Of a stretch of 52,853 bases of DNA, positions 1 to 52,853 are shown piece after piece (positions within the stretch are counted from its first letter, which is position 1; the number at the start of each line of letters is the position of its first letter). The position numbers and the translations under genes were made by a program. This DNA comes from a virus. The notes under the pieces were generated by a model. The model searched no databases and was not told the origin of the DNA. It saw nothing but the letters and a program-made list of their open reading frames with translations. Where the stretch lies: positions 1-52,853 of the IMG/VR virus record IMGVR_UViG_3300027816_000138; one strand, written 5' to 3'.

Positions 1-468
1 TTTGGATTTGTTTTTTTTTCTATTTTTATACTTTTCATTTATTATTTCTCTATTTTCTTTATCGTATTTTTTTTGATATTCTCTTTTTTTGATTATTTTA
101 TCTATATCATTTTTATATTTTAATCTATAAGAAAGTATTTTATCTTTATTATCTTCTCTCCATACCGGTTGATAATTTCTATTTCTATCTAATATTTTTT
201 CTTTATTTTCATCGCAGTAACGTTTTTTATTACAATATTTTGAACAATATATTTGATTTGATTTTTTTTTCTCAAAATTATTTCCACATTTTTTACAAAC
301 CCCAAAAATTTTTACTTTTAACTTTTTAACATTTTCTTTATATTTTTTATCACCACAATTTTTTGAACAATAAATATGGTTTGATCTCGTCTTCTCAAAC
401 CCATTCCCACAAACAGGACAAATAGATTTAGTCTGTTCTAAAGTATTAAAAAAATCCAACTGTTCCAT
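1..468 (-). CDS. Double zinc-finger, HNH-endonuclease-like protein (3' end beyond window)
   Basis: The frame is open from an ATG at 468 to the window edge, so the C-terminus is missing. Seen: two successive zinc-finger-like units (CPVCGNGF...YCSKNC and CKKCGNNF...YCSKYC) within the first ~70 residues, then a very Lys/Asn/Tyr-rich stretch with repeats of the type ENKEKIL and DKENREI. Family knowledge: this finger-plus-basic-repeat layout is common in front of HNH or related nuclease domains in free-standing homing endonucleases of phages and large viruses. The nuclease domain itself would lie outside the window, so the function is inferred. The gene follows a strong hairpin (483-511) and the leftward gene 532-1440, which also has endonuclease-associated features. 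Confidence 0.6.
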   Translation of the reverse strand, partial: MEQLDFFNTLEQTKSICPVCGNGFEKTRSNHIYCSKNCGDKKYKENVKKLKVKIFGVCKKCGNNFEKKKSNQIYCSKYCNKKRYCDENKEKILDRNRNYQPVWREDNKDKILSYRLKYKNDIDKIIKKREYQKKYDKENREIINEKYKNRKKNKSK

Positions 469-482
469 ATCACAATATATAA

Positions 483-511
483 GGGGTATATGCCCCTGTG
501 ACATATACCCC
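483..511 (-). terminator. 10-bp perfect hairpin between two leftward genes
   Basis: GGGGTATATG (483-492) and CATATACCCC (502-511) are perfect reverse complements with a 9-nt loop. The hairpin sits between the stop of the 532-1440 gene and the ATG at 468. A T-rich run follows it on the plus strand (515-535), so it could end rightward transcription, but leftward it lies only ~14 nt before the next ATG. It may be a terminator or a structure that limits expression of the downstream gene. Confidence 0.6.
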
Positions 512-531
512 CTATACTCTTTTTCTTTTTT

Positions 532-1440
532 TTATTCTCCTACGAAGAGATATACTAATCTTTGGAAGAAGTTCTTCTTCTTTGGTTCCTCTGTGGGTGT
601 TTTTAATTGTTCAATAGAATTCTTTAATTCTTGAACCGTGGTCTTTAGATGTTCTACTTCTGGATAAGAAGTAGTTATTGTAGTAGGAGGAAGCAAGTTT
701 TCTACTGGAGCTAAATTTTCAATTGGAATAACCTTTTTAGATTTTGAATTCTTTACGAATATTTTTTGAACATCAAAAGGAATATCATCAAGGTTATATT
801 TTTGTCCTATGACATATGTTTTTCCAATCTCCAATCTACGGAAATGGTATTTGTTCTTGTAGCCTTTCTTTAGCTTTTTAGTATATTTTCCATGGATTTG
901 TTTATAAGCCGCATATCGTGCTTGGTAGTCATAATCTTCAAACTCTTTAGTGGTGAGGAAAACTTTAAATAGTGTTCCATCTTTCTCGAACATTCCAATT
1001 CGGGTTCTATTTCTTTTTGAGATATGAAACTTTTCCTTTGGTTTATTATTTAATTCTTCGGAGATAGTCTTTAGAATTTGAAGATTCTTATGTTGTCTGG
1101 AATTTTTTCTAATCTTATATGGTGCAGAATCAATCTTGAGTCTTGGTTCTTCATCCTTTCCGTAGCGGATAAAGATAAAGTTATTATGAAGCTTTCTTTT
1201 ACCTTTAACGCATTTGGTTACTGCTGTGGCATTGAATCCGTCTGGAATACAATCAATAGTTTTATCATATGTTTTGATCAGGTATCCATTGATATCGTAT
1301 GCGGCGATTTTTGATTTACTTCTTTTCGTTGTGTTTGTTGTGTGGAATTTAAAATCCATATTCGATTGTGTTATATTTGTGTTTATCAGGTTGTTTAGTT
1401 TTTTTAGTTTGTCTTCAATATTATTCATATCGTTAATCAT
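532..1440 (-). CDS. NUMOD-like DNA-binding repeat protein, possibly homing-endonuclease related
   Basis: Seen: two similar units. The first contains AAYDINGYLIKTYD, then GFNATAVTKCVKGKRKLHNN and FIFIR; the second contains IGMFEKDGTLFKVF and ends FRRLE. Family knowledge: this pattern resembles the NUMOD modules found beside GIY-YIG and HNH nucleases, but I see no nuclease catalytic motif, so a DNA-binding role is inferred. The C-terminus has a Pro/Thr-rich linker, a predicted helix and a basic amphipathic end (KKKNFFQRLVYLF). ATGs at 1440 and 1428 are both plausible starts; a TTG at 1467 is less likely because TTGACT there looks like a -35 element. Confidence 0.55.
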   Translation of the reverse strand: MINDMNNIEDKLKKLNNLINTNITQSNMDFKFHTTNTTKRSKSKIAAYDINGYLIKTYDKTIDCIPDGFNATAVTKCVKGKRKLHNNFIFIRYGKDEEPRLKIDSAPYKIRKNSRQHKNLQILKTISEELNNKPKEKFHISKRNRTRIGMFEKDGTLFKVFLTTKEFEDYDYQARYAAYKQIHGKYTKKLKKGYKNKYHFRRLEIGKTYVIGQKYNLDDIPFDVQKIFVKNSKSKKVIPIENLAPVENLLPPTTITTSYPEVEHLKTTVQELKNSIEQLKTPTEEPKKKNFFQRLVYLFVGE

Positions 1441-1474
1441 CCTATATCGTTTTTTTGAAAAAGTCAACGATTTT

Positions 1475-1482
1475 TATAAATA
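1475..1482 (+). promoter_or_regulatory. T4-type late promoter octamer TATAAATA
   Basis: Exact TATAAATA ending 12 nt before the ATG at 1495. There is no Shine-Dalgarno sequence in the gap. Confidence 0.7.
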
Positions 1483-1494
1483 TTTTTTAAACCC

Positions 1495-2094
1495 ATGAGA
1501 AGCAAGGATCAAATATTACTGGAAAGTCTTTATGATAATATTCTTTTGAAGGAAAATGTATCATCTTTAAAATTTAGAGAATTGCAAGATAACCAAAGAG
1601 GAACTCCAGAAAGTATGTTTGATAATAATGCGAATCCCGGAGCAGGCAATTCTCAACTACTTCAATATGTAATGGAACATACTGGAGATCTTATTCACCG
1701 AGTTGCATATATGGATGGTGTTGCGGGTTGGGGTGGAGCAACCGGAGTTGATTATGGTATGGATGCTGGAAGGGAAAAGGTCGATAGGGTTTTAAAGTTT
1801 AAGAATGATATTCTTCGTGGTGAAATTGAAACACAAGCAAGAGATAACTGGAGATATCGTTCGCGTCAAGGTGATATTGAATTGAGCGAGGAAGAATTTA
1901 TTAAACAAATACGGGATGCTGGTAAAAGATATGCAGATGCATATAGACAACTTAAACCGATTACAAAAGCTCAAAAAGCTGCACAAGATGCTGCGATTGC
2001 GTTGGGGGAAGGAGACTATTCTTTGTGGGTTAAAAAATTACAAGAAGTTAAAGACCTTATAAGTACAAGAGAGGGATACTTGGAATCTATATGA
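1495..2094 (+). CDS. Putative internal virion protein with capsid-targeting-like leader
   Basis: 199 residues. Seen: the N-terminus MRSKDQILLESLYDNILLKE is nearly the same as those of the genes at 2956 and 3228, and contains LLE-S and LKE-N, which fit the L/I-x-E cleavage rule of T4 prohead protease gp21. The rest has a Gly-rich segment (GVAGWGGATGVDYGMDAG) and a charged helical second half; I do not recognise a domain. Its stop overlaps the ATG of the next gene by 4 nt, so the two are probably co-expressed from the late promoter at 1475. Packaging in the head is inferred from the leader; function unknown. Confidence 0.75.
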   Translation: MRSKDQILLESLYDNILLKENVSSLKFRELQDNQRGTPESMFDNNANPGAGNSQLLQYVMEHTGDLIHRVAYMDGVAGWGGATGVDYGMDAGREKVDRVLKFKNDILRGEIETQARDNWRYRSRQGDIELSEEEFIKQIRDAGKRYADAYRQLKPITKAQKAAQDAAIALGEGDYSLWVKKLQEVKDLISTREGYLESI

Positions 2095-2498
2095 CATTTA
2101 AAGAATATTTTTTAGAATCAAATGATGTTTCTATAGGTATAAACATTAATGATAAGATACAAGATTTTACCGGTCAAATTTTACGCGGAGAGAAAACAAT
2201 AGAGACAAGAAATAGAAATTCTTTAAAATCATTTATAGGAAAAAAGGTTGGTATTATAAGAACCGGAAAGGGAAAGGCATATCTTGTTGGTTATGCTACT
2301 ATAGGAGATCCAGTAATATATAAAACCGAAGAAGAATTTAGAAAAGATTATAATAAACATCTAGTACAAAAAGATAGTAAGTTTGATATTCCAAAAGGAG
2401 GAATCAAATATGGATATCCGTTATTTGATGTTATAGCATTAAACGAACCTAAGTTAATAACCGATAGGGGAAATTTTGTTTATAGAAAAATAGAATAG
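2091..2498 (+). CDS. ASCH/PUA-like domain protein with capsid-targeting leader
   Basis: 135 residues. Seen: leader MTFKEYFLE-S, which resembles the T4 internal-protein leader MKTYQEFIAE-A. It is followed by a compact domain with FTGQILRGEKTIETRNRN, GKKVGIIRTGKGKAYLVG and YATIGDPV. Family knowledge: 'RGEKTIETR' followed by a beta-rich 'GxKVGIIRTG' segment is typical of ASCH domains, a PUA-like fold that binds RNA or nucleotides. Inferred: a nucleic-acid- or nucleotide-binding protein carried in the head and released at infection. It is translationally coupled (4-nt overlap) to the preceding gene. Confidence 0.65.
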   Translation: MTFKEYFLESNDVSIGININDKIQDFTGQILRGEKTIETRNRNSLKSFIGKKVGIIRTGKGKAYLVGYATIGDPVIYKTEEEFRKDYNKHLVQKDSKFDIPKGGIKYGYPLFDVIALNEPKLITDRGNFVYRKIE

Positions 2499-2503
2499 TT
2501 TTT

Positions 2504-2511
2504 AATAAATA
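2504..2511 (+). promoter_or_regulatory. Late-promoter-like octamer AATAAATA
   Basis: One mismatch to TATAAATA, ending 6 nt before the ATG at 2518. Confidence 0.4.
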
Positions 2512-2517
2512 TAATAT

Positions 2518-2685
2518 ATGAATTTAACTGTGTTAATAGAAAAAGTTTTATCAGAAGCCAAGGTAAAGAGAGACAGATGTCTTAAAAGAGCCGATTCGGT
2601 ATATGGTAAAAAGACATCTGCATATAAAAGTGGTGCGGTTGTAAAATGCCGTCAAGGAAAGATTTGGAAAAAGAAAAAGAAATGA
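2518..2685 (+). CDS. Small basic protein with leader-like N-terminus
   Basis: 55 residues, translated directly from the sequence: starts MNLTVLIEKVLSEAKVKRDR and ends GKIWKKKKK. Seen: a hydrophobic/acidic start with VLSE-A, a possible prohead-protease site, then a Lys/Arg-rich body with two cysteines (RDRCLKRADSVYGKK, AVVKCRQGK). Small proteins with an 'RDRC...VYGKKTSAYKSGAVVKCR' layout occur in marine T4-like phages as I recall; function unknown. The stop overlaps the ATG of the next gene (ATGA at 2682). Inferred: a DNA-associated protein packaged in the capsid. Confidence 0.65.
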   Translation: MNLTVLIEKVLSEAKVKRDRCLKRADSVYGKKTSAYKSGAVVKCRQGKIWKKKKK

Positions 2686-2945
2686 ACTTGGTAAATCTTA
2701 TAGAATCCGTATTGGAAGAAGGTTTTGACTTGGAAAAGAAGCAAGGTCTTCATGGATGGTTTAAAAGAAACAAAGGTAAAGGATGGATAGATTGTAAAAC
2801 AGGAAAACCATGTGGTAGACAAAAGGGTGAAAAAAGAAAAGGATACCCTGCTTGCCGACCAACAAAGTCTATGTGTAATACGAGAAAAAGACACAAAAAG
2901 GGATCAAAAAGAATATCTTGGAAAAGGGGAGATAAAACCAAGTAA
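2682..2945 (+). CDS. Small Lys/Cys-rich protein with leader-like N-terminus
   Basis: 87 residues from the ATG at 2682. A start further upstream (2646) is open but would overlap the preceding gene heavily, and only the 2682 start gives the leader MNLVNLIESVLEE-G, parallel to the previous protein's start. Seen after the leader: LHGWFKRNKGKGWIDCKTGK, PCGRQKGEKRKGYPACRP and a basic tail; four cysteines (DC, PC, AC, MC) could bind a metal. Similar Cys/Lys-rich proteins are found in marine phages and large viruses, without known function. Head packaging is inferred. Confidence 0.65.
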   Translation: MNLVNLIESVLEEGFDLEKKQGLHGWFKRNKGKGWIDCKTGKPCGRQKGEKRKGYPACRPTKSMCNTRKRHKKGSKRISWKRGDKTK

Positions 2946-2948
2946 ATA
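2941..2948 (+). promoter_or_regulatory. Late-promoter-like octamer AGTAAATA
   Basis: Overlaps the stop of the preceding gene and ends 7 nt before the ATG at 2956. Confidence 0.35.
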
Positions 2949-2955
2949 TAATATA

Positions 2956-3210
2956 ATGAAAAACAAAGACCAAATAGTTCTAGAGGGTTTATATAGTAAA
3001 ATTTTAAACGAGGAAAGAAATGTTCCTCCTGCGGATTGGGATAAAGGTTTTGAGTTTCCGATTAAAATTGGTTCTGGAGGAAAAGAAATTCCTTTTAAAA
3101 AGAATGGTAAGTGGTATCTTTATGTTTGGGATTCAAAGAATAATAAACATTTTTATTATTGCTATGATGATGACATTTATCATCCCGATACTGATTTCGA
3201 TCAACTCTAA
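2956..3210 (+). CDS. Putative internal virion protein with capsid-targeting-like leader
   Basis: 84 residues from the ATG at 2956. The frame is open upstream to 2812, but that part overlaps the preceding gene, and 2956 restores the shared leader MKNKDQIVLEGLYSKILNEE. VLE-G and LNE-E fit the L/I-x-E cleavage pattern. The body is a small aromatic- and acid-rich domain (GKWYLYVWDSKNNKHFYYCYD) of unknown function. The leader DNA is also similar to that of the genes at 1495 and 3228, which suggests spread of a 5' module by duplication. Confidence 0.7.
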   Translation: MKNKDQIVLEGLYSKILNEERNVPPADWDKGFEFPIKIGSGGKEIPFKKNGKWYLYVWDSKNNKHFYYCYDDDIYHPDTDFDQL

Positions 3211-3218
3211 TATAAGTA
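3211..3218 (+). promoter_or_regulatory. Late-promoter-like octamer TATAAGTA
   Basis: Single A-to-G change from TATAAATA, 9 nt before the ATG at 3228. The same variant precedes genes 9047 and 36976. Confidence 0.55.
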
Positions 3219-3227
3219 TATAAACAT

Positions 3228-3638
3228 ATGAGAAGCAAAGACCAAATACTATTAGAAAATTTATATTCTAATCAAATCTTAAAAGAAGGAAATGTTTATG
3301 ATTCTGTTCATCGCGCAATAAGTCGCAGAATAGCTAGTAACCATGTCGATTTATTAAGAGATTATGGTATAGAAAAAGTTCTTGATGCTGTTAATCAGGT
3401 AGCTAGTCATGTTGCGGAAGGAGAATCTCTTGAAGATATTGGATCTAGCGATGTAAGTGCTTGGGTTAATTGGGTTGTTAAAGATTTAACACGCGGAGAA
3501 AATACTGCTGAACGTCTTCAAAACATGAGTGATACATGGGATAAAAATGCATCACCGGAAGCCAAAGCGGGTAAAGAAAAGTTATCAAGTATGATGGGTG
3601 AATTCGGAAACCGTTTAGGTCCAGAAGGCGCGCGTTAA
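3228..3638 (+). CDS. Putative internal virion protein with capsid-targeting-like leader
   Basis: 136 residues. Leader MRSKDQILLENLYSNQILKE-G is almost the same as that of gene 1495; LLE-N and LKE-G are candidate prohead-protease sites. The body is predicted mostly helical (AVNQVASHVAEGESLEDIG; DKNASPEAKAGKEKLSSMM), with no recognised domain. Its TAA stop overlaps the stop of the convergent leftward gene in the palindrome TTAA (3635-3638), so there is no room for a terminator. Packaging is inferred from the leader. Confidence 0.7.
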   Translation: MRSKDQILLENLYSNQILKEGNVYDSVHRAISRRIASNHVDLLRDYGIEKVLDAVNQVASHVAEGESLEDIGSSDVSAWVNWVVKDLTRGENTAERLQNMSDTWDKNASPEAKAGKEKLSSMMGEFGNRLGPEGAR

Positions 3639-4105
3639 AACTGTACTAAATCTTTAATCATCATATTATAGGTATCACAATGGAACTTCATATTATTTGA
3701 AGTATCTATAAATCCCTTTGGATAAAACTTTGCATTCTTAAAGAACTTTGTTTTTGGTATCATTCCGCATAACCATGCCTTAGAATTATCATTTAGTATT
3801 CTTACAAACAAATAGACATCGCAATTTTGTTTTGTATTGTATCCACTTATAGAACATTCATAAAAGTCTTTTGGTTTAGAAGAACACTTTTTTGTTTTAA
3901 CATCTATTTTAACATCATTCTTAACAATATCATAATCATGAGTGTTTTCTATTTTGGCTTTAATATAATTCGCCGCTACTATTTCACCTAGAAACCCAAC
4001 GACATTACCTTCTCCTTTTGTTATGGAGTTTCTTAGTTGTCCCATCTCTTTGGATTTTTGTTCTGCTTCTTCAATCCATTCTTTTTTAATTTCTATTTCT
4101 TTCAT
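3635..4105 (-). CDS. PD-(D/E)XK-like nuclease, putative
   Basis: 156 residues from the ATG at 4105, which overlaps the stop of the upstream gene by one base (TAATG). Seen: GFLGEIVAANYIKAK with a Glu, then DYDIVKNDVKIDVKTKK, giving the order E...D...D-V-K typical of restriction-endonuclease-like folds, followed by C-S-S-K and beta-rich segments. Family knowledge: such compact 'GE...yDi...iDVKT' proteins often act as nucleases or Holliday-junction-resolvase relatives. No specific family is recognised. It forms a two-gene leftward operon inside an otherwise rightward cassette. Confidence 0.5.
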   Translation of the reverse strand: MKEIEIKKEWIEEAEQKSKEMGQLRNSITKGEGNVVGFLGEIVAANYIKAKIENTHDYDIVKNDVKIDVKTKKCSSKPKDFYECSISGYNTKQNCDVYLFVRILNDNSKAWLCGMIPKTKFFKNAKFYPKGFIDTSNNMKFHCDTYNMMIKDLVQF

Positions 4106-4578
4106 TATACAATCCACCAATCCGGAACGTTACCTAGTTTCCATGTAGAAAATTCTTTTTTATCCTTGAGGTAATATGTTCGGTATGCAGTAACCGGATC
4201 GGAATTTTTATATTCATCTGGCATAGCTTGAGCAAATGGGGTCATGTCTCCGTCTGGAACAATGTTGGCGTGATCCCTGCACAACTGGAAGATGGGATAG
4301 GACTTATGTTGCTTACCATAGCGGCGAGTATATTCTTGAAATAGTTCTTCGGTCATTTCACAAAGCCAAATAAAATTTTTTCGCGCTGCGCGCACCCATT
4401 TAGAGCATGGGTGATTAAGGTGTGCTAGTTTATATACACCATCAACGGTGTCATTGGAATGAACACGGATGGCGGTGGAAAGCATTTGAGTATGCTCCAG
4501 AATCATCTTAATGCAATGCTTATCATTATGTTGACGAGCGGCTTGAATGGGATTTTTATCAAGTACAAATATATTCAT
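4105..4578 (-). CDS. Conserved phage protein of the MNIFVLD type, unknown function
   Basis: 157 residues. Seen: NDKHCIKMILEHTQMLSTAI, LNHPCSKWVR, a Trp/aromatic-rich middle, PDEYKNSDPVTAYRTYY and an end rich in Trp (TWKLGNVPDWW). Family knowledge: closely similar proteins of this length are common in T4-like and other large phages and usually stay unannotated; conserved His, Cys and Asp residues suggest an enzyme or metal site, but no reaction can be assigned. Codon use looks a little richer in G+C than the surrounding cassette. It is translationally coupled to the nuclease-like gene downstream. Confidence 0.65.
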   Translation of the reverse strand: MNIFVLDKNPIQAARQHNDKHCIKMILEHTQMLSTAIRVHSNDTVDGVYKLAHLNHPCSKWVRAARKNFIWLCEMTEELFQEYTRRYGKQHKSYPIFQLCRDHANIVPDGDMTPFAQAMPDEYKNSDPVTAYRTYYLKDKKEFSTWKLGNVPDWWIV

Positions 4579-4614
4579 GAGAAAATAGTATTTGATTTTT
4601 TTATTTTAGTCAAG

Positions 4615-4622
4615 TATAAATA
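4615..4622 (+). promoter_or_regulatory. T4-type late promoter octamer TATAAATA
   Basis: Exact TATAAATA ending only 5 nt before the ATG at 4628. Initiation at the T4 position would fall on or next to the start codon. Confidence 0.65.
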
Positions 4623-4627
4623 TTGAA

Positions 4628-5086
4628 ATGACTTTCAAAGAATATTTTTTTAAAGAGCAAACTGAAATAGAAAATTTTCAATATCCTCTTACCGTGTATC
4701 ATGGAACCGATTTATCATCTGCGAAAGATATAAAAGAAAATGGGTTGAATTTAAGTAAATGTCATAAGGGATATTTCGGACAAGCTTTTTATGTTACTAC
4801 AGATGAACAATTAGCAAAAAGTAATTATGCGGATTTTTCTGGGGACGACGAAGGAGGAACAGTTTTAGAATTTAAAATGAATCCGATTAATAAAATATTG
4901 GATTTAAGGAAAACCGATGATTGGGATTATTATCAAAATTTAAAATATAAAGGACGGGAACTTAGTAGTTGGATGGGATTCGATGAGTTGCCAAGTATTA
5001 TGAACTCATTCGGAATCGATGCAATATACGATAGATCTAATGATGCATTTGCAGTTTACAATTTGAATATACTAAGTATATTGTAA
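4628..5086 (+). CDS. ADP-ribosyltransferase-like protein with capsid-targeting leader
   Basis: 152 residues. Seen: leader MTFKEYFFKE (1-10), then Y24-H-G-T, KENGLNLS, F50-G-Q-A-F-Y-V-T followed by DEQLAKSNYA, and a C-terminal GIDAIYDR...FAVYN. Family knowledge: YHGT plus FGxGFYvT and a following 'xxA' helix is the signature of a family of ADP-ribosyltransferase-fold proteins in toxins and phages that use NAD+. T4 also packages an ADP-ribosyltransferase, Alt, and injects it to modify host RNA polymerase. Inferred: this is a functional counterpart of Alt, loaded through the leader. The catalytic Glu is not certain, so the target and activity remain open. Confidence 0.7.
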   Translation: MTFKEYFFKEQTEIENFQYPLTVYHGTDLSSAKDIKENGLNLSKCHKGYFGQAFYVTTDEQLAKSNYADFSGDDEGGTVLEFKMNPINKILDLRKTDDWDYYQNLKYKGRELSSWMGFDELPSIMNSFGIDAIYDRSNDAFAVYNLNILSIL

Positions 5087-5089
5087 ATA
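5082..5089 (+). promoter_or_regulatory. Late-promoter-like octamer TGTAAATA
   Basis: Overlaps the stop region of the preceding gene and ends 12 nt before the ATG at 5102. Confidence 0.4.
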
Positions 5090-5101
5090 TTTATTAAAAT
5101 T

Positions 5102-6379
5102 ATGGATTTAGAACTTTTAGTAGAAAACGTAACAAACAGAAATAACAAAAACACATTCAATGTTTTAAAGTATGAAGATTTTTTAAACGAAAGTGTTTCA
5201 TGTGAACTATGTCAAGAAGAAGTATTGACCGAGGCAAAGTTACAATTAAGTGATGAGGAAATAAAGTTTGAACAAGAACTTAAAAGAAAATTACCAAGAC
5301 TTAATTTATTATCAGTTTTAGCGGATGCAAAGACCTTAAAATCTTTACATGATAAAAGAAGTGGAGATCAATATATTACTGGTATTCTTTATATAGCACC
5401 TTCAGAAGAAGGAGGGGTTGATGTTTGCGTTGGTTCTTCTGGTTGTTGCCGTATTGGTTGTTTAAACACCGCTGGTAATCCGGCGGTATTAAAAGGTAAG
5501 TTAAGATCCAGAATTAGAAAAGCACAGGAGTTACATTTATCTCCTGAATTGTTTTTTACAAAATTAAAATCGGATATTGTTTTACTTAAACATTTTGCAG
5601 ATGAGTTTAAATTAAAACTTGCTATTAGAATGAATGGAACTTCTGATTATGACTTCGGAGAAAAGATGGAAGATTTTGTTAAAGAGCAAGCAGGAAAAGG
5701 TGTTACGTTTTACGACTATACAAAAATAGTTCCCCGCTATAAAAAGTATTCTCAAAGTAAATTGATTCACCAAACATTTAGTCGTAGTGAACAAAACGAC
5801 AAAGCATCTTTGGATATTCTTAAAAATGGTGGAAACGTAGCGTATGTTTTCTATCAAAAAAATAATGTATTACCTAGTCATTATTTAGGATTCAAAGTAT
5901 TGAACGGTGATGCCAGCGATTTGAGATTCTTGGATGATAACGAAAAGGAGTTTGATGAAAATGGAAATCCAATTGGTTTAATCGTCGGGTTAAACGCCAA
6001 AGGGGTTATGAGAGGTAGAGGTAGTAGAGCAAGAGCTATTAGACGTTCTGTAATGTGGAATAAGAAACAAAAAAATCCAAAATATATTGGATCTCCAGAA
6101 TTTAAAAAAGATTGTATGGAGTATTTCGGAGTATCCAGCTTGGAAGATCTTTTTAATGATAGAGATAAATTAAAAGAGTATTTAGATTTTCAAAAACCAG
6201 ATGGTAAATTATTGGAACCAGATGGTGGTTTTGAAATTATAGTTGATGATCTTAAAAAGGTTAAACCAGATGTTTTTAATCCAAACTATAAACCAGCTTC
6301 TCCAGAAGTTAAACCTGAACAAGAAGTTAAACAAGAAAGTAAGATAGTATCATTCAAACAGTTTTTTATTGAAAAATGA
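5102..6379 (+). CDS. Phage gp88-like protein with leader motifs at both ends
   Basis: 425 residues. Seen: Cys-rich core C109...C115-C-R-I-G-C120-LNTAGN, then LAIRMNGTSDYDF, YDYTK, QTFSRSE, GGNVAYVFYQ and VLNGDASDLRFLDD followed by VGLNAKG. Family knowledge: these in order match the mycobacteriophage gp88 family of widespread phage proteins with unknown biochemistry; the clustered cysteines suggest metal binding. The N-terminal ~45 residues carry DFLNE-S and VLTE-A, and the last residues are SFKQFFIEK, a second leader-like motif. Inferred: packaged in the head. The stop overlaps the next start (ATGA at 6376). Confidence 0.75.
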   Translation: MDLELLVENVTNRNNKNTFNVLKYEDFLNESVSCELCQEEVLTEAKLQLSDEEIKFEQELKRKLPRLNLLSVLADAKTLKSLHDKRSGDQYITGILYIAPSEEGGVDVCVGSSGCCRIGCLNTAGNPAVLKGKLRSRIRKAQELHLSPELFFTKLKSDIVLLKHFADEFKLKLAIRMNGTSDYDFGEKMEDFVKEQAGKGVTFYDYTKIVPRYKKYSQSKLIHQTFSRSEQNDKASLDILKNGGNVAYVFYQKNNVLPSHYLGFKVLNGDASDLRFLDDNEKEFDENGNPIGLIVGLNAKGVMRGRGSRARAIRRSVMWNKKQKNPKYIGSPEFKKDCMEYFGVSSLEDLFNDRDKLKEYLDFQKPDGKLLEPDGGFEIIVDDLKKVKPDVFNPNYKPASPEVKPEQEVKQESKIVSFKQFFIEK

Positions 6380-6408
6380 TTTCGTTTAAAGAATATTTTC
6401 TATTAGAA
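6350..6408 (+). repeat. Tandem echo of leader-coding sequence across a gene junction
   Basis: 6350-6373 encodes SFKQFFIE at the C-terminus of the gp88-like protein, and 6382-6408 encodes SFKEYFLLE at the N-terminus of the next protein. The two copies flank the overlapping stop and start codons, as if a leader segment had been duplicated. Confidence 0.6.
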
Positions 6409-6852
6409 TCTCCAGAATATATCGCTGGCGTTTATGATAGGAGAGATTATAATTTTATATACTTTTTAGGGGACTCGGAAGGAACTTTTTTAGCTCCGTA
6501 TAATTCATCCAGAGAGTCTCATTCTTTTCTTTTTAAAGAACTTAAAAGTAGAGGAATTATAGATAAAAATTATAGTGTGGTATATCCTTTAGAAAATAAT
6601 TCTGATATTGTAGTTTTAGGTACTCCAAAAATAATAGACTTTACATATTCTGGAGTTATTCTACCAAAGCAAGATAATATCGATTCTACATATATATCAC
6701 ATTGGACAAAAGAATCTTATTTAAAAATAAATGATATTATTTTAGCGTATGTTAAAAAGAATATGCCAGCGCCGTATGCTATAGAATATGTTAAAAAGGG
6801 AACTCAGTTAGATCTCGATGGTCCAAAAACAGAAGTAATAAGAGTAAAGTAA
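6376..6852 (+). CDS. Putative internal virion protein with capsid-targeting leader
   Basis: 158 residues. Seen: leader MISFKEYFLLE-S, the closest match in the window to the T4 internal-protein leader (MKTYQEFIAE-A). The body has no domain I recognise; it includes a mixed beta region (YIAGVYDRRDYNFIYFLGD), SHWTKESYLKIND and a C-terminal KKGTQLDLDGPKTEVI. Start is fixed by the 4-nt overlap with the previous stop. Inferred: an injected protein co-expressed with the gp88-like gene; function unknown. Confidence 0.7.
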   Translation: MISFKEYFLLESPEYIAGVYDRRDYNFIYFLGDSEGTFLAPYNSSRESHSFLFKELKSRGIIDKNYSVVYPLENNSDIVVLGTPKIIDFTYSGVILPKQDNIDSTYISHWTKESYLKINDIILAYVKKNMPAPYAIEYVKKGTQLDLDGPKTEVIRVK

Positions 6853-6853
6853 T

Positions 6854-6861
6854 TATAAATA
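6854..6861 (+). promoter_or_regulatory. T4-type late promoter octamer TATAAATA
   Basis: Exact TATAAATA ending 6 nt before the ATG at 6868. Confidence 0.65.
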
Positions 6862-6867
6862 TTATTA

Positions 6868-7482
6868 ATGGAATCTGATATTATAAAAATTAAAAATATA
6901 AGATTTTTCGTATCAACTTCATACGAAGAAACTTTACCTTTATTTTTTTCAACGCAAAATATACAAGATGGGTTATATAAAAAAAATGAAAATTATTTTT
7001 TAGTATTAGACAATATTCCATACTCTACAGATAACAGTATAAATTCAAATCAAATAGAAACTTCTGAAATACAAGATAAGAATTATATATTTTCTATTAA
7101 AAAACATTTCTTATATAAGATAGCAAGAAAATTAAAAGATAAAAATATAACACCAGATAATCCTATATTTAAAACCGAAGTGGAAAAACTTTTAATAGAA
7201 TTTTTTAGCGGTAAGCTTAAAGACAAAACAAAAAACCCAGAGCGAGCTGTAAGATTTTTATTAAATACTTCATATAAAAGTTTTTATAATTATTTCATAA
7301 ATAAAATTATAACATTATCATACTCTTTAAAATCAAAAGGATTTGAATTAAAAGAAGATAATATATTTACCGTTCTAAATGATAAAGGCGCTTTAATATT
7401 AACTAATGGTGTTCTTAGATATATTTGTTGTTTTTTATTGAATATTGAAGAAATTCCTGCGATAATAAATTATTCTGAATAA
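6868..7482 (+). CDS. Unknown protein upstream of the carbamoyltransferase
   Basis: 204 residues, not recognised. Seen: very Lys/Asn/Ile-rich; IKNIRFFVSTSYEETLPLFF at the N-terminus, a central helical region (KKHFLYKIARKLKDK) and a C-terminal hydrophobic stretch with a Cys pair (LRYICCFLLNIEEIP). No leader-type start and no signal peptide. The stop overlaps the ATG of the carbamoyltransferase (7482), so the two genes share a transcript from the TATAAATA at 6854 and may act in the same process. Confidence 0.6.
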   Translation: MESDIIKIKNIRFFVSTSYEETLPLFFSTQNIQDGLYKKNENYFLVLDNIPYSTDNSINSNQIETSEIQDKNYIFSIKKHFLYKIARKLKDKNITPDNPIFKTEVEKLLIEFFSGKLKDKTKNPERAVRFLLNTSYKSFYNYFINKIITLSYSLKSKGFELKEDNIFTVLNDKGALILTNGVLRYICCFLLNIEEIPAIINYSE

Positions 7483-8915
7483 TGATAATTTATGGAATAA
7501 ACGAAACAACTCACGATTCAGCTTTATCAGTTATAAAAAATGGAGAAATACTTTTCGCTTCTCATTCAGAGAGATATAGTAAAGTAAAAAACGATTGGTT
7601 TTTAAATCAAGAAATAATTAATAATGCTTTTGAATATGGAGTTCCGGATGTTATAGCATATTATGAAAATCCTTTTTTAAAAAATTTAAGATTGTTTTTT
7701 CGAGGAGGTAAAGGTGGAGATGTTCCATATTTTAAAACTAACTCTTTGTTAAAAAACATTCCGGTTAAATATTTTAAACATCATTATTCTCATGCTTCTG
7801 CTGGATATTTTACAAGTAAATTTAAAAATGCTACAATAGTTGTATTAGATTCTATAGGAGAATTTAATACATCTAGTATATGGTTGGGAAATGATAATAA
7901 AATAAAAAAGATATATAGTCAAAATTATCCAATCAGCTTTGGTCTTTTTTATAGCGCATTTACAAAACTACTTGGACTGGAACCAAATAAAGAAGAATAT
8001 ATAATGATGGGGATGGCTGGATATGGAAACCCAGAAAAATATTATAATAAAGTAAATTCATATTTTCCTAATACAAAAAAACAAAAATATAATTTTCATA
8101 AAGGAATATATGATTGGGATGAACTAGTAGACGAACAAAATAAATTTGATATAGCAGCATCAGTTCAAAAAGTTTATGAAGAAAGAATGATGGAGTTTAT
8201 GTTATATGCTTACAAAAAAACAAAATGTAAGAATTTAGTTTTTATGGGTGGGTGTGCTCTTAATTGTTCTGCTAATACATTACTATGGAAAATATTTGAT
8301 AATGTTTGGATTATGCCAAATCCCGGAGATGCTGGTAGTAGTTTAGGAGCCGCTTGTGCTTTATATAATGACTTTGTTAATTGGGAAACACCATATTTAG
8401 GATATGATATAAAGAAAACATATCCAATAGATAATATACTAAACAATTTAAAAACAGATAAGATAACTGCTGTTGCTTATGGTAGAGCAGAATTTGGACC
8501 AAGAGCTTTAGGGAATAGAAGTATATTAGCAGACCCTAGAGATCCAGATATAAAAGATAAAGTTAATGAAATTAAAAATAGAGAATTGTTTAGACCATTT
8601 GCTCCAATAGTGTTAGAAGAATATAGTAAACAATGGTTTGATATGGAGTTTGATTCTCCGTATATGCAATATGCTGTAAAATGTAAAAAACCAAATTTAA
8701 TACCATCGGTTGTTCATGTTGATGGAACATCAAGAGTTCAAACTATAAACAAAAAACAAAATAAACATTTATATGAACTTCTATTTAAATGGAATGAATA
8801 TAGTGGTGTTCCTGTTCTTTTAAATACAAGTTTAAACATTAAAAACGAACCACTATTAAACGATGAAATTGATATTAATAAATGGATTATTAAATATAAA
8901 AAAAATATAAACTAA
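7482..8915 (+). CDS. NodU/TobZ-family carbamoyltransferase
   Basis: 477 residues, a little shorter than typical members. Seen: N-terminal ASKHA-like domain with KHHYSHASAGYF (99-110), VLDSIGE (121-127), GGCALNCSAN (256-265) and PGDAGSSLGAA (281-291); then a carbamoyl-transfer domain with GRAEFGPRALGNRSILADPR (334-353), FRPFAPIV (370-377) and PVLLNTSLN (444-452). Family knowledge: these enzymes make carbamoyl-adenylate from carbamoyl phosphate and ATP and pass the carbamoyl group to a hydroxyl; one viral relative is reported to carbamoylate 5-hydroxymethylcytosine in DNA. Substrate here is unknown. Neighbouring SGNH-hydrolase genes may belong to the same pathway. Confidence 0.9.
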   Translation: MIIYGINETTHDSALSVIKNGEILFASHSERYSKVKNDWFLNQEIINNAFEYGVPDVIAYYENPFLKNLRLFFRGGKGGDVPYFKTNSLLKNIPVKYFKHHYSHASAGYFTSKFKNATIVVLDSIGEFNTSSIWLGNDNKIKKIYSQNYPISFGLFYSAFTKLLGLEPNKEEYIMMGMAGYGNPEKYYNKVNSYFPNTKKQKYNFHKGIYDWDELVDEQNKFDIAASVQKVYEERMMEFMLYAYKKTKCKNLVFMGGCALNCSANTLLWKIFDNVWIMPNPGDAGSSLGAACALYNDFVNWETPYLGYDIKKTYPIDNILNNLKTDKITAVAYGRAEFGPRALGNRSILADPRDPDIKDKVNEIKNRELFRPFAPIVLEEYSKQWFDMEFDSPYMQYAVKCKKPNLIPSVVHVDGTSRVQTINKKQNKHLYELLFKWNEYSGVPVLLNTSLNIKNEPLLNDEIDINKWIIKYKKNIN

Positions 8916-8995
8916 TGATTAAAAAAATTTTAAATAAACTCATTAAATACATACGTATGAAAATTTTATTGAATAATGATAAATATATTTATTAA
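8915..8995 (+). CDS. Possible 26-residue peptide
   Basis: ATG overlapping the carbamoyltransferase stop (TAATG) opens a short frame starting MIKKILNKLIKYIRMKILL and ending DKYIY. It is basic and amphipathic. No independent support; it may be chance in AT-rich DNA. The rest of this ~130-nt gap holds AT-rich sequence and the promoter octamer at 9028. Confidence 0.2.
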   Translation: MIKKILNKLIKYIRMKILLNNDKYIY

Positions 8996-9027
8996 CAATA
9001 ATTTACTAAAATTTTTGAAAATATATA

Positions 9028-9035
9028 TATAAGTA
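9028..9035 (+). promoter_or_regulatory. Late-promoter-like octamer TATAAGTA
   Basis: 11 nt before the ATG at 9047, within a long TA-rich tract. Confidence 0.5.
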
Positions 9036-9046
9036 TATATATATAT

Positions 9047-9289
9047 ATGCCGAAAAAAAGTAATTGGGATAAAAGAATGAAGCCTAAAGAAATTGAAAAA
9101 AGAAAAAAAATGAATTCCGCATTTTTAATACAAAACTTTTCGATTGAAGAGGTTCTAGATGAGAGTGGGGAAGTATTAGAAGATACCGTTATCCGCTTTT
9201 CTTTTGATGGTCTTTTAGTTTATTTATCAATACCAAATTCAATGAAATTATGTAAGTCGTTATCTGATATATTGAACTTAAAAAAATGA
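9047..9289 (+). CDS. Small unknown protein
   Basis: 80 residues. Seen: a strongly basic N-terminus (MPKKSNWDKRMKPKEIEKRK) followed by a beta-like region (DTVIRFSFDGLLVYLSIP) and a C-terminal helix. Not recognised. Its stop overlaps the ATG of the SGNH-hydrolase-like gene at 9286, so the two are translationally coupled and share the TATAAGTA at 9028. Confidence 0.6.
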   Translation: MPKKSNWDKRMKPKEIEKRKKMNSAFLIQNFSIEEVLDESGEVLEDTVIRFSFDGLLVYLSIPNSMKLCKSLSDILNLKK

Positions 9290-10110
9290 CAAATAGTTTA
9301 AAAAATTATTTTTTAAGTAAAACATTTAATTCTCAATTACACGATACTATATGGGATATAGATTCTTTCGATAGTAAAAACATACATACTAAAACAAATG
9401 ATATTGATAAATTAGATACTATAAAATATGAAGTAAATGAATATGGTTATAGGACTTCCGAAGAAACAAATAATTTTTTTAATGAAAATTTGATAGGGTG
9501 TTTTGGATGTAGTAATACCTTTGGTATGGCTATTGAGTATAAGGATACTTGGCCTTTTTTGTTAAACAAATTTATAGGTGATGAATGGTGCGTTAAAAAT
9601 TATGGAGTACCCGGAGGTTCAAATGATAACATATCTAGATTAATATATAATTTTGTTTCAAATAAAAAACCAAAAATTATATGTTGTTTATTTCCAGATT
9701 TTTTTAGAATGGAATTTTTTGATGTTAATTCGGATTTAAAAAATTTTAGAAAAACTGAAAACAAAGAGATATTAAAAACATATTCTTTTATACAACATGA
9801 ATTTTATATGGCTTATAAAAAAATTTCAACTGAAGATAATGGAATTTATAACTTTATAAAAAATTTTAAGTTTATACAAAATTTATGCGACAACAAAAAT
9901 ATAAAATTTTATTGGTCTACATGGGCTAGAAATATATATTGTTTAGATAAATCTTTCATAGAAAGACATTTAAATATTAATAATTACGTAGACTTAAGTC
10001 ATTTAGAATCTAATATAGATTATGGTTTAGATGGAATACACTTCGGACCAAATACAAGTAAAAATATAGCAAAAGAATTTTACGATAAAATCACATCGCA
10101 AAAACCCTGA
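9286..10110 (+). CDS. SGNH/GDSL hydrolase-like protein (paralogue of 10080-10940)
   Basis: 274 residues. Seen: GCFGCSNTFG with candidate nucleophile Ser76, NYGVPGGSNDN (105-115) with the Gly and Asn oxyanion-type residues, and D249-G-I-H252 near the end. Family knowledge: this order of Ser, Gly, Asn and DxxH blocks is that of SGNH esterases and acetylhydrolases, which remove acyl groups from sugars or lipids. A segment around 47-80 is almost the same as in the gene on the opposite strand (NEYGYRTSEETN). The two reading frames overlap tail to tail by 31 nt. Substrate unknown; proximity to the carbamoyltransferase suggests small-molecule or DNA-modification chemistry, or virion glycan processing. 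Confidence 0.75.
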   Translation: MTNSLKNYFLSKTFNSQLHDTIWDIDSFDSKNIHTKTNDIDKLDTIKYEVNEYGYRTSEETNNFFNENLIGCFGCSNTFGMAIEYKDTWPFLLNKFIGDEWCVKNYGVPGGSNDNISRLIYNFVSNKKPKIICCLFPDFFRMEFFDVNSDLKNFRKTENKEILKTYSFIQHEFYMAYKKISTEDNGIYNFIKNFKFIQNLCDNKNIKFYWSTWARNIYCLDKSFIERHLNINNYVDLSHLESNIDYGLDGIHFGPNTSKNIAKEFYDKITSQKP

Positions 10111-10940
10111 GCTATTTTTTCATTTACTTCTCTTCCGAAGTGTCCATTATCTCTAGCTTTAGGTTGATTACAAAAATGCGTGTCGTGTTCAACGACTTTA
10201 ATTCCGTTTTCGTTTAAGAATTTTTTTGTTGTTTCTTCGTTGAAATTAAAAATTGTTTTCGACCAAGTAGACCAGTATAATTTTATATCATGTAATTTAC
10301 ATATTGTTTCTATGAATTTAAAATTTTTAACAAACATATAAACGCCAAAGTCTTCATTTATGATGTTTATGTAATTTTGATAAATTTTTTTATTTTGATG
10401 CTTTGAATATACTGGAGTAAAATTTGATAGTTTATCATCAGAAAATAATTCCATTCTAAAAATTTCGGGAAAAAAACAACATATTATTTTTGGTTTGTGT
10501 GATATTGTATAATTGTATATCAATCTACTAATTGTATCCATGGAAGCCCCACACACTCCATAATTTTTAACACACCAATCTACTCCCAATTTATCGTTTA
10601 ATTTAGCACTCCAAGTTTCGTTCCAAGGTAAACCATAACCAAAAGTGTTACTACAACCAAAACAAGCTATTAAATTTTCATTAAAAAAATCGTTTGTTTC
10701 TTCGGAAGTTCTATAACCATATTCATTTAACTCGTATAATACATCTGAAGGTTTGTATTCTTTATTTCCTTCTTTGTTGTATTCTTCTTTTTCATCGTTG
10801 CAATACCAATTTACAGATTTTATTATTTGTCCGTTAAAATTTAAATTATTCCAATTATGTTCAAGTTCTGGTAAAAAGGTATCTTGATTTTCACCGAAAA
10901 GAATTTTACATATTTTTCTTAATGATTTAAGTTCTACCAT
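10080..10940 (-). CDS. SGNH/GDSL hydrolase-like protein (paralogue of 9286-10110)
   Basis: 286 residues. Seen: ACFGCSNTFGYG with candidate Ser97, NYGVCGASMDTISRLIY, FWPs replaced by CCFFPEIFRMELF as in the paralogue, LYWSTWSKT and D264-N-G-H267. Same SGNH order of motifs as gene 9286, with a different N-terminal ~60 residues. The two copies now face each other and their last codons overlap by 31 nt, so an inverted duplication or independent insertion is inferred. Stop to start contact with the gene at 10940 (ATG/TAA overlap region) suggests leftward co-transcription with 10940-11386. Confidence 0.75.
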   Translation of the reverse strand: MVELKSLRKICKILFGENQDTFLPELEHNWNNLNFNGQIIKSVNWYCNDEKEEYNKEGNKEYKPSDVLYELNEYGYRTSEETNDFFNENLIACFGCSNTFGYGLPWNETWSAKLNDKLGVDWCVKNYGVCGASMDTISRLIYNYTISHKPKIICCFFPEIFRMELFSDDKLSNFTPVYSKHQNKKIYQNYINIINEDFGVYMFVKNFKFIETICKLHDIKLYWSTWSKTIFNFNEETTKKFLNENGIKVVEHDTHFCNQPKARDNGHFGREVNEKIAQGFCDVILS

Positions 10941-11386
10941 TATTTAAAATAGTTTACTATACGGTTTAAAATAATCAATGTATTTTTAAGTAAAGTTTTA
11001 TATTCAAACCCGGACGTTGGAAACTCTATATAGCAGTAAGGAGTTCCAGTTTTAAATAATTGAAGTTCTAATTTTTTATTTTTATTTACTTGATGTTTTC
11101 CTATAAATGGAATTTCTATATTATTAGAAATTATGTATTTGATTTTTTCTATTATAGAGTTTGAACAGTTTATATAAATACCTCTCGTTTTATTACTTTC
11201 ATTTATATCTAGAACTAATCTCGGGTTTAATTTTAATATTTTTTCCATATTAAAATTATCATCAAATATTTTAATGTTTGATTTACCTTTAAAAAAATAC
11301 TTAAGTTTTTCTGAATAACCACTTTTTGTATTATTTATGATTAATACTATAGGTCTTTTTTGTGTAAAATTTTTAAAGGTCGTCAT
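10940..11386 (-). CDS. Unknown protein upstream of SGNH-like gene
   Basis: 148 residues. Seen: beta-rich start RPIVLIINNTKSGYSEKLKY, PRLVLDINESN, RGIYINCSN and a C-terminal TGTPYCYIEFPTSGFE followed by a hydrophobic helix. The alternation of strands and helices looks like an alpha/beta enzyme, and the IEFPTSGFE region faintly recalls zinc amidase families, but the metal ligands are not evident. I do not assign a function. It abuts the SGNH-like gene downstream and reads away from hsp20. Confidence 0.55.
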   Translation of the reverse strand: MTTFKNFTQKRPIVLIINNTKSGYSEKLKYFFKGKSNIKIFDDNFNMEKILKLNPRLVLDINESNKTRGIYINCSNSIIEKIKYIISNNIEIPFIGKHQVNKNKKLELQLFKTGTPYCYIEFPTSGFEYKTLLKNTLIILNRIVNYFK

Positions 11387-11445
11387 CTAGTATATATTTA
11401 CATATAATACATAAAAAAATCTTGTTGTATTTTTAATAAAAAAAT

Positions 11446-11453
11446 GATAAGTA
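11446..11453 (+). promoter_or_regulatory. Late-promoter-like octamer GATAAGTA upstream of hsp20
   Basis: Lies 65 nt before the hsp20 ATG, much further than other such octamers, giving a leader that contains the left arm of the flanking inverted repeat. Confidence 0.35.
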
Positions 11454-11461
11454 TGTATAGT

Positions 11462-11481
11462 TCTGGTGCTCACAAAGGCTA
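11462..11481 (+). repeat. Left arm of inverted repeat flanking hsp20
   Basis: TCTGGTGCTCA (11462-11472) is perfectly complementary to TGAGCACCAGA at 12017-12027; the adjoining CAAAGGCTA also pairs with TAGTCTTTG (12007-12015) with one mismatch. Confidence 0.75.
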
Positions 11482-11505
11482 GACAAACATATACCTCGCT
11501 TAAAA

Positions 11506-11511
11506 AAGGAG
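11506..11511 (+). promoter_or_regulatory. Shine-Dalgarno sequence of hsp20
   Basis: AAGGAG with a 7-nt spacer to the ATG at 11519. Such a clear ribosome binding site is exceptional in this window. Confidence 0.8.
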
Positions 11512-11518
11512 AAAATAT

Positions 11519-11998
11519 ATGACAAACATAACAACATACACACCCGGACATTATTCGTCCACAGAAAGGGTATTCAGCCAATTACCCGCTCTGTTCAATG
11601 ATGATTGGCTAAACACCGTAATAAACGATTGGGAGAAGGCATTTGAAGTAAAGAATGCTGTTTACCCATACAACATTAAAGCAATTAAAAATGCTGACGG
11701 AGGAGCAGACAAATACATTGTAGAAGTTGCTCTAGCCGGTGTTGGAAAAAATAACATTGATGTCAAAGTCCGAGATGGACATTTGAATATTGATGTTCTT
11801 AAAGAAGACAAGGATGATGATAAGAACGTTTCTTATGTCAAAAAAGGAATAAGCAAGCGTAAAGGAAGTCTTTCTTTTGTCTTGAATGAAAACACAGATG
11901 CTAAAAACATCACATCAACATACGTGGATGGTTTATTGCGAGTAACCGTTCCCGTAAAACAACCGGAGGTCTATAACATAGATATTAAGGTTGACTAA
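11519..11998 (+). CDS. hsp20: Small heat shock protein, Hsp20/alpha-crystallin family
   Basis: 159 residues. Seen: an N-terminal region with LPALFNDDWLNTVINDW, an alpha-crystallin domain starting near NIKAIKNADGG with YIVEVALAGVGKNNIDVKV, RKGSLSFVLNEN, and DGLLRVTVPVKQP near the end. Family knowledge: ATP-independent chaperone that holds unfolded proteins; T4-like cyanophages carry one near structural genes. Odd: it has a proper Shine-Dalgarno sequence, more GC-rich codons than neighbours, and lies between arms of an inverted repeat (11462, 12007-12027). Horizontal acquisition as a cassette is inferred. Confidence 0.93.
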   Translation: MTNITTYTPGHYSSTERVFSQLPALFNDDWLNTVINDWEKAFEVKNAVYPYNIKAIKNADGGADKYIVEVALAGVGKNNIDVKVRDGHLNIDVLKEDKDDDKNVSYVKKGISKRKGSLSFVLNENTDAKNITSTYVDGLLRVTVPVKQPEVYNIDIKVD

Positions 11999-12006
11999 GT
12001 TTCGAT

Positions 12007-12027
12007 AGTCTTTGCTTGAGCACCAGA
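12007..12027 (+). repeat. Right arm of inverted repeat flanking hsp20
   Basis: TAGTCTTTG then TGAGCACCAGA, complementary to 11462-11481 with a 2-nt bulge and one mismatch. Begins 9 nt after the hsp20 stop. Confidence 0.75.
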
Positions 12028-12034
12028 GACTTTT

Positions 12035-12439
12035 TTAAATTTTAAAAACTTCTACTCCACACTTTTTTAAAAACTCTATTCCACTTAAATCTCTATATAG
12101 AATTTTATAGAAAACTGTTTTTATACCAGATCCGTAAATAGATTTAGCACATTCCATACATGGAGAATGAGTTATGAACATAACAGAATCTTTTCCGCTT
12201 TCGTTTGATTTTGCTAATTTATTTATACAATTCATCTCTGCGTGGATAACCTCTGGTTTAGTTTTATTAGAATCATCTTCACATTTATTACACCATCCTT
12301 CTGGTGTACCATTGTATCCTATAGATATTATTCTATTATCTTTTACAACCACTGCTCCAACCTTTAACCTAGTGGCAGTTGATAACTGTGAAAATCTTTC
12401 AGCGACATCCATGTAAGCTGTTATTAATTTTTCTTTCAT
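12035..12439 (-). CDS. Deoxycytidylate (dCMP) deaminase family protein
   Basis: 134 residues from the ATG at 12439, two nt after the stop of the upstream gene; a longer start at 12460 would overlap it. Seen: TRLKVGAVVV, GYNGTPEGWC (41-50), H66-A-E68 with the catalytic Glu and P93-C94-x-x-C97, the zinc site of the cytidine/dCMP deaminase fold. Family knowledge: deaminates dCMP to dUMP for thymidylate synthesis. It is shorter than T4 Cd. The adjacent upstream gene encodes a second, divergent deaminase-like protein, and dUTPase is at 20186. Confidence 0.9.
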   Translation of the reverse strand: MKEKLITAYMDVAERFSQLSTATRLKVGAVVVKDNRIISIGYNGTPEGWCNKCEDDSNKTKPEVIHAEMNCINKLAKSNESGKDSVMFITHSPCMECAKSIYGSGIKTVFYKILYRDLSGIEFLKKCGVEVFKI

Positions 12440-12440
12440 G

Positions 12441-12854
12441 TTACTGTTCATATAATTCAAATGATCCTTCGTCTGTCGTATAATATATATTTTTAGGATC
12501 CATATATTTAATTAAAGAACTACAGCTTCTACAACATTTAGAATTTTTAATATTCATATTTTTATCTAATCTGACATTTACTATTGTTAATTTATTATAA
12601 GGTATATTAGTTTTATTTTTTAATCTTAAAAATAAATCTAATTCAGCGCAAGTTGTTTTTGTCTCTAAAACTTTATTATCAAAATAAATTGGATTTTTTG
12701 TTATATTTAATGGGTGTGTTTTGTTTTTATTCTTACCTATGCAAATTAATCTTTTTTTATACCATCCAAAAGAAAAAACTTGAACTCTCATATCATGAGA
12801 GACATCATATTCTGCATTAGCTATTTCTAAACTTTTTTTAAGCTCGTATTGCAT
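12441..12854 (-). CDS. Divergent cytidine-deaminase-fold protein
   Basis: 137 residues from the ATG at 12854; the frame extends to 12950 but that part would overlap the rightward gene at 12885. Seen: CIGKNKNKTHPL, then C69-A70-E71 and C108-R-S-C111, matching the (H/C)AE and CxxC zinc-site motifs of deaminases, with a Cys rather than His as first ligand. Family knowledge: 'GxNxxKTHP...(H/C)AE...CxxC' proteins are seen in phages as deaminase-like enzymes. Inferred: active on a nucleoside, nucleotide or nucleic acid. It lies immediately upstream of the classical dCMP deaminase gene. Confidence 0.65.
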   Translation of the reverse strand: MQYELKKSLEIANAEYDVSHDMRVQVFSFGWYKKRLICIGKNKNKTHPLNITKNPIYFDNKVLETKTTCAELDLFLRLKNKTNIPYNKLTIVNVRLDKNMNIKNSKCCRSCSSLIKYMDPKNIYYTTDEGSFELYEQ

Positions 12855-12869
12855 TTTTTTAATAAAAAA

Positions 12870-12877
12870 GATAAATA
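12870..12877 (+). promoter_or_regulatory. Late-promoter-like octamer GATAAATA
   Basis: 7 nt before the ATG at 12885. Confidence 0.5.
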
Positions 12878-12884
12878 CTAGTAT

Positions 12885-13097
12885 ATGCCATCTACAACAG
12901 AAAAACAACGAAAATTTTTTGGTGCCGTAATGGGAGCTAAAAAAGGACAAAAAGGAATCTCTAAAAAAGCTAAAGAAGTAGCAAAAGAAATGCCTAAAAA
13001 AGAAATTAAGAAGTTCTTAAAGGTTAAGAAAAATAAATCTAAAAAGACAAAGAATGAATCTTTTTCTTTAGTGGGTGAGATTTTTAAATTAGTTTAG
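12885..13097 (+). CDS. Small Lys-rich protein (DUF3008-like)
   Basis: 70 residues. Seen: MPSTTEKQRKFFGAVMGAKK, AKEVAKEMPKKEIKKFLKV, then an extended basic stretch and a hydrophobic end ESFSLVGEIFKLV. Family knowledge: short proteins starting 'MPs-x-EKQRkffGavmaAK' with a following 'K..a..M..k.i.dFlk' helix are common in T4-like phages and resemble DUF3008. The end 'SFSLVGEIF' is reminiscent of the leader motifs used elsewhere in this window but at the C-terminus. Possibly a DNA-associated internal head protein; inferred. Its stop overlaps the convergent gene's stop by 4 nt. Confidence 0.7.
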   Translation: MPSTTEKQRKFFGAVMGAKKGQKGISKKAKEVAKEMPKKEIKKFLKVKKNKSKKTKNESFSLVGEIFKLV

Positions 13098-13438
13098 TCT
13101 CCAAACTCTAAAGCATTAGCGACTTGAACCACATCATTAGATGCTACGCTAATTTTATCATTCATCCAAGCTTCCAATTCTTTACCACCCTGAAGGATGT
13201 TCAAGGCTTTTTCAGCATGACCGATTAAAGTTTTTAAGTTAGCAATAACCATTTGTTTTGCTTCATCTACTTCGGTTGTAGCTGGAGAGTTAGTAATAGC
13301 TAGTGTAGAGACTTCTGGAGAAGGCATTGGAACTTCGGAACTTGCTAAAGCTTGATCATCATCAATCATTGATGTTAATGTGTTTTCAAAAATTTTTTCG
13401 TAAGATTCCGATAATGTTTTAAAGTCTTTTCTATTCAT
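13094..13438 (-). CDS. Putative virion protein with leader-like start
   Basis: 114 residues. Seen: MNRKDFKTLSE-SYEKIFE-N at the start with two L/I-x-E-like sites, a Pro/Ser/Thr-rich linker, and a conserved C-terminal helix pair (HAEKALNILQGGKELEAWMN, DKISVASNDVVQVANAL). Family knowledge: the 'LEAWMxDKIsxAxxxVxxVxxyL' segment recurs in structural proteins of T4-like phages and cyanophages. Head location is inferred from both features; precise role unknown. Confidence 0.65.
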   Translation of the reverse strand: MNRKDFKTLSESYEKIFENTLTSMIDDDQALASSEVPMPSPEVSTLAITNSPATTEVDEAKQMVIANLKTLIGHAEKALNILQGGKELEAWMNDKISVASNDVVQVANALEFGD

Positions 13439-13447
13439 AGCAATAAA

Positions 13448-13455
13448 TATTTATC
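13448..13455 (-). promoter_or_regulatory. Late-promoter-like octamer GATAAATA (minus strand)
   Basis: 9 nt before the leftward ATG at 13438. Confidence 0.5.
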
Positions 13456-13479
13456 TTATAAGTGTATCAATAACAATAT

Positions 13480-13761
13480 TTATATATTATTTTTTACTTT
13501 CTCAGTAAGAATTTGTTCTATAAATTCAGATATTGTTAAATCTCTATTGTTTGATTCGCAAATAATAAATTCTAATAACTCTCTAGAGAACTCTGATAAG
13601 TCTAAATCTATTTTTTCATATTTTGTTAAAAGAATTCCATCTTCTTTTATATCCCAAGAAAATTTATCTCCTTCTTTTATATTTAATTCTTTAAGTTCTT
13701 CGTCCGTAAATTTAACATAGTACTCTGTATTAGACTCTATTTTTTTACAAATTTTATTCAT
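13480..13761 (-). CDS. AbrB-like small protein
   Basis: 93 residues. Seen: YVKFTDEELKELNIKEGDKF followed by WDIKEDGILLTKYEKIDLDL, a swapped-hairpin-type layout, and a C-terminal helical region (SEFSRELLEFIICESN; TISEFIEQIL). Family knowledge: 'lpdelLkeLnikeGDkv.w....dG.i.l.k' is the form of AbrB/MazE-like DNA-binding or antitoxin domains, often found as small regulators in phages. No toxin partner is evident next to it. A regulatory role is inferred. Confidence 0.6.
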   Translation of the reverse strand: MNKICKKIESNTEYYVKFTDEELKELNIKEGDKFSWDIKEDGILLTKYEKIDLDLSEFSRELLEFIICESNNRDLTISEFIEQILTEKVKNNI

Positions 13762-13798
13762 ACTATATTAGTATAAATTTTGTTTTTAAAAAGTAAAG

Positions 13799-14227
13799 TT
13801 AAAAATCTCCGTATTGTATTAAATATTCACTTCTGAGAAGTAATAAATTACCAAGCTGTTGGTTATTTCTATTGCCGAGTTTTAATATTATATTATCTAT
13901 GTCGGATATAAATTTTTTGAAACTATTACCAGCTGGAGGATTATTTACTAGATATTCGTGAAAATATTTTTCAAACTCCGCGTCAGTTGATTTAGGTCTT
14001 AAATCTGGAAAGTTATTTTTTAAAACGTTTTCGTAGTTTGAATTTAAAAGATGATATGTTAAGGATTTATATTTTTCTTTAAGAGCATTTTTCTTGAGTT
14101 TAAAGTCTTTTATTCCTTTAATAACATCTATTTCTGAATTTATAGTTTTGACAAAAAATATATCAAAAGATTCTTCTAATAAAGAAGACATTATTTTTTC
14201 AACCAAAACGTAAAAATTCATTTTCAT
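13799..14227 (-). CDS. Putative internal virion protein with leader-like start
   Basis: 142 residues. Seen: MKMNFYVLVEKIMSSLLEE-S, a start similar in shape to the capsid-targeting leaders, then a charged helical body (LKKNALKEKYKSLTYHLLNS) and a C-terminal part KFISDIDNIILKLGNRNNQQ. No domain recognised. The start at 14227 is supported by the AATAAATA octamer 5 nt upstream. Packaging is inferred; function unknown. Confidence 0.55.
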   Translation of the reverse strand: MKMNFYVLVEKIMSSLLEESFDIFFVKTINSEIDVIKGIKDFKLKKNALKEKYKSLTYHLLNSNYENVLKNNFPDLRPKSTDAEFEKYFHEYLVNNPPAGNSFKKFISDIDNIILKLGNRNNQQLGNLLLLRSEYLIQYGDF

Positions 14228-14232
14228 CTAAT

Positions 14233-14240
14233 TATTTATT
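14233..14240 (-). promoter_or_regulatory. Late-promoter-like octamer AATAAATA (minus strand)
   Basis: 5 nt before the leftward ATG at 14227, between two leftward genes. Confidence 0.4.
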
Positions 14241-14242
14241 CT

Positions 14243-14845
14243 TTATAGTATATTTTTTATAATAAACATTCTAATATTATTTGAAACTGTTGATATTAAA
14301 TAGAATAAATTTATTATTTTTTTCCAAAACCATCTCCACCCTAAGTAAGATGCGTATCGTCTAAAAATAGTCCAAGGATGATTTTGAAGTTTTTTATATG
14401 CATCTTTCCACTTTTCATCTTTTACTTTTCTATCTTTATCTAGTTTAAAGTCTAAAAGTTCTATCTTGTCTAGTTTTCCATATACAAAATAAGATTTAAA
14501 TTCAATCCAAAAATCTGTGTCTTCGTCTAACTGATCGTATGTATAAAAAATTAAAGTTCCGTGAAAATCTATTTTTTTATCTTCTGAACCTTTTTCTATA
14601 ATATCTTTCCAAAGATTCCAAGACTTATGGTTTTTATCTTTTTTTTCTTCTTCGGTATAAGGTATATATTCTCTTTCTATAATATGTTCATATAGAAGCC
14701 CATCCTCTGATATGAAATATTCGGATAAACAATTATCTAAATCTTTTGTTTGAAAATTATATTCTTTCCAATCTATATTTAAAGATTTTAAATCTTCCGG
14801 AATAGAAAGATTTTGTTTTATTTTTATTTCATCGTACATCCCCAT
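14243..14845 (-). CDS. Conserved phage protein of the MGMYDEI type
   Basis: 200 residues. Seen: MGMYDEIKI, FQTKDLDNCLSEYFIS, EDGLLYEHI, a beta-rich middle with FHGTLIFYTYD, and a C-terminal basic/aromatic region (YLGWRWFWKKIINLFYLI) that could be a membrane-associating helix. Family knowledge: many phages have a protein beginning MGMYDxI with 'FQTKDLxxxL' and 'DGxL'; its function is not known. The C-terminal hydrophobic extension is probably specific to this copy. Confidence 0.6.
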   Translation of the reverse strand: MGMYDEIKIKQNLSIPEDLKSLNIDWKEYNFQTKDLDNCLSEYFISEDGLLYEHIIEREYIPYTEEEKKDKNHKSWNLWKDIIEKGSEDKKIDFHGTLIFYTYDQLDEDTDFWIEFKSYFVYGKLDKIELLDFKLDKDRKVKDEKWKDAYKKLQNHPWTIFRRYASYLGWRWFWKKIINLFYLISTVSNNIRMFIIKNIL

Positions 14846-14871
14846 ATATCTATATATTAGGTAAAATGAAA

Positions 14872-15144
14872 TTAAAAGTCAATCCCGAATGTGGTAAAAA
14901 CGTTATTTTTTAATTCTTTTCCGAAAACATCATAATCCATCACTATTTTTCCTTGTACATACAAAACAAAACTTTTACTTTTGTGCTCATAAAATTCATA
15001 TCTATATTCACCAGATAGATTTGATTTTATACTTTTTGTTTTTTGTTGTTCATAATTTGTTTCGCCGGAAACAATTATTGTTTTATTTTCGATTGCAAAT
15101 ATATTAAAGTTTATTAAAAAAAGAAAAATTAAAATTCTTATCAT
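14872..15144 (-). CDS. Small exported protein
   Basis: 90 residues. Seen: an N-terminal signal-peptide-like hydrophobic stretch (IRILIFLFLINFNIFA) followed by IENK, then beta-prone sequence (SGEYRYEFYEH, SFVLYVQGKIVMDY, NVFTTFGIDF). There is no lipobox Cys. It looks like a short secreted or outer-membrane-associated protein, possibly derived from a beta-barrel strand region. It follows the membrane protein gene at 15150 by 5 nt, so they are likely co-expressed; involvement in lysis or superinfection control is speculative. Confidence 0.5.
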   Translation of the reverse strand: MIRILIFLFLINFNIFAIENKTIIVSGETNYEQQKTKSIKSNLSGEYRYEFYEHKSKSFVLYVQGKIVMDYDVFGKELKNNVFTTFGIDF

Positions 15145-15149
15145 TAATA

Positions 15150-15575
15150 TTATTTAACGCCAGAATTAGAATCGTCACTTGTTTTTTTGAAATAATTTCT
15201 TTCCAAGAAGGTCAATCTGTCGTTTAAAGTATCCAAGGATTTTTGCTGAGTATTTAAAATTAAATTTAAATTTTTGAATTGTTCTGATGTTACTATCTGC
15301 TGGTTTAATATTGATTCTAGTCTATTTTGTATGAGATCAAATCTGGAGTTTAAAAGTTGATCTTGCTTTGTTGTATAAGCTTCGAATGCATCTCGTTTTA
15401 CATAATTAGCAGACATCCATAACGTGTAATAACCAATAGCTAAAAATAATATAAACATGAAAAATGGTTTAAGTAATGGTGCTATTATCGATGGGTGGAT
15501 TTTTGCTATGTTTGGTATTACTTCGATTAATGTGTCTTGACTTTTTTTGTCGCCCTGATTATTATTACTGGACAT
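15150..15575 (-). CDS. Single-pass membrane protein with coiled coil
   Basis: 141 residues. Seen: a polar N-terminus, one transmembrane segment (FFMFILFLAIGYYTLWM), then a long helical region with heptad-like spacing (LIQNRLESILNQQIV, QKSLDTLNDRLTFLERN). The layout is that of an inner-membrane protein with an extracytoplasmic coiled coil, as in i-spanins, but no lipoprotein partner is present, so I do not call it a spanin. Start supported by an exact TATAAATA 7 nt upstream. Confidence 0.55.
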   Translation of the reverse strand: MSSNNNQGDKKSQDTLIEVIPNIAKIHPSIIAPLLKPFFMFILFLAIGYYTLWMSANYVKRDAFEAYTTKQDQLLNSRFDLIQNRLESILNQQIVTSEQFKNLNLILNTQQKSLDTLNDRLTFLERNYFKKTSDDSNSGVK

Positions 15576-15582
15576 ATATAAT

Positions 15583-15590
15583 TATTTATA
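15583..15590 (-). promoter_or_regulatory. T4-type late promoter octamer TATAAATA (minus strand)
   Basis: Exact match, 7 nt before the leftward ATG at 15575. Confidence 0.6.
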
Positions 15591-15629
15591 CAATTTTTGT
15601 AACACATAAACAAAAAAAATTATTTTTAA

Positions 15630-15657
15630 TTGACTTTTTTTATTTTTTATATTAAAA
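15630..15657 (+). promoter_or_regulatory. Possible host-type (sigma70) promoter
   Basis: TTGACT at 15630-15635 is followed by an AT-rich segment with TATATT/TTAAAA candidates; spacing is not ideal. It sits 33 nt before the ATG at 15668 in the divergent gap, where no late octamer faces right. Confidence 0.35.
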
Positions 15658-15667
15658 CATTTAAACA

Positions 15668-16720
15668 ATGGAAACAAAAACACCAGAAACAGTAAAATCA
15701 CTAAGAGATAAAGGATTCTCTTTCAAGGAAATATCAAACCAATTAGGAATTGGGGAGACAACAGCGAGAGATTGGTTTTATGATAGACATAAACCAAGAT
15801 ACGAGCATTCAAATGTGGTTGGTTATGTAAATGAAAATCTATCTAGAATATCTTCTAAAGAACCGGAAGACGTTCTAAATTTTTTAGAAAATTTATCACC
15901 AATCTCTTGTAACGTAAAACAAAATAATAACATAAATAAAACTCTTAACGATTATTGTGTCGTTATAGGTGATATGCATTTCCCCGTTCAAGATGATGCC
16001 ACTATAGATATATTCTTTGAAGTTGTTAGAGAATTAAATCCAAAGACTGTAATTTTAAATGGTGATACACTAGATATGTTTGCTATATCTAAATATCCAA
16101 AAGATATTCGTCATCGTTATTCTCTTATGGATGAAAGAGTTGAATATCATAAATTTTTAGCTCAGTTAGTATCTATATCAAATGATTGTCACATTTTAGA
16201 AACAAACGCTAACCACAGTGGAAATGATATTTCCGGTAGATGGTTTAGATATTTGAGCGACAGACTTGGAGAATTGGCTTCACTCCCTGACATAAAAGAT
16301 AGACTTTCTTATGGAAACGTATTCTTAGGTGATTATCAACAATATGTTGATTTGGTTGATTATGTAGAATTAACTCCAGAATTTGTTGTTTTGCACGGAG
16401 ACATCGTAAGAAAAAGCGGTGGCTATTCAGCAAAAGCTCATATGGATAAATGGATGGTTTCTGTTATGCATAACCATACGCACAGAATTGGATCTACATC
16501 ACAAAGATTTCCCGGAATCGGTTCGAGAAAAGAGAAGCAAATTTTTGCTTGGGAAAATGGATGTGCTTGTGATTTGTCTCCAGTTTATGGATCTGCACCA
16601 AATTGGCAAAATGGATTTAGTATTATTTCTTTAGATAAAAATAACTTTGGGGTAGAACAAGTTAAAGTTATAAATAAAAGCGCAAATATTTCAACTTTAG
16701 GTATGACTATTAAGGCGTAA
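15668..16720 (+). CDS. Metallophosphoesterase with N-terminal helix-turn-helix
   Basis: 350 residues. Seen: an HTH-like segment (KGFSFKEISNQLGIGETTAR, ~15-34), a linker, then a calcineurin-like phosphoesterase core with G101-D-M-H104-FP, N131-G-D133-TLD, NANHSG, VLHGD and MHNHTHR in the usual order. Family knowledge: these residues coordinate two metals and hydrolyse phosphodiesters or phosphomonoesters; phage members may act on DNA, RNA or nucleotides. The HTH fusion suggests DNA targeting, an inference. Start is the only sensible ATG and the upstream region has a sigma70-like -35 rather than a late octamer, suggesting early expression. Confidence 0.85.
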   Translation: METKTPETVKSLRDKGFSFKEISNQLGIGETTARDWFYDRHKPRYEHSNVVGYVNENLSRISSKEPEDVLNFLENLSPISCNVKQNNNINKTLNDYCVVIGDMHFPVQDDATIDIFFEVVRELNPKTVILNGDTLDMFAISKYPKDIRHRYSLMDERVEYHKFLAQLVSISNDCHILETNANHSGNDISGRWFRYLSDRLGELASLPDIKDRLSYGNVFLGDYQQYVDLVDYVELTPEFVVLHGDIVRKSGGYSAKAHMDKWMVSVMHNHTHRIGSTSQRFPGIGSRKEKQIFAWENGCACDLSPVYGSAPNWQNGFSIISLDKNNFGVEQVKVINKSANISTLGMTIKA

Positions 16721-16858
16721 GATACGTTTAATCTTATTGATTAATTTATGAAACCATGATTCCTTAGTAGCTTTCGATTCGTCGTCTAGTTTTTTTATTA
16801 TTCTTTCAACTTCTTCAGCTAAAGAATCCCTATACGACCTATCGTAAGAATATTTCAT
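16697..16858 (-). CDS. Small amphipathic protein, 53 residues
   Basis: Found by direct translation: begins MKYSYDRSYRDSLAEEVERI and ends INKIKRILRLNSHT. It is helical with a basic amphipathic C-terminus. Support: the ATG at 16858 follows a GATAAATA octamer by 7 nt. The 3' end overlaps the convergent phosphoesterase gene by 24 nt. Not recognised. Confidence 0.5.
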   Translation of the reverse strand: MKYSYDRSYRDSLAEEVERIIKKLDDESKATKESWFHKLINKIKRILRLNSHT

Positions 16859-16864
16859 AGTTTA

Positions 16865-17707
16865 TTATTTATCTTTATATTTTACTTTTAGAAATGGATT
16901 AAATATTTTTTTAACTTTTTTTTCTTCGGGTATATCTTTTTTATCTTCTACCGTTTCGTTTACCTTTTTTGGTTTGGTTACGATGTTATTATAAGCTAAT
17001 ATCAACGCTAATGCTAAAGGATCGAAAACTAAAACTATTAAGATAGTAAACCATTTTATAACAGTTTCTATAGGAACCGAAAATAGATTAGATACAAACT
17101 TTAAAGTTCCTATATCTTTTGATTTGTTTTCTTCGGTTTTTAAACCTATTATTTCTATGTCATAATTTTTTAATTCTTCATTTAAAGAATCACTTTTATT
17201 TTGAAGTTTTTCAATTTCTAAGTTGGCTTTGTTTATAGCTTCGTATGCTTGTTCTCTAGGGACTTTATAGTTCCCCGCGTCTTGAACTCTTTTTTCTTGA
17301 GTGACTCTAATACCGTTTAAAGTATCTAATCTATTTTTGATAGAAGATATTTCAAGTGCAACGTTATCTTTTTTAGAAATTAATATTTCTTTTTTTGTAC
17401 TGACTATTTCAAATTCAGAATAACTTTTTTGATATGCGGACGTTAAAAATCCAAATATTCCAAGTGATGTTATTCCCATTAATGTTACAACGGCCAAGAT
17501 CAAATAAAACTTTAATATAAAATTTGTTTCTTTCCAATGTCTTTTTAAATAAGAAGCAGCTACTAATTTTCCTATTTCTAAAGAACCAGCCATTATGCAA
17601 ACCGCTAGGTATGATCCTGCATATAAAGCCGCTAATCCTTGAACAGAAAAGTAAGCCGCGCAACCAGCAACGATGAAAGCTGTAATAGCTAATATAATAG
17701 TAAACAT
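16865..17707 (-). CDS. Multi-pass membrane protein with coiled-coil loop
   Basis: 280 residues. Seen: two N-terminal hydrophobic segments (IILAITAFIVAGCAAYFSV; YAGSYLAVCIMAGSLEIGK), a third (YLILAVVTLMGITSLGIFGF), a long charged coiled-coil region (~100-200), and a fourth segment (TILIVLVFDPLALALILAY) before a basic tail. Family knowledge: membrane proteins with 'AGSLEIGKLVAASYLKRHW' and a coiled-coil loop occur widely in marine phages; role unknown, perhaps in envelope remodelling or superinfection exclusion. Start supported by AATAAGTA 10 nt upstream. Confidence 0.65.
   Translation of the reverse strand: MFTIILAITAFIVAGCAAYFSVQGLAALYAGSYLAVCIMAGSLEIGKLVAASYLKRHWKETNFILKFYLILAVVTLMGITSLGIFGFLTSAYQKSYSEFEIVSTKKEILISKKDNVALEISSIKNRLDTLNGIRVTQEKRVQDAGNYKVPREQAYEAINKANLEIEKLQNKSDSLNEELKNYDIEIIGLKTEENKSKDIGTLKFVSNLFSVPIETVIKWFTILIVLVFDPLALALILAYNNIVTKPKKVNETVEDKKDIPEEKKVKKIFNPFLKVKYKDK
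16866..16873 (-). promoter_or_regulatory. Late-promoter-like octamer GATAAATA (minus strand)
   Basis: 7 nt before the leftward ATG at 16858. It overlaps the last codons and stop of the upstream leftward gene. Confidence 0.45.
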
Positions 17708-17717
17708 AGTTATTTAC

Positions 17718-17725
17718 TACTTATT
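17718..17725 (-). promoter_or_regulatory. Late-promoter-like octamer AATAAGTA (minus strand)
   Basis: 10 nt before the leftward ATG at 17707. Confidence 0.35.
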
Positions 17726-18335
17726 AGGAAAAGAATGTAATTTGGCAACCCGCGTAATCGTTTACGTCTAATACAGACAAGTCTAAATTCATTATATTGT
17801 TGGGCGATAACTTGTTACCAACAGGAATTAGACATGACATTCCAGATGTTAATGTTAATGAAACTGAAACATCTTGGTCTTGATTATTATGAATGAGAAT
17901 TTGATTTGAAATAAAAGAAGGAGTGCCCGATGTTCTTGTTTCACATTTTGTAAAGCCTGCACCTTTTATTACCGGATAGACTTTTAACGCCGAATGAGTC
18001 GGTTCTATTTCCGCAAAATGATTTCCATACTTATCTCCTATTGAAATATCATCCACTGACGATTCAAGATCTTGTGATAATACTCTTAATGCATTATAAC
18101 CTCCAGCAGAAGCTACGTCAGCCTTTAGGTTTGAATTTCCATCTTTGATTTCAAGAGCACCTACTGTTATATTTTCGGTAGATATGTTTACCTTTAAATC
18201 ATCAAAGTTTGTTATGTAAGACGCTTGAGCGAATAATTCTCTATCGGTGTTGTTTAATACTTCAACCCAAGAATTATTATATCCTGCGTTACAGTTTTTA
18301 GGTTTACCTGATAAATTATTAACTAGAGTGTACAT
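17724..18335 (-). CDS. Putative virion decoration protein
   Basis: 203 residues, not recognised at family level. Seen: entirely beta-prone sequence with Asn/Ser/Thr-rich strands (NISTENITVGALEIKDGNSN; ADVASAGGYNALRVLSQDLE), no signal peptide or membrane segment, and a C-terminal strand NDYAGCQITFFS. The composition resembles phage head-decoration or fibre-type proteins. An AATAAATA octamer 8 nt upstream suggests late expression. Structural role is an inference. Confidence 0.5.
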   Translation of the reverse strand: MYTLVNNLSGKPKNCNAGYNNSWVEVLNNTDRELFAQASYITNFDDLKVNISTENITVGALEIKDGNSNLKADVASAGGYNALRVLSQDLESSVDDISIGDKYGNHFAEIEPTHSALKVYPVIKGAGFTKCETRTSGTPSFISNQILIHNNQDQDVSVSLTLTSGMSCLIPVGNKLSPNNIMNLDLSVLDVNDYAGCQITFFS

Positions 18336-18343
18336 CTAGTTAA

Positions 18344-18351
18344 TATTTATT
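18344..18351 (-). promoter_or_regulatory. Late-promoter-like octamer AATAAATA (minus strand)
   Basis: 8 nt before the leftward ATG at 18335. Confidence 0.4.
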
Positions 18352-18353
18352 CT

Positions 18354-19289
18354 TTATTGAATTATATACTCAATATTAGAAAAACATTTAAGATCAGAAC
18401 CACCCGCATAACTTATAGAACTTTGAAGAGCTTCTTTAATTTCTTTTAATTTTTCTTTTACTGAAATATCAGATTTTAACGAAACTTCAAATCCTTCTAC
18501 GTGTTTATTTTCTCCCTTTGCTCTTTCCGATGCGTTTCCGAAATATATTTTTTCACCTTTATTATCTACTGGGGCGGGAGAGTCGGAACATGACGCAAAC
18601 AATCCACCGCACATAACCATCGTAGCACCGGCTACAAGAGCTTTTGCTATATCTCCATAGTGGACTACCCCACCATCTGCTATAATTGGTTTTTTAGCCA
18701 CTGTAGCACACATTTCCACGCAACTAAACGCGGGAACATGAAAGCCTGTTTTATACTTTGTACTACAAGCCATACCGCTTCCTATGCAACATTTAGTAGC
18801 ATCAGCACCCCAATCTTCTAAATCTTTAGTTGCTTCTGCTGATGCTGTATTTCCAGCGATAACAAAAGTATTCTTAAAGAATTTTTTAATAAAGCTTATC
18901 ATACTTTTAACTTTTAGGTGATGACCATGAGCTACATCTATTGTTATAAAATCAACTCTATAACCAAGTTGGTATATGGCCATTAATTCAGAAATGCTAT
19001 TTTCGTTAACTCCAATACTTATTGATATTGTTTTCCAGCTTTCTTCGTTTGCTTTTCTTACGAATGGAATTGTTATATCATCAAACCTATGCATAACATA
19101 CATATAGTTATTTTCTGACAACCATCTACATAAGTTTAAATCTATTACAGATTTCATGTTAGATGGCATCACGGGAAGATCAAAAGTTTTATTTCCAAAT
19201 AAAACTGAAGTATCCCCTTTACTTCTAGATTGTAGATCGGAAAATTTTGGAATTAAATATATATCTTTATACGAATAACATTTTTTCAT
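18354..19289 (-). CDS. guaC: GMP reductase, GuaC2 type (IMPDH/GMPR family)
   Basis: 311 residues, without CBS domains. Seen: TIDVAHGHH (116-124), CCIGSGMACSTK with the catalytic-loop Cys175, KPIIADGGVVHYGDIAKAL (200-218), MVMCGGLFASCSDSP, YFGNASERAKGENKHVEG and LQSSISYAGGSDL near the end. Family knowledge: the C-terminal SAS-rich and SSISYAGG segments separate GuaC2 GMP reductases from IMP dehydrogenase; the enzyme converts GMP to IMP with NADPH. A purine-interconversion gene of this type is rarely noted in phages. It is coupled by a 4-nt overlap to the small gene upstream. Confidence 0.85.
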   Translation of the reverse strand: MKKCYSYKDIYLIPKFSDLQSRSKGDTSVLFGNKTFDLPVMPSNMKSVIDLNLCRWLSENNYMYVMHRFDDITIPFVRKANEESWKTISISIGVNENSISELMAIYQLGYRVDFITIDVAHGHHLKVKSMISFIKKFFKNTFVIAGNTASAEATKDLEDWGADATKCCIGSGMACSTKYKTGFHVPAFSCVEMCATVAKKPIIADGGVVHYGDIAKALVAGATMVMCGGLFASCSDSPAPVDNKGEKIYFGNASERAKGENKHVEGFEVSLKSDISVKEKLKEIKEALQSSISYAGGSDLKCFSNIEYIIQ

Positions 19290-19474
19290 ATTTGTTTAAG
19301 TTTAGCATCATCACCGATGATACTAACAACTTTAACACAATATTTTTTGTTGTCAATTTTAAAATCGAAAACATCATTTATTTCTAAAGGAATATCTGAT
19401 AATTCTTCCCACTTGACTAAATCCGCATAAAAGATTTCATCTTTTAAAAAAATACAATTTTCTATACCTCTCAT
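19286..19474 (-). CDS. Small unknown protein upstream of guaC
   Basis: 62 residues. Seen: acidic, beta-prone (CIFLKDEIFYADLVKWEEL; INDVFDFKIDNKKYCVKVV), like a small beta-barrel. The stop overlaps the GMP reductase ATG (ATGA), so they are translationally coupled. Function unknown. Confidence 0.6.
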   Translation of the reverse strand: MRGIENCIFLKDEIFYADLVKWEELSDIPLEINDVFDFKIDNKKYCVKVVSIIGDDAKLKQI

Positions 19475-19479
19475 GAAAA

Positions 19480-19617
19480 TTAATATTTGTAAATTATTTT
19501 GTTATTTTTTTGTTTTACTTCTTTGAAAACGTTTGGTTTATTCCAAACTATTTTATCAAAATTACTATCGTATTGTTTTTTTACTATTGGTCTTGGTTTA
19601 TCCCCTTTTCCTGCCAT
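19480..19617 (-). CDS. Small conserved phage protein (MAGKGDKPRP type)
   Basis: 45 residues found by direct translation: begins MAGKGDKPRPIVKKQYDSNF and then DKIVWNKPN. Family knowledge: many unrelated phages encode a 30-50 residue protein beginning M(S/A)GKGDxPRP followed by 'Y..N(F/Y)D.I(F/V)W'; its function is unknown. Conservation of this motif makes a real gene very likely. It lies between the leftward genes at 19286 and 19620, with 2-6 nt gaps. Confidence 0.75.
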   Translation of the reverse strand: MAGKGDKPRPIVKKQYDSNFDKIVWNKPNVFKEVKQKNNKIIYKY

Positions 19618-19619
19618 AA

Positions 19620-20171
19620 TTAAAGTCTCATTGGTCTAACAGATGGAAGACCCATTCTTTTTCTCTGTTGGTTTTGTTGTTCTGCGTTTGAAACATTTAT
19701 GTTTCTTTGAACTTCTTTAGTTATTTGATCGTTTGTTTTTCCACTAAAGTTATTTGGAAGTAAATTTAATATTTCTTTAATAATTTTATCTTCATATACA
19801 TTTTGAACTTCGTTACTGAAGGTTTCATTATATTTTATAGATTTTGATAATAATTGTTTAATTGCTGTTGTATATTCTTCACTTTTTGAAGCGTCAGCTT
19901 CCTTTTTTAAACTTTCAATTTTGTTTTGAAGTTCGGAATCATTTTTGATAGTTGAAACTATTGTATCTGTTAGACCTTTGATGTTTTTATTTCTAATAAA
20001 ACCTTTGTATCTATTCATTACAAATTCCATAGCTACTGGTAAAGCTATCATCCCCAAAAAAGCAACTGCGTTTCCAAATGAAGCATCTGGTACTTGAGCT
20101 TCGTTTATTTCAGAATGAATATTTTTATAAACTTCTTCTAAATTAATTTGATCTTTTTGGTTGGAATACAT
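19620..20171 (-). CDS. Putative internal virion protein with leader-like start
   Basis: 183 residues. Seen: MYSNQKDQINLEEVYKNI, which shares the KDQIxLE core with leaders at 1495, 2956 and 3228, then SEINEA, one hydrophobic segment (GNAVAFLGMIALPVAMEFVM), a long helical charged region, and a C-terminus rich in Gln/Arg. NLE-E and INE-A are candidate cleavage sites. Inferred: a packaged protein, possibly membrane-inserting after release. No domain recognised. Confidence 0.6.
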   Translation of the reverse strand: MYSNQKDQINLEEVYKNIHSEINEAQVPDASFGNAVAFLGMIALPVAMEFVMNRYKGFIRNKNIKGLTDTIVSTIKNDSELQNKIESLKKEADASKSEEYTTAIKQLLSKSIKYNETFSNEVQNVYEDKIIKEILNLLPNNFSGKTNDQITKEVQRNINVSNAEQQNQQRKRMGLPSVRPMRL

Positions 20172-20185
20172 ACTATAATATATAC

Positions 20186-20605
20186 TTACTTACCAGTTGA
20201 CCCAAATCCATCTGAACCTCGTTCAGATTCGCTTAGTTCGTCAACGACCTGAAGCCCAAACGGATAATATTTTTCTATTATAAGTTGAGCTATTTTATCT
20301 CCAGATTTAACAACGTAAAGATTGTCTTTATCGGTATTATACAATATAACAGATATTTCTCCTCTGTAATCCGAATCTATAACACCAGCCATTACATCTA
20401 TTCCGTGGTTTAAAGCTAAACCAGATTTTGGAGCTACTCTTCCGTAATATCCTTCTGGTAATTCTACTGATATTCCAGTTTTAAGTAAAACTCTAGTATG
20501 GGGATAGATAACATAATCTGAACATGAAAAGATATCATATCCTGCGGCGTTTGCTGTTGCTCTTTCTGGTGCTTTTGCTTTTTCGTTTAATAATTTTACT
20601 TTCAT
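20186..20605 (-). CDS. dut: dUTPase (deoxyuridine 5'-triphosphate nucleotidohydrolase)
   Basis: 139 residues, typical trimeric dUTPase size. Seen: all five motifs in order: NAAGYDIF (motif 1), GRVAPKSGLAL (motif 2), GVIDSDYRGEI (motif 3), VKSGDKIAQLIIEKY (motif 4) and RGSDGFGSTG (motif 5). Function from the family: hydrolyses dUTP to dUMP and pyrophosphate, keeping uracil out of DNA and feeding thymidylate synthesis. It lies just downstream of nrdA on the same strand, and an AATAAATA octamer is 10 nt before the ATG. Confidence 0.97.
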   Translation of the reverse strand: MKVKLLNEKAKAPERATANAAGYDIFSCSDYVIYPHTRVLLKTGISVELPEGYYGRVAPKSGLALNHGIDVMAGVIDSDYRGEISVILYNTDKDNLYVVKSGDKIAQLIIEKYYPFGLQVVDELSESERGSDGFGSTGK

Positions 20606-20615
20606 TATGTTTATA

Positions 20616-20623
20616 TATTTATT
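20616..20623 (-). promoter_or_regulatory. Late-promoter-like octamer AATAAATA (minus strand)
   Basis: 10 nt before the dUTPase ATG at 20605, at the end of nrdA. Unexpected for a nucleotide-metabolism gene, so it may be chance. Confidence 0.25.
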
Positions 20624-22278
20624 TAAGACTCACAAGATTTGCATGTTAAAATTGAACGCGCCAATTCCTGTGCGGGATTTGCACTTCTTTGATAATACAA
20701 AGATTTAATTCCTTGTTCCCAAGCAAATATCATAAGCTCATTAACTTCTTTTGGTTTGGTATTTGGAGGAATCATAATATTCAATGATTGACCCTGATCA
20801 ATATATTTTTGACGTTGTGCTGCTTGAATAATAATTTCTTTTTGAGAAATTTCACCAAATGTTTTAAATACGTCCTTTTCTTCTTGGGAAAGAAAATCTA
20901 AATGCTGAACACTTCCACCTTTAATAAGGATAGACTTCCAAGTATCATCGTCATCTTTACCCTTTTCCTTTAGAAGTTTTTTAAGATATGGATTCTTATA
21001 TGTAAATTTACCTTTTGCTAAATCTTTTACAAAGTAGTTTGAATTAAGAGGTTCTATACTTGGAGATACTTGACCGAGAATAAAACTCGATGATGTTGTA
21101 GGTGCAACAGCAAGAGTTGTTGTATTTCTTCTTGTGTATTCTGTTCCTTCGTAAATTGGAGCATTCCCATAATTTTTAGCTAAAAATCTAGATGCATAAT
21201 TAGCGCGTTCTCTGATTCCTTTCCATACTGCATTGTTTAACATTTTAGCCTCCATCGATTCAAACCCAATCATCTTGGATTGTAATAAAGAATGCCACCC
21301 AAGAACCCCAATTCCTAATGCTCTTTGATTAATAGCAAAATTTCTAGCGGCTTCCATGAATTTAATCCCTTTGGTTTTTTCAATAAATTCTGACATTACA
21401 GCATCTAGAAAATATACCAAAACTTCTGTTGCATCGGTGGCTTTCCATTCTTCCCAAGTTTCCAAATTTAAAGATGAAAGATCACATACAAAAGATTCAT
21501 CTTCCGAATTAGAAAGCATAATTTCAGAACATAGATTAGAGTTGTTAATTTTTAACCCCTTGTCTTTATAGATTTGAGGTGCTTGATTGTTAGCATTATC
21601 ACTAAAGAAGATGTAAGGGTACCCCGATTCAAAACGTTTCTTGATAACAAGACCCCAAATTCTACGAGCTTCTTTGTCCCCATCAACCATTTTCTTCATC
21701 CATTCATCAGACACACAAACACCAATAGAAAGATTTTGAATTGGATGTCCCTCCCCGCGAATCTTTAAAAATTCTTCAATGTCTGGATGGTCGATTGGAA
21801 GATATGCCGCAAAGGATCCCCTGCGAACACTACCTTGAGAAACGACTTCCATGAGCTTGTCATAAAGCTCCATGAAGTGAACCGAACCTGTCGATTCTCC
21901 ACCGGAAGAGATTGGTGTTCCTCTTCCTCTTAATGCTCCAAAGTAAGCTGATGTTCCTCCACCATGTTTTGTCATCAATGCTACCTCAGAAACTTTTTCC
22001 ATTATGTTTTCCATTGTATCACCAACATAAGACCCAAAGCAAGATATAGGCAATCCTCTTTTACGGCCAAAATTAGCCCAAATGGGAGAACTCAAAGAGT
22101 AAAACCCACGATGCATGTAATCCTCAAACTTGTCAGCAAAGTCTGTACTGTTTAAGTATTTTCCTGCGGCTTCTGCTATATCTCGGATTCGTTGTTCTGG
22201 TGTTTCTCCCTCTAACAAATATCCTCGTTCTAAAAATTTACGCGAATCTTTGTTAAGCCAATATATATATTTTTCCAT
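20623..22278 (-). CDS. nrdA: Ribonucleoside-diphosphate reductase alpha subunit, class I
   Basis: 551 residues, short because the N-terminal ATP-cone domain is absent. Seen: Cys80 (LPISCFG) and Cys265 (ESFVCDL) as the redox pair, N248-L-C250-S-E252 as the active-site triad, Y528-Y529 in SLYYQR for radical transfer, and a C-terminal CKSCES with C546 and C549. Family knowledge: reduces ribonucleotides to deoxyribonucleotides using the radical from NrdB. Lack of the ATP cone would remove dATP activity inhibition, an inference that fits a phage. nrdB and a small ORF lie upstream on the same strand. Confidence 0.96.
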   Translation of the reverse strand: MEKYIYWLNKDSRKFLERGYLLEGETPEQRIRDIAEAAGKYLNSTDFADKFEDYMHRGFYSLSSPIWANFGRKRGLPISCFGSYVGDTMENIMEKVSEVALMTKHGGGTSAYFGALRGRGTPISSGGESTGSVHFMELYDKLMEVVSQGSVRRGSFAAYLPIDHPDIEEFLKIRGEGHPIQNLSIGVCVSDEWMKKMVDGDKEARRIWGLVIKKRFESGYPYIFFSDNANNQAPQIYKDKGLKINNSNLCSEIMLSNSEDESFVCDLSSLNLETWEEWKATDATEVLVYFLDAVMSEFIEKTKGIKFMEAARNFAINQRALGIGVLGWHSLLQSKMIGFESMEAKMLNNAVWKGIRERANYASRFLAKNYGNAPIYEGTEYTRRNTTTLAVAPTTSSSFILGQVSPSIEPLNSNYFVKDLAKGKFTYKNPYLKKLLKEKGKDDDDTWKSILIKGGSVQHLDFLSQEEKDVFKTFGEISQKEIIIQAAQRQKYIDQGQSLNIMIPPNTKPKEVNELMIFAWEQGIKSLYYQRSANPAQELARSILTCKSCES

Positions 22279-22322
22279 AAAATGTGTTGTTTATATCTTA
22301 GCAAATTGAAGCTGAATAGCAA

Positions 22323-22490
22323 TCAAAATTTAGCTGATAATTCGTTAATGATTTCCTCTTGAGCTAAAGCATAAGATTTTGATAGTTCTTCGACTGTTTC
22401 ATTTGGTTCGAACTCGACCAATTCATCCTGAATAGACTTGTAAATAGCCGATACTTCCTCTGGAGTTTTAGGTACTTTAAAATAAATCAT
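22323..22490 (-). CDS. Small acidic protein between nrdB and nrdA
   Basis: 55 residues by direct translation: begins MIYFKVPKTPEEVSAIYKSI and ends EEIINELSAKF. Its ATG lies inside the 3' end of nrdB (14-nt overlap), so it is translationally coupled. It is acidic and helical. Its fixed place between the RNR genes suggests a role linked to RNR, which is an inference; no family recognised. Confidence 0.6.
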   Translation of the reverse strand: MIYFKVPKTPEEVSAIYKSIQDELVEFEPNETVEELSKSYALAQEEIINELSAKF

Positions 22491-23448
22491 CTTCTGAAAA
22501 GGATTGATTTTTCTTAGAATATTCTGTTGGACGAGAATGGAAAAAATCCGTCATGTTATTCCCCAATAATTCTTCCTCAAACCACATAGTAGAAGATAAA
22601 ATTTCTTTATCAACTTCAAATGCTTTTGGAAATTTAATTTGAGTTAAAGATTCATTGATTCTGTTTTTTACAAATTCTTTTAGAATTGTAGCACTTAAAC
22701 CTTCTTCCTTTATTCCATTTACCATCCAATCAATAATTTTAGATTCCGATTCATATGCTTCTTTTGCTTCGCTTACAATCTTTTCAACCAATTCTTCGTC
22801 AAAAAGATCGGGATATTCATTACGTATTGTATTAATGATTTTAATACCAACCAGAGCGTGTATATTTTCTTCATTGCGTGTATATTTTACTTGTTGATCT
22901 GTATCTTTAAGAACATTCTTATGTCTAGCAAACCAATTGATTACATAAAATTGTGAAAACAAAGAAACGTTTTCGACAAACAATGTGAATAAAATTAATG
23001 CATAAAGATATTGTTTCTTACTATCTTTATAAAAACGGTGTGTATATTTTTTAAGATATTTTACACGACCTTGAATCCAGTCGAGTTTTAAATTTTTTTC
23101 AAAAACATCTTCTAATCCTAATGTAGTAATCAATCTTTCATATGCATTATTGTGGATGACTTCTACATTAGCCATAACAAAACCTAAATCAGCAAGAGAT
23201 GGATGAGGTAGATTCTCTCCCAACTTAGACCAAAATGTTTTAACCGCAATTTCGATTTGTCCAATAGCGGAAAGAGTTCTAACTATGATTTCTTTTTCTT
23301 GTTCAGTAAGTTTTACTTTAAATTGTTGAACATCAGACTTGAATGAAAATTCTTTATCAGTCCAAAAACCATTGTGCATAGCTTCAATAAATTCATCGGT
23401 CCAAGGGTAAAGGTTAGGTTTGCGCGAGATTTGTTCTTCGAATATCAT
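22477..23448 (-). CDS. nrdB: Ribonucleoside-diphosphate reductase beta subunit, class I
   Basis: 323 residues. Seen: E66 (QIEIAVK), E96-x-x-H99 with Y103 at +7 (VEVIHNNAY, the radical-tyrosine spacing of E. coli NrdB), E159 (LFVENV) and E194-x-x-H197 (NEENIHA) as the di-metal ligands. The C-terminus ends in acidic/aromatic EDDLF as expected for binding NrdA. Family knowledge: generates the tyrosyl radical used by NrdA. The first ligand is Glu rather than Asp. It overlaps the HExxH gene upstream by 4 nt. Confidence 0.95.
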   Translation of the reverse strand: MIFEEQISRKPNLYPWTDEFIEAMHNGFWTDKEFSFKSDVQQFKVKLTEQEKEIIVRTLSAIGQIEIAVKTFWSKLGENLPHPSLADLGFVMANVEVIHNNAYERLITTLGLEDVFEKNLKLDWIQGRVKYLKKYTHRFYKDSKKQYLYALILFTLFVENVSLFSQFYVINWFARHKNVLKDTDQQVKYTRNEENIHALVGIKIINTIRNEYPDLFDEELVEKIVSEAKEAYESESKIIDWMVNGIKEEGLSATILKEFVKNRINESLTQIKFPKAFEVDKEILSSTMWFEEELLGNNMTDFFHSRPTEYSKKNQSFSEDDLF

Positions 23449-23813
23449 GTTGTTTTGTTCTTTTTAGTTTTACGGTGTTTTAATATATACTTTTGAAATT
23501 CTGATTTGTAAAGTTTATTCGCTAGAATTTTTAAAAAATATGAAATATCAAATGGATCACATACATTTACAATTCTTTTTTCGGTATAAAGAACCATCGA
23601 TTCTGAAAAATCCGGAAATAGATAATGTACGCATTCGTGATATGCTGTTGATAAAAGTTCTGTTCTATAATCAATTTCTATATCGGTCCAATTGCATGAA
23701 CCCTGATATTTTTTCATTTTTTTGAGTTGAAAAAACTCAGGTGGTTTTCTTTTAACCAAATTAAGACACTTTTCATGAATGTCCAGTACTTGTTTTTTGG
23801 TCAACCTTTTCAT
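23445..23813 (-). CDS. HExxH metalloprotease-like protein
   Basis: 122 residues from the ATG at 23813 (MKRLTKKQVLDIHEK), chosen because AATAAGTA ends 5 nt upstream and the longer frame to 23855 adds only a hydrophobic AT-rich segment. Seen: TELLSTAYHECVHYLFPDF with HECVH and a following 'SESMVLYTEKRI', the pattern of small zinc metalloproteases (WLM/SprT-like). Substrate unknown. The stop overlaps the nrdB ATG, so the protease and RNR small subunit are translationally coupled. Confidence 0.65.
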   Translation of the reverse strand: MKRLTKKQVLDIHEKCLNLVKRKPPEFFQLKKMKKYQGSCNWTDIEIDYRTELLSTAYHECVHYLFPDFSESMVLYTEKRIVNVCDPFDISYFLKILANKLYKSEFQKYILKHRKTKKNKTT

Positions 23814-23818
23814 GTTAA

Positions 23819-23826
23819 TACTTATT
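23819..23826 (-). promoter_or_regulatory. Late-promoter-like octamer AATAAGTA (minus strand)
   Basis: 5 nt before the leftward ATG at 23813. Confidence 0.35.
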
Positions 23827-23879
23827 TTATAAAGTATTTTTAAAAAAATAATCAAAAAATAAATTGTATTACCTTTGTT

Positions 23880-23887
23880 TATAAATA
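23880..23887 (+). promoter_or_regulatory. Orphan TATAAATA octamer
   Basis: Exact late-promoter octamer on the plus strand followed by a 5-codon ATG frame (23889), 126 nt upstream of the AAA+ gene. The rest of the 157-nt gap is AT-rich with two ATTGAAAATA direct repeats. Confidence 0.4.
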
Positions 23888-23958
23888 TATGCGTAAAAAA
23901 TTATAAAAATATTTTTATTTGTTTTTTTGTTATAAATTGTTTATCTTTCAGTCAATAG

Positions 23959-23987
23959 ATTGAAAATAAAAAATTTTATTGAAAATA
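23959..23987 (+). repeat. Pair of 10-bp direct repeats ATTGAAAATA
   Basis: Copies at 23959-23968 and 23978-23987. The second contains the -35-like TTGAAA of the promoter at 23979; may be a regulator site or duplicated promoter element. Confidence 0.4.
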
Positions 23988-24006
23988 TTTTTTTCCCGTG
24001 TAGTAT
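23979..24006 (+). promoter_or_regulatory. Sigma70-like promoter of the AAA+ gene
   Basis: TTGAAA (23979-23984), 16-bp spacer, TAGTAT (24001-24006). The ATG at 24013 begins 7 nt after the -10, so the transcript would be leaderless. Confidence 0.5.
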
Positions 24007-24012
24007 GGTGAT

Positions 24013-25215
24013 ATGTTTACAACAAAAACTAAATTTAAAGCTGATCTAACTGGATTCTATAAAAGTAACGGTTCAACAAATGAATTTCCTATTTTTTTAC
24101 ATTTGAGTTCTTTAAACGAAGGCGCTCCTTGTGTTTTTTATGTAAACGAACCATTTAAGTCTAATATTTTAGATTTTTTATTGGAAAATGGAAGCTTGGT
24201 TTATAATTCAGTATCCGGTAAAATAAAATCTTTGTTGAATAACAATAGAAATTTTAAAGCCGGAACTTTTATTTTTAAATATAAAAACGTTTTTGTTAAG
24301 ATAATCGTTAAAGAAGCCGAATTGGATGAGGTGCCATATTTTACAAATTCTAAAGGAGATTTGGTATCTTTTGGAGAACCAGAAGACGCACAAGAAAAGT
24401 TAAAGGATCTTGAAAATAAAACATATGAAATGATGATTTATTATACATCCCTAAATCATGATCTTCCCCTACGAGATTTTGAACCGTTCATAGTTGATTG
24501 TAACTTTTCGAAAATTCATCTCTTTATTAAAAACCGATATGATGAATTTGTTTTTGAACCTATAAAACTAGATTTGCCGGATAATATTAACATAGAATTA
24601 AATTATGGTAGTAAATTTTTAACAGTTGAAAAGGAAATCGTAAAAAGGTTATCTGAAAATAATAAAGGGCTTTACATGTTCCATGGTCCTCCCGGAACAG
24701 GAAAAAGTACTTTCTTAAAATATTTAACTACTCAAGTAAAAAAAGATTTCATATATATCCCAGCTATTATGGTTGATAGTTTTATCAACAACCCAAGCAA
24801 TTTTGCATCTCTTTTACAGAAGAAAAATTCTGTATTGATTCTTGAAGATGCGGAAAAGGCTATCATTAAAAGATTAAATGATGGAATAGATTCTTCTTCT
24901 GTAACATCTTTATTAAATATATCAGATGGTATATTAGGTGATATTTTAAAATGTCCTATTGTTTTAACATACAACTGCCCAAAACAAGATATTGATGAAG
25001 CTTTAAGAAGAAAAGGTAGACTTCAAATCGATTATGAATTTGGTCCTTTAGATCTTGAAGATTCAAAAAAACTAGCTAAACATCTTGGGTTTTCTAAAAA
25101 ACAAATAGATGATAATATAACAGAAAATATGGTTATTGCTGATATATACAATCTTTTACATAAACCAGAAAAAAGTGAAAAGAAACAAGAACGAGTAATA
25201 GGATTTGGAAAATGA
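24013..25215 (+). CDS. AAA+ ATPase (BCS1-like)
   Basis: 400 residues. Seen: a ~200-residue N-terminal region of unknown fold, then an AAA+ module with Walker A GPPGTGKST (225-233), Walker B VLILEDAE (274-281), sensor-1-like TYNCP and an RRKGR arginine motif. Family knowledge: this resembles the single-module AAA+ ATPases of the BCS1 type, used by phages in diverse remodelling roles. The next gene, a RecB-type nuclease, overlaps the stop (ATGA at 25212), so an ATPase-nuclease pair acting on DNA is inferred. Confidence 0.85.
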   Translation: MFTTKTKFKADLTGFYKSNGSTNEFPIFLHLSSLNEGAPCVFYVNEPFKSNILDFLLENGSLVYNSVSGKIKSLLNNNRNFKAGTFIFKYKNVFVKIIVKEAELDEVPYFTNSKGDLVSFGEPEDAQEKLKDLENKTYEMMIYYTSLNHDLPLRDFEPFIVDCNFSKIHLFIKNRYDEFVFEPIKLDLPDNINIELNYGSKFLTVEKEIVKRLSENNKGLYMFHGPPGTGKSTFLKYLTTQVKKDFIYIPAIMVDSFINNPSNFASLLQKKNSVLILEDAEKAIIKRLNDGIDSSSVTSLLNISDGILGDILKCPIVLTYNCPKQDIDEALRRKGRLQIDYEFGPLDLEDSKKLAKHLGFSKKQIDDNITENMVIADIYNLLHKPEKSEKKQERVIGFGK

Positions 25216-26021
25216 TAAATTTTGAAACTCTAATAAAATTAGAGAATGCGTTTTCTAATATATTGTTTTATGAAAAGGATCATAAATATACTATAGATGG
25301 AATACCAGCTAGAATGTCAGTTTCTCAGTTGATAAAAAAATTCGAAAAACCTTTTAATTCTAAAGCTATAGCAGAAGTGGTAGCCAAAAGAGATGGATTT
25401 TCAGTTGAAGAAATTCTAGAGCAATGGGACTTTAAAAGAGATTATTCTTGTCATAAAGGATCTGAATTTCATAAATACGTTGAAAACTTTTTTAATAGAA
25501 AGCAAATTTCTTTAGATAAAACGGCTATAAATTTCTTTTTTGAAGATAAGAAAACATTTAAGACTAAAAATTCAATAAAAGAATATTATCAAGACGTAGC
25601 ACTATTAATTAAAAATTTTAAAAACTTTTACGACTGGTGGAAAAAAGAACATATAATAATTAAGTCCGAATTTGTAATAGGTGATTCTGAAACTGGTGTT
25701 TGTGGAACTATTGATAATCTTTCTTATAATTTCGTTAAGAATGAGTTCGTTATCTTTGATTATAAAACAAACAAAGAAATCAAAAGAAAAGGATTTAAAG
25801 GTGATAAAATGATAGATTGCTTATCACATTTAGATCAATGTGAATTTACTAAATATAGCTTACAGCTTTCATTATATTCTACTATCATGGAAAAAATAAC
25901 TAATTTTAGTGTACCCAGTTCATATATAATATGGGTTAATGGCGAGAAAGATTATGAATTAATCAAGTGTTTAGATTTAAAAAAAGAATCTAAAATGATA
26001 TTAGACAATTGTAAATATTAA
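25212..26021 (+). CDS. RecB/Cas4-type PD-(D/E)XK nuclease
   Basis: 269 residues. Seen: H81-K-G-S-E-F-H-K-Y, E153-F-V-I-G, C-G-T-I-D168-NL, F-D183-Y-K185-T and the Q218-containing YSLQLSLYS, in the canonical order of RecB-family nucleases (H..E..GxxD..DxK..QxxxY). No four-Cys cluster as in Cas4 is visible. Family knowledge: exonuclease or end-processing activity on DNA. It is translationally coupled to the AAA+ gene; a repair, recombination or host-DNA-degradation role is inferred. Confidence 0.85.
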   Translation: MINFETLIKLENAFSNILFYEKDHKYTIDGIPARMSVSQLIKKFEKPFNSKAIAEVVAKRDGFSVEEILEQWDFKRDYSCHKGSEFHKYVENFFNRKQISLDKTAINFFFEDKKTFKTKNSIKEYYQDVALLIKNFKNFYDWWKKEHIIIKSEFVIGDSETGVCGTIDNLSYNFVKNEFVIFDYKTNKEIKRKGFKGDKMIDCLSHLDQCEFTKYSLQLSLYSTIMEKITNFSVPSSYIIWVNGEKDYELIKCLDLKKESKMILDNCKY

Positions 26022-26050
26022 AAAAAATATAGATTTTGTAATAAACAAAG

Positions 26051-26058
26051 AGTAAATA
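26051..26058 (+). promoter_or_regulatory. Late-promoter-like octamer AGTAAATA
   Basis: 12 nt before the ATG at 26071. Confidence 0.4.
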
Positions 26059-26070
26059 ATTATACAACAT

Positions 26071-26952
26071 ATGGACCCAATAACAAAAGCATACCTCGAA
26101 GTATTAAACGAAAGCGTACCAAGCTCTGAAGTAAAAACAGAATTAAAGGTTGGCGCGCCATTCGGTGATAAACAAAACGAAAAAAAAGTAACCGAGTTCC
26201 AAAAAGGAACAGGACCAGAAGAAGTTGAAGGTGTTGAAAAACCAGATGAAGCATCAGGCGAATTAAACACACCAGATTCTTCATTAAAGAAATTAGCTGG
26301 TGTTAAAGAAGCTACAAATCCTTTTGATGCTTTGTTTAATAAAATTGTTTCAGAAGAAACATTTAACTTCTCCACCCAACCAAATAATGAATTAGAGTCT
26401 GACAATGCTTTTGATGATTCTTCTTTAGGTCTTGATGACTCTTCAGAAGAAGATTCTGATGTTGATGAATTCATGGATTCAGATTCAGAAGGAGAAGACG
26501 TTACTTTAACTCTCGATAAAGAAATGGCCGAAAAACTTATTGAAATTCTTCAAGCTGCTATTGGTGGTGAAACTGAAGAAGAAGAAGGTGAAGAAAGCGA
26601 AGAAGGCGAAGAAGGCGAAGAAGGAATGGAAGAAACTGAAGGTGAAGAATCTTCTTCAGACGAAGAAGAAACCTATCCAGAATCTTTCGCATTAGACGAC
26701 GCCGAAGAATTAGGAGAACCATTAGTTGACATTGAAAAGCTTAGTGCTGGAATGAACAACCCTAAAAATAATGTTGTTTCTGGAAATATAAAAGTTGGAA
26801 AGAAACATGCTGAAACTCCACAAGTTGGAAAAGGCGCAGACGGAAAATTAAAATCCCATAATGTTAAAAAGGGAGTTTCCGTTTTAACAAAAAAGAAACA
26901 AGAAGTTTCAGGTGCAGTCAATAAAGGAAAAATGTTATTTGATAACAAATAA
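26071..26952 (+). CDS. Acidic prohead core/scaffold-type protein
   Basis: 293 residues. Seen: MDPITKAYLEVLNE-S as a leader-like start, then a low-complexity acidic region (many Glu/Asp/Ser, e.g. EEGEESEEGEEGEEG), a short helix DKEMAEKLIEILQAAIGG, and a basic C-terminus (GNIKVGKKHAETPQVGKGAD). Family knowledge: T4-like phages and cyanophages have acidic prohead-core proteins with L/I-x-E sites that are degraded during maturation. The gene ends just before a strong terminator. Precise T4 counterpart is not certain. Confidence 0.65.
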   Translation: MDPITKAYLEVLNESVPSSEVKTELKVGAPFGDKQNEKKVTEFQKGTGPEEVEGVEKPDEASGELNTPDSSLKKLAGVKEATNPFDALFNKIVSEETFNFSTQPNNELESDNAFDDSSLGLDDSSEEDSDVDEFMDSDSEGEDVTLTLDKEMAEKLIEILQAAIGGETEEEEGEESEEGEEGEEGMEETEGEESSSDEEETYPESFALDDAEELGEPLVDIEKLSAGMNNPKNNVVSGNIKVGKKHAETPQVGKGADGKLKSHNVKKGVSVLTKKKQEVSGAVNKGKMLFDNK

Positions 26953-26973
26953 TATATAAAAACAATCAAAATA

Positions 26974-27003
26974 AAAAACCCCGTATCATACGGGGTTTTT
27001 TTA
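26974..27003 (+). terminator. Rho-independent terminator
   Basis: CCCCGTA (26979-26985), TCA loop, TACGGGG (26989-26995), flanked by A and T runs. Lies 27 nt after the prohead-core stop; it could work in both directions. Confidence 0.93.
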
Positions 27004-27011
27004 TGTAAATA
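27004..27011 (+). promoter_or_regulatory. Late-promoter-like octamer TGTAAATA
   Basis: Directly downstream of the terminator, 6 nt before the ATG at 27018. Confidence 0.45.
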
Positions 27012-27017
27012 TATAAA

Positions 27018-27407
27018 ATGACTTTTCTTGAATTTTTTAATATAGATAAAAAAATAAATTCTATAGATACTGGTTCTTTATCTCCAGACAAAAGAACTCA
27101 TAGACATGAAAAAGGTATGTATGCTGTTAATCAAGCAACAGGTAAAACTAAAAATGTAAATGGTGTAGCTAGATATTTAACAACTAAGAATGATGAAATA
27201 AATCAATGCATAAGAACCGGTAAAGATGTTCCATTAAGTTTAGCTAAAGCAGAACAATTAAAGAAACAATATGGATTGATTCCTACCGCAGAAGAACCAG
27301 AAAAAGCGATAAAACAAACTAAAGTTTATTTATCTATGAATCCAAATGGGTCATATAAGCTAACATTTAAAGGAGACGTATATGGAAAAGGTAAGGTTTT
27401 TAGATAA
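27018..27407 (+). CDS. Unknown protein before a virion gene
   Basis: 129 residues. Seen: MTFLEFFNIDKKINS, a start similar to the MTFKEYF leaders but lacking the final x-E site, then GVARYLTTKNDEINQC, LAKAEQLKKQYGL and a C-terminal SYKLTFKGDVYGKGKVFR. No domain recognised. Its 3' end overlaps the next gene by 26 nt and contains that gene's Shine-Dalgarno sequence. Confidence 0.55.
   Translation: MTFLEFFNIDKKINSIDTGSLSPDKRTHRHEKGMYAVNQATGKTKNVNGVARYLTTKNDEINQCIRTGKDVPLSLAKAEQLKKQYGLIPTAEEPEKAIKQTKVYLSMNPNGSYKLTFKGDVYGKGKVFR
27369..27375 (+). promoter_or_regulatory. Shine-Dalgarno sequence AAAGGAG
   Basis: Inside the end of the 27018 gene, 6-nt spacer to the ATG at 27382. One of only two clear ribosome binding sites in the window. 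Confidence 0.7.
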
Positions 27408-28014
27408 AAGTAGAAACTTTCAAGAGAGATTAAACTTTTCAAATTGGTGGAAAGAACAGATAAGCATGTATGGACAAGAAGTTAATTTCTTCTCCAACTT
27501 ATCAAATTTAAACTCTATGAATCCTCTTTACGGAGAAGACCCAGCTGCTGGTTATGGAGAAGGTAAAAAACTTATAGTTCAATTAAACTTAAATAATGAT
27601 GCATATTTATTATCTAAGTTTGGTGTATTAGCAGATAGTGATATGACTGGAGTTATACATCCTATAATGTTTGAAGATGTATTTGGGGATGGAGCAGAGC
27701 CTAAAATGGGAGATTTAATGGAGCTATCTGAGTTTGGGTTGGATAGGATACATTTTCCAAAACGAGGCGCTACTGTTTACGAATTAACAGAAGTTATAGA
27801 TGAGTTTCAGCTTAATGCTATAGCAGGACATTATGTTTGGTTTTTTAAAGCTAAACGTTACGACTTCTCGCACGAATCTGGATCTCCGGGTGCTGGTCAA
27901 GGAAATAATCCTAATAATGATAATGATATAATAGAAGAAGTATCTAAACAAAACTTCAACTATGAAGATGGTGATAGTTTATGTTCAGATACTTCAGTAT
28001 ATGGTGACTATTAA
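27382..28014 (+). CDS. Virion structural protein, possibly a neck (T4 gp14-like) protein
   Basis: 210 residues. Seen: RNFQERLNFSNWWKEQIS, MYGQEVNFFSNL, GKKLIVQLNLNNDAYLLSK, FGVLADSDMTGVIHP and AIAGHYVWFFKAKRYDFSHE, then a Ser/Asp-rich tail. Family knowledge: phage structural proteins with 'YGQxxNyy', 'LNNDxxLLSKFGxxAD' and 'GHYVWxxKAKRyDYSyE' are head-tail connector or neck proteins in T4-like and related phages, as I recall. The gene order after the prohead core supports a virion role; the exact counterpart is uncertain. Confidence 0.6.
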   Translation: MEKVRFLDKSRNFQERLNFSNWWKEQISMYGQEVNFFSNLSNLNSMNPLYGEDPAAGYGEGKKLIVQLNLNNDAYLLSKFGVLADSDMTGVIHPIMFEDVFGDGAEPKMGDLMELSEFGLDRIHFPKRGATVYELTEVIDEFQLNAIAGHYVWFFKAKRYDFSHESGSPGAGQGNNPNNDNDIIEEVSKQNFNYEDGDSLCSDTSVYGDY

Positions 28015-28277
28015 ATAGATATTTTTTCTACTTGATCGTCAAAATAGAAATTAATATTATACTCTTGTTCTAATATTTTTCTTAGATATATATCCTGAGT
28101 TGATTCTATATATTTGTTTATAGCTATTGGTTTAAGTTTAGATTTAAAAGATACTTTCTTTTTTTCTGCGGTTTCCGCTATCATATTTACCGCTTCGTAT
28201 AATGCTATCCATCTAGCCCACACGATTGATTCTTCATGTATAGCCGACCATTTACTCTTTTTATTTTTATTGTTCAT
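28011..28277 (-). CDS. Small unknown protein
   Basis: 88 residues. Seen: a basic start (MNNKNKKSKWSAIHEESI), VWARWIALYEAVNMIAETAE and a helical remainder. Not recognised. Its ATG lies within the last codons of the leftward gene upstream (11-nt overlap), and its stop overlaps the convergent gene's stop at TTAA (28011-28014). Confidence 0.55.
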   Translation of the reverse strand: MNNKNKKSKWSAIHEESIVWARWIALYEAVNMIAETAEKKKVSFKSKLKPIAINKYIESTQDIYLRKILEQEYNINFYFDDQVEKISI

Positions 28278-28719
28278 TTAATAATTCCTTATCTAATAAT
28301 TCTTTATCTCTTATTGATACTCCGGTTGATGTAACCGGTAAATTTAATATTTCAGTTTGTCTAGCGACAACGAATTGTATTTTAACAGAATTTCTTTTAT
28401 CACATTTTAAACACGTAAATTGAAAAGTTTCAGATTCATCTGGAACAAAAGTCATTACGTTCTGTTGGTTGCAATAAGAGCATTGTAAAATTGTAGATAG
28501 TGGTTCTAGATTATCTAACTGTTTTTGAATGCTTTGTTGTATTAAATATGAGTTTAATACATTACCAACAAATGAAAATAGTATATATTGACAAGAAAAA
28601 GCCAATAAAAATGTTGTTGTAAAATCCCCACCTATATTTTTTATAGCTAATCCTATAACTGTTGATATAACTATTACGACTAGCGTAGATTTGAATATTT
28701 TCTTAAATTTTTCTTTCAT
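28267..28719 (-). CDS. Membrane protein with zinc-ribbon-like motif
   Basis: 150 residues from the ATG at 28719; an ATG at 28740 is also possible. Seen: two hydrophobic segments (TLVVIVISTVIGLAI; TFLLAFSCQYILFSFVG), then CSYCNQQNV...FTCLKCDKRN, two CxxC pairs 25 residues apart, followed by a C-terminal beta/acidic region. Inferred: a membrane-anchored metal-binding protein. No family is recognised. Confidence 0.55.
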   Translation of the reverse strand: MKEKFKKIFKSTLVVIVISTVIGLAIKNIGGDFTTTFLLAFSCQYILFSFVGNVLNSYLIQQSIQKQLDNLEPLSTILQCSYCNQQNVMTFVPDESETFQFTCLKCDKRNSVKIQFVVARQTEILNLPVTSTGVSIRDKELLDKELLNEQ

Positions 28720-28757
28720 TACAAAAATAATATTATACAAATATTATATTGTCAATA

Positions 28758-29252
28758 TTATTTAGTTGGTAATTTAATTGAAACTTCTTGCTGTTTTAAG
28801 CTATTAGGATTATTGCTTTGTGATGCATTAATCTTTATTTCTGGAGTTTTTTCTACTCCTAAGTCGGAAATTTCATCTACTTTAAATGCAACTTTTTTAA
28901 TACCTTCTAGAAGTTTTAAACAATATTTTTTTAACTTATTTAAATCGTTTTTTTGGTTTACGTCTAAAGATTTATTTTTTTGTGCTTCTACTATTTTTGT
29001 AGTTCCATTAAGCAAAAAAACAAAACTTTGAGATAAGTCATCACTTACCGTTTGTAATGGATATGGATATGATATTGGATTATTAGGATGTTCTTGTTCT
29101 ATGTTTTGAGCGCCTTGATTTTGATATGGATAGTGGTATCCGTCTCTTGATGATACAGGAGCAAAATCTTTTCTAGGTGCAGAACTAGAAGCTGGATATG
29201 ATTTATTAACGTTAGTATCGTATATTTCGTTTACTAACTTATTAAAGTTCAT
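28758..29252 (-). CDS. Unknown protein, possible virion component
   Basis: 164 residues from the ATG at 29252, chosen because it overlaps the upstream stop by 4 nt (ATGA); the frame extends further upstream into that gene. Seen: MNFNKLVNEIYDTNV at the start, a Ser/Pro/Tyr/Gln-rich low-complexity section (YHYPYQNQGAQNIEQEHPNN), a conserved helix LNKLKKYCLKLLEGIKKVAF and a polar tail. Function unknown. Confidence 0.55.
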   Translation of the reverse strand: MNFNKLVNEIYDTNVNKSYPASSSAPRKDFAPVSSRDGYHYPYQNQGAQNIEQEHPNNPISYPYPLQTVSDDLSQSFVFLLNGTTKIVEAQKNKSLDVNQKNDLNKLKKYCLKLLEGIKKVAFKVDEISDLGVEKTPEIKINASQSNNPNSLKQQEVSIKLPTK

Positions 29253-29431
29253 TTTACTACGCCTACTTTTGTGAGGTTTCCACATCTAGAGCAAACCCAT
29301 CTGCATTCATTTACTACTTGTTTTGTTTGCGGATTCGTTCTTGGTGTCACTTTACCTTGAATGAAAGCACCGCAAAAAGTACAACCAATCGGTTTATTTT
29401 CCACGGTTTGATATTGTGGTGTGTTGTTCAT
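29249..29431 (-). CDS. Small zinc-ribbon protein
   Basis: 60 residues from the ATG at 29431, supported by AATAAGTA 8 nt upstream. Seen: C-T-F-C in the first third and C-R-W-V-C-S-R-C near the end, giving a CxxC...CxxC zinc ribbon. Family knowledge: such small ribbons bind nucleic acid or proteins; no specific role assigned. Coupled by a 4-nt overlap to the next leftward gene. Confidence 0.6.
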   Translation of the reverse strand: MNNTPQYQTVENKPIGCTFCGAFIQGKVTPRTNPQTKQVVNECRWVCSRCGNLTKVGVVK

Positions 29432-29439
29432 AATATAAT

Positions 29440-29447
29440 TACTTATT
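29440..29447 (-). promoter_or_regulatory. Late-promoter-like octamer AATAAGTA (minus strand)
   Basis: 8 nt before the leftward ATG at 29431, overlapping the phoH stop. Confidence 0.35.
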
Positions 29448-30267
29448 TGTGATCCCCCGGTTTCCAAGAATCTTTTTTAAATTCTTCTATTTTTGGAACA
29501 TTTAATTCTTTGAATTTATGTGTTATAAACCTACAAAGTTCTGATCTTACGATATCAGCTTCTGTTAATTCCATACAAATGATTCCGTTTTCTCTAGATT
29601 CTTCATTATTAAATAAGTCATACACTTTACTGAATCCTGATTTTCCTTGTGGTAAATCGCTTTGTTCTGGATCACCACATAAAAATACTTTTGAAAATTC
29701 ACCAATTCTACTCATAATTGTTTGTAATTCTTTGGTAGAAAAATTTTGAACTTCATCCGCACAAACAAACTTTGCAGAAAAATGTAATCCTCTTGCAAAA
29801 TTTATCGGACAAATTGTAAGTCTATTATCTTTTTGTAATCTATCTATATTGGGTTTACTTAAAAGCTCAGAAAATTTATCATGAAATGGTGTCAAATACA
29901 CATTAAACTTCTCCATGATATCGCCCGGCAAAAATCCTAATTTTGAATCGGATGATTCTACAGCAGATCTTACCAAGACTAAATCTGAAACTCTTCTCTT
30001 GTTTAAAAGAGTTAAACCACAATACATCGATAAAATAGTTTTTGACGTACCAGCTGGTCCCTTTAATAATAAAACTTTTGTTTTTTTATCTAAAAAATTT
30101 GAAATTATCTCTTTTTGTTTTTCTGTCCAAGGTAATTCTTTAATAGATAACTCGAAATTTATTTTTTCACTTTGAAAGACATATGGTGAATTATCTTTTT
30201 CAATTTCGTTTGAGTTAATCGATAGCTCTTGCGAACTATCTTTCCTACGATTTTTTTTGTTTTTCAT
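29443..30267 (-). CDS. phoH: PhoH-like P-loop ATPase
   Basis: 274 residues. Seen: a charged N-terminal extension (~45 residues), LPWTEKQKEII, Walker A LKGPAGTSKT, VRSAVESSDSKLGFLPGD, Walker B FVCADEVQNF and FLCGDPEQSDLP. Family knowledge: PhoH proteins are ATPases related to superfamily 1 helicases and are very common in marine phages; suggested roles include RNA metabolism, but the function in phages is unproven. The leader-bearing gene at 30292 lies just upstream. Confidence 0.93.
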   Translation of the reverse strand: MKNKKNRRKDSSQELSINSNEIEKDNSPYVFQSEKINFELSIKELPWTEKQKEIISNFLDKKTKVLLLKGPAGTSKTILSMYCGLTLLNKRRVSDLVLVRSAVESSDSKLGFLPGDIMEKFNVYLTPFHDKFSELLSKPNIDRLQKDNRLTICPINFARGLHFSAKFVCADEVQNFSTKELQTIMSRIGEFSKVFLCGDPEQSDLPQGKSGFSKVYDLFNNEESRENGIICMELTEADIVRSELCRFITHKFKELNVPKIEEFKKDSWKPGDHK

Positions 30268-30291
30268 TAAATTTTTTAAATGTAAAAAATA

Positions 30292-30729
30292 TTAAGCCTT
30301 TGGTCCCTGTGAAGTATATGATGTTGGGGATGTTGGAGTATTAGGTTTAGGAGATGCTTGTTGTTGTTGTGCTATATTTTTTTCAGCTTCTGGTTCTTGA
30401 TTATTTTGGGTGTTTTGTAATTCTAAATCTTTTAGATCCATTCCATTTTTATTTAGTTCCTGTTTAAATATTTCTAAATTTGTAGGACTCTTTTTAAGAT
30501 TTAAAATAAAATTATCGAAACTATCTGGAGATTTTAAATCCACAGGATTTACATCTTTATTGAATTGTGGTAATAGTTTTGTCAAAACGTCTGCGACCTT
30601 TTTAAGATCTGCGTTTGGCGCTACATTTAATGTTTTAAAAACATTTGGGTTTATATTTACAGCAGAAGATGTAGATGATCCAATTTGTTCTGAAATGTAG
30701 TTTTCTATTACAGTATCGAATTTTTTCAT
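30292..30729 (-). CDS. Putative internal virion protein with leader-like start
   Basis: 145 residues. Seen: MKKFDTVIENYISE-Q, a start close to T4's MKTYQEFIAE-A, followed by a folded part (DLKKVADVLTKLLPQFNKDV) and a Gln/Pro/Thr/Ser-rich low-complexity C-terminus (AQQQQASPKPNTPTSPTSYT). No domain recognised. The start and low-complexity tail suit an internal or scaffold-type virion protein, an inference. Confidence 0.6.
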   Translation of the reverse strand: MKKFDTVIENYISEQIGSSTSSAVNINPNVFKTLNVAPNADLKKVADVLTKLLPQFNKDVNPVDLKSPDSFDNFILNLKKSPTNLEIFKQELNKNGMDLKDLELQNTQNNQEPEAEKNIAQQQQASPKPNTPTSPTSYTSQGPKA

Positions 30730-30751
30730 TGTAAAAATAACTTACCAGAAA

Positions 30752-31036
30752 TTACCAATCTTTGCAAGCTTGATATTTTGCGGTTCCGGGTTTTGCCGAT
30801 GAACATTTATGTCTAGCTCTAAATGATTTTTTTCTTTTAGTATTACCGGATTTTCCAGTCACTCTAACTCCCTTTTGACCCCAATGAACTCTCTTGTATC
30901 CTCCACCACTTGGGTTTTTAACGCATTTCATCCATTTTTTACCTTTTGCTGTTGATGTAGCTTTTTTGGTTGGTCCTGTGCATTTAGCTTCTTCCAGTAG
31001 CGAGGAAACGAGTAGATCAAATTTATTAGTGTTCAT
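30752..31036 (-). CDS. Small Lys/Arg/Cys-rich protein with leader-like start
   Basis: 94 residues. Seen: MNTNKFDLLVSSLLEE-A, then a strongly basic body with CTGPTKKATSTAKGKKW, VHWGQKGVRVTGKSGNTKRK, a conserved KKSFRARHKCSSAKPGTAKY and CKDW at the end. Family knowledge: the 'KSFRaRHkCssAkpGTakyqAckdW' segment is found in small proteins of many large phages and eukaryotic large DNA viruses, function unknown. Inferred: DNA-condensing or packaged basic protein, similar in type to those at 2518 and 2682. An exact TATAAATA precedes the ATG by 8 nt. Confidence 0.7.
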   Translation of the reverse strand: MNTNKFDLLVSSLLEEAKCTGPTKKATSTAKGKKWMKCVKNPSGGGYKRVHWGQKGVRVTGKSGNTKRKKSFRARHKCSSAKPGTAKYQACKDW

Positions 31037-31044
31037 ACATTGTA

Positions 31045-31052
31045 TATTTATA
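31045..31052 (-). promoter_or_regulatory. T4-type late promoter octamer TATAAATA (minus strand)
   Basis: Exact match, 8 nt before the leftward ATG at 31036, in the divergent gap before the tail sheath gene. Confidence 0.6.
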
Positions 31053-31096
31053 TTTAGTTTAATTTAAAACAAATTGTAAAAATGATATTTTTTAAA

Positions 31097-31104
31097 GGTA
31101 AATA
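31097..31104 (+). promoter_or_regulatory. Late-promoter-like octamer GGTAAATA
   Basis: 12 nt before the tail sheath ATG at 31117. Confidence 0.4.
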
Positions 31105-31116
31105 TTGATATACATT

Positions 31117-33831
31117 ATGGCATCAAGAACAATAGCATCACCCGGAGTACAAATAACTGAACAGGACTTATCTATTATAACAAGACCAATTGGAGCTACT
31201 GACGTTTTAATATCAGGCTTTGCCCCTCAAGGTCCAACTGAAACATTAGTTAATGTTACTGATATCAGTGAATTTGAACAAATTTATGGAACACCAACAA
31301 ATGCCGCTGAAAGATATTTGTATCATTCTGCAAAGCAAATTTTAAATACTTCTCCAGCAAACTTACTCGTTTCTAGATTACCATATGGTTCTGGAATGGG
31401 AGAAGGATATACTAATTCATATAGTGCATTAGTATATGGAATTTCTGGTGTTTTTGAAGAAATAATTGAAACTAGATCTTATCCATTAAATAACATCATT
31501 ACTGTAGATGGCGTAAACGAGTCTGAGTTATTATCAAATCTAGCTGCATTAGGTTCTCCATATTCTTTATATGCTACAACTACTGCCGCTCAAAATTTAC
31601 CAAAATATAAATCAACAAATCCAATTGTTGATACCTTTGTTGATCAAGTAGTATATCCAACTCTTAGTACATTGAGAGTAGCTGGTGCAACTGTAGATGA
31701 TGTAGTTTCAAATACATTTGCGTTAACCGCATCTGCTCCATTTTCAAGTTATCCGCAATTAACTTCTTTATTTAATTTGTATGCATCTGATATATTCCCA
31801 GTAACTCAAAACCAATGGGTTGCTACTGAAGTATTAAATGATGGTGTAGAATGGTGGAGAACATTAACTGTTAAAACTACTGCTACTCAACAAGTAGTAA
31901 CAAATTATGTTATTTCTGTAAGTACATATAATGAAAACATTAATACCTCAACAGTAATAAATCCTGTTACGAGTTTAACCGACGCTAACAGCTATTTACT
32001 TCTTCCTCCAATTTCTATATTATTAACTGATGATCAATATAATCAAATTGCATCAAATAGTATTGATTGGCAGAATTTAATATCTACAAATTCAAATACT
32101 TTATCTTCATTTTCTTCATTAGGTAAAGCTGGCTTAATCGTTTTAAACGATTCAAAAACAAGCATAAACAATCTTTTTGAAGGTTACTATGTTGGCATAG
32201 CAGACAATAGAAACGTAAACCCAGCTACAGATTATGATTCTATAACTGCGATAAATACCACTCAAACTTTATCTTCAATTGGTGGTTCTATTGGAATTCA
32301 GCCATTTGCTAAAATTCCAGAATCAAGATTGAATTTTAAATTAACTCAAGAGTATACTGGATTCGCTGGAGATTGTATATCCGAATCATTGGAGGCATAT
32401 CCTACTGGCTATGACTTTGCCACATCATCATTTGATGATAGCTTAATTTTAGTTCTCTTTAAATTAAACACATCTATCTACAATAGAGATACCGTTGTAC
32501 TTGATTATAGAGTAGCTGAAGGATATTCCGGTTCTTTATATTCAAAGAGAACACAAAACAATCCTACTTTTGGAACTCCAAATACATTCTTCTTAGATAA
32601 CGTAGTAGAAAAAAGATCTAATAACATTAAAGTTGTAACAAATCCATATATTTCAACTTATGGAAAATGGGTTTCTGATAATGGACAACCAGCTAAAAAA
32701 GTTAGAGTTTCTGATAAAGCCAAAGCTGCATATCCAGTTGGTGTATATGTTTCCGAAAATGATTTTGAAAATACTGATTTAGGAAACGTTCCATCAAAAT
32801 TACAAAGAGTATTAAATACAATTCAAAACGACGAAACATTAAATATCGATGTAGTAGCCGAATGTGGATTAGGAACTATTTGGGCTGGTGCAAAAGCTAG
32901 AAAATTAGCTGATGGATTATCTGAATATATTTTCGATGAAAATTATTCTGTTGATATATCAGAATTAAAAGATACCTCTGGAGCTATCGTAACAGGTATA
33001 AACGCCGACTACCAAGCTCTTGCTAATAAATTCTTAACTTTTGTTTCTGATAGAAAAGATCACGTTTTCATAGCAGACCCATTAAGATACATTTTTGTTT
33101 CTGGAAAAAATTATAAAACAACAGCTAGAAAAAATTATGTATTCTCTAATGATGTTTATTGGCCAATGAAAAATCAATTTGCTGCTTTCCAATCCAGCTA
33201 TTCATGCGTATATGGAAACTGGTTGAGAGTTGCTGATGATTTTTCAGATCAATTCGTTTGGGTTCCATCTTCAGCATTTGCCGCTGGTGTATTTGCAACA
33301 ACTTCACAAGTTGCTTTCCCATGGGCCGCTCCTGCTGGTTTAAATAGAGGAAATCTATTAAATGTTATAGATTTAGGTATAACACCAAATCAAAAACAAT
33401 CAGATTTATTATATAAAATAAACATAAACCCAATTTCATTCTTTGGAAATGATGGATATGCTATATTCGGTCAAAAGACTTTATATCGCAAACCTTCCGC
33501 ATTCGATAGAATTAACGTTCGTAGATTGTTCTTAACTTTAGAAAAAGAAACTAAACAGTTATTAAAATACTACGTCTTCGAACCAAACACATTCACAACA
33601 AGACAGAGATTAATTGGTTCATTACAACCAACATTTGATAAAGCTAAATTAAATGACGGTTTATATGAATATCAAATTATCTGTGATGAAAGAAATAACA
33701 CTCCAGATGTTATTGATAATAATGAAATGAAAATATCAATATACATCAAACCAGTAAGAACAGCTGAGTTCATATTGGCGGACTTCATCGCAACAAGAAC
33801 TGGAGTTTCTTTCTCTGAATTGATAGGATAA
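31117..33831 (+). CDS. Tail sheath protein (T4 gp18-like)
   Basis: 904 residues from the ATG at 31117 (MASRTIASPGVQITEQDLSI); T4 gp18 has 659, so this copy carries about 250 extra residues, mostly in the middle (roughly 110-420), where the sequence is Ser/Thr/Asn-rich as in surface-exposed inserts. Seen: the conserved N-terminus with 'SPGVQITEQD' and 'GFAPQGPTETLVNVTDISEF', and the C-terminal LFLTLEKETKQLLKYYVFEP followed by a final beta region with YIKPVRTAEFI. Function from the family: forms the contractile sheath around the tube. Tube gene follows at 33848. Confidence 0.95.
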   Translation: MASRTIASPGVQITEQDLSIITRPIGATDVLISGFAPQGPTETLVNVTDISEFEQIYGTPTNAAERYLYHSAKQILNTSPANLLVSRLPYGSGMGEGYTNSYSALVYGISGVFEEIIETRSYPLNNIITVDGVNESELLSNLAALGSPYSLYATTTAAQNLPKYKSTNPIVDTFVDQVVYPTLSTLRVAGATVDDVVSNTFALTASAPFSSYPQLTSLFNLYASDIFPVTQNQWVATEVLNDGVEWWRTLTVKTTATQQVVTNYVISVSTYNENINTSTVINPVTSLTDANSYLLLPPISILLTDDQYNQIASNSIDWQNLISTNSNTLSSFSSLGKAGLIVLNDSKTSINNLFEGYYVGIADNRNVNPATDYDSITAINTTQTLSSIGGSIGIQPFAKIPESRLNFKLTQEYTGFAGDCISESLEAYPTGYDFATSSFDDSLILVLFKLNTSIYNRDTVVLDYRVAEGYSGSLYSKRTQNNPTFGTPNTFFLDNVVEKRSNNIKVVTNPYISTYGKWVSDNGQPAKKVRVSDKAKAAYPVGVYVSENDFENTDLGNVPSKLQRVLNTIQNDETLNIDVVAECGLGTIWAGAKARKLADGLSEYIFDENYSVDISELKDTSGAIVTGINADYQALANKFLTFVSDRKDHVFIADPLRYIFVSGKNYKTTARKNYVFSNDVYWPMKNQFAAFQSSYSCVYGNWLRVADDFSDQFVWVPSSAFAAGVFATTSQVAFPWAAPAGLNRGNLLNVIDLGITPNQKQSDLLYKININPISFFGNDGYAIFGQKTLYRKPSAFDRINVRRLFLTLEKETKQLLKYYVFEPNTFTTRQRLIGSLQPTFDKAKLNDGLYEYQIICDERNNTPDVIDNNEMKISIYIKPVRTAEFILADFIATRTGVSFSELIG

Positions 33832-33833
33832 AG

Positions 33834-33841
33834 GATAAATA
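33834..33841 (+). promoter_or_regulatory. Late-promoter-like octamer GATAAATA
   Basis: 6 nt before the tail tube ATG at 33848. Confidence 0.5.
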
Positions 33842-33847
33842 ATATAT

Positions 33848-34387
33848 ATGGCTGGATTACTCGACACCACTGGAATTGAAAACTTCTACAACGCGGCATC
33901 AATAAACGATTTTGCTAGACAAAATCTTTTTAGAGTTGTCGCATTAGGCGGAACACGTTTTACCGTTAATGAGTTGATGTATGTAACTACAACAACTCTT
34001 CCCGGCAGAGCTATTAACAATATTCAAGTACCATTTATGGGCTTGCAATTTAATGTCCCCGGAACCGCTAATTACCCAAATTCAAATGCTTGGAATCTAA
34101 CATTTAGAGTTCCACAAAGTCTTTCTGTTAGAAGAAAGTTTGAAGATTGGACTAAATTAGTATTTGATGATGCTACTAGCACTGGTGCTTATAACATCCC
34201 AAGTAAAGATGTTTCCAATCAAGTTATTTTAACACTTATAAATAAAGACGGTACTCCATTAAGAACATATACATTTTTTGGAGCTTACTGCGTAAGTTTA
34301 GGTGAGTTAACTTTGGATGTAACAACAGCTGGTGATATTTTAAATCAACAAGCTACTTTAGCATATCAATATTGGAGACTTACCTAA
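33848..34387 (+). CDS. Tail tube protein (T4 gp19-like)
   Basis: 179 residues, like T4 gp19 (163). Seen: FARQNLFRVVALGGTRFTVN, TTTLPGRAINNIQVPFMGLQ, NVPGTANYPNSNAWNLTFRV and a C-terminal beta region ending LAYQYWRLT; these are typical of the tail tube fold (P-loop-free beta sandwich shared with Hcp). Function from the family: polymerises into the inner tube through which DNA passes. Two further tube-like proteins (34409 and 43130) occur downstream. Confidence 0.93.
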   Translation: MAGLLDTTGIENFYNAASINDFARQNLFRVVALGGTRFTVNELMYVTTTTLPGRAINNIQVPFMGLQFNVPGTANYPNSNAWNLTFRVPQSLSVRRKFEDWTKLVFDDATSTGAYNIPSKDVSNQVILTLINKDGTPLRTYTFFGAYCVSLGELTLDVTTAGDILNQQATLAYQYWRLT

Positions 34388-34395
34388 TACTTTTA

Positions 34396-34403
34396 AATAA
34401 GTA
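34396..34403 (+). promoter_or_regulatory. Late-promoter-like octamer AATAAGTA
   Basis: 5 nt before the GTG start at 34409; its position helps to select that start. Confidence 0.4.
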
Positions 34404-34408
34404 TTATT

Positions 34409-35134
34409 GTGATATTCAGACCTTCAGATACATCAAGAAGTCCTTATTCTTACTACCTAGACCTTTTAGGTTCTTGGTCTACTAACGTAGCATTAGCTAG
34501 TCAGTGGTTTGTATATTTTAATTTCGATACATTAAAAAGAAACGGACTATTTAATAGCTTTGAAGTTTCGCTGAATGATTTTGAAGGTGAGAATGATTGG
34601 CAATTAAATGCTGATGTAACAAGAATGTTAGTTGATGGTAGATTACAACATTCATTTGAAAACTTAATAGGATGCGTATTTGCAAAAGAAGTTAAGCTTC
34701 CGCAAGAATCGGTAAATGCTTCTCACGAAGGATTATCTTACGGAGGTTATATGGCTCCAGCAACCGCATCAACTAGAAAACAACATGATTCTTTTTCTCT
34801 TACTTTATTGGAAACTAATGCGTCGTTTTTAGATTTAGTTATAAGACCATGGTTGATAACAGTTGGTTATAATGGTCTTGTAGCAAGACCAAAAACATCT
34901 TTTAAATATGTAAAAGCTGATTATGCTGATGTTGTTATGTTAGCAAAAGGTGGAGCATATTCAAATATGGTTATAAGAAAAATACATAGATTTTATAATG
35001 TAGCCCCAATAGCTATGGACGGAGAATCATATTCTTATGCTCCAGATGGTCTTAAATTTAGCAATGCTTCTTTCGTATATGATAGGTATTGTGTATCCGA
35101 TAAAAATACTGGAAATTTTATAGACGTCTATTAA
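34409..35134 (+). CDS. Tail-tube-fold protein, possible tube initiator or terminator
   Basis: 241 residues with a GTG start, supported by the octamer 5 nt upstream and no ATG until much later. Seen: SQWFVYFNFDTLKRNGLFN, FAKEVKLPQESVNASHEGLS, STRKQHDSFSLTLLETNASF, LDLVIRPWLITVGYNGLVAR and ASFVYDRYCV at the end. The layout of 'vklP.e..n......gg......tr...  ..sftllE...sf.d..irPWl' is that of tail tube proteins of the gp19/gp54/gp48 superfamily. A baseplate-proximal or tube-end role is inferred. Confidence 0.6.
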   Translation: MIFRPSDTSRSPYSYYLDLLGSWSTNVALASQWFVYFNFDTLKRNGLFNSFEVSLNDFEGENDWQLNADVTRMLVDGRLQHSFENLIGCVFAKEVKLPQESVNASHEGLSYGGYMAPATASTRKQHDSFSLTLLETNASFLDLVIRPWLITVGYNGLVARPKTSFKYVKADYADVVMLAKGGAYSNMVIRKIHRFYNVAPIAMDGESYSYAPDGLKFSNASFVYDRYCVSDKNTGNFIDVY

Positions 35135-35144
35135 TTAAATATAG

Positions 35145-36095
35145 ATGCATCAATATTTTAATCATAGTTTGGATTTACCATATTCAAATTCAGTTATAAA
35201 ATATAGGGAATTAACAACTCAAGAACAAATTTTATTATCTAAAATAAATTTAACGGTTCCTTATAATAACGATGGATTTTATGAATATTTTTGCGTTTTA
35301 AATGATATACTTAAAAATTGTATAAAGAATCCAGATATGTTAGATCAAATGGACATAATGGAATATGTTATGTTTGTGACAAAATTAAGAATTTTAAGTA
35401 TTGGAAATACTATAGAATTTATAATAGAAAATACAGAACAAGAAAACATAAAGAAACAGAAAATAATAATTAATTTATCTTTCTTTATAAAAGAGTTATA
35501 TAATAATTCTAAATCATTTTTAGATGAAAAAATTAGAGAAAAAAATATAAACATAAATTTTAAATGGCCGTCAGTAAAAGATATAGATATTTTTTTAAAG
35601 GCTAGTGATATAGACACTATAAGCAAAACTCTTGGGGAATTTATAAAAGATATAAAAATAGAAAACGCATCAATAAATTTTCAAAAATTTAATAATGAAC
35701 AAAAACAAGAATTGTTAGATAAACTATCTATAAGTTTAAAACAAAAAATAGAAAATAAAATATTTCAAAATTTAGAATCTTTAATGGATAAAAATTTATT
35801 AGGTATAGATTATTTTAAAAATCAAAAGTTTAGTATATACGGGTTTGGGTTTATTTCTTTTTTAAGGATGTTTTTTTCTTATGATATTAAAAATCTTTTT
35901 CAGGAAATACATTATCTATCCGATTCCGGTTTAGATTCAAATTACATATTAAATATATCTCCATCAGAAAGAAAAATTTATATTAATATAGTAAATGAAC
36001 ATAATAAAGCAAAACAATCATCAAGCTCCGGAGAATCATCTATAGGAACTTCTAAAACATTAGAGGATTTAGCTGTTGAATTCAACCAACAATAA
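35145..36095 (+). CDS. T4 gp26/gp51-like baseplate hub assembly protein
   Basis: 316 residues. Seen: IKYRELTTQEQILLSKINLT near the N-terminus, LRILSIGNTIEFII, a long Lys/Ile/Asn-rich helical centre and a C-terminal FGFISFLRMFFSYDIKNLFQ. Family knowledge: 'yReLtt.eq..lsk' followed by 'lR..siG..i' is characteristic of the T4 baseplate family (gp26, gp51) that helps assemble the hub and is not always part of the final structure. The neighbouring gene at 36113 appears to be a paralogue. Located between the tube and tape measure genes. Confidence 0.65.
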   Translation: MHQYFNHSLDLPYSNSVIKYRELTTQEQILLSKINLTVPYNNDGFYEYFCVLNDILKNCIKNPDMLDQMDIMEYVMFVTKLRILSIGNTIEFIIENTEQENIKKQKIIINLSFFIKELYNNSKSFLDEKIREKNININFKWPSVKDIDIFLKASDIDTISKTLGEFIKDIKIENASINFQKFNNEQKQELLDKLSISLKQKIENKIFQNLESLMDKNLLGIDYFKNQKFSIYGFGFISFLRMFFSYDIKNLFQEIHYLSDSGLDSNYILNISPSERKIYINIVNEHNKAKQSSSSGESSIGTSKTLEDLAVEFNQQ

Positions 36096-36103
36096 TATAA
36101 ATA
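36096..36103 (+). promoter_or_regulatory. T4-type late promoter octamer TATAAATA
   Basis: Exact match, 9 nt before the ATG at 36113. Confidence 0.6.
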
Positions 36104-36112
36104 CTTTTTATT

Positions 36113-36940
36113 ATGATAGAAGAAAATACAATAGTTGATTTTAATTCAGCGATAAATTTATTAAATTCTGCAACTGAAACATTTAAAGTTAGTATTTGGA
36201 TTCCGTCGTTAAAAACATTTCTAAATTTTAAAGAAATAGAAGGAAAACAACAAAAAATGCTTTTATCTGCTGCGATGGAAAATTCTATTTATAATACATT
36301 TTTTTCTAATTCTTTTTATGAAATCATTAAAAACAATCTTATTGAAAGTGAAGAATTTAAAAAAGAAGATTTAGATAATTTAACTATTATAGATAAAGCT
36401 TGTATAGCAATAAACTTAAGAAACAGAATATCAAATTCTTATAAGATGTTATTCGATAATAACAATAACATAACAAAAGATATAGATTTAAATGATGTGG
36501 TTGAAAAGTTTAAAACTTTTGAACTTGAAAGTGATACAGATGAAATTTCAATTTCAAACGAAAACGTATCTATAAATGTTTTGATAAAACTACCAACAAT
36601 AAAACAAGAAGTTGATTATGATAATGATATAATTAAAATCTTTAAAAAATCTTCTGATATAAAAACAGAAGAAGATGTTAAAAATATTGTAACTGAAGCG
36701 TTTATAACAGAATCTTCAAAATATATAAATAAAATTTTTGTTTCATCAAATGAAATAGATTTTTGCGGTTTAACGCTAAAACAAAAAATACAAATAACTG
36801 AAAAATTACCAAGTAAAATACTTCAAAAGATTATAGAAACCATTTCAAAATGGAAACTTAAATTGGATGACATCTTAACAGTTAAGAAAGATGAGTATAC
36901 CGGAGTAATAAAAATAGATAGTATTTTATTTTTAAACTAA
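36113..36940 (+). CDS. Second gp26/gp51-like baseplate hub assembly protein
   Basis: 275 residues. Seen: FKVSIWIPSLKTFLNFKEIE, GKQQKMLLSAAM, AINLRNRIS and a conserved-looking central segment (NVSINVLIKLPTIKQEVDYD); then SSNEIDFCGLTLKQKIQITE near the C-terminus. The 'P(S/L)xxxxxxFKEIxGxQQKxLLsaa' start is the same module as in the T4 baseplate hub-assembly family. It differs from the 35145 protein in detail, so the two are old paralogues. A pair of such genes parallels T4 gp26 and gp51; which corresponds to which is unclear. Confidence 0.6.
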   Translation: MIEENTIVDFNSAINLLNSATETFKVSIWIPSLKTFLNFKEIEGKQQKMLLSAAMENSIYNTFFSNSFYEIIKNNLIESEEFKKEDLDNLTIIDKACIAINLRNRISNSYKMLFDNNNNITKDIDLNDVVEKFKTFELESDTDEISISNENVSINVLIKLPTIKQEVDYDNDIIKIFKKSSDIKTEEDVKNIVTEAFITESSKYINKIFVSSNEIDFCGLTLKQKIQITEKLPSKILQKIIETISKWKLKLDDILTVKKDEYTGVIKIDSILFLN

Positions 36941-36961
36941 TTTATCAAATCTTTATAGCCG

Positions 36962-36969
36962 TATAAGTA
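36962..36969 (+). promoter_or_regulatory. Late-promoter-like octamer TATAAGTA
   Basis: 6 nt before the tape measure ATG at 36976. Confidence 0.55.
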
Positions 36970-36975
36970 TTATAT

Positions 36976-39237
36976 ATGGCTGAATTGTCTGAAGAATTAT
37001 TAAATAAACTCAACATTGAGGGTTCTTTAACTGCAAAAGAATTTGCGGAAATGTTGTTATTTGATACTCAAAACGATATTGATGATTTAAGAAGATCGTT
37101 TAAGAAAAATTTCTTGGATAAGTTTAAAAATCAATTAGATAATATAAAAACTCAGGACATAAAAAGAATATTTGATCCTCTAGGTTTATCTGGCTTGTTA
37201 AGAGATCCCGATTCTTTAAGAGATGAATATAAGGAATATAAAAACAAGTTAAGAAAACAACTAAGAAAAGCTACTGAAAGTTTAAATAAAAAAGACGATG
37301 ATGACGTTAATACTAAATCAACAACATCAACGCCCGAACAACCTAAACAAGCTCCTCCAACATTAAACGAAAACAATACAGAAGTTTCTCCAGAAATAAA
37401 AAATGATAAACAACAGACTGGTGAAAAAAACAAAAATCAAAACAACATACAAGAACAAAGAGGTTTGGGTAAAGAAACTTCTATTATAGAATTTAGTGAA
37501 AATACAAATAAATTTTTGAGTGATCTTTTTGGAAAATATTTTGAATTAAAAGAAAAAACAGAAAAACAAAAACAATCGGAAAAACAACCAGAAGATAAAG
37601 AAAAGGAAGGTTCAAATTCTCTTTTAGATTTATTGGGTTATATAGTAACCGGAGGGGTTTTAGCTGCATTTTGGGGTGATTATATAAGACCGTTTTTAGA
37701 AGAAAAGTTTGATTTCATGGATAGATTAAAGGGTACGTTTAATGCTCTCGAAAAAACTATATATACTTTTGCGGCAAAAGGGTTGAATATAGGTGGTGTT
37801 GTATTTAAAACTATAGAAGACTTTGCTCAAGGAATGATAAAGGGAGTATTCAATTTCATAACGGGAGGTGGGGGAAAAGCCGCATCAACCACACTGGCAG
37901 AGGGAGGAGAAGCTGCTGGTAAGAAATTTATGCCCGGATTGTTAGCAAAGGTTGGCGGTAAACTTCTACAAATGGTTAGATTTATACCGCTGATAGGTGG
38001 TATCATAAGTTTAGGGTTTGCTTGGGATAGATTTAAAAATGGAGATTTTAGAGGTGCTTTGATAGACGTACTCGGTGCATTCGGAAGCTTTATAACTCCC
38101 GTTTCTGGTCCTCTCGGAGCAGCTTTAAGTTGGGGTGCATTAGCATTAAACGCATACTTGGACATAACGAAAACAGACGAAGACACAAAAAAAGAAAAAC
38201 AAAATGCAGATTGGTTAAAAAACTTACCAAAAACTATAGGAAAAGCATTATTAAATAATCCAATAATTAAAAGCATTTCAAATATGGGAAGTGGTCTTTG
38301 GGATTATGTTACGGGATTAATGTCTGGAGATACAGGAAAAGCCGTTAAAGGTCTTAAAACATTAAATGATAGTCCATTGTCATTCATGTCATCTTTTCTT
38401 CTTCCTTTATTTGAAGAAAACGTAAAAGTAGAAACAAAAACTGGACAGTCTAAATTAGACATGGGTAAATTTTGGCAAGAAAGTACAAAAACGTTTATGA
38501 AAAAATATCTTCCAAATTGGTTATATAATTTAGTAGCTAAAACAATGGGATGGGATTCTAAACCAGAGTCGGAATTTGATGTTCAAAAGTCGGAATTTGA
38601 TGTTCAAAAGTCGGAATTTGATATTCAAAAAAATGAAAGTCAATTTTTTGATACATCTAAACCAAAAACTGAAAGATATTCTGCTATAACAAAATTAAAT
38701 GAAGAAGCAGCAAAAACTAGAAAAGAAATCATTGATTTTACTTCTTCTAAAGAAGTATCTTTAGAAAAAGAAAAACAACTAAATGATCTTAAAGAAAAAT
38801 TAAAATTATTGGAAGAATCTGGTGCTAGAATTAGAGGACCAGAAAGTGATGATAGAAGCGCATGGCCTAATGCATTACAATCTAATCGCGTTATTACTGA
38901 AGTTCAAGATGGAGAAATTGATTATACTCCAAAATTAAAAGTAGGAAATAATACAATAGCTAAATTTGCTCCTGACGATCAATTTAAAATAATGGCGGCT
39001 AAACCAGATGGTGTTTTTGAGCAGATGAATAAAAATTTAATATCTAATTTTGAAATTATGGCTAAACAATTTGGAGAACTATCCAAAACATTATTATCAC
39101 AACAAAAAACAAGTAATAATTCTGTCGTAAATATTAGTAATGCAGGAGCAAATCAAAATAAATTTACAATGAATGTATCAGATCCTATACTTAGAAGTAG
39201 AACATCTTATATTCAGTCTCCATTAAGAATAATATAA
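36976..39237 (+). CDS. Tail tape measure protein
   Basis: 753 residues (T4 gp29 has 590). Seen: charged helical N-terminal half with a Lys/Gln/Glu-rich linker, a hydrophobic central block (SLLDLLGYIVTGGVLAAFWG; VRFIPLIGGIISLGFAW; ALIDVLGAFGSFITPVSG), an amphipathic region, a triple heptad SEFDVQK repeat (38569-38631) and a C-terminal coiled region. Family knowledge: hydrophobic segments in a long helical tail protein are typical of tape measures, which set tail length and help DNA cross the membrane. Position before the gp48- and gp53-like genes supports this. Confidence 0.75.
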   Translation: MAELSEELLNKLNIEGSLTAKEFAEMLLFDTQNDIDDLRRSFKKNFLDKFKNQLDNIKTQDIKRIFDPLGLSGLLRDPDSLRDEYKEYKNKLRKQLRKATESLNKKDDDDVNTKSTTSTPEQPKQAPPTLNENNTEVSPEIKNDKQQTGEKNKNQNNIQEQRGLGKETSIIEFSENTNKFLSDLFGKYFELKEKTEKQKQSEKQPEDKEKEGSNSLLDLLGYIVTGGVLAAFWGDYIRPFLEEKFDFMDRLKGTFNALEKTIYTFAAKGLNIGGVVFKTIEDFAQGMIKGVFNFITGGGGKAASTTLAEGGEAAGKKFMPGLLAKVGGKLLQMVRFIPLIGGIISLGFAWDRFKNGDFRGALIDVLGAFGSFITPVSGPLGAALSWGALALNAYLDITKTDEDTKKEKQNADWLKNLPKTIGKALLNNPIIKSISNMGSGLWDYVTGLMSGDTGKAVKGLKTLNDSPLSFMSSFLLPLFEENVKVETKTGQSKLDMGKFWQESTKTFMKKYLPNWLYNLVAKTMGWDSKPESEFDVQKSEFDVQKSEFDIQKNESQFFDTSKPKTERYSAITKLNEEAAKTRKEIIDFTSSKEVSLEKEKQLNDLKEKLKLLEESGARIRGPESDDRSAWPNALQSNRVITEVQDGEIDYTPKLKVGNNTIAKFAPDDQFKIMAAKPDGVFEQMNKNLISNFEIMAKQFGELSKTLLSQQKTSNNSVVNISNAGANQNKFTMNVSDPILRSRTSYIQSPLRII
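38569..38631 (+). repeat. Three tandem 21-bp repeats in the tape measure gene
   Basis: TCGGAATTTGATGTTCAAAAG occurs twice exactly (38569-38589, 38590-38610) and once with two changes (38611-38631), encoding three SEFD(V/I)QK heptads. Confidence 0.95.
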
Positions 39238-39238
39238 T

Positions 39239-40513
39239 ATGAGTAAACCCAACAATAAATTTTTTGATGTTAAAGAAATAAGCTTTAGCGTTTTTAATAA
39301 AAAAATAGCTCAACCATATTTAAAAGCTATTCCAAAGGGTGGTTCTTCTGTAATAAACATATGTGATAATTTTGATTGGAAGAATAAAGGATCTACACAA
39401 GAAGTACCAAGAATATATGCTTATGAAAGAGAATTAACCTATGGTACATACACTACAAGTTTATTATCATTAGTTCAATCAATAGGAGGTACATTAAACG
39501 GAATTGCAGGAGATCCAAAAGGAGGCGGTGATATATATCCACAACTATATGCTTCAGAACCTACAGGATTTAAATATGTATTTCCTCATCTTTTAAGTAA
39601 TAATAATTTATATTCGGTTAATAACAACTGGCAAACTATTACGTCTGGCCCTCAAAACATGATTAATAAGTTAGCTGATGGAAAATCATCCGGAGGAACA
39701 GGAGAAGCTATGTTGGAGGCTGGAGTTAGTTTTGCTGTAGGAATGGCAACTCCGGGATTTGGGTTTGATGATGTATATAACTACTCTGGAACCGCACCTA
39801 GAACATTTAATATTTCATTTCCTTTATATAACACATTTTCAATAGAATCTGCATATAACAACTATTGTTTTATAAATCTTTTTATATTTCAAAATTTAAA
39901 AACCAGAACGTCTTTAGCAACTTACATTCCTCCTAAAATATATCGTTTAGATTATGGAGAAACTCAAGGTGGAATATATTCTCCAGTTTCTATAGTTCAA
40001 AATTTACAAGTTGATTGTATAGGAACAACTAGAAGAATGATAGAATTTAGAGAGTTTGGTGTTCCAGAAATATTAATGCCAGAAGCATATAAAGTTAATA
40101 TTACTTTCATGGAACTTGTTCAAAACAGTTCAAATATATTTGCTGGAAGTATAGGAGGAGATAGAATTGAAGTTTCTGATGCCGGAAGTTTAATTCGTGA
40201 ATTTGAAGACTTTAACAGAAAAAGAGAAAACGAGATAAAAAAAACACCGGAAGCTCAAAAAACATCGGAAGCTCAAAATACACAACAGCTAACAGAACAA
40301 TTTCCAAACGCAACACCAAAAACAAAAGCAGAAATTAATGCAGTAGAATTTGCTAAAGAAGTAGACACAAGAACTTATGATAATAATAGAGCTAATTTAC
40401 AAAATACTGTAGATCAATATACTGCTATACTTCCTTCTCTTGATCCAAATGGGAGGGCTTATGCTGAAGCTACTCAAAAAATAAATATGGCTAAAGCTCA
40501 ATTAAAATTATAA
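39239..40513 (+). CDS. Baseplate tail-tube cap-like protein (T4 gp48-like)
   Basis: 424 residues. Seen: KAIPKGGSSVINICDNFDWK, YAYERELTYGTYT, a Gly-rich insert, then SGTAPRTFNISFPLYNTF, CFINLFIFQNLKTRTSLATY, PPKIYRLDYGET, QNLQVDCIGTTRRM, MPEAYKVNITFMELVQNSS, and a Gln/Lys-rich C-terminal tail. The central beta-domain resembles the tube-fold domains of T4 gp48/gp54. Gene order (after the tape measure and before a gp53-like gene) matches T4-like baseplate clusters. Assigned from layout and fold-level resemblance, so the exact T4 equivalent is uncertain. Confidence 0.65.
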   Translation: MSKPNNKFFDVKEISFSVFNKKIAQPYLKAIPKGGSSVINICDNFDWKNKGSTQEVPRIYAYERELTYGTYTTSLLSLVQSIGGTLNGIAGDPKGGGDIYPQLYASEPTGFKYVFPHLLSNNNLYSVNNNWQTITSGPQNMINKLADGKSSGGTGEAMLEAGVSFAVGMATPGFGFDDVYNYSGTAPRTFNISFPLYNTFSIESAYNNYCFINLFIFQNLKTRTSLATYIPPKIYRLDYGETQGGIYSPVSIVQNLQVDCIGTTRRMIEFREFGVPEILMPEAYKVNITFMELVQNSSNIFAGSIGGDRIEVSDAGSLIREFEDFNRKRENEIKKTPEAQKTSEAQNTQQLTEQFPNATPKTKAEINAVEFAKEVDTRTYDNNRANLQNTVDQYTAILPSLDPNGRAYAEATQKINMAKAQLKL

Positions 40514-40516
40514 TAT

Positions 40517-40870
40517 ATGAACGGTCCAATAAAAAACCCAAACAAATTAGCATATACTAGATATGAAAATTTTTTCAATTTATATCAAGATGATGATGGA
40601 TTTTTATTTTATAATTTATTAAAAAACATAAACATAATACCAGCAAATGAAACTTCTGTAGAAGAAGAATATGTAGTAAAACCAAAAGACACTTGGATTT
40701 TTATATCATATAAATATTACAATAATATGAATTTATGGTGGCTTGTATGTGAATATAATCAAATAAAAGACCCAACTAAAATGCCAGAACCGGGTACTAA
40801 ATTAAAACTACTTAAAAACGAATATCTTAGTATAATACTAGATGAATTAAATAGGCAAGTTAAGAGATAA
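40517..40870 (+). CDS. Baseplate wedge protein, gp53-like with LysM-type domain
   Basis: 117 residues, shorter than T4 gp53 (196). Seen: YTRYENFFNLYQDDDGFLFY followed by a LysM-like C-terminal half with YVVKPKDTWIFISYKYYNN, LWWLVCEYNQI and PEPGTKLKL. Family knowledge: gp53 joins neighbouring wedges around the hub, and its LysM-type domain is a recurring baseplate element. The last 24 nt overlap a convergent gene. Confidence 0.8.
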   Translation: MNGPIKNPNKLAYTRYENFFNLYQDDDGFLFYNLLKNINIIPANETSVEEEYVVKPKDTWIFISYKYYNNMNLWWLVCEYNQIKDPTKMPEPGTKLKLLKNEYLSIILDELNRQVKR

Positions 40871-41233
40871 AACTTTATTTAAATCAAAATAAAATCTAGC
40901 GGTTATTTTTCTACCGTTTTTTCTTTTTACTTTGCCGTATGTATAACAATAGATTCTTCTTTTATATTTAAAAACTAAACAACTTGGCATCAAATCCGAA
41001 AAGAAATTTATTTCCATATCTATCTCTGGACGTGTTAAGAAAAATTTTCTTATTTGATCTTGTGTGAATACTTCTAATTTATCATCATCTTTAAGATCTT
41101 TTAATTTTTTTTGTATTTTACTCCAAATACCATTTGGGTCTACAACATCAAGCTTAAGGAGTTTCCATTTACTTATGTAAGTATATGCCTTATCTTGTCT
41201 TCCTAAATTTATAAATTCATCATTAGTATTCAT
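40847..41233 (-). CDS. Unknown leftward protein inside the tail cluster
   Basis: 128 residues. Seen: GRQDKAYTYISKWKLLKLDV, a Lys/Asp-rich linker, QIRKFFLTRPEIDMEIN, CLVFKYKRRIYCYTYGKVKR and a final beta segment RFYFDLNKVLSLNLPI. It is the only leftward gene between the tape measure and terminase and overlaps the gp53-like 3' end by 24 nt. Not recognised; a late-inserted accessory gene is plausible. Confidence 0.5.
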   Translation of the reverse strand: MNTNDEFINLGRQDKAYTYISKWKLLKLDVVDPNGIWSKIQKKLKDLKDDDKLEVFTQDQIRKFFLTRPEIDMEINFFSDLMPSCLVFKYKRRIYCYTYGKVKRKNGRKITARFYFDLNKVLSLNLPI

Positions 41234-41248
41234 TTTTTAAGTATGTTG

Positions 41249-41256
41249 TATAAATA
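41249..41256 (+). promoter_or_regulatory. T4-type late promoter octamer TATAAATA
   Basis: Exact match, 12 nt before the terminase ATG at 41269. Confidence 0.65.
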
Positions 41257-41268
41257 TTTATTGAACTT

Positions 41269-43128
41269 ATGGGTCGAAGAAAAAAAGAAATAACTGAAAA
41301 AGTAGATCTATCTAATTTAGATAAAAAAGATATTTTAGTTGATGCATCATTTTATAAAGGTAACGAAAATTTATTGCGCGGAGATGCACAAATAAAATGG
41401 AACCCAGAGATGATAGAAGAGTTCGAAAAATGCGCAAAAAATATTTTGCATTTTGCGGAAAACTACTTTTTCATAAATACTATAGATGATGGTAAGAAAA
41501 AAATAGAATTATATAAATACCAAAAAAAACTTTTAAGAGCATTTAGAGATAATAGATTTAATATTATTTTATCCAGTAGACAATCTGGAAAAACTACAAC
41601 TATAACAATTTATGCTTTATGGATAGTTTGTTTTCAAGCTGATAAAAGAATAACAATTGTAGCTAATAAAGAATCAACGGCAAAAGAAATATTTTCTAGA
41701 ATTAAAATGTCATTTGAAGAACTTCCAGTTTGGATGAAACCGAGTGTTAAGTCTTGGAGAAAAGATGGATTTCAACTTGGTAATGATTCTGAAATAAAAG
41801 TTAGTACATCCTCATCATCTGGTCCTAGAGGTAGCACATCAAATCTATTGATCATTGATGAGATGGCTCACTGTCCAAATGAGGTTATGCAAGAACTTTG
41901 GAAGAGTGCTATTCCTATTATTTCATCATCAAAAAAATCTCAAATCGTTGTTATATCAACGCCAAATGGAACTGATAATAAATTTTACGAACTTTATAAA
42001 GAATCGCAAAAAGAAAAAAGTTCTTGGCATCTAGAAACTGTTAACTGGTATGACGTTCCGGGTAGAGATGAAGATTGGAAAAGAGAAACGTTAAGTTTAT
42101 TGAATAATAACATGGATGATTTTGAGCAAGAATATTGCAATAAATTTCATGAGCCGGGTAAAACCGCTATAGATCCAGACTTATTAAAACAATTACAATC
42201 TCAATGTAGAGAGCCTATATACGTAATGGATGATGGAGCATATAGAATATATAGCACTCCGTCTCCAGATGGTATATATGTTGTTGGTGTAGACGTTGGA
42301 GAAGGAATAGGTAGAAGTAATACCGTAGCACAAATATTAAATATACAAGATTTAACTAAAATAGAACAAGTTGCAGTGTTTGCGTCCAATACAATAAGTC
42401 CTTATCATTTTGGAACAAGATTAATGGGTATATTAGAAGATTGGGGAAGACCTCCAGTATTAGTAGAAAATAATAATAACGGACAGCAAGTATTGGACGT
42501 TTTACATCATACACATAACTATGAATCTATAGTTTCGTATGATATACAAGGAAGTAAATTTTATAATAAAGAAAATAGACTTGGTATTTATAATCATACA
42601 AATACAAAATATAAAGGTGTTGTAAATTTTAGATATTGGTCTAACAGTTTAAATGCTGTTAAGTATAATGACTTAGACACATTATTGGAATTAGAAACTT
42701 TTGTTAAACTTCCAAACTTTACATTCAGCAAAAGAAAAGATACGGATAGAGATGATAGAGTTATGTCTATGATATGGGCTTTATTTATATTAGATCCTTC
42801 GGTCGCTGAAAAGTATTACATTATAGCAGATGTGGATGATCAAGGTCGTCCACTTCGAATAACACCGTTAAATGACAATTCCGATTTAATTAAAAAAAGT
42901 CCGTTGTTTGAAGGTAGAATGTCGCACTTTAAAAAAACAGCAACTCAGGTTAATGCTTCGTTTTCTCACGTGGGACCAATTGATATTGAAAAAGTTGCAA
43001 CGATTGATGATGAAAGTGAACTTAAAAGTTGGTTGCTCGGCTGGGGGAATCAAAAAAATAATAAACAAGACTTAAAACAAGAAGAAAAAGTAAATATAAA
43101 TGAAACATTTTGTCCTATAATATTTTAA
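41269..43128 (+). CDS. Terminase large subunit (T4 gp17-like)
   Basis: 619 residues, close to T4 gp17 (610). Seen: Walker A LSSRQSGKTT (101-110), Walker B LLIIDEMA (193-200), coupling motif STPNG (230-234), nuclease residues in VDVGEGIG (D342, E345), VLVENNNNG and a C-terminal DDRVMSMIW. Family knowledge: ATPase motor and headful nuclease for DNA packaging. It is placed between baseplate genes here, unlike the head-gene cluster position in T4. No small subunit gene was identified in the window. Confidence 0.97.
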   Translation: MGRRKKEITEKVDLSNLDKKDILVDASFYKGNENLLRGDAQIKWNPEMIEEFEKCAKNILHFAENYFFINTIDDGKKKIELYKYQKKLLRAFRDNRFNIILSSRQSGKTTTITIYALWIVCFQADKRITIVANKESTAKEIFSRIKMSFEELPVWMKPSVKSWRKDGFQLGNDSEIKVSTSSSSGPRGSTSNLLIIDEMAHCPNEVMQELWKSAIPIISSSKKSQIVVISTPNGTDNKFYELYKESQKEKSSWHLETVNWYDVPGRDEDWKRETLSLLNNNMDDFEQEYCNKFHEPGKTAIDPDLLKQLQSQCREPIYVMDDGAYRIYSTPSPDGIYVVGVDVGEGIGRSNTVAQILNIQDLTKIEQVAVFASNTISPYHFGTRLMGILEDWGRPPVLVENNNNGQQVLDVLHHTHNYESIVSYDIQGSKFYNKENRLGIYNHTNTKYKGVVNFRYWSNSLNAVKYNDLDTLLELETFVKLPNFTFSKRKDTDRDDRVMSMIWALFILDPSVAEKYYIIADVDDQGRPLRITPLNDNSDLIKKSPLFEGRMSHFKKTATQVNASFSHVGPIDIEKVATIDDESELKSWLLGWGNQKNNKQDLKQEEKVNINETFCPIIF

Positions 43129-43129
43129 T

Positions 43130-43738
43130 ATGTATCAATCCGCATTAAACAGATCTAGAAGTGATAAATTTATTTTGGTTGTTGATATACCAAAAATGTT
43201 AAAGGATACTTATGATAGAGTTTTACAATCTGAAAATAGAGCAGATAGTATACAATTCACTATATTTGGTTCTCCAGTTCCTGATATAAAAATACCAGCT
43301 ATAGAAATTCCATACGGAGGTCAGGTATATAAATCATCATCTTTAAGTAGACCATCATACAACGACTTGAATATAAAATTTTTAGTTGATAATGGATATA
43401 AAAATTATTGGGTTTTATGGAAATGGTTAAATTTATTTAATGATTTTAAACAATCAAAAACAAAATTAACAGAATCTATAAACGTTCCAGTTTTAAATGA
43501 TGAACCTATATATTTAAAAAATCCTATGGTAGATTTTACTTCAAAAATTTCTATATTTGGAATTGATGAATATAATAATAAGATTATATCATTTTCTTAT
43601 ACAAATGCATTTCCAATTTCTTTGGGTGAAATATCATTTGATAATCAGACTGCTAATGAAATAGTGTGTAATGTTTCATTTGCATTTAATCAATTACACG
43701 TAGATTTACTTAAAAATGTAAATGATAATTTGTGTTAA
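43130..43738 (+). CDS. Tail-tube-fold baseplate protein (gp54/gp19-like)
   Basis: 202 residues. Seen: SDKFILVVDIPKMLKD, FTIFGSPVPDIKIPAIEIPY, GGQVYKSSSLSRPSYNDLNI, KFLVDNGYKNYWVLWKWLNL and a C-terminal YTNAFPISLGEISFDNQTAN. The pattern 'ipaieipygGq....ss.srp.y.dlni.FlvD.gy.NYwvlWkWl' is that of tube-type proteins at the baseplate. Inferred: tube initiator or baseplate tube protein. Adjacent to the hub gene (43745). Confidence 0.65.
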   Translation: MYQSALNRSRSDKFILVVDIPKMLKDTYDRVLQSENRADSIQFTIFGSPVPDIKIPAIEIPYGGQVYKSSSLSRPSYNDLNIKFLVDNGYKNYWVLWKWLNLFNDFKQSKTKLTESINVPVLNDEPIYLKNPMVDFTSKISIFGIDEYNNKIISFSYTNAFPISLGEISFDNQTANEIVCNVSFAFNQLHVDLLKNVNDNLC

Positions 43739-43744
43739 AATTAT

Positions 43745-45340
43745 ATGAATACTGATAGCGGAAAAGGTTATATATATCAAATTGGTACTCAGTTTTATTA
43801 TGTAGAAATATGTTTTTATAATGGAATAAAAAATCCTGTATTCATACCGATGAATATAGTTGAAGAACTTTCTATAAAAGAAAATTTAAATCAATGGTGG
43901 GCTACTGGTTACATAACATTACAAAACGATTTTCAGTTTTTAGAAAAAGGATCAACATATAAAGATAAAACAGGAGAAAAGAAAAGTGCTGAAAATTTAA
44001 TGACTGATAGACCGGATGGTAGAAATAAATTTTGCGTAAGATTACATCCTGTAAATCCAAATAATAAAAGCGAAAATGAATTTATATCTGAAAATTTAAA
44101 AGATTTTGAATTATGTTTTGATTTTGTAGTTTATGATGTTCAAGATCAACCAACTGACAATGCAGAGAAAAAATTTAAAACATATTATTTATGGGATGAA
44201 AGATATCAATTATTCTTAGAAAGAAATTTAGAGTGGTCTACAGCTTTAATAGCTAAAGAAATGAACAACATTCAACAATTTTTAAGCGAGTCTGATAGGC
44301 AGCTTAATCCTAATGTAGCTATAAAAAAATTATTAGAAAAAGCAGCATTATATCCAGATGAAACTAATATAAAAATTGGTTATTTAAAAAACGGTTCTAT
44401 AGACAAACCAGATCAAGATGCTATTTCTATAGATAATGATAATTGGAATAATGGAAGTGATGATAATAAAATATTTTATACTTCATATGCTTCTAATAAT
44501 ATATCTGATGACATTGAGAATGTTCTTCCTTATTGCTGCGACGAAAAAGGATTTCCTGTTATATTAAATATAGGAAGATCATCAGAGGATAAAAAATTTA
44601 AATTAGTTTCATTAAAAAGATATTTTGACGATTCCGCAAAAAACCAAAAAGAAAGATTTGTATTTTATGATACTAAAGATGCATCTTTAGAAAAAGGAAA
44701 ATGGGTTTCTAGAGGACCAGATTTTGATAAAGAACCACAAAATTCTTTAAAAAATTTTACATCTGGAATTGCATCTAAAGTAACATCATACCAATTTTGT
44801 CCAATGTCTAATATAGACGACAGAAATTTAGTAAGCTCTCCTCAACATTATTTTGATTTTTCAACAGGAGAATTTAATATTTTATTTAAAGATAATACTA
44901 TAAACGATTTTGAAAATAAAGTAAAAGAAATGGTTTCTGGTCTTCATAATTTGAATTCAAATAACGGCCAAGTTCTTTTAAAGATTAACAAAATTAAACA
45001 ACAAAACTCCGCTTTAAAAAATGTATTTTCAGCGGTGAAAGAAATACCAAAGAATTTACCGCAAATTCAAATGTTAAAGGATTTTGTGTTTTTAAATCAA
45101 GCGTTAGTATTTCAAACTTATGGTCTTACATTTAGAGCACCCGGTAATTTTTTCACATTAGAAAGCGTACATTCTGATGAATATCAAAATGACTTTTGGG
45201 ATAAGTTTTTAGGTCAGTGGATGATGGTTGAGGTTGAACATAAATTTAGCAAAGAACTATATTCAAATGTTATAGTAGCTAATAAAGTAGATTCTCATAG
45301 TAAAATTTTTGAAATAAAAGACGAAAAATACAATGCTTAA
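43745..45340 (+). CDS. Baseplate hub protein (T4 gp27-like)
   Basis: 531 residues (T4 gp27 has 391). Seen: FYYVEICFYNGIKNPVFIPM, NIVEELSIKENLNQWWATGY, a linker, DIENVLPYCCDEKGFPVILN, LVFQTYGLTFRAPGNFFTLE, FLGQWMMVEVEHKFSKELYS and IVANKVDSHS at the end. Family knowledge: a gp27-like or gpD-like hub has two beta-barrel tube-like domains; the C-terminal 'GltfRaPG.ff.le.......  lG.wmV..veH.f' is typical. Located upstream of the gp5-like spike genes as expected. Confidence 0.7.
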   Translation: MNTDSGKGYIYQIGTQFYYVEICFYNGIKNPVFIPMNIVEELSIKENLNQWWATGYITLQNDFQFLEKGSTYKDKTGEKKSAENLMTDRPDGRNKFCVRLHPVNPNNKSENEFISENLKDFELCFDFVVYDVQDQPTDNAEKKFKTYYLWDERYQLFLERNLEWSTALIAKEMNNIQQFLSESDRQLNPNVAIKKLLEKAALYPDETNIKIGYLKNGSIDKPDQDAISIDNDNWNNGSDDNKIFYTSYASNNISDDIENVLPYCCDEKGFPVILNIGRSSEDKKFKLVSLKRYFDDSAKNQKERFVFYDTKDASLEKGKWVSRGPDFDKEPQNSLKNFTSGIASKVTSYQFCPMSNIDDRNLVSSPQHYFDFSTGEFNILFKDNTINDFENKVKEMVSGLHNLNSNNGQVLLKINKIKQQNSALKNVFSAVKEIPKNLPQIQMLKDFVFLNQALVFQTYGLTFRAPGNFFTLESVHSDEYQNDFWDKFLGQWMMVEVEHKFSKELYSNVIVANKVDSHSKIFEIKDEKYNA

Positions 45341-45342
45341 TT

Positions 45343-45654
45343 ATGAATAAAGATTTTTTAAAACAAAAAATTCAAGAAAATAAAATAAGAGAATTGCAAA
45401 ATTCTAACAAAAAAAATTATCCTTCAAATTTTCAAATGGTTAAAAATTTGACAAAGGATGTTGTTAGAAACGTTAAAAGTATTTCTCAAGGCAATCCTAT
45501 TAACGCTTCAGATGCTGTTATAAACCATAGAAAATCTATATGCGGTTCGTGTGAATTTTTCGATAGAGGAGCCGAAAGATGTACAAAGTGTGGATGTAAT
45601 ATGGCCATTAAAACTTATTTAAAAGCATCAAACTGTCCTATTGGAAAGTGGTAA
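45343..45654 (+). CDS. Small four-Cys protein
   Basis: 103 residues. Seen: a basic helical N-terminal part, then RKSICGSCEFF, ERCTKCGCNM and CPIGKW at the very end, which together form a possible zinc-binding domain. Family knowledge: proteins with 'R..iC..Ce......rCt.CGC.m..K.......CP.gKW' are found as small tail-cluster genes in many T4-like phages; role unknown. Its end overlaps the convergent dNMP kinase gene by 17 nt. Confidence 0.7.
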   Translation: MNKDFLKQKIQENKIRELQNSNKKNYPSNFQMVKNLTKDVVRNVKSISQGNPINASDAVINHRKSICGSCEFFDRGAERCTKCGCNMAIKTYLKASNCPIGKW

Positions 45655-46222
45655 ATTTTTTTAAATATAATGTTCCTATTTTTTCTGCTATAGAATTTAT
45701 TTTTTCTAAATCTATTGGATTTTCTTCACATAAAGTAGACCATTTTAAAAAATAATCACAATCTTTTTTAATTACTTTATTGTTTATTTTTTCCGTTTCA
45801 TTAGCATCTAAAACATATTCATGTTTTATAAAAATTAGAAAACCATGTTGTTCTTTTTTTAACCAAAACAATTCATCTTTTTTATATTCGGCATATCTTA
45901 TGTCTGGAATAATAGTTATATTATTTTGAGATTTTTTAAATTTTTCTATAAAGTATCTACCTTCAGTTTTATTTCTCATCAACTTTCCATACTCAACGAG
46001 TAAAGGTCTAATTAAAGTTTTTATATTTGAATCTTCGGTAAAGGTATCTATTTTCAATTTTTTACCTATAATATTTTTTAAATCTCCTTTTACCGTATCT
46101 CCTGCTATTGATTTTCTTTCGGCTTTTATGTTTTTGGTTTTAAAAAATCTTATAAGTGCTTTACATAAAGTATCTTTTCCAGATCTTGCTGCTCCAGAAA
46201 TCCCTATTATCGGATAATTCAT
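45638..46222 (-). CDS. Deoxynucleoside monophosphate kinase-like protein (T4 gp1-like)
   Basis: 194 residues. Seen: P-loop G10-A-A-R-S-G-K-D-T18, a helix with RPLLVEYGKLMRNKTEGRYF, IIPDIRYAEYKKDE and a C-terminal acidic helical region. Family knowledge: T4 gp1 and relatives phosphorylate dNMPs including modified ones; the 'GrSGKDT', 'll.eyG...R......yf' and 'i.DiRy..E' pattern fits. It lies on the opposite strand inside the tail cluster, as seen for nucleotide genes in mosaic T4-like genomes. Confidence 0.75.
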   Translation of the reverse strand: MNYPIIGISGAARSGKDTLCKALIRFFKTKNIKAERKSIAGDTVKGDLKNIIGKKLKIDTFTEDSNIKTLIRPLLVEYGKLMRNKTEGRYFIEKFKKSQNNITIIPDIRYAEYKKDELFWLKKEQHGFLIFIKHEYVLDANETEKINNKVIKKDCDYFLKWSTLCEENPIDLEKINSIAEKIGTLYLKKFTTFQ

Positions 46223-46280
46223 AAAGATACTATCTTAGTATATTACCTTTAAAAATCAATAAAAAAGAGTAAGTTTTTAT

Positions 46281-47987
46281 ATGGCTAGTGATCTTAATAA
46301 TTTATTGGGAATGATTAATCCGATGTATGATAAAAGTATCATGCAACAAGAATCGGAAAAAACCGCCGCAAGTTTACCAAAAATAGTATCTAATAATCCG
46401 GATGATGTTATTATCAACATACCAAAGCCAGCTATTCCTACAACCCCATCAGCTGTAGTTACTGTTCCCCAAGAACCTAAACCCGCCACAGTAACCAAAC
46501 CAGCGCAAGAACCTAAATTAAGACCAATAAATCAAACTAAGTTTGCAACACCATACCCAAGAGTAGCAACTTCAAAAGAAGATTTAGCTAAAATAAAAGG
46601 AGAAATAGAAAAATTAGAAAAGCAAACAAACTTAAATCTTTTGCCATATCTTTTCGGTGGTGAATTGGCTCGAATAAAACATCAATTTACCGGTTTAAAT
46701 GTAAACAAATATTATCTTTTACTTTGTCTTTTAGTTTATGGGTTTGATAATAACATTTTGTCTGCATCTATAGGAGAAAACAATCCAAAATATATAATAG
46801 ATGATAACTTTATTAAAGACTTCCAAAGAATGATTAAAATACCTCAATTGTCTGATATATTAAAAAAGACTCCTGCTTTTGCCAAAGGTTGTTTTGAAGA
46901 GGTAGGACAAATGGGTAACATGGCCGCTGGTGGTGATATGATGGATAATAACCCCATTACCGGTCCAAATAGATATACTCCAAGTTTAGTTACTAACACT
47001 ATGGAAAAAATATGGCCGGGTTCTGTTAATAAATTAGAAAAATTTTGTAACATGATAAGAACAAGAGCATATTTAACAATGCCTAAGTCTGCTTTTGGTT
47101 CTATTCAAAAAGCAGTTAGATTAATAAATGGAGTAGTAAAAGCATTCAATAAAATGATGAATGATTTTTATAAGTTAATGACGAAATATATTAAACAAGT
47201 TTATGCTTGGGTTAATGGTATTATCGCAGACATACAAAAACAATTAATGAAAATGATAGAGGATATAATTCCTTTAGACTTGATTTGTTTATTACTTGAT
47301 ACTATGCAGTGTATTTTAGATGATTTAAATTTCTTTACTTCATTATTTAATATGACAGGTCCAATGTTGAATGTTTTAAATTCAATACAAACCTATGTTA
47401 ATACCGCATCGAATTTTGTAAAGAATCCGTTTAATACATTAGCTTCATTTTTACCACCAGAAGTAAAAAATATAATTGATAAAGTTGATCAAATAGGAAG
47501 TGATCCAGAAGGATTTATATCCGATACGTTATCAAATTTTGGGTTATCGTATATAAATACTGCACTACAAGGTGATGTGGTCGGAGCTTTGGCTGAAAAA
47601 TTTGGATCGAATTACGCATCTAAAGCAAGTCCATTAGCAGATGTAATGAGTAAAGCAGGTGCTATTTGGAATAGATATAGTGCCGATGGATCTACATTAC
47701 CAACTGGAGTTAATGATTTCTTGGATAAGAATTTGTTTGATTCCGATCAAGGTGTAGAAGATAAATACGGAAACCCTAAAAATTTTGGCGATATAATAAG
47801 AAATACTCAAGAAGATTTTAAAAATATATCTTCTGATGTTTCAACTCTTGGAGGAACTGTAAAATCAGACATATCAAAAATAACCGGATCTGTTGGTTCT
47901 GGAATTAATAAATTGGGAGAATCGATTAAAGGTGTTTTTAATTCAAATAAAAAACCACAAGATAGTGATGGAGTAGAAAAAACATAA
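46281..47987 (+). CDS. Baseplate/tail structural protein of unknown role
   Basis: 568 residues. Seen: a Pro/Thr/Val-rich linker (about 40-90), a helix KEDLAKIKGEIEKLEKQTNL, a central globular region with KYYLLLCLLVYGFDNNI, a long hydrophobic/helical section (AWVNGIIADIQKQLMKMIED; LDLICLLLDTMQCILDDLNF) and a C-terminal helical Ser/Gly-rich tail (KSDISKITGSVGSGINKLGE). Located between the hub gene and the gp5-like gene. Function inferred only from position; it could be a hub-associated protein analogous to T4 gp28. Confidence 0.55.
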   Translation: MASDLNNLLGMINPMYDKSIMQQESEKTAASLPKIVSNNPDDVIINIPKPAIPTTPSAVVTVPQEPKPATVTKPAQEPKLRPINQTKFATPYPRVATSKEDLAKIKGEIEKLEKQTNLNLLPYLFGGELARIKHQFTGLNVNKYYLLLCLLVYGFDNNILSASIGENNPKYIIDDNFIKDFQRMIKIPQLSDILKKTPAFAKGCFEEVGQMGNMAAGGDMMDNNPITGPNRYTPSLVTNTMEKIWPGSVNKLEKFCNMIRTRAYLTMPKSAFGSIQKAVRLINGVVKAFNKMMNDFYKLMTKYIKQVYAWVNGIIADIQKQLMKMIEDIIPLDLICLLLDTMQCILDDLNFFTSLFNMTGPMLNVLNSIQTYVNTASNFVKNPFNTLASFLPPEVKNIIDKVDQIGSDPEGFISDTLSNFGLSYINTALQGDVVGALAEKFGSNYASKASPLADVMSKAGAIWNRYSADGSTLPTGVNDFLDKNLFDSDQGVEDKYGNPKNFGDIIRNTQEDFKNISSDVSTLGGTVKSDISKITGSVGSGINKLGESIKGVFNSNKKPQDSDGVEKT

Positions 47988-47995
47988 AATAATTT

Positions 47996-49804
47996 ATGTA
48001 TAAGTTAAATAACATTTATGTTGGAATTGTTGTTAATAACCAAGACTTGGAAAATAGAGGAAGAGTTCAGGTTTTTATACCGCATTTAACAAATACTTTA
48101 TATAAAGGATGGAACGAATCGGGTGAAGATATTAAATTTAAATCTTTTGAATCTTCTGTTTTTACTCCTGATATTATTTCTAGATTAACTGACGTATTAC
48201 CTTGGTCGGAAATGGCTATGCCATTTTTTGGTGGAGGAACTGGTGCTCCGGTAAATCAAAGCACATATACTCCTACTCCCGCACCTACTTTCATGACTTA
48301 TGGTTCTACTGGTGGTATCGCACCATCCACGTCTTTTCCTGTTGGTAAAAATAATTATGATTTAAATGCTATCGTTAAAAACAGTAATGGTGGAAATTCT
48401 GCTTCTTATTATAATGGGCAAAATGTTAATGTAGGGGTAGATGTAAAAAATCTTAATTCTACTTTTTCTCAAAGAATTGCTGGGTTTGCTAATGAATTAA
48501 AATCTGCTGGCTATGATGTCACTATAAGTTCTGGATTCAGAGCGCCTACCATGACAGAAAAAAATGCAATAGGAAGCACCGGAACCGATCAAGCAACTCT
48601 ATATAAACAAAATAATGGAAGGGGTACAGCACCACCATATAAATCAAATCATGGATTTGGAATAGCTGCCGATATTAAAATAATAGGAAATGGAAAATTT
48701 GGTTTCGTTGATATAATGCGAATAGATACTGCTCTGGATAAAGATAATAAAACACCACCAGAACTACAAGTTTTAAAACAAAAATGGGGTCTTCATACTC
48801 CAGTAAATAAGGAACAATGGCATTTTGAACCGGTAGAAACTGGAATAACTGGAAATGGGTTTCAAACTGCTAATAATTTAAATAACAATAACGTACCAGC
48901 ATTTTCCGGTTCTGCAATCGCTCAAGACGGAACAGCAACTAAACAAGAATTTCCAAAAAAAGACGGAATGAATAATAAAGCTGCGGAGGTTAGTAAATCT
49001 GAAACTAGTGTAATTTCTTTAGTTAAAAAAGATTTAAAATTATCAAACGACCAAGCAAATAATGCTGCAATTGCATATAGAACAGCTTATAATGAATCTA
49101 TTAAAAGAAATTTAACGCCCAAACAAGCTAGTGTTGTAGCTGGGGCTATTGTTGGTAATATAAAACAAGAATCTTCGTTTAATCCAAATTTAACTCATGA
49201 TGGAGGTAGGGGTTATGGGTTATTAGGAGAACAAGGTGTTCATTTAGAAAGAATGCGTAATTATGCTAAAAATGTTAAAAAAGAAAATATTAATAATGGA
49301 ATTTCCGTACAAACACAAATAGAAGCATTATTTAATGATCCAGATTTTCTAAACGGAAGACCTTCTAGTGGTGGTCCATCTTGGAAAGGATTATCAACTA
49401 TAGCTAATGCTAATAGCGTAGAAGAAGCGGCTCAATTATTTAGCGGGCAGACATTAAATCCTACAACTGGATGGGGATACTTAAGACCCGGAAACCCACA
49501 AATGGAAAATAGAATATCATATGCCAAACAAGCAAATCAAACATTTTCTCAATTAGGAGAAGGAGAATTAGCGTCTATTGAACAATCTCCAAGTCAACAA
49601 CATAATAATATAATGAAACCAACTGATATGTTTCAAAACGCGGGAAATGGTGTAGCTAAAATTGGAGGCGCGGGAACTGCTATGGGTATGTTTAGTATTC
49701 CTCAAGTTGGATCTAAAGCATATGTAATGTTTTTAGATGGAAACCCATTAAAACCAATTGTAGTTGGTTCATATCAAGAACCTTCAAATGTTAGGTCATC
49801 ATAA
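47996..49804 (+). CDS. Baseplate spike hub (T4 gp5-like) with two lytic domains inside the OB fold
   Basis: 602 residues. Seen: the OB-fold start YVGIVVNNQDLENRGRVQVF (8-27) and LPW (68-70), then insertions: an M15-type peptidase region with SGFRAP (179-184), SNH219GFGIAAD226 and EQWH276FEP (273-279), and a tail-lysozyme-like region with QASVVAGAIVGNIKQESSFN (377-396, candidate Glu392). The OB fold resumes with GGAGTAMGMFSIPQVGSKAY (557-576), FLDGN and PIVVGSYQEP (587-596). Family knowledge: T4 gp5 has its lysozyme after the OB fold. Here both hydrolases sit between its strands, and no beta-helix follows. Confidence 0.8.
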   Translation: MYKLNNIYVGIVVNNQDLENRGRVQVFIPHLTNTLYKGWNESGEDIKFKSFESSVFTPDIISRLTDVLPWSEMAMPFFGGGTGAPVNQSTYTPTPAPTFMTYGSTGGIAPSTSFPVGKNNYDLNAIVKNSNGGNSASYYNGQNVNVGVDVKNLNSTFSQRIAGFANELKSAGYDVTISSGFRAPTMTEKNAIGSTGTDQATLYKQNNGRGTAPPYKSNHGFGIAADIKIIGNGKFGFVDIMRIDTALDKDNKTPPELQVLKQKWGLHTPVNKEQWHFEPVETGITGNGFQTANNLNNNNVPAFSGSAIAQDGTATKQEFPKKDGMNNKAAEVSKSETSVISLVKKDLKLSNDQANNAAIAYRTAYNESIKRNLTPKQASVVAGAIVGNIKQESSFNPNLTHDGGRGYGLLGEQGVHLERMRNYAKNVKKENINNGISVQTQIEALFNDPDFLNGRPSSGGPSWKGLSTIANANSVEEAAQLFSGQTLNPTTGWGYLRPGNPQMENRISYAKQANQTFSQLGEGELASIEQSPSQQHNNIMKPTDMFQNAGNGVAKIGGAGTAMGMFSIPQVGSKAYVMFLDGNPLKPIVVGSYQEPSNVRSS

Positions 49805-49823
49805 TTGAATTTTATAAAACATT

Positions 49824-49831
49824 AATAAGTA
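49824..49831 (+). promoter_or_regulatory. Late-promoter-like octamer AATAAGTA
   Basis: 5 nt before the spike ATG at 49837. Confidence 0.4.
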
Positions 49832-49836
49832 ACATT

Positions 49837-51930
49837 ATGGCATCACAAAAAACAAATAATTCTGAACCTCCTATTGTAAATAACGATAAATCAGTAGAAG
49901 CAAGTCGTTTAGGTAATGAAGCTGGTGCTTTATATTTTCAAACTAAAATAGAAAAAGATCCTAACGGTTCCGCAATACCTGTTGATAGATCTTTTATACA
50001 ACTACAAGATAAGTTTGGAACTTATATTCATATGTCAGAAGGAAAGTTGATAGAACAATCTTCTACTGATATGGGATTTTACTCTGGTAAAGATTTTTAT
50101 CAATTCGTACAAGGTGATGCTCAATATCATTTTCATGGTGATAAACATGAATACATACAAGGAAACAGAACAATACAAATAGGTCGTCAAGGGAAAGAGC
50201 AACGCGAAGCAGCAGAGAAACTAGCAAAAATAGCAGATGAAATTAGTAATGCGGGTGTAAAAGAAATTGAATCAAATGCTGGAAAAGGAGATAGAATAGA
50301 ATGTCCTATTTGCGCTCAAGAAATGGCAGTTGATAGAGCCGCCAGAACATTTGCTACCGCATCAAAATATTTAAGAAAAATTTTTAATTTTTTACCTAAT
50401 TCTCCTCTTGGTGGATTTATAGATAAAGTAGAAAAAATTTTAAAAGCAGTTATCGCATTCTTTTTAGATTTTATGCCGGTGTCTGCATTGAATGGTGGGT
50501 CTTGTGGTTGTAGTGGATGTAAAAATAATTCTATTGCTTCTCCAATTCATGCCATACAAAAAGCCAATGAAAAAGTATCGGAGCAATTTGAACAAAATAA
50601 AAAAGAAATAGAAAAACTTGAAAAATTAGCATCTGATGGAAGTTTAACAGAAACAATACCAAATGATATAAAAGTTCATGTTGGAGGTCCGATGAGAGAA
50701 TGTGAAACTGTTGCTCTTTCAGATCCAAATCCATTAATAACAGAACTTACTGACGGAAATCCAAAATATTGTTTTATACCTTCTTCTAAAGGAACTTGCA
50801 AAGCTGCTATATATCAACCTTCAGTTCAAACCAGTGGAAATGAACAAAAAACCGTTTCACATAGTTATCAATTAAAAGTAGGTTCTGGTGGAATAGACGT
50901 AGCTACTTCTGGAAAACAAAAAATAAGTGGTTCCGTAGTTGAAGTTACAACATCTAAAGGTGAATTACTTTTAAACTCTCCAAATAAAACTATAATAGGT
51001 GGAGCTAATATCGTTTTACAATCAAAAGGTAATCCAAATGGAGATGCTATAATTTTAGATTCCGATAGAGTTTATGTTGGTGGTAAATTAAGCGTTCAGG
51101 GTGATATAGCTTTAAAGGGATCGTTAATGATGGATGGTGGAATCTATGCCCCCCATTTAACAGTACCCGGAGAAAGAATTGATAGTGAAGTATCAAGCTC
51201 TGCTCATAATGTTCATTCCGCTGCAAATTGGAATAACCCAGTAAAACCCGACGCAACCAAGACAGATATTTTTGATAAAATTTATAAAGTAATGCGCGAT
51301 ATAGCGGCGACATTAATGGGTTTAGTTTTAACTCCGGATTATTTAAAAACTAAAATTGAAGAAACATATTCTACCGCTCAAATATCAATGGTTGTGGATA
51401 ATACATTTTTACCAACTGGATTTGCAATGGTATATGATTATTATACATATATGCCTTTATTCGTTTTTGGAACTTGTACTTATGGTGGTGCTGTTACTGG
51501 CTATGTTTTACCGGCTATGATTCCTGTTTACACTTATACTCACAATCACGGATCCCCCGGAGATCCTCATTCTCATGGATATACCACGCCTAAATGCGTT
51601 ACTCATGGAAATGCTGCGGCATCAATAGCAGCAAGGCAACCAGCATCAAGCATTCCAACTCCAGCTCAAACTACTGGAATGGGATCAGAACCCGGACATA
51701 AAAACGCAGGAGACTTAGGACCGTGCGGTGGAGGCGGTGGACCATTCGGAAATGCAGGAAGAGTAAACTCTGCCAAGTTGAGAAGAAATAGAGCATATGG
51801 AATTAACTCTATTGATGCTTTCGGAGGAAAGGATTATATAGATACTACAGAAAATGGAGTGAATGTTTCTTATAATTCAGACGGAACTACAAATCCAATT
51901 CCAGAGTTTAAACTTCCAGACTGTGATTAA
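49837..51930 (+). CDS. Central spike protein with beta-helix and His/Cys-rich tip (gp5C-like)
   Basis: 697 residues. Seen: an N-terminal beta region (FIQLQDKFGTYIHMSEGKLI; QYHFHGDKHEYIQGNRTIQI), Cys pairs CPIC (156-159) and CGCSGC (223-228), a beta-helix-like stretch (~340-440: ISGSVVEVTTSKGELLLNS; VGGKLSVQGDIALKGSLMM), and a distal segment with H569-N-H571, H578-S-H580, C587 and H590. Family knowledge: T4 gp5C, VgrG and P2 gpV are triple beta-helices, with metal-binding HxH at the tip in P2. Here spike and OB/lysin parts are on two genes. A hydrophobic stretch (VEKILKAVIAFFLDFM) is unusual. Confidence 0.75.
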   Translation: MASQKTNNSEPPIVNNDKSVEASRLGNEAGALYFQTKIEKDPNGSAIPVDRSFIQLQDKFGTYIHMSEGKLIEQSSTDMGFYSGKDFYQFVQGDAQYHFHGDKHEYIQGNRTIQIGRQGKEQREAAEKLAKIADEISNAGVKEIESNAGKGDRIECPICAQEMAVDRAARTFATASKYLRKIFNFLPNSPLGGFIDKVEKILKAVIAFFLDFMPVSALNGGSCGCSGCKNNSIASPIHAIQKANEKVSEQFEQNKKEIEKLEKLASDGSLTETIPNDIKVHVGGPMRECETVALSDPNPLITELTDGNPKYCFIPSSKGTCKAAIYQPSVQTSGNEQKTVSHSYQLKVGSGGIDVATSGKQKISGSVVEVTTSKGELLLNSPNKTIIGGANIVLQSKGNPNGDAIILDSDRVYVGGKLSVQGDIALKGSLMMDGGIYAPHLTVPGERIDSEVSSSAHNVHSAANWNNPVKPDATKTDIFDKIYKVMRDIAATLMGLVLTPDYLKTKIEETYSTAQISMVVDNTFLPTGFAMVYDYYTYMPLFVFGTCTYGGAVTGYVLPAMIPVYTYTHNHGSPGDPHSHGYTTPKCVTHGNAAASIAARQPASSIPTPAQTTGMGSEPGHKNAGDLGPCGGGGGPFGNAGRVNSAKLRRNRAYGINSIDAFGGKDYIDTTENGVNVSYNSDGTTNPIPEFKLPDCD

Positions 51931-52853
51931 ACTACAAAAAGTTTTTTTATAGGAGACGCTAATTTTGTAGCAGAATTTTCATACTGTGGAATTTCAGTAT
52001 ATTTAACTTTTGCGTATTGATAAAATAGTTTTTGTAATAATGGATCTTTCATTATTCTCTTATAATCTGGATATTGATCTGTTATAGCTCTCATCATAGC
52101 ATTACTTGATGGATTTAAACCAGTGCTTGAGATATTAACAGAAATATTTTGTATGTTTAATTTTTCAGAAATAAAACTCATTTGATCCTCCCAGTATTTA
52201 AAATACATATGTTTTACTGTTGAAGTATAACTATATCCATTACTTCCCAATAAAGAAGTAAAATCTGTTGATCCAGATTTTTTAGTTAATTTAATATAAA
52301 AAATTGGAGGATTTGTTATTTTATTAAATGATAATGTCCAACCTCTGTTTAAGAAAAACTTTTTAAGAAACTCTATAAAATATAAAGAATGTTGATTTCT
52401 ACCAAATTTAATAAAATCATTAGTAAAGTTTGTATATTCATCTGGTGTTGTTGGTACAAACAACATATCATAATCCAAATCTTTTAAACATAAATCTAAA
52501 GAATAATCATAAACAAAAAGATTATTAACTTTATTACTTCCGGGAGTAAAAACTGGTGGGTTTATATTATCTTGTTGATCTATATCATCTATTGATGAAT
52601 CTAAATTTGCTATTTTAATTTCTGGTTGTTCTAAACATATAGTCTTACTAAAATCATAATGAGGGTATAAATTTGCAACCTCTGGTTGCTCTAAAATAGA
52701 TTTTACATCTAATAGTTTTTCTTCTTGTGGTTTAGATTCTAAACTGGTTGATGTTTGAATTTTTATTGGATTTCCGTCTTTATCGCAAATATAATTGTTT
52801 ATTACTCTCGCACCACCATATTTATATGTTTCCGCATATACTATATTTCTCGG
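51927..52853 (-). CDS. Unknown protein, 5' end beyond window
   Basis: The frame is open without interruption from the stop at 51927 to the window edge (309 codons), although only TTG/ATG codons near 52466-52478 offer starts inside; the upstream sequence codes coherently (PEVANLYPHYDFSKTICLEQ; PPVFTPGSNKVNNLFVYDYS), so the true start lies outside. Seen: an acidic Asp/Asn/Gln-rich N-terminal part and a folded C-terminal half (FIEFLKKFFLNRGWTLSFN; VKHMYFKYWEDQMSFISEKL). Not recognised. Its stop overlaps that of the spike gene by 4 nt at TTAA. Confidence 0.6.
   Translation of the reverse strand, partial: PRNIVYAETYKYGGARVINNYICDKDGNPIKIQTSTSLESKPQEEKLLDVKSILEQPEVANLYPHYDFSKTICLEQPEIKIANLDSSIDDIDQQDNINPPVFTPGSNKVNNLFVYDYSLDLCLKDLDYDMLFVPTTPDEYTNFTNDFIKFGRNQHSLYFIEFLKKFFLNRGWTLSFNKITNPPIFYIKLTKKSGSTDFTSLLGSNGYSYTSTVKHMYFKYWEDQMSFISEKLNIQNISVNISSTGLNPSSNAMMRAITDQYPDYKRIMKDPLLQKLFYQYAKVKYTEIPQYENSATKLASPIKKLFVV

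Follow-up and report, generated by a model that had tools for sequence, protein, structure and literature searches.

A T4-type leader at the C terminus of a phage GP88-family protein probably derives from a fused leader–cargo mini-gene

Why does a GP88-family phage protein end in a short segment that resembles a capsid-targeting leader, when the overlapping next gene begins with a similar one? The question is raised by a stretch of viral DNA of 52,853 nucleotides (IMG/VR record IMGVR_UViG_3300027816_000138; hereafter the window), a 53-kb fragment of a marine virus that is assigned to the T4-like phages because of its T4-type large terminase (phrog_2, phrog_5989 and PF03237), whose closest match among cultured phages, at 34%, is in Sinorhizobium phage phiN3. 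The gp88 ORF (5102–6379; plus strand, as are the window features below unless stated) encodes 425 residues arranged as an N-terminal leader region, a GP88 core, a disordered linker and a C-terminal leader, SFKQFFIE (6350–6376), after which a single K precedes the stop (...ESKIVSFKQFFIEK). An ATGA stop/start overlap (6376–6379) joins it to the next gene (6376–6852, 158 residues), which bears its own leader MISFKEYFLLES and has orthologues in four related viral contigs (L003, L004, L110 and L112). The SF(K) codon runs of the two segments begin at 6350 and at 6382, a distance of exactly 32 nt, and 17 of 24 bases are identical between them, a level that none of 20,000 random in-frame pairs of 24-mers from the two genes reached, for segments chosen after the fact. 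The original prediction had pointed to this ending, this start, the overlap and the 32-nt distance, as well as to x-E sites near the GP88 N terminus (K23-YEDFLNE30|S and V41-LTE44|A), and the ORFs bear out all of them. It had explained the echo by duplication of a leader module at the gene boundary. The answer that we favour instead, with a probability of about 70%, is that SFKQFFIEK is a T4-type capsid-targeting/prohead-protease leader that arrived as part of a mini-gene encoding a leader plus a basic peptide, which was joined in frame to gp88 at the 3′ end and later lost the peptide while the leader was kept.

Leaders are a common feature of this DNA. Many window genes begin with one, and three kinds can be told apart: class A (MTFKEYFLES, MISFKEYFLLES), class B (MNLTVLIEKVLSEA) and class C (MRSKDQILLENLY..IL.E). 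Class A matches the leader MKTYQEFIAE|A of the T4 internal proteins (read from NC_000866). In the IPIII leader, T4 genetics placed targeting mainly at residues 4 and 7, and processing at residues 8 and 10 (PMC9026906). SFKQFFIE has F, F, F and E at capsid-targeting sequence (CTS) positions 4, 7, 8 and 10, that is, aromatic residues at 4 and 7, a hydrophobic one at 8 and Glu at 10. It departs from a CTS in lying at the C terminus, although GP88 has N-terminal leaders besides, and in having Phe at P3 (F-I-E), where the T4 cleavage rule asks for L/I-x-E, a rule that the N-terminal VLTE|A does fit (PMC9026906). We therefore class it as perhaps working like a CTS rather than as a standard CTS. Both end regions of GP88, residues 1–45 and 402–425, are predicted to be disordered. 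The suggestion that the segment is a leader module stands, and the C-terminal targeting signal that the original prediction raised as a possibility is plausible.

It is the same locus in related contigs that makes an origin of the C-terminal leader in cassette fusion well supported. A free gene, a fused cassette and a bare leader all occur at this one locus in related genomes. Leader-bearing gp88 is known from four viral contigs only: L002, which is identical to the window, L003, L004 and L005. In the window and L002, the bare leader SFKQFFIEK ends with a single K after the Glu; L004 also has a bare leader, SFKNFFTEETKKRR, with ETKKRR after the Glu; and in L003 the leader SFKSFFSEA is followed by CWKNYKQVGMKKKNGKEVPNCVSNKKKKK, a cassette fused in frame (...SFKSFFSEACWKNYKQVGMKKKNGKEVPNCVSNKKKKK) whose peptide begins CWKNYKQ.... 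The recurrence of the SFKxFFxE motif in L003 and L004, which had been proposed as a check, was thus found. In L005 the leader is another one (RFGNLIKSVMEGA), and behind it comes a larger cargo of 240 residues that is homologous to free leader proteins in contigs G005 (E 4e-19) and G006 (E 3e-20). In L110 and L112 the next gene is present without gp88 in front of it, and a free mini-gene lies directly before the next gene, reading MKSFEKFFTEACWKNYKQEGMKKKGKRMVPNCVPKKKKKK in L112 and MNIKSIIENVLTEACWKNYKQ... in L110 (MNIKSIIENVLTEACWKNYKQDGMKKKGKRMVPNCVPKKKKKK). This mini-gene consists of a leader plus a small basic peptide (MKSFEKFFTEA-CWKNYKQ...). The tail of L003 GP88 is that mini-gene in frame, leader included, of which the window and L004 retain the leader only, and the ATGA overlap that joins gp88 to the next gene in the window joins the cassette to the next gene in L003 and L112.

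The next gene is 95–96% identical in DNA between L003 and both L110 and L112, but the cassette DNA is, by eye, far less alike, which suggests a recombination joint at the 18-nt boundary, AAAAAGAAAAAGAAATGA, in which the L003 cassette ends (11375–11392) and which is identical at the end of a mini-gene of the window (2668–2685). L003 and L004 are sisters by GP88 (92–93% amino acid identity) and yet differ in cargo, so that the order of events may have been fusion followed by loss, or loss followed by regain in L003. In the L002 contig, the 11 kb before the window (L008:1–10973) holds patches of repeated homologous DNA that are also seen in the L003, L110 and L112 contigs, as well as short repeated elements. 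We had suspected this 10.97-kb upstream part of being a chimera, a suspicion that we reject on account of homologous segments in three other contigs.

Could an AT-rich, Phe/Lys-rich protein simply have come to end in this motif by chance or convergence? In the window alone, a strict class-A pattern ([ST][FY][KGE].[FY][FLI].{1,2}E, scored in the last 60 residues) occurs once against 0.03 expected, and 57 of 2,000 shuffles of the window genes give one such C terminus, so that the weight of the statistics comes from the relatives. When five related contigs are added to the window, giving 545 genes, three C termini carry the pattern against 0.19 expected, a count reached in 0 of 2,000 shuffles, and it occurs 10 times at N termini against 0.11 expected. 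Since the motif lies at the homologous place in three genomes and is linked to the CWK cassette in L003, this explanation is contradicted already, and we give it a negligible probability. A tandem copy of the next gene's leader, placed at the end of gp88 by local duplication as originally proposed, would account for two similar segments 32 nt apart with 17 of 24 nt in common. However, the spacing class differs, with eight residues in the C-terminal copy (SFKxFFxE, three genomes) and in the mini-gene (SFEKFFTE), and nine in the next gene (SFKEYFLLE). Nor is the C-terminal copy nearer to the neighbour's leader (15–17 of 24 nt) than to that of the mini-gene (17–20 of 24). A free mini-gene with such a leader occupies the same place in L110 and L112, and L003 has the cargo fusion. 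The relatives' junctions, those of L003 and L112 above all, together with the spacing class lead us to reject duplication as the origin of the echo; its probability is very low.

A third explanation accepts the fusion and questions what is left of it: the leader would be a passive relic, a remnant upstream of a deleted cassette that is now without function. Cargo has been lost in the window, in L004 and in a protein of G005 (protein X), and it is always the upstream part that is left, as any truncation would leave it; moreover, with only K (window) or ETKKRR (L004) after the Glu, cleavage would release nothing useful. Against this, the six motif codons show three synonymous and no nonsynonymous changes between the cargo-less window and L004 homologues, while both free positions changed in amino acid and the linker just before the leader is barely alignable in proteins whose cores are 85% identical, although eight codons make a small sample and the cargo may have been lost recently. 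The four key positions (F, F, F and E) are retained in the window, L003 and L004, and the unassigned ones vary (Q/S/N and I/S/T). We consider the relic explanation unlikely on balance. We put at slightly less than even the chance that the bare C-terminal leader remains active as a second targeting signal. Under the fusion reading that we prefer, GP88 would belong to the head cargo and bear a leader at either end, presumably being packaged and presumably cleaved at its leader sites.

The protein that carries these leaders is a clear member of its family (PF17338, E 7.8e-24, 85.2 bits against a curated cut-off of 24.4; phrog_1617, E 5.6e-44), which comprises mycobacteriophage and Pelagibacter phage proteins and with which it shares a core with an invariant Cys109-x6-Cys116-x3-Cys120. 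Unlike the window protein, the 77 other homologues compared consist of the core alone, mostly 228–255 residues, with a leader at neither end, whereas each of the four leader-bearing GP88s carries a leader in the same C-terminal place and an N-terminal leader region as well. A search for further relatives through the clade-specific C-terminal domain returned none that was new. The L002 contig encodes, upstream of the window, a leaderless GP88 paralogue (L008:7856–8500; PF17338, E 3.3e-26), and open frames sharing their C-terminal end with leaderless GP88 are seen in the contigs of L003 (~22386–23213) and L112 (~33510–34154). The predicted fold of the core (5351–6019) has radical SAM enzymes as its best, albeit weak, structural matches (ChlB, Z 6.0; PFL-activating enzyme, 5.9; viperin; TYW1). 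The Z scores are only 5–6, and the spacing of the three invariant cysteines (C109, C116 and C120) is C-x6-C-x3-C; GP88 may be a radical-SAM-like iron–sulphur enzyme. A sequence search of the PDB with GP88 gave no match.

The front end of GP88 (5102–5236) has leaders of its own, apparently stacked. A class-B leader, MDLELLVEN (5102–5128), resembles MNLTVLIEKVLSEA at 2518 and aligns with MDLELLAES in L003 and MNLKLLIEN in L004. It is followed by a T4-CTS-like leader, KYEDFLNE|S (5168–5194; compare TYQEFIAE|A in T4 IPIII), which is partly kept in L003 and L004, then by a CxxC, and then by VLTE|A (5222–5236), the most conserved N-terminal site of prohead-protease type, with L42, E44, A45 and K46 invariant in the four homologues. 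Perhaps the front end grew by the same accretion of cassettes as the C terminus.

Switching between free and fused cassettes extends beyond this locus. The window has a free mini-gene for a class-B leader plus the basic DRC peptide (2518–2685), overlapped by one for a class-B leader plus the basic, Cys-containing GWF peptide (2682–2945), and a single protein (QQO92104) corresponds to the two in Flavobacterium phage immuto. As a gene of its own, the DRC cassette occurs in the window, G009 and G011; G002 and G008 have it as a C-terminal fusion, and the contig of L003 has it at the C terminus of another protein. In G005, a bare leader (SFGKYFQLVEKKEKRR / SYIPSFGKYFQLVEKKEKRR) stands on the same host protein, protein X, so that GP88 is not the only protein with such an ending; the case that the original prediction named as refuting it, homologues without the motif and no similar echo elsewhere, was thus not encountered. 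The KYK cassette (DUF5661) stands alone in G006, whereas G002 and G005 have it as a fusion, in which G005 retains the MNFEQYILE inner Met. Each of the eight free CWK mini-genes seen in other viral contigs starts with a leader by eye (e.g., MKTFKQYFLEA), and six of 30 distinct internal CWK copies are directly preceded by a class-A leader, against 0.4% in shuffles. An L178 protein carries two CWK cassettes in tandem (residues 152–214) with KEEKVEEA between them, which is a direct instance of cassette repetition and offers a possible site of cleavage between the copies. A further free leader mini-gene of the window, on the minus strand (30752–31036), encodes a basic Cys peptide with a weak match to DUF5754, and the basic cassette peptide of L112:7182–7415 matches DUF5661. 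Leaders can also be exchanged on one cargo: the gene upstream of gp88 (4628–5086), whose product has a weak ADP-ribosyltransferase match, starts with MTFKEYFFKE in the window and with a leader of a different class, MRNKDQILLENLY / MRSKDQILLENLY, in its L003 / L112 orthologues. Its product, a possible counterpart of T4 Alt, had no match in the phage collection. Among five long, more distant relatives, a single C-terminal class-A leader was seen against 1.18 expected, which is chance level, and the scanned stretches of phages Melnitz, C48C1 and immuto had none; C-terminal leaders are therefore a habit of one subgroup, not a general one.

These observations can be accommodated in a simple scheme. 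Each gene of the cargo island would bear its own leader to dock the protein on the prohead core, and a gp21-type protease would then cut behind the Glu. As the cut would part leader from cargo, it would make no difference whether a cassette stood alone as a gene or formed the tail of another protein, leaving cassettes free to fuse and separate; at gp88, a mini-gene would have fused in frame to the 3′ end and lost its peptide here, the leader staying behind. A candidate protease is encoded in the wider group: each of the eight relatives that reach 111 kb or more has PF03420 (E 1e-27 to 1e-32), as does immuto. It was not found in shorter relatives, in the 53-kb window or in six close, partial contigs, in which no major capsid family was found either. 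Because the eight long relatives have the protease, its absence from the close contigs is probably a matter of where the fragments end. A bolder generalization, which we put forward tentatively and hold to be possible rather than probable, is that in this phage group the T4-type leader acts as interchangeable punctuation in protease-cleaved polyproteins that join enzymes to small basic DNA-condensing or injected peptides. Bare C-terminal leaders would then be stand-alone capsid-targeting signals, and genes would fuse and split freely since maturation cleavage equalizes both forms.

If the C-terminal leader does target, T4-like capsid targeting would not need a free N terminus, which would widen the routes by which head cargo can be packed and the means of predicting cargo from sequence. 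Protease processing would relax gene boundaries, making fusion and fission nearly neutral, and many long uncharacterized proteins of marine T4-like phages become possible polyproteins with testable cut sites. Putative sites of this kind lie behind internal leaders in immuto QQO92104 (QELLQE|DETLHKW) and in Methylophilales phage Melnitz QZI94305 (KFKDMFGE|EDPCW). N-terminal CTSs and C-terminal processing of T4 Alt, T4 gp21 and SPN3US gp245 are known already (PMC9026906, PMC5694885, PMC10052503), but our literature searches brought up no account of a C-terminal CTS of T4 type, of leader–cargo cassettes moving between free genes and fusions, or of leader-linked cargo fusions or polyproteins in T4-like phages or cyanophages. 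The closest parallel is with T4 IPI, IPII and IPIII, which likewise have a leader of ~10 residues (S/T-F/Y-x-x-F/Y-hydrophobic-x-E), one per cargo gene, on small basic cargo, in a phage of the same T4-like kind with a gp21-type protease, as in the relatives of the window. In T4, however, the CTS is N-terminal only, whereas the leader of the window group is also found at the C terminus and between fused cargos. Alt, with propeptides at both ends, gp21 and SPN3US gp245 do have a processing or targeting sequence at the C terminus of a head protein, as here (PMC9026906, PMC5694885). Nevertheless, the Alt C terminus shows no clear CTS, and for these C-terminal propeptides, unlike for the GP88 leader, no descent from a fused cargo gene has been traced. 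The same CWK, DRC and GWF cassettes as in the window group are found in head-region proteins of Kyanoviridae (S-RIM8 QBQ75647, C48C1 WJE87962 and Melnitz QZI94305). A class-A leader stands directly before CWK in four of seven cases in their multi-module proteins, and in C48C1 and Melnitz the cassettes follow a cytidylyltransferase domain, just as they follow GP88 here. The difference is that the cassettes of Kyanoviridae are concatenated within long proteins, whereas those of the window group are mostly separate genes.

Follow-up and report, generated by a model that had tools for sequence, protein, structure and literature searches.

The message of a phage hsp20 gene probably closes end to end, its first ≈ 25 nt pairing with the stretch that follows the stop codon. 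We base this proposal on comparative sequence analysis of a window of 52,853 nucleotides (the whole stretch of viral DNA analyzed, IMG/VR record IMGVR_UViG_3300027816_000138), in which an initial annotation had noticed an inverted repeat bracketing hsp20. What shows as a repeat belongs to a conserved RNA structure and is not a product of chance. Every structure described below is a prediction that comparative evidence supports. In our main reading, to which we assign a probability of roughly 60%, the late hsp20 mRNA combines a thermometer leader with a long-range stem, an end-to-end clamp, whose function we infer to be protection of the mRNA ends, their definition, or both.

The gene (11519-11998, + strand) encodes a small heat shock protein of 159 aa (PF00011, E = 9.4e-16; phrog_432 (PHROG 432), E = 3.8e-18). 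A search of genome contigs with the hsp20 of the window gave no match. As previously claimed, it is preceded by a clear Shine–Dalgarno (SD) sequence, AAGGAG at 11506-11511. The higher GC content ascribed to the gene was confirmed on a local scale (35% in the gene, 21% in the sequence preceding it and 28% in that following it), but other parts of the window reach 35–42%. The following gene is on the opposite strand. Elsewhere in the window, we noted a large carbamoyltransferase carried by the phage (7482-8915; Nol-like; PF02543/PF16861, phrog_1601), and two tail-to-tail genes (9286-10110, + strand; 10080-10940, − strand) encoding clearly similar proteins that share YGYRTSEETN.FFNENLI.CFGCSNTFG. 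The stretch 9286-10940 contains an inverted similarity of ~ 300 nt (about 75%, blastn); neither of the two proteins matched Pfam.

The two perfect 11-nt complements lie exactly at the annotated positions, TCTGGTGCTCA at 11462-11472 and TGAGCACCAGA at 12017-12027, 544 nt apart. The extension to ≈ 20 bp was also borne out: the match continues inward through AAAGGCTA and TAGTCTTT with a 2-nt bulge, and what had been taken for one mismatch is a G·U pair in RNA. Complementarity extends outward too (AGT versus ACTT). From complementarity, folding and covariation, we delimited a 5′ arm at 11459-11488 (+ strand), with which the hsp20 mRNA is predicted to begin and which pairs with 11999-12032. The 3′ arm, delimited by complementarity and covariation, occupies 11999-12032 (+ strand) directly 3′ of the stop codon; no intrinsic terminator was found at this position. 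The predicted duplex has an energy of − 34.7 kcal/mol, compared with − 14.5 ± 3.0 kcal/mol for dinucleotide shuffles, none of which (0/5000) was as low. An exact 11-nt inverted repeat by itself arose in 17 of 5000 shuffles, so it is the extended match that matters. Among 200 ORFs from the window and related contigs, the ten strongest 5′/3′ pairings were all hsp20 copies. Scanning viral contigs with the arm pattern gave single matches in many, about the chance level by a rough estimate, and both arms in the L130 contig only. The search for further copies in the 52.8 kb record, which the initial annotation had proposed, yielded none: the arm pair occurs once.

Related loci were gathered by protein similarity and not by their arms. 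This gave 63 viral loci, 50 of which were distinct in their flanks. The leader motif CTCGCTT was present in 41 of the 50 (as CTTGCTT in two of these), and all 41 loci with the motif had strong 5′/3′ complementarity (z − 4.8 to − 10.4). The placement of the 3′ arm is fixed across loci, beginning right after the stop codon. The remaining nine loci (L140, L154, L158, L162, L167, L169, L171, L172 and L174) form an hsp20 subgroup with neither the ROSE-like leader and its motif nor a 3′ arm and arm pairing; they have no obvious SD sequence before the start codon. An hsp20 match, at < 36% identity, was present in 21 phage records; in the eight regions examined, from cyanophages and pelagiphages, no comparable clamp was found, and the best duplexes were scattered pairs or involved terminator hairpins. 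No isolate with the clamp was thus found. Among loci that have the leader but lie outside the clade, z was below − 4 in 2/68, both on contigs already in the clade set. Relatives with hsp20 but no arms had been named as counting against the repeat; the outcome is split, the 3′ arm being absent from the cyanophage and pelagiphage hsp20 genes and from the nine-locus subgroup but present in every sampled leader-motif locus of the window's own clade. We also observed that one phage contig of this group carries a tmRNA gene (L137:609-1068) whose tag peptide is EAEYIFNNADEFLAGVEEDECLLAA, and noted a group I intron (L196:232-464, Rfam RF00028) shortly before the tRNA genes upstream of an hsp20 locus.

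Covariation between the arms was analyzed for 14 outer pairs in an alignment of 32 distinct loci (A4). Two-sided changes occurred in 13 of the 14 pairs, and 67 cells were two-sided, compared with 16 after shuffling. The covariation score was 0.512, whereas shuffled alignments gave 0.242 ± 0.016 and none of 500 reached the observed value; the loci are related, so such shuffle counts are not probabilities. Pairing was seen in 93.4% of the cells (79.5% when shuffled, 24–46% in slid registers), a percentage that is biased upward because the structure was chosen from the same sequences; the counts of two-sided changes and of pair types are therefore sturdier. When the arms were aligned independently, the top cross-arm mutual-information pairs fell on one antidiagonal. 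Cognate arms paired at − 37.2 kcal/mol and permuted partners at − 23.6 ± 0.9 kcal/mol (0/10000 as low). The arm sequence itself is not conserved: lineages differ freely in its letters but retain the complementarity. When full transcripts of 18 loci were folded at 25 and 37 °C, every locus showed about 18–37 expected UTR–UTR base pairs, and at both temperatures the full-length folds preferred the long-range stem to the local hairpin described below. Of the readings first offered for the repeat, the long-range RNA stem is thus strongly supported, by covariation across ~ 40 loci, by the fixed placement at the predicted 5′ end and the stop codon, and by the unconserved arm letters.

A weak test of strand was provided by the non-Watson–Crick cells. 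G·U cells outnumbered A·C cells by 25 to 7, counted in an outer register that is uncertain, and by 9 to 3 in the inner pairs, which favors RNA of the hsp20 strand. The difference in duplex energy between the strands was not significant (Wilcoxon p = 0.11). Pairing may join the arms of a single mRNA or those of two separate molecules.

Just before the 5′ arm, at 11446-11453 (+ strand), an octamer match scan of the 41 loci revealed a sequence resembling the T4 late promoter, GATAAGTA, which agrees with TATAAATA at 6 of 8 positions. Across the 41 loci, the match to TATAAATA averaged 5.15/8 at its peak, which falls 13 to 6 nt ahead of the arm, over a background of 2.82 ± 0.25; the octamer of the window is located one base further upstream than this peak. 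The distance of 13 to 6 nt is the spacing of T4 late promoters to the transcription start. Judged by this spacing, the hsp20 mRNA probably begins with the 5′ arm.

The leader contains two predicted hairpins. Hairpin I (11462-11483, + strand; TCTGG-TG-CT-CACAA-AG-G-CTAGA; pattern scan and fold z) is an alternative local fold within the 5′ arm. Its pattern, stem-UG-stem-loop-stem-G/A-stem, was detected in 20/41 of the loci with arms, in 8/9 of those without the leader and in 38/65 of a third group, compared with 0.7, 0.2 and 1.3 in the respective shuffles; by this strict pattern, it is present in 66 of 115 loci overall versus about 2 in shuffles. The local fold of the 5′ arm had a mean z of − 2.2, with 90% of loci below − 1, and that of the 3′ arm − 0.7. 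Hairpin I is therefore kept beyond what composition or passive complementarity would give, although it is weak in the window's own sequence (z − 0.8 in the identical locus L129). Hairpin II (11495-11511, + strand; folding and leader scan) is ROSE-like and consists of the anti-SD CTCGCTT (11495-11501) with a bulged G, a loop and the SD sequence at 11506-11511. In all 41 leaders, CUCGCUU (CUUGCUU in two) faces AAGGAG or AAGGA. The SD sequence was predicted to be unpaired 5–15% of the time at 15–45 °C in these leaders, compared with about 50–65% in controls and shuffles. Deletion of the bulged G in silico locked the SD sequence, abolishing the residual opening. With Vienna energies, hairpin II melted only modestly by 45 °C.

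We predict that the leader is a short ROSE-like RNA thermometer; a capacity to sense temperature is suggested by its anatomy, namely U(U/C)GCU facing the SD sequence with a bulged G, at least two hairpins, and a PF00011/phrog_432 gene directly downstream. Rfam, ROSE models included, gave no family at the gathering score in the window and 16 loci, and the ROSE models gave no match to the window region at E up to 10; filing the leader as ROSE-like is therefore a matter of anatomy only. The manA RNA motif, a phage 5′-UTR element, was considered because it has been reported before ibpA chaperone genes, among others (PMC2864571); this identity was rejected, since neither the window nor the 16 loci gave a manA match with Rfam. 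In an unbiased scan of viral contigs with the exact leader pattern, 74 of 92 downstream ORFs were hsp20. The scan also turned up a few more hsp20 genes, cut or diverged, and some eight short proteins whose family is unknown. These proteins of 63–84 aa follow a CTCGCTT...AAGGAG leader (L203, L211, L217, L238, L245, L255, L284 and L289), have no convincing Pfam match and are phasin-like by eye; they may represent another gene governed by a thermometer of this type. Judged from the loci compared, the leader occurs widely on phage hsp20 genes, and the 3′ arm, which copies hairpin I in antisense, was added in the window's clade. Searching the open-access literature, we found no report of a ROSE-like leader on phage hsp20 or of the 3′ arm.

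The following scheme would accommodate these features. A T4-type late promoter would place the start of transcription on or beside the base with which the 5′ arm begins, and during transcription the arm could fold locally as hairpin I. CUC(G)CUU would bury the SD sequence in hairpin II, forming together with hairpin I a thermometer that limits translation until warmed. As soon as the sequence beyond the stop codon has been transcribed, it would form about 25 base pairs with the 5′ arm, thereby closing the mRNA end to end. The clamp would then hide the 5′ end from 5′-end-dependent decay and supply a duplex at the 3′ end in place of a terminator hairpin.

Two observations bear on the function of the clamp. 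Intrinsic terminators were detected in only 3 of the 41 loci with arms, compared with 9 of 9 without the leader and 29 of 66 with the leader but no 3′ arm, an association that partly tracks clade membership. Furthermore, the predicted SD access at 25 °C was 0.047 in the full-length and 0.056 in the 3′-trimmed RNA. Since removal of the 3′ arm in silico barely altered SD access, we rejected the arm as an extra mask of the SD sequence. The missing terminators and the unchanged access speak for a role in protecting the ends or in defining the 3′ end and not in masking the SD sequence. As a tentative extension, which may well prove wrong, the 5′ hairpin of a viral ROSE-like thermometer could have gained a co-evolving 3′-UTR partner that replaced the terminator; passage from an open nascent to a closed mature mRNA would then let the output of a late chaperone sense both temperature and completion of the transcript.

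The main rival, which we regard as rather unlikely, is a timed switch resembling that of hok. Here, the nascent mRNA would keep hairpin I and be translatable, subject to the thermometer, until the completed 3′ arm captured the 5′ arm; the mRNA would then be inert or RNase III-sensitive until its 3′ end was trimmed. Such a switch would fit the maintenance of both 5′ arm structures, the local hairpin with its z of − 2.2 and the covarying long-range pairs. It also has precedents: the full-length hok mRNA folds back its 3′ end, and the icaR 3′-UTR pairs with the SD region to create an RNase III substrate. However, the pairing in hok and icaR involves the translation initiation region, whereas here it ends several nt upstream of the anti-SD, and SD access did not change in silico.

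We consider it improbable that the duplex serves as a processing stalk, at which RNase III would cut a longer late transcript and free the hsp20 mRNA from downstream RNA (often tRNA genes) in the manner of pre-rRNA stems. The length of the duplex would suffice for RNase III, terminators are few, and in several loci tRNA genes lie closely downstream. Nevertheless, the promoter adjoins the 5′ arm, so there would be no leader to remove; moreover, the oppositely oriented gene that follows in the window has its stop codon 7 bp past the arm core.

The unit between the arms also has a history of movement. The window, L129 and L135 have one gene neighborhood in common, and L130 has another, which it has in common with L131 and L132; yet the hsp20 unit of L130 is 92% identical in DNA to that of the window. 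The shared block begins 60 nt before the start codon and ends 47 nt after the stop codon, which takes it from one arm to the other; when contexts are compared, homology mostly stops at or near the arms. Four-fold sites agree between the window and L130 in 48 of 62 cases, so unselected homologous flanks should still be recognizable had they been carried along. As the flanks differ, these comparisons indicate that the unit moves whole and behaves as a mobile module of one gene, present intact in different places of the genomes.

This mobility is what speaks for a DNA cassette, in which the arms would be terminal inverted repeats, recognized by an enzyme as recombination or transposition ends, that moved hsp20 between phages. 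We hold this to be highly improbable. The arm letters vary widely with complementarity kept, unlike ends read by one enzyme; arm position is fixed relative to the start and stop codons; and most loci have an octamer resembling a late promoter immediately outside the arm. No transposase was seen beside the unit, no target-site duplication was seen by eye, and each record holds a single copy. In the compared contexts, no clean empty site was identified. Of the initial annotation's "transferred cassette with terminal repeats", the transfer is therefore supported and the terminal repeats, as ends of DNA transposition, are not. To judge from these loci, arms acting as recombination ends are not needed to explain the mobility, and the freedom of their sequence argues against it. 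Finally, chance complementarity in AT-rich phage DNA, which can yield 11-nt inverted repeats unaided, is refuted by the shuffles, the permuted arms, the mutual information and the covariation.

Very few cases of conserved end-to-end mRNA pairing are known in bacteria and phages. Here, covariation across about forty phages backs such pairing from sequence alone, beside a predicted ROSE-like thermometer. The clamped loci, the unclamped loci with the leader and the unclamped loci without it form a natural series, which allows a direct test of how closing an mRNA affects its decay, the formation of its 3′ end and thermosensing. Our findings suggest temperature control of a late chaperone in uncultured aquatic phages.

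The phage RNA thermometers listed in PMC11182007 are those of lambda cIII, SPbeta blyA and a sigma70 gene of gut Caudoviricetes. Those of blyA and sigma70 are of the fourU type, and none in that list is ROSE-like or precedes hsp20. As in hok, described in PMC5502269, the 3′ end would fold back to the 5′ region and close the mRNA; in contrast to hok, we see no toxin/antisense pair, and it is the outermost 5′ end, beside a thermometer, that pairs and not the translational region. In icaR of Staphylococcus aureus, 5′-UTR/3′-UTR pairing covers the SD sequence itself and represses (PMC3868564), whereas in phage hsp20 it is the 5′ terminus that pairs, a separate element covers the SD sequence, and the letters change with compensation. 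The ends of the mRNA are complementary, as in icaR and hok, but the pairing does not extend over the SD sequence or translation start; because it lies upstream of the SD sequence and leaves SD access unchanged, we do not file the clamp as a repressor of the icaR/hok type. The closest likeness we find for the leader is to the short ROSE-like thermometers of Pseudomonas ibpA, in which hairpin II contains the U(U/C)GCU/SD pairing and a stable hairpin I, whose role is not fully understood, lies near the 5′ end (PMC3669281). The phage leader has the same U(U/C)GCU facing the SD sequence, a bulged G whose loss locks the SD sequence (in silico here) and a hairpin I near the 5′ end. It differs from the Pseudomonas elements in its late-type promoter, its very short anti-SD helix and the UG/G internal loop of hairpin I. 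In the window's clade, hairpin I has in addition a partner in the 3′-UTR, with which the Pseudomonas elements are not described (PMC3669281).

Follow-up and report, generated by a model that had tools for sequence, protein, structure and literature searches.

The window, by which we mean the whole stretch of DNA analysed here (52,853 nucleotides, from an uncultured T4-like phage), contains sheath, tube and terminase genes and, between syntenic tail genes, an open reading frame (ORF) with an ATG start that encodes 602 amino acids (aa). Two IMG/VR records originating in separate metagenomes have contigs with an identical 602-aa protein, which excludes a one-off assembly error for the window hub. 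The features referred to below, all on the plus strand, are as follows.

43745..45340 (+): upstream syntenic baseplate-region gene, without a family match
47996..49804 (+): gp5-type OB base of the spike, carrying enzyme cargo (ORF; Pfam PF04717 split, PF18013, PF02557)
47996..48241 (+): N-terminal OB half, residues 1-82, predicted strands 8-14, 24-27 and 70-73 (34-sequence alignment; AlphaFold2)
48434..48838 (+): putative M15-type (VanY-like) peptidase, slot A, residues ~147-281 (PF02557, E 0.0011; motif compared with shuffles)
48650..48652 (+): H219, first predicted zinc ligand (SNHGFGIAAD; motif)
48671..48673 (+): D226, second predicted zinc ligand (motif)
48812..48823 (+): E273 and H276 (EQWH), predicted catalytic base and third zinc ligand (motif)
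48956..48979 (+): KKDGMNNK linker between slot A and slot B (recurrent motif in the clade of the window)
48995..49585 (+): Phage_lysozyme2 domain, slot B, residues ~334-530 (PF18013; 46% identical to the L018 cargo)
49169..49171 (+): E392 (KQESSFNP), predicted catalytic Glu (motif; invariant with L018)
49667..49783 (+): C-terminal OB half, residues 558-596, predicted strands 574-579 and 587-593 (PF04717 positions 40-73; alignment; AlphaFold2)
49837..51930 (+): separate spike gene, probable beta-helix (ORF; 48-50% identical syntenic homologue in L006, L007 and L019)

Judged by its position and length, the product of the gene at 43745-45340 may be a gp27-like hub. The preliminary description had called the 602-aa protein a spike hub; its identity as an OB spike protein stands, but is refined here to that of the OB base (gp5 type), the beta-helix being encoded separately (49837-51930). 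In relatives such as L067, L073, L081, L082 and L177 the spike is fused directly after the C-terminal OB half. The presumed beta-helix protein of the window contains a CPIC motif, a hydrophobic helix (KAVIAFFLDFMPV) and a CGCSGC motif in succession, and the fused homologues L067, L073, L081 and L082 share an arrangement of the CPLC or CPIC ... CxNxxC type; this part of the spike is possibly a metal-bound, membrane-active insertion. Its C-terminal part carries an HxH-rich stretch, THNHGSPGDPHSHGY, where the fused relatives have HNHNQTPQDHHHD, resembling metal-binding spike tips. Elsewhere the window encodes a Nol-like carbamoyltransferase (7482-8915, plus strand) and a ribonucleotide reductase large subunit (20623-22278, minus strand).

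The divided OB fold

At the level of sequence, the presence of one gp5/VgrG-type OB fold split by an insert is confirmed, at the place given in the preliminary description. Phage_base_V (PF04717) matches the protein in two stretches (whole-protein E 2.4e-10, 41.1 bits against a gathering threshold of 23.8), the C-terminal one aligning residues 559-592 with profile positions 40-73. Across the relatives, the N-terminal half corresponds to profile positions 1-32 and the C-terminal half to ~36-75, so that the two are colinear. The OB domain of the window protein is thus not contiguous: ~475 residues separate its halves, in an arrangement of 3+2 strands. The alignment of 34 sequences reveals invariant residues in the N-terminal half (G10, D17, P29, N40, LPW68-70 and GG79-80). 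Contiguous PF04717 OB domains are found in phiM9, RL2RES, X1 and phiN3, and a profile made by joining the two halves, without the inserts, matches uninterrupted OB proteins of the isolated T4-like phages phiM9, X1 and RL2RES and of one 634-kb phage record. For phiM9, X1 and RL2RES the joined profile gives a single alignment across the cut, with E between 1.4e-6 and 6.7e-6 in a search of 58 sequences.

Structure prediction, performed on the monomer, agrees with the claimed split and places mostly confident strands in both halves. The AlphaFold2 model was built from a fragment-rich alignment of 118 rows (mean pLDDT 64.5) and predicts five OB strands, at residues 8-14, 24-27, 70-73, 574-579 and 587-593. 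Mean pLDDT in blocks of ten residues is 71-93 over residues 1-80 and 63, 94, 96 and 72 over residues 561-600. With 11 full-length rows the mean pLDDT had been as low as 43, presumably owing to the alignment of unrelated cargo with one another. Foldseek comparison of the split model with the PDB yielded nothing significant (best E 0.6), the weak local matches including contractile-spike OB domains, and one match below 1e-3 was obtained in a viral library; neither comparison was informative about the split fold. A PDB profile search with the N-terminal half returned mostly unrelated matches, together with weak ones to contractile spikes (7aef, 8kea).

Cargo of the OB loop

The insert holds two wall-hydrolase domains predicted to act on different classes of bond, and the motifs quoted for them in the preliminary description lie where it had put them (SNHGFGIAAD at residues 217-226, EQWHFEP at 273-279 and KQESSFNP at 390-397). 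The second domain scores above the Pfam cut-off (PF18013 at residues 362-516, E 2.5e-12, 47.6 bits against 28.2). In the AlphaFold2 model its helices have pLDDT values mostly of 70-95, with 88-95 for the first of them and dips near residues 391-410 and 481-500; values in the M15 region range from 36 to 83. The first domain matches VanY/M15 (PF02557, residues 152-237) at E 0.0011, below the cut-off (19.2 bits against 25). The M15 motif, H-x6-D followed by E.WH, is nonetheless complete and in order (H219, D226, E273, H276), and the full pattern S.H..G.A.D...E.WH never occurred in 200,000 shuffled versions of the protein. A relative is present in L177 (E 3e-7). Searched against PDB sequences, the window M15 domain gave chance matches only, and a profile comparison with the better-supported M15B cargo described below was not significant. 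A motif of the [DN]G.NN type, to which the linker belongs, recurs between the two bays in the clade of the window.

Relatives were collected by a terminase-guided scan of viral contigs for syntenic loci, followed by three scans with the OB halves. Hidden Markov models of the halves detected both in 118 distinct hubs, all from uncultured viruses. In 53 of these the distance between the two profiles is 71-124 residues and the insert resembles an arm without enzymatic function; the majority are long proteins in which hub and spike are fused. The other 65 (61 when made non-redundant) have inserts of at least 125 aa. Pfam families in the loop comprise VanY, M15_3, M23, SLT, GH24, Phage_lysozyme2, GDSL, Tlde1, Amidase_5/CHAP and GH75-like domains, with M15_3, M23, SLT, GDSL, Tlde1, CHAP and GH75 falling below the Pfam cut-offs; in L054, L069 and a few others Pfam recognised no enzyme in the loop. 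PDB profiles add support for an M15A group (Hedgehog/M15 fold, with invariant metal ligands), an M15B group (D,D-carboxypeptidases), an SLT group (6ta9) and, weakly, a CHAP-like group. The DPBB-like, SleB-like and some lysozyme-like groups are class labels of our own, and several slot-B families found no support in Pfam or PHROG. For the M15A cargo, carried in slot A by L014, L018, L025, L006 and others, Hedgehog N-terminal domains rank above bacterial M15 peptidases in the PDB. In the 634-kb uncultured phage LR745206 (L253) a separate ORF of 435 aa (~2433-3737), near a contiguous-OB protein, contains a CHAP-like domain related to the slot-A cargo of L138.

The M15-like domain might instead be a non-catalytic zinc fold that serves for binding, as in Hedgehog proteins, with cutting left to the lysozyme. 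The best PDB matches of the relatives' M15A profile, Hedgehog N-terminal domains at E 2e-7, are in line with this, as is the weak M15 match of the window itself; however, the window retains all four motif residues, including the position of the catalytic Glu, and slot A otherwise holds ordinary peptidases or amidases (VanY, M23, Amidase_5). We regard a purely binding role as rather unlikely.

Two-enzyme hubs account for 25 of the 61 non-redundant hubs with inserts of at least 125 aa. In every one of the 25 hubs with two assigned cargo, representing 19 combinations, the peptide or amide cutter comes first and the glycan cutter second; by our own count, Pfam or PDB profiles support both domains in ~11 of these 25. 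As relatives do not count as independent cases, and as we assigned some of the class labels ourselves, we put this order forward as a hypothetical rule of two-cargo hubs. It is possible, at somewhat less than even odds, that the slot has two bays, bay A taking a peptide or amide cutter and bay B a glycan cutter, each swapped on its own through recombination in the conserved OB halves and linkers, and that the slot serves an uncultured T4-like lineage as its host-range module.

Exchange of cargo between close relatives

The nearest relatives of the window are L006, L007 and L019, whose terminases are 87-89% identical to its own and whose adjacent genes are 38-60% identical. Their OB halves are likewise conserved (67-70% identity for the N-terminal half, 50-58% for the C-terminal half), and comparison of the cargo only detected no significant similarity to the window; this restricted comparison was used because whole-hub BLASTP alignments ran through the cargo owing to the strong flanks. 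In L065 and L168 the DNA is 83% identical up to the loop and 92.5% identical over 3.8 kb after it, with no similarity across the cargo. L081 and L082 differ in slot A only, the first cargo. Adjacent tandem hub genes in L032 are 86% alike in their N-terminal part and 80% in their C-terminal part and carry unrelated cargo. As controls, the pairs L014/L105 (91.6% identical in DNA) and L067/L068 align through the cargo, and the cargo of L007 and L019 are 83% identical in amino acids. Unrelated cargo between such well-conserved neighbours mark the loop as a slot for recombining cassettes, in which close relatives have swapped their enzymes. Mapped on a terminase tree of 32 genomes, slot A requires at least 11 changes and slot B at least 17; these are raw counts, and many slot-B states occur once, which forces changes.

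Tandem hubs with different cargo occur within single genomes at L032:16940-19238, L071:9542-11898 and L072:16491-18942. L035 and L069, with near-identical terminases, diverge from ~16.8 kb and return to high identity near 20.6 kb; the hub cargo is M15-like in the former and unrecognised in the latter, and the adjacent spike region differs.

Such variety of cargo could in principle arise from misassembly of unrelated metagenomic fragments. Every relative does come from uncultured contigs, and searches of isolated phages with the window hub and its relatives gave no match, apart from the CHAP relative in the 634-kb uncultured phage record. Against this, neither junction interrupts the reading frame, independent metagenome records yielded the identical window hub, the arrangement of L006 is seen again in L100, and one and the same cargo turns up on different OB frames. 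We consider misassembly extremely improbable.

According to the preliminary description, two enzymes cutting different bonds in one hub suggested a fixed adaptation to a single tough or chemically modified wall. The two domains are indeed of different bond class, with Glu and metal-ligand motifs intact, which would suit such a role. However, the nearest relatives, despite their terminase identity of 87-89%, carry a single recognised enzyme and unrelated cargo; two-enzyme hubs are common and spread over many lineages; and hubs with several enzymes have a precedent in Anabaena myophage A-1(L) (PMC10966104). Adaptation to one tough wall therefore seems quite unlikely, and an exchangeable slot fits the matching of different walls better. 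In our opinion, the pattern of swapping is of more interest than the presence of two enzymes, and we found an enzyme slot inside a spike OB fold described in none of the open-access papers searched.

A proposed role at entry and comparison with known systems

We favour, with a probability of about 75%, the interpretation that this OB-fold protein forms the base of a contractile-tail spike and that its beta3-beta4 loop is a slot for enzyme cargo exchanged by recombination. The loop would display the zinc peptidase, directed at peptide stems, followed by the muramidase-type domain, directed at glycan strands, on every chain of the expected trimer. The most probable arrangement has the cargo projecting from the spike base to the side of its axis, where it would open the peptidoglycan at entry. 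Lateral cargo would leave the OB fold free for a direct junction to the beta-helix, because with cargo in the loop the OB C-terminus can join the helix directly, as in the fused relatives. Upon contraction the spike would pierce the outer layer and the cargo would open a way through the peptidoglycan for the tail tube. Recombining within the conserved OB halves and linkers, phage lineages would exchange the cargo, altering the wall chemistry that can be breached while the baseplate interface stays untouched. We infer enzymatic activity, display on a trimer, use at entry and the consequence for host range. A scan of bacterial genomes returned no relative, and hence no clue to the host.

The cargo could alternatively act late, in lysis from within or in spike maturation, with its location on the spike being incidental. 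The same enzyme families are generally known from endolysins, as their Pfam descriptions also indicate; yet the cargo forms part of a baseplate OB protein encoded between syntenic tail genes, and the lysozyme of T4 gp5 works at entry (PMC3004832). Late action appears very improbable.

If the recombining-slot interpretation is correct, it reveals in a contractile-tail spike a natural plug-in site where entire enzymes can be swapped while the spike stays intact, and the enzymes in the slot would be a genome-readable trait linked to host wall chemistry in uncultured T4-like phages. For pelagimyophages, gp5 divergence has been assumed in print to reflect the host wall (PMC7029224); the interpretation would lend substance to that assumption, and the slot would be a source of many paired peptidase-glycosidase lysins to test.

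Among known systems, T4 gp5 shares with the window an OB spike base with lysozyme and beta-helix spike within a T4-like set of tail genes; the corresponding parts in the window are the OB fold, Phage_lysozyme2, the adjacent presumed beta-helix gene and a T4-like tail cluster. The contrast drawn earlier with T4 also holds: gp5, which is cleaved, has a single lysozyme in mid-polypeptide, between the N-terminal OB domain and the beta-helix (PMC3004832), whereas the window has two enzymes, inside the OB fold, and its helix is a separate ORF. The hub protein gp15 of A-1(L) combines lysozyme, endoglucanase and peptidase domains, and the spike gp25 of that phage comprises an N-terminal helix, an OB fold and a beta-strand domain, with no enzyme mentioned (PMC10966104). 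Several wall-degrading domains in one tail-tip protein are thus common to gp15 and the window, but in A-1(L) they reside on the hub barrel protein and not on the spike OB. Sinorhizobium phage phiM9 and Rhizobium phage RL2RES, isolates with terminases among the closest, encode PF04717 OB proteins in frames of 302 and 298 aa. Unlike that of the window, their OB domain is contiguous (profile positions 2-73 within ~84 residues) and the extra domain trails it in T4 style; the C-terminal domain of the phiM9 protein looks CHAP-like by eye. Fused hub-spikes of other uncultured relatives (L185 and L228, for example) have OB halves parted at the same loop, although the insert there is a conserved arm of ~70-125 aa without a recognised enzyme. 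Evolved VgrG proteins of the type VI secretion system (T6SS) are likewise spike OB proteins with effector enzymes, generally appended after the spike; in the window, by contrast, the enzymes are placed in the OB loop.
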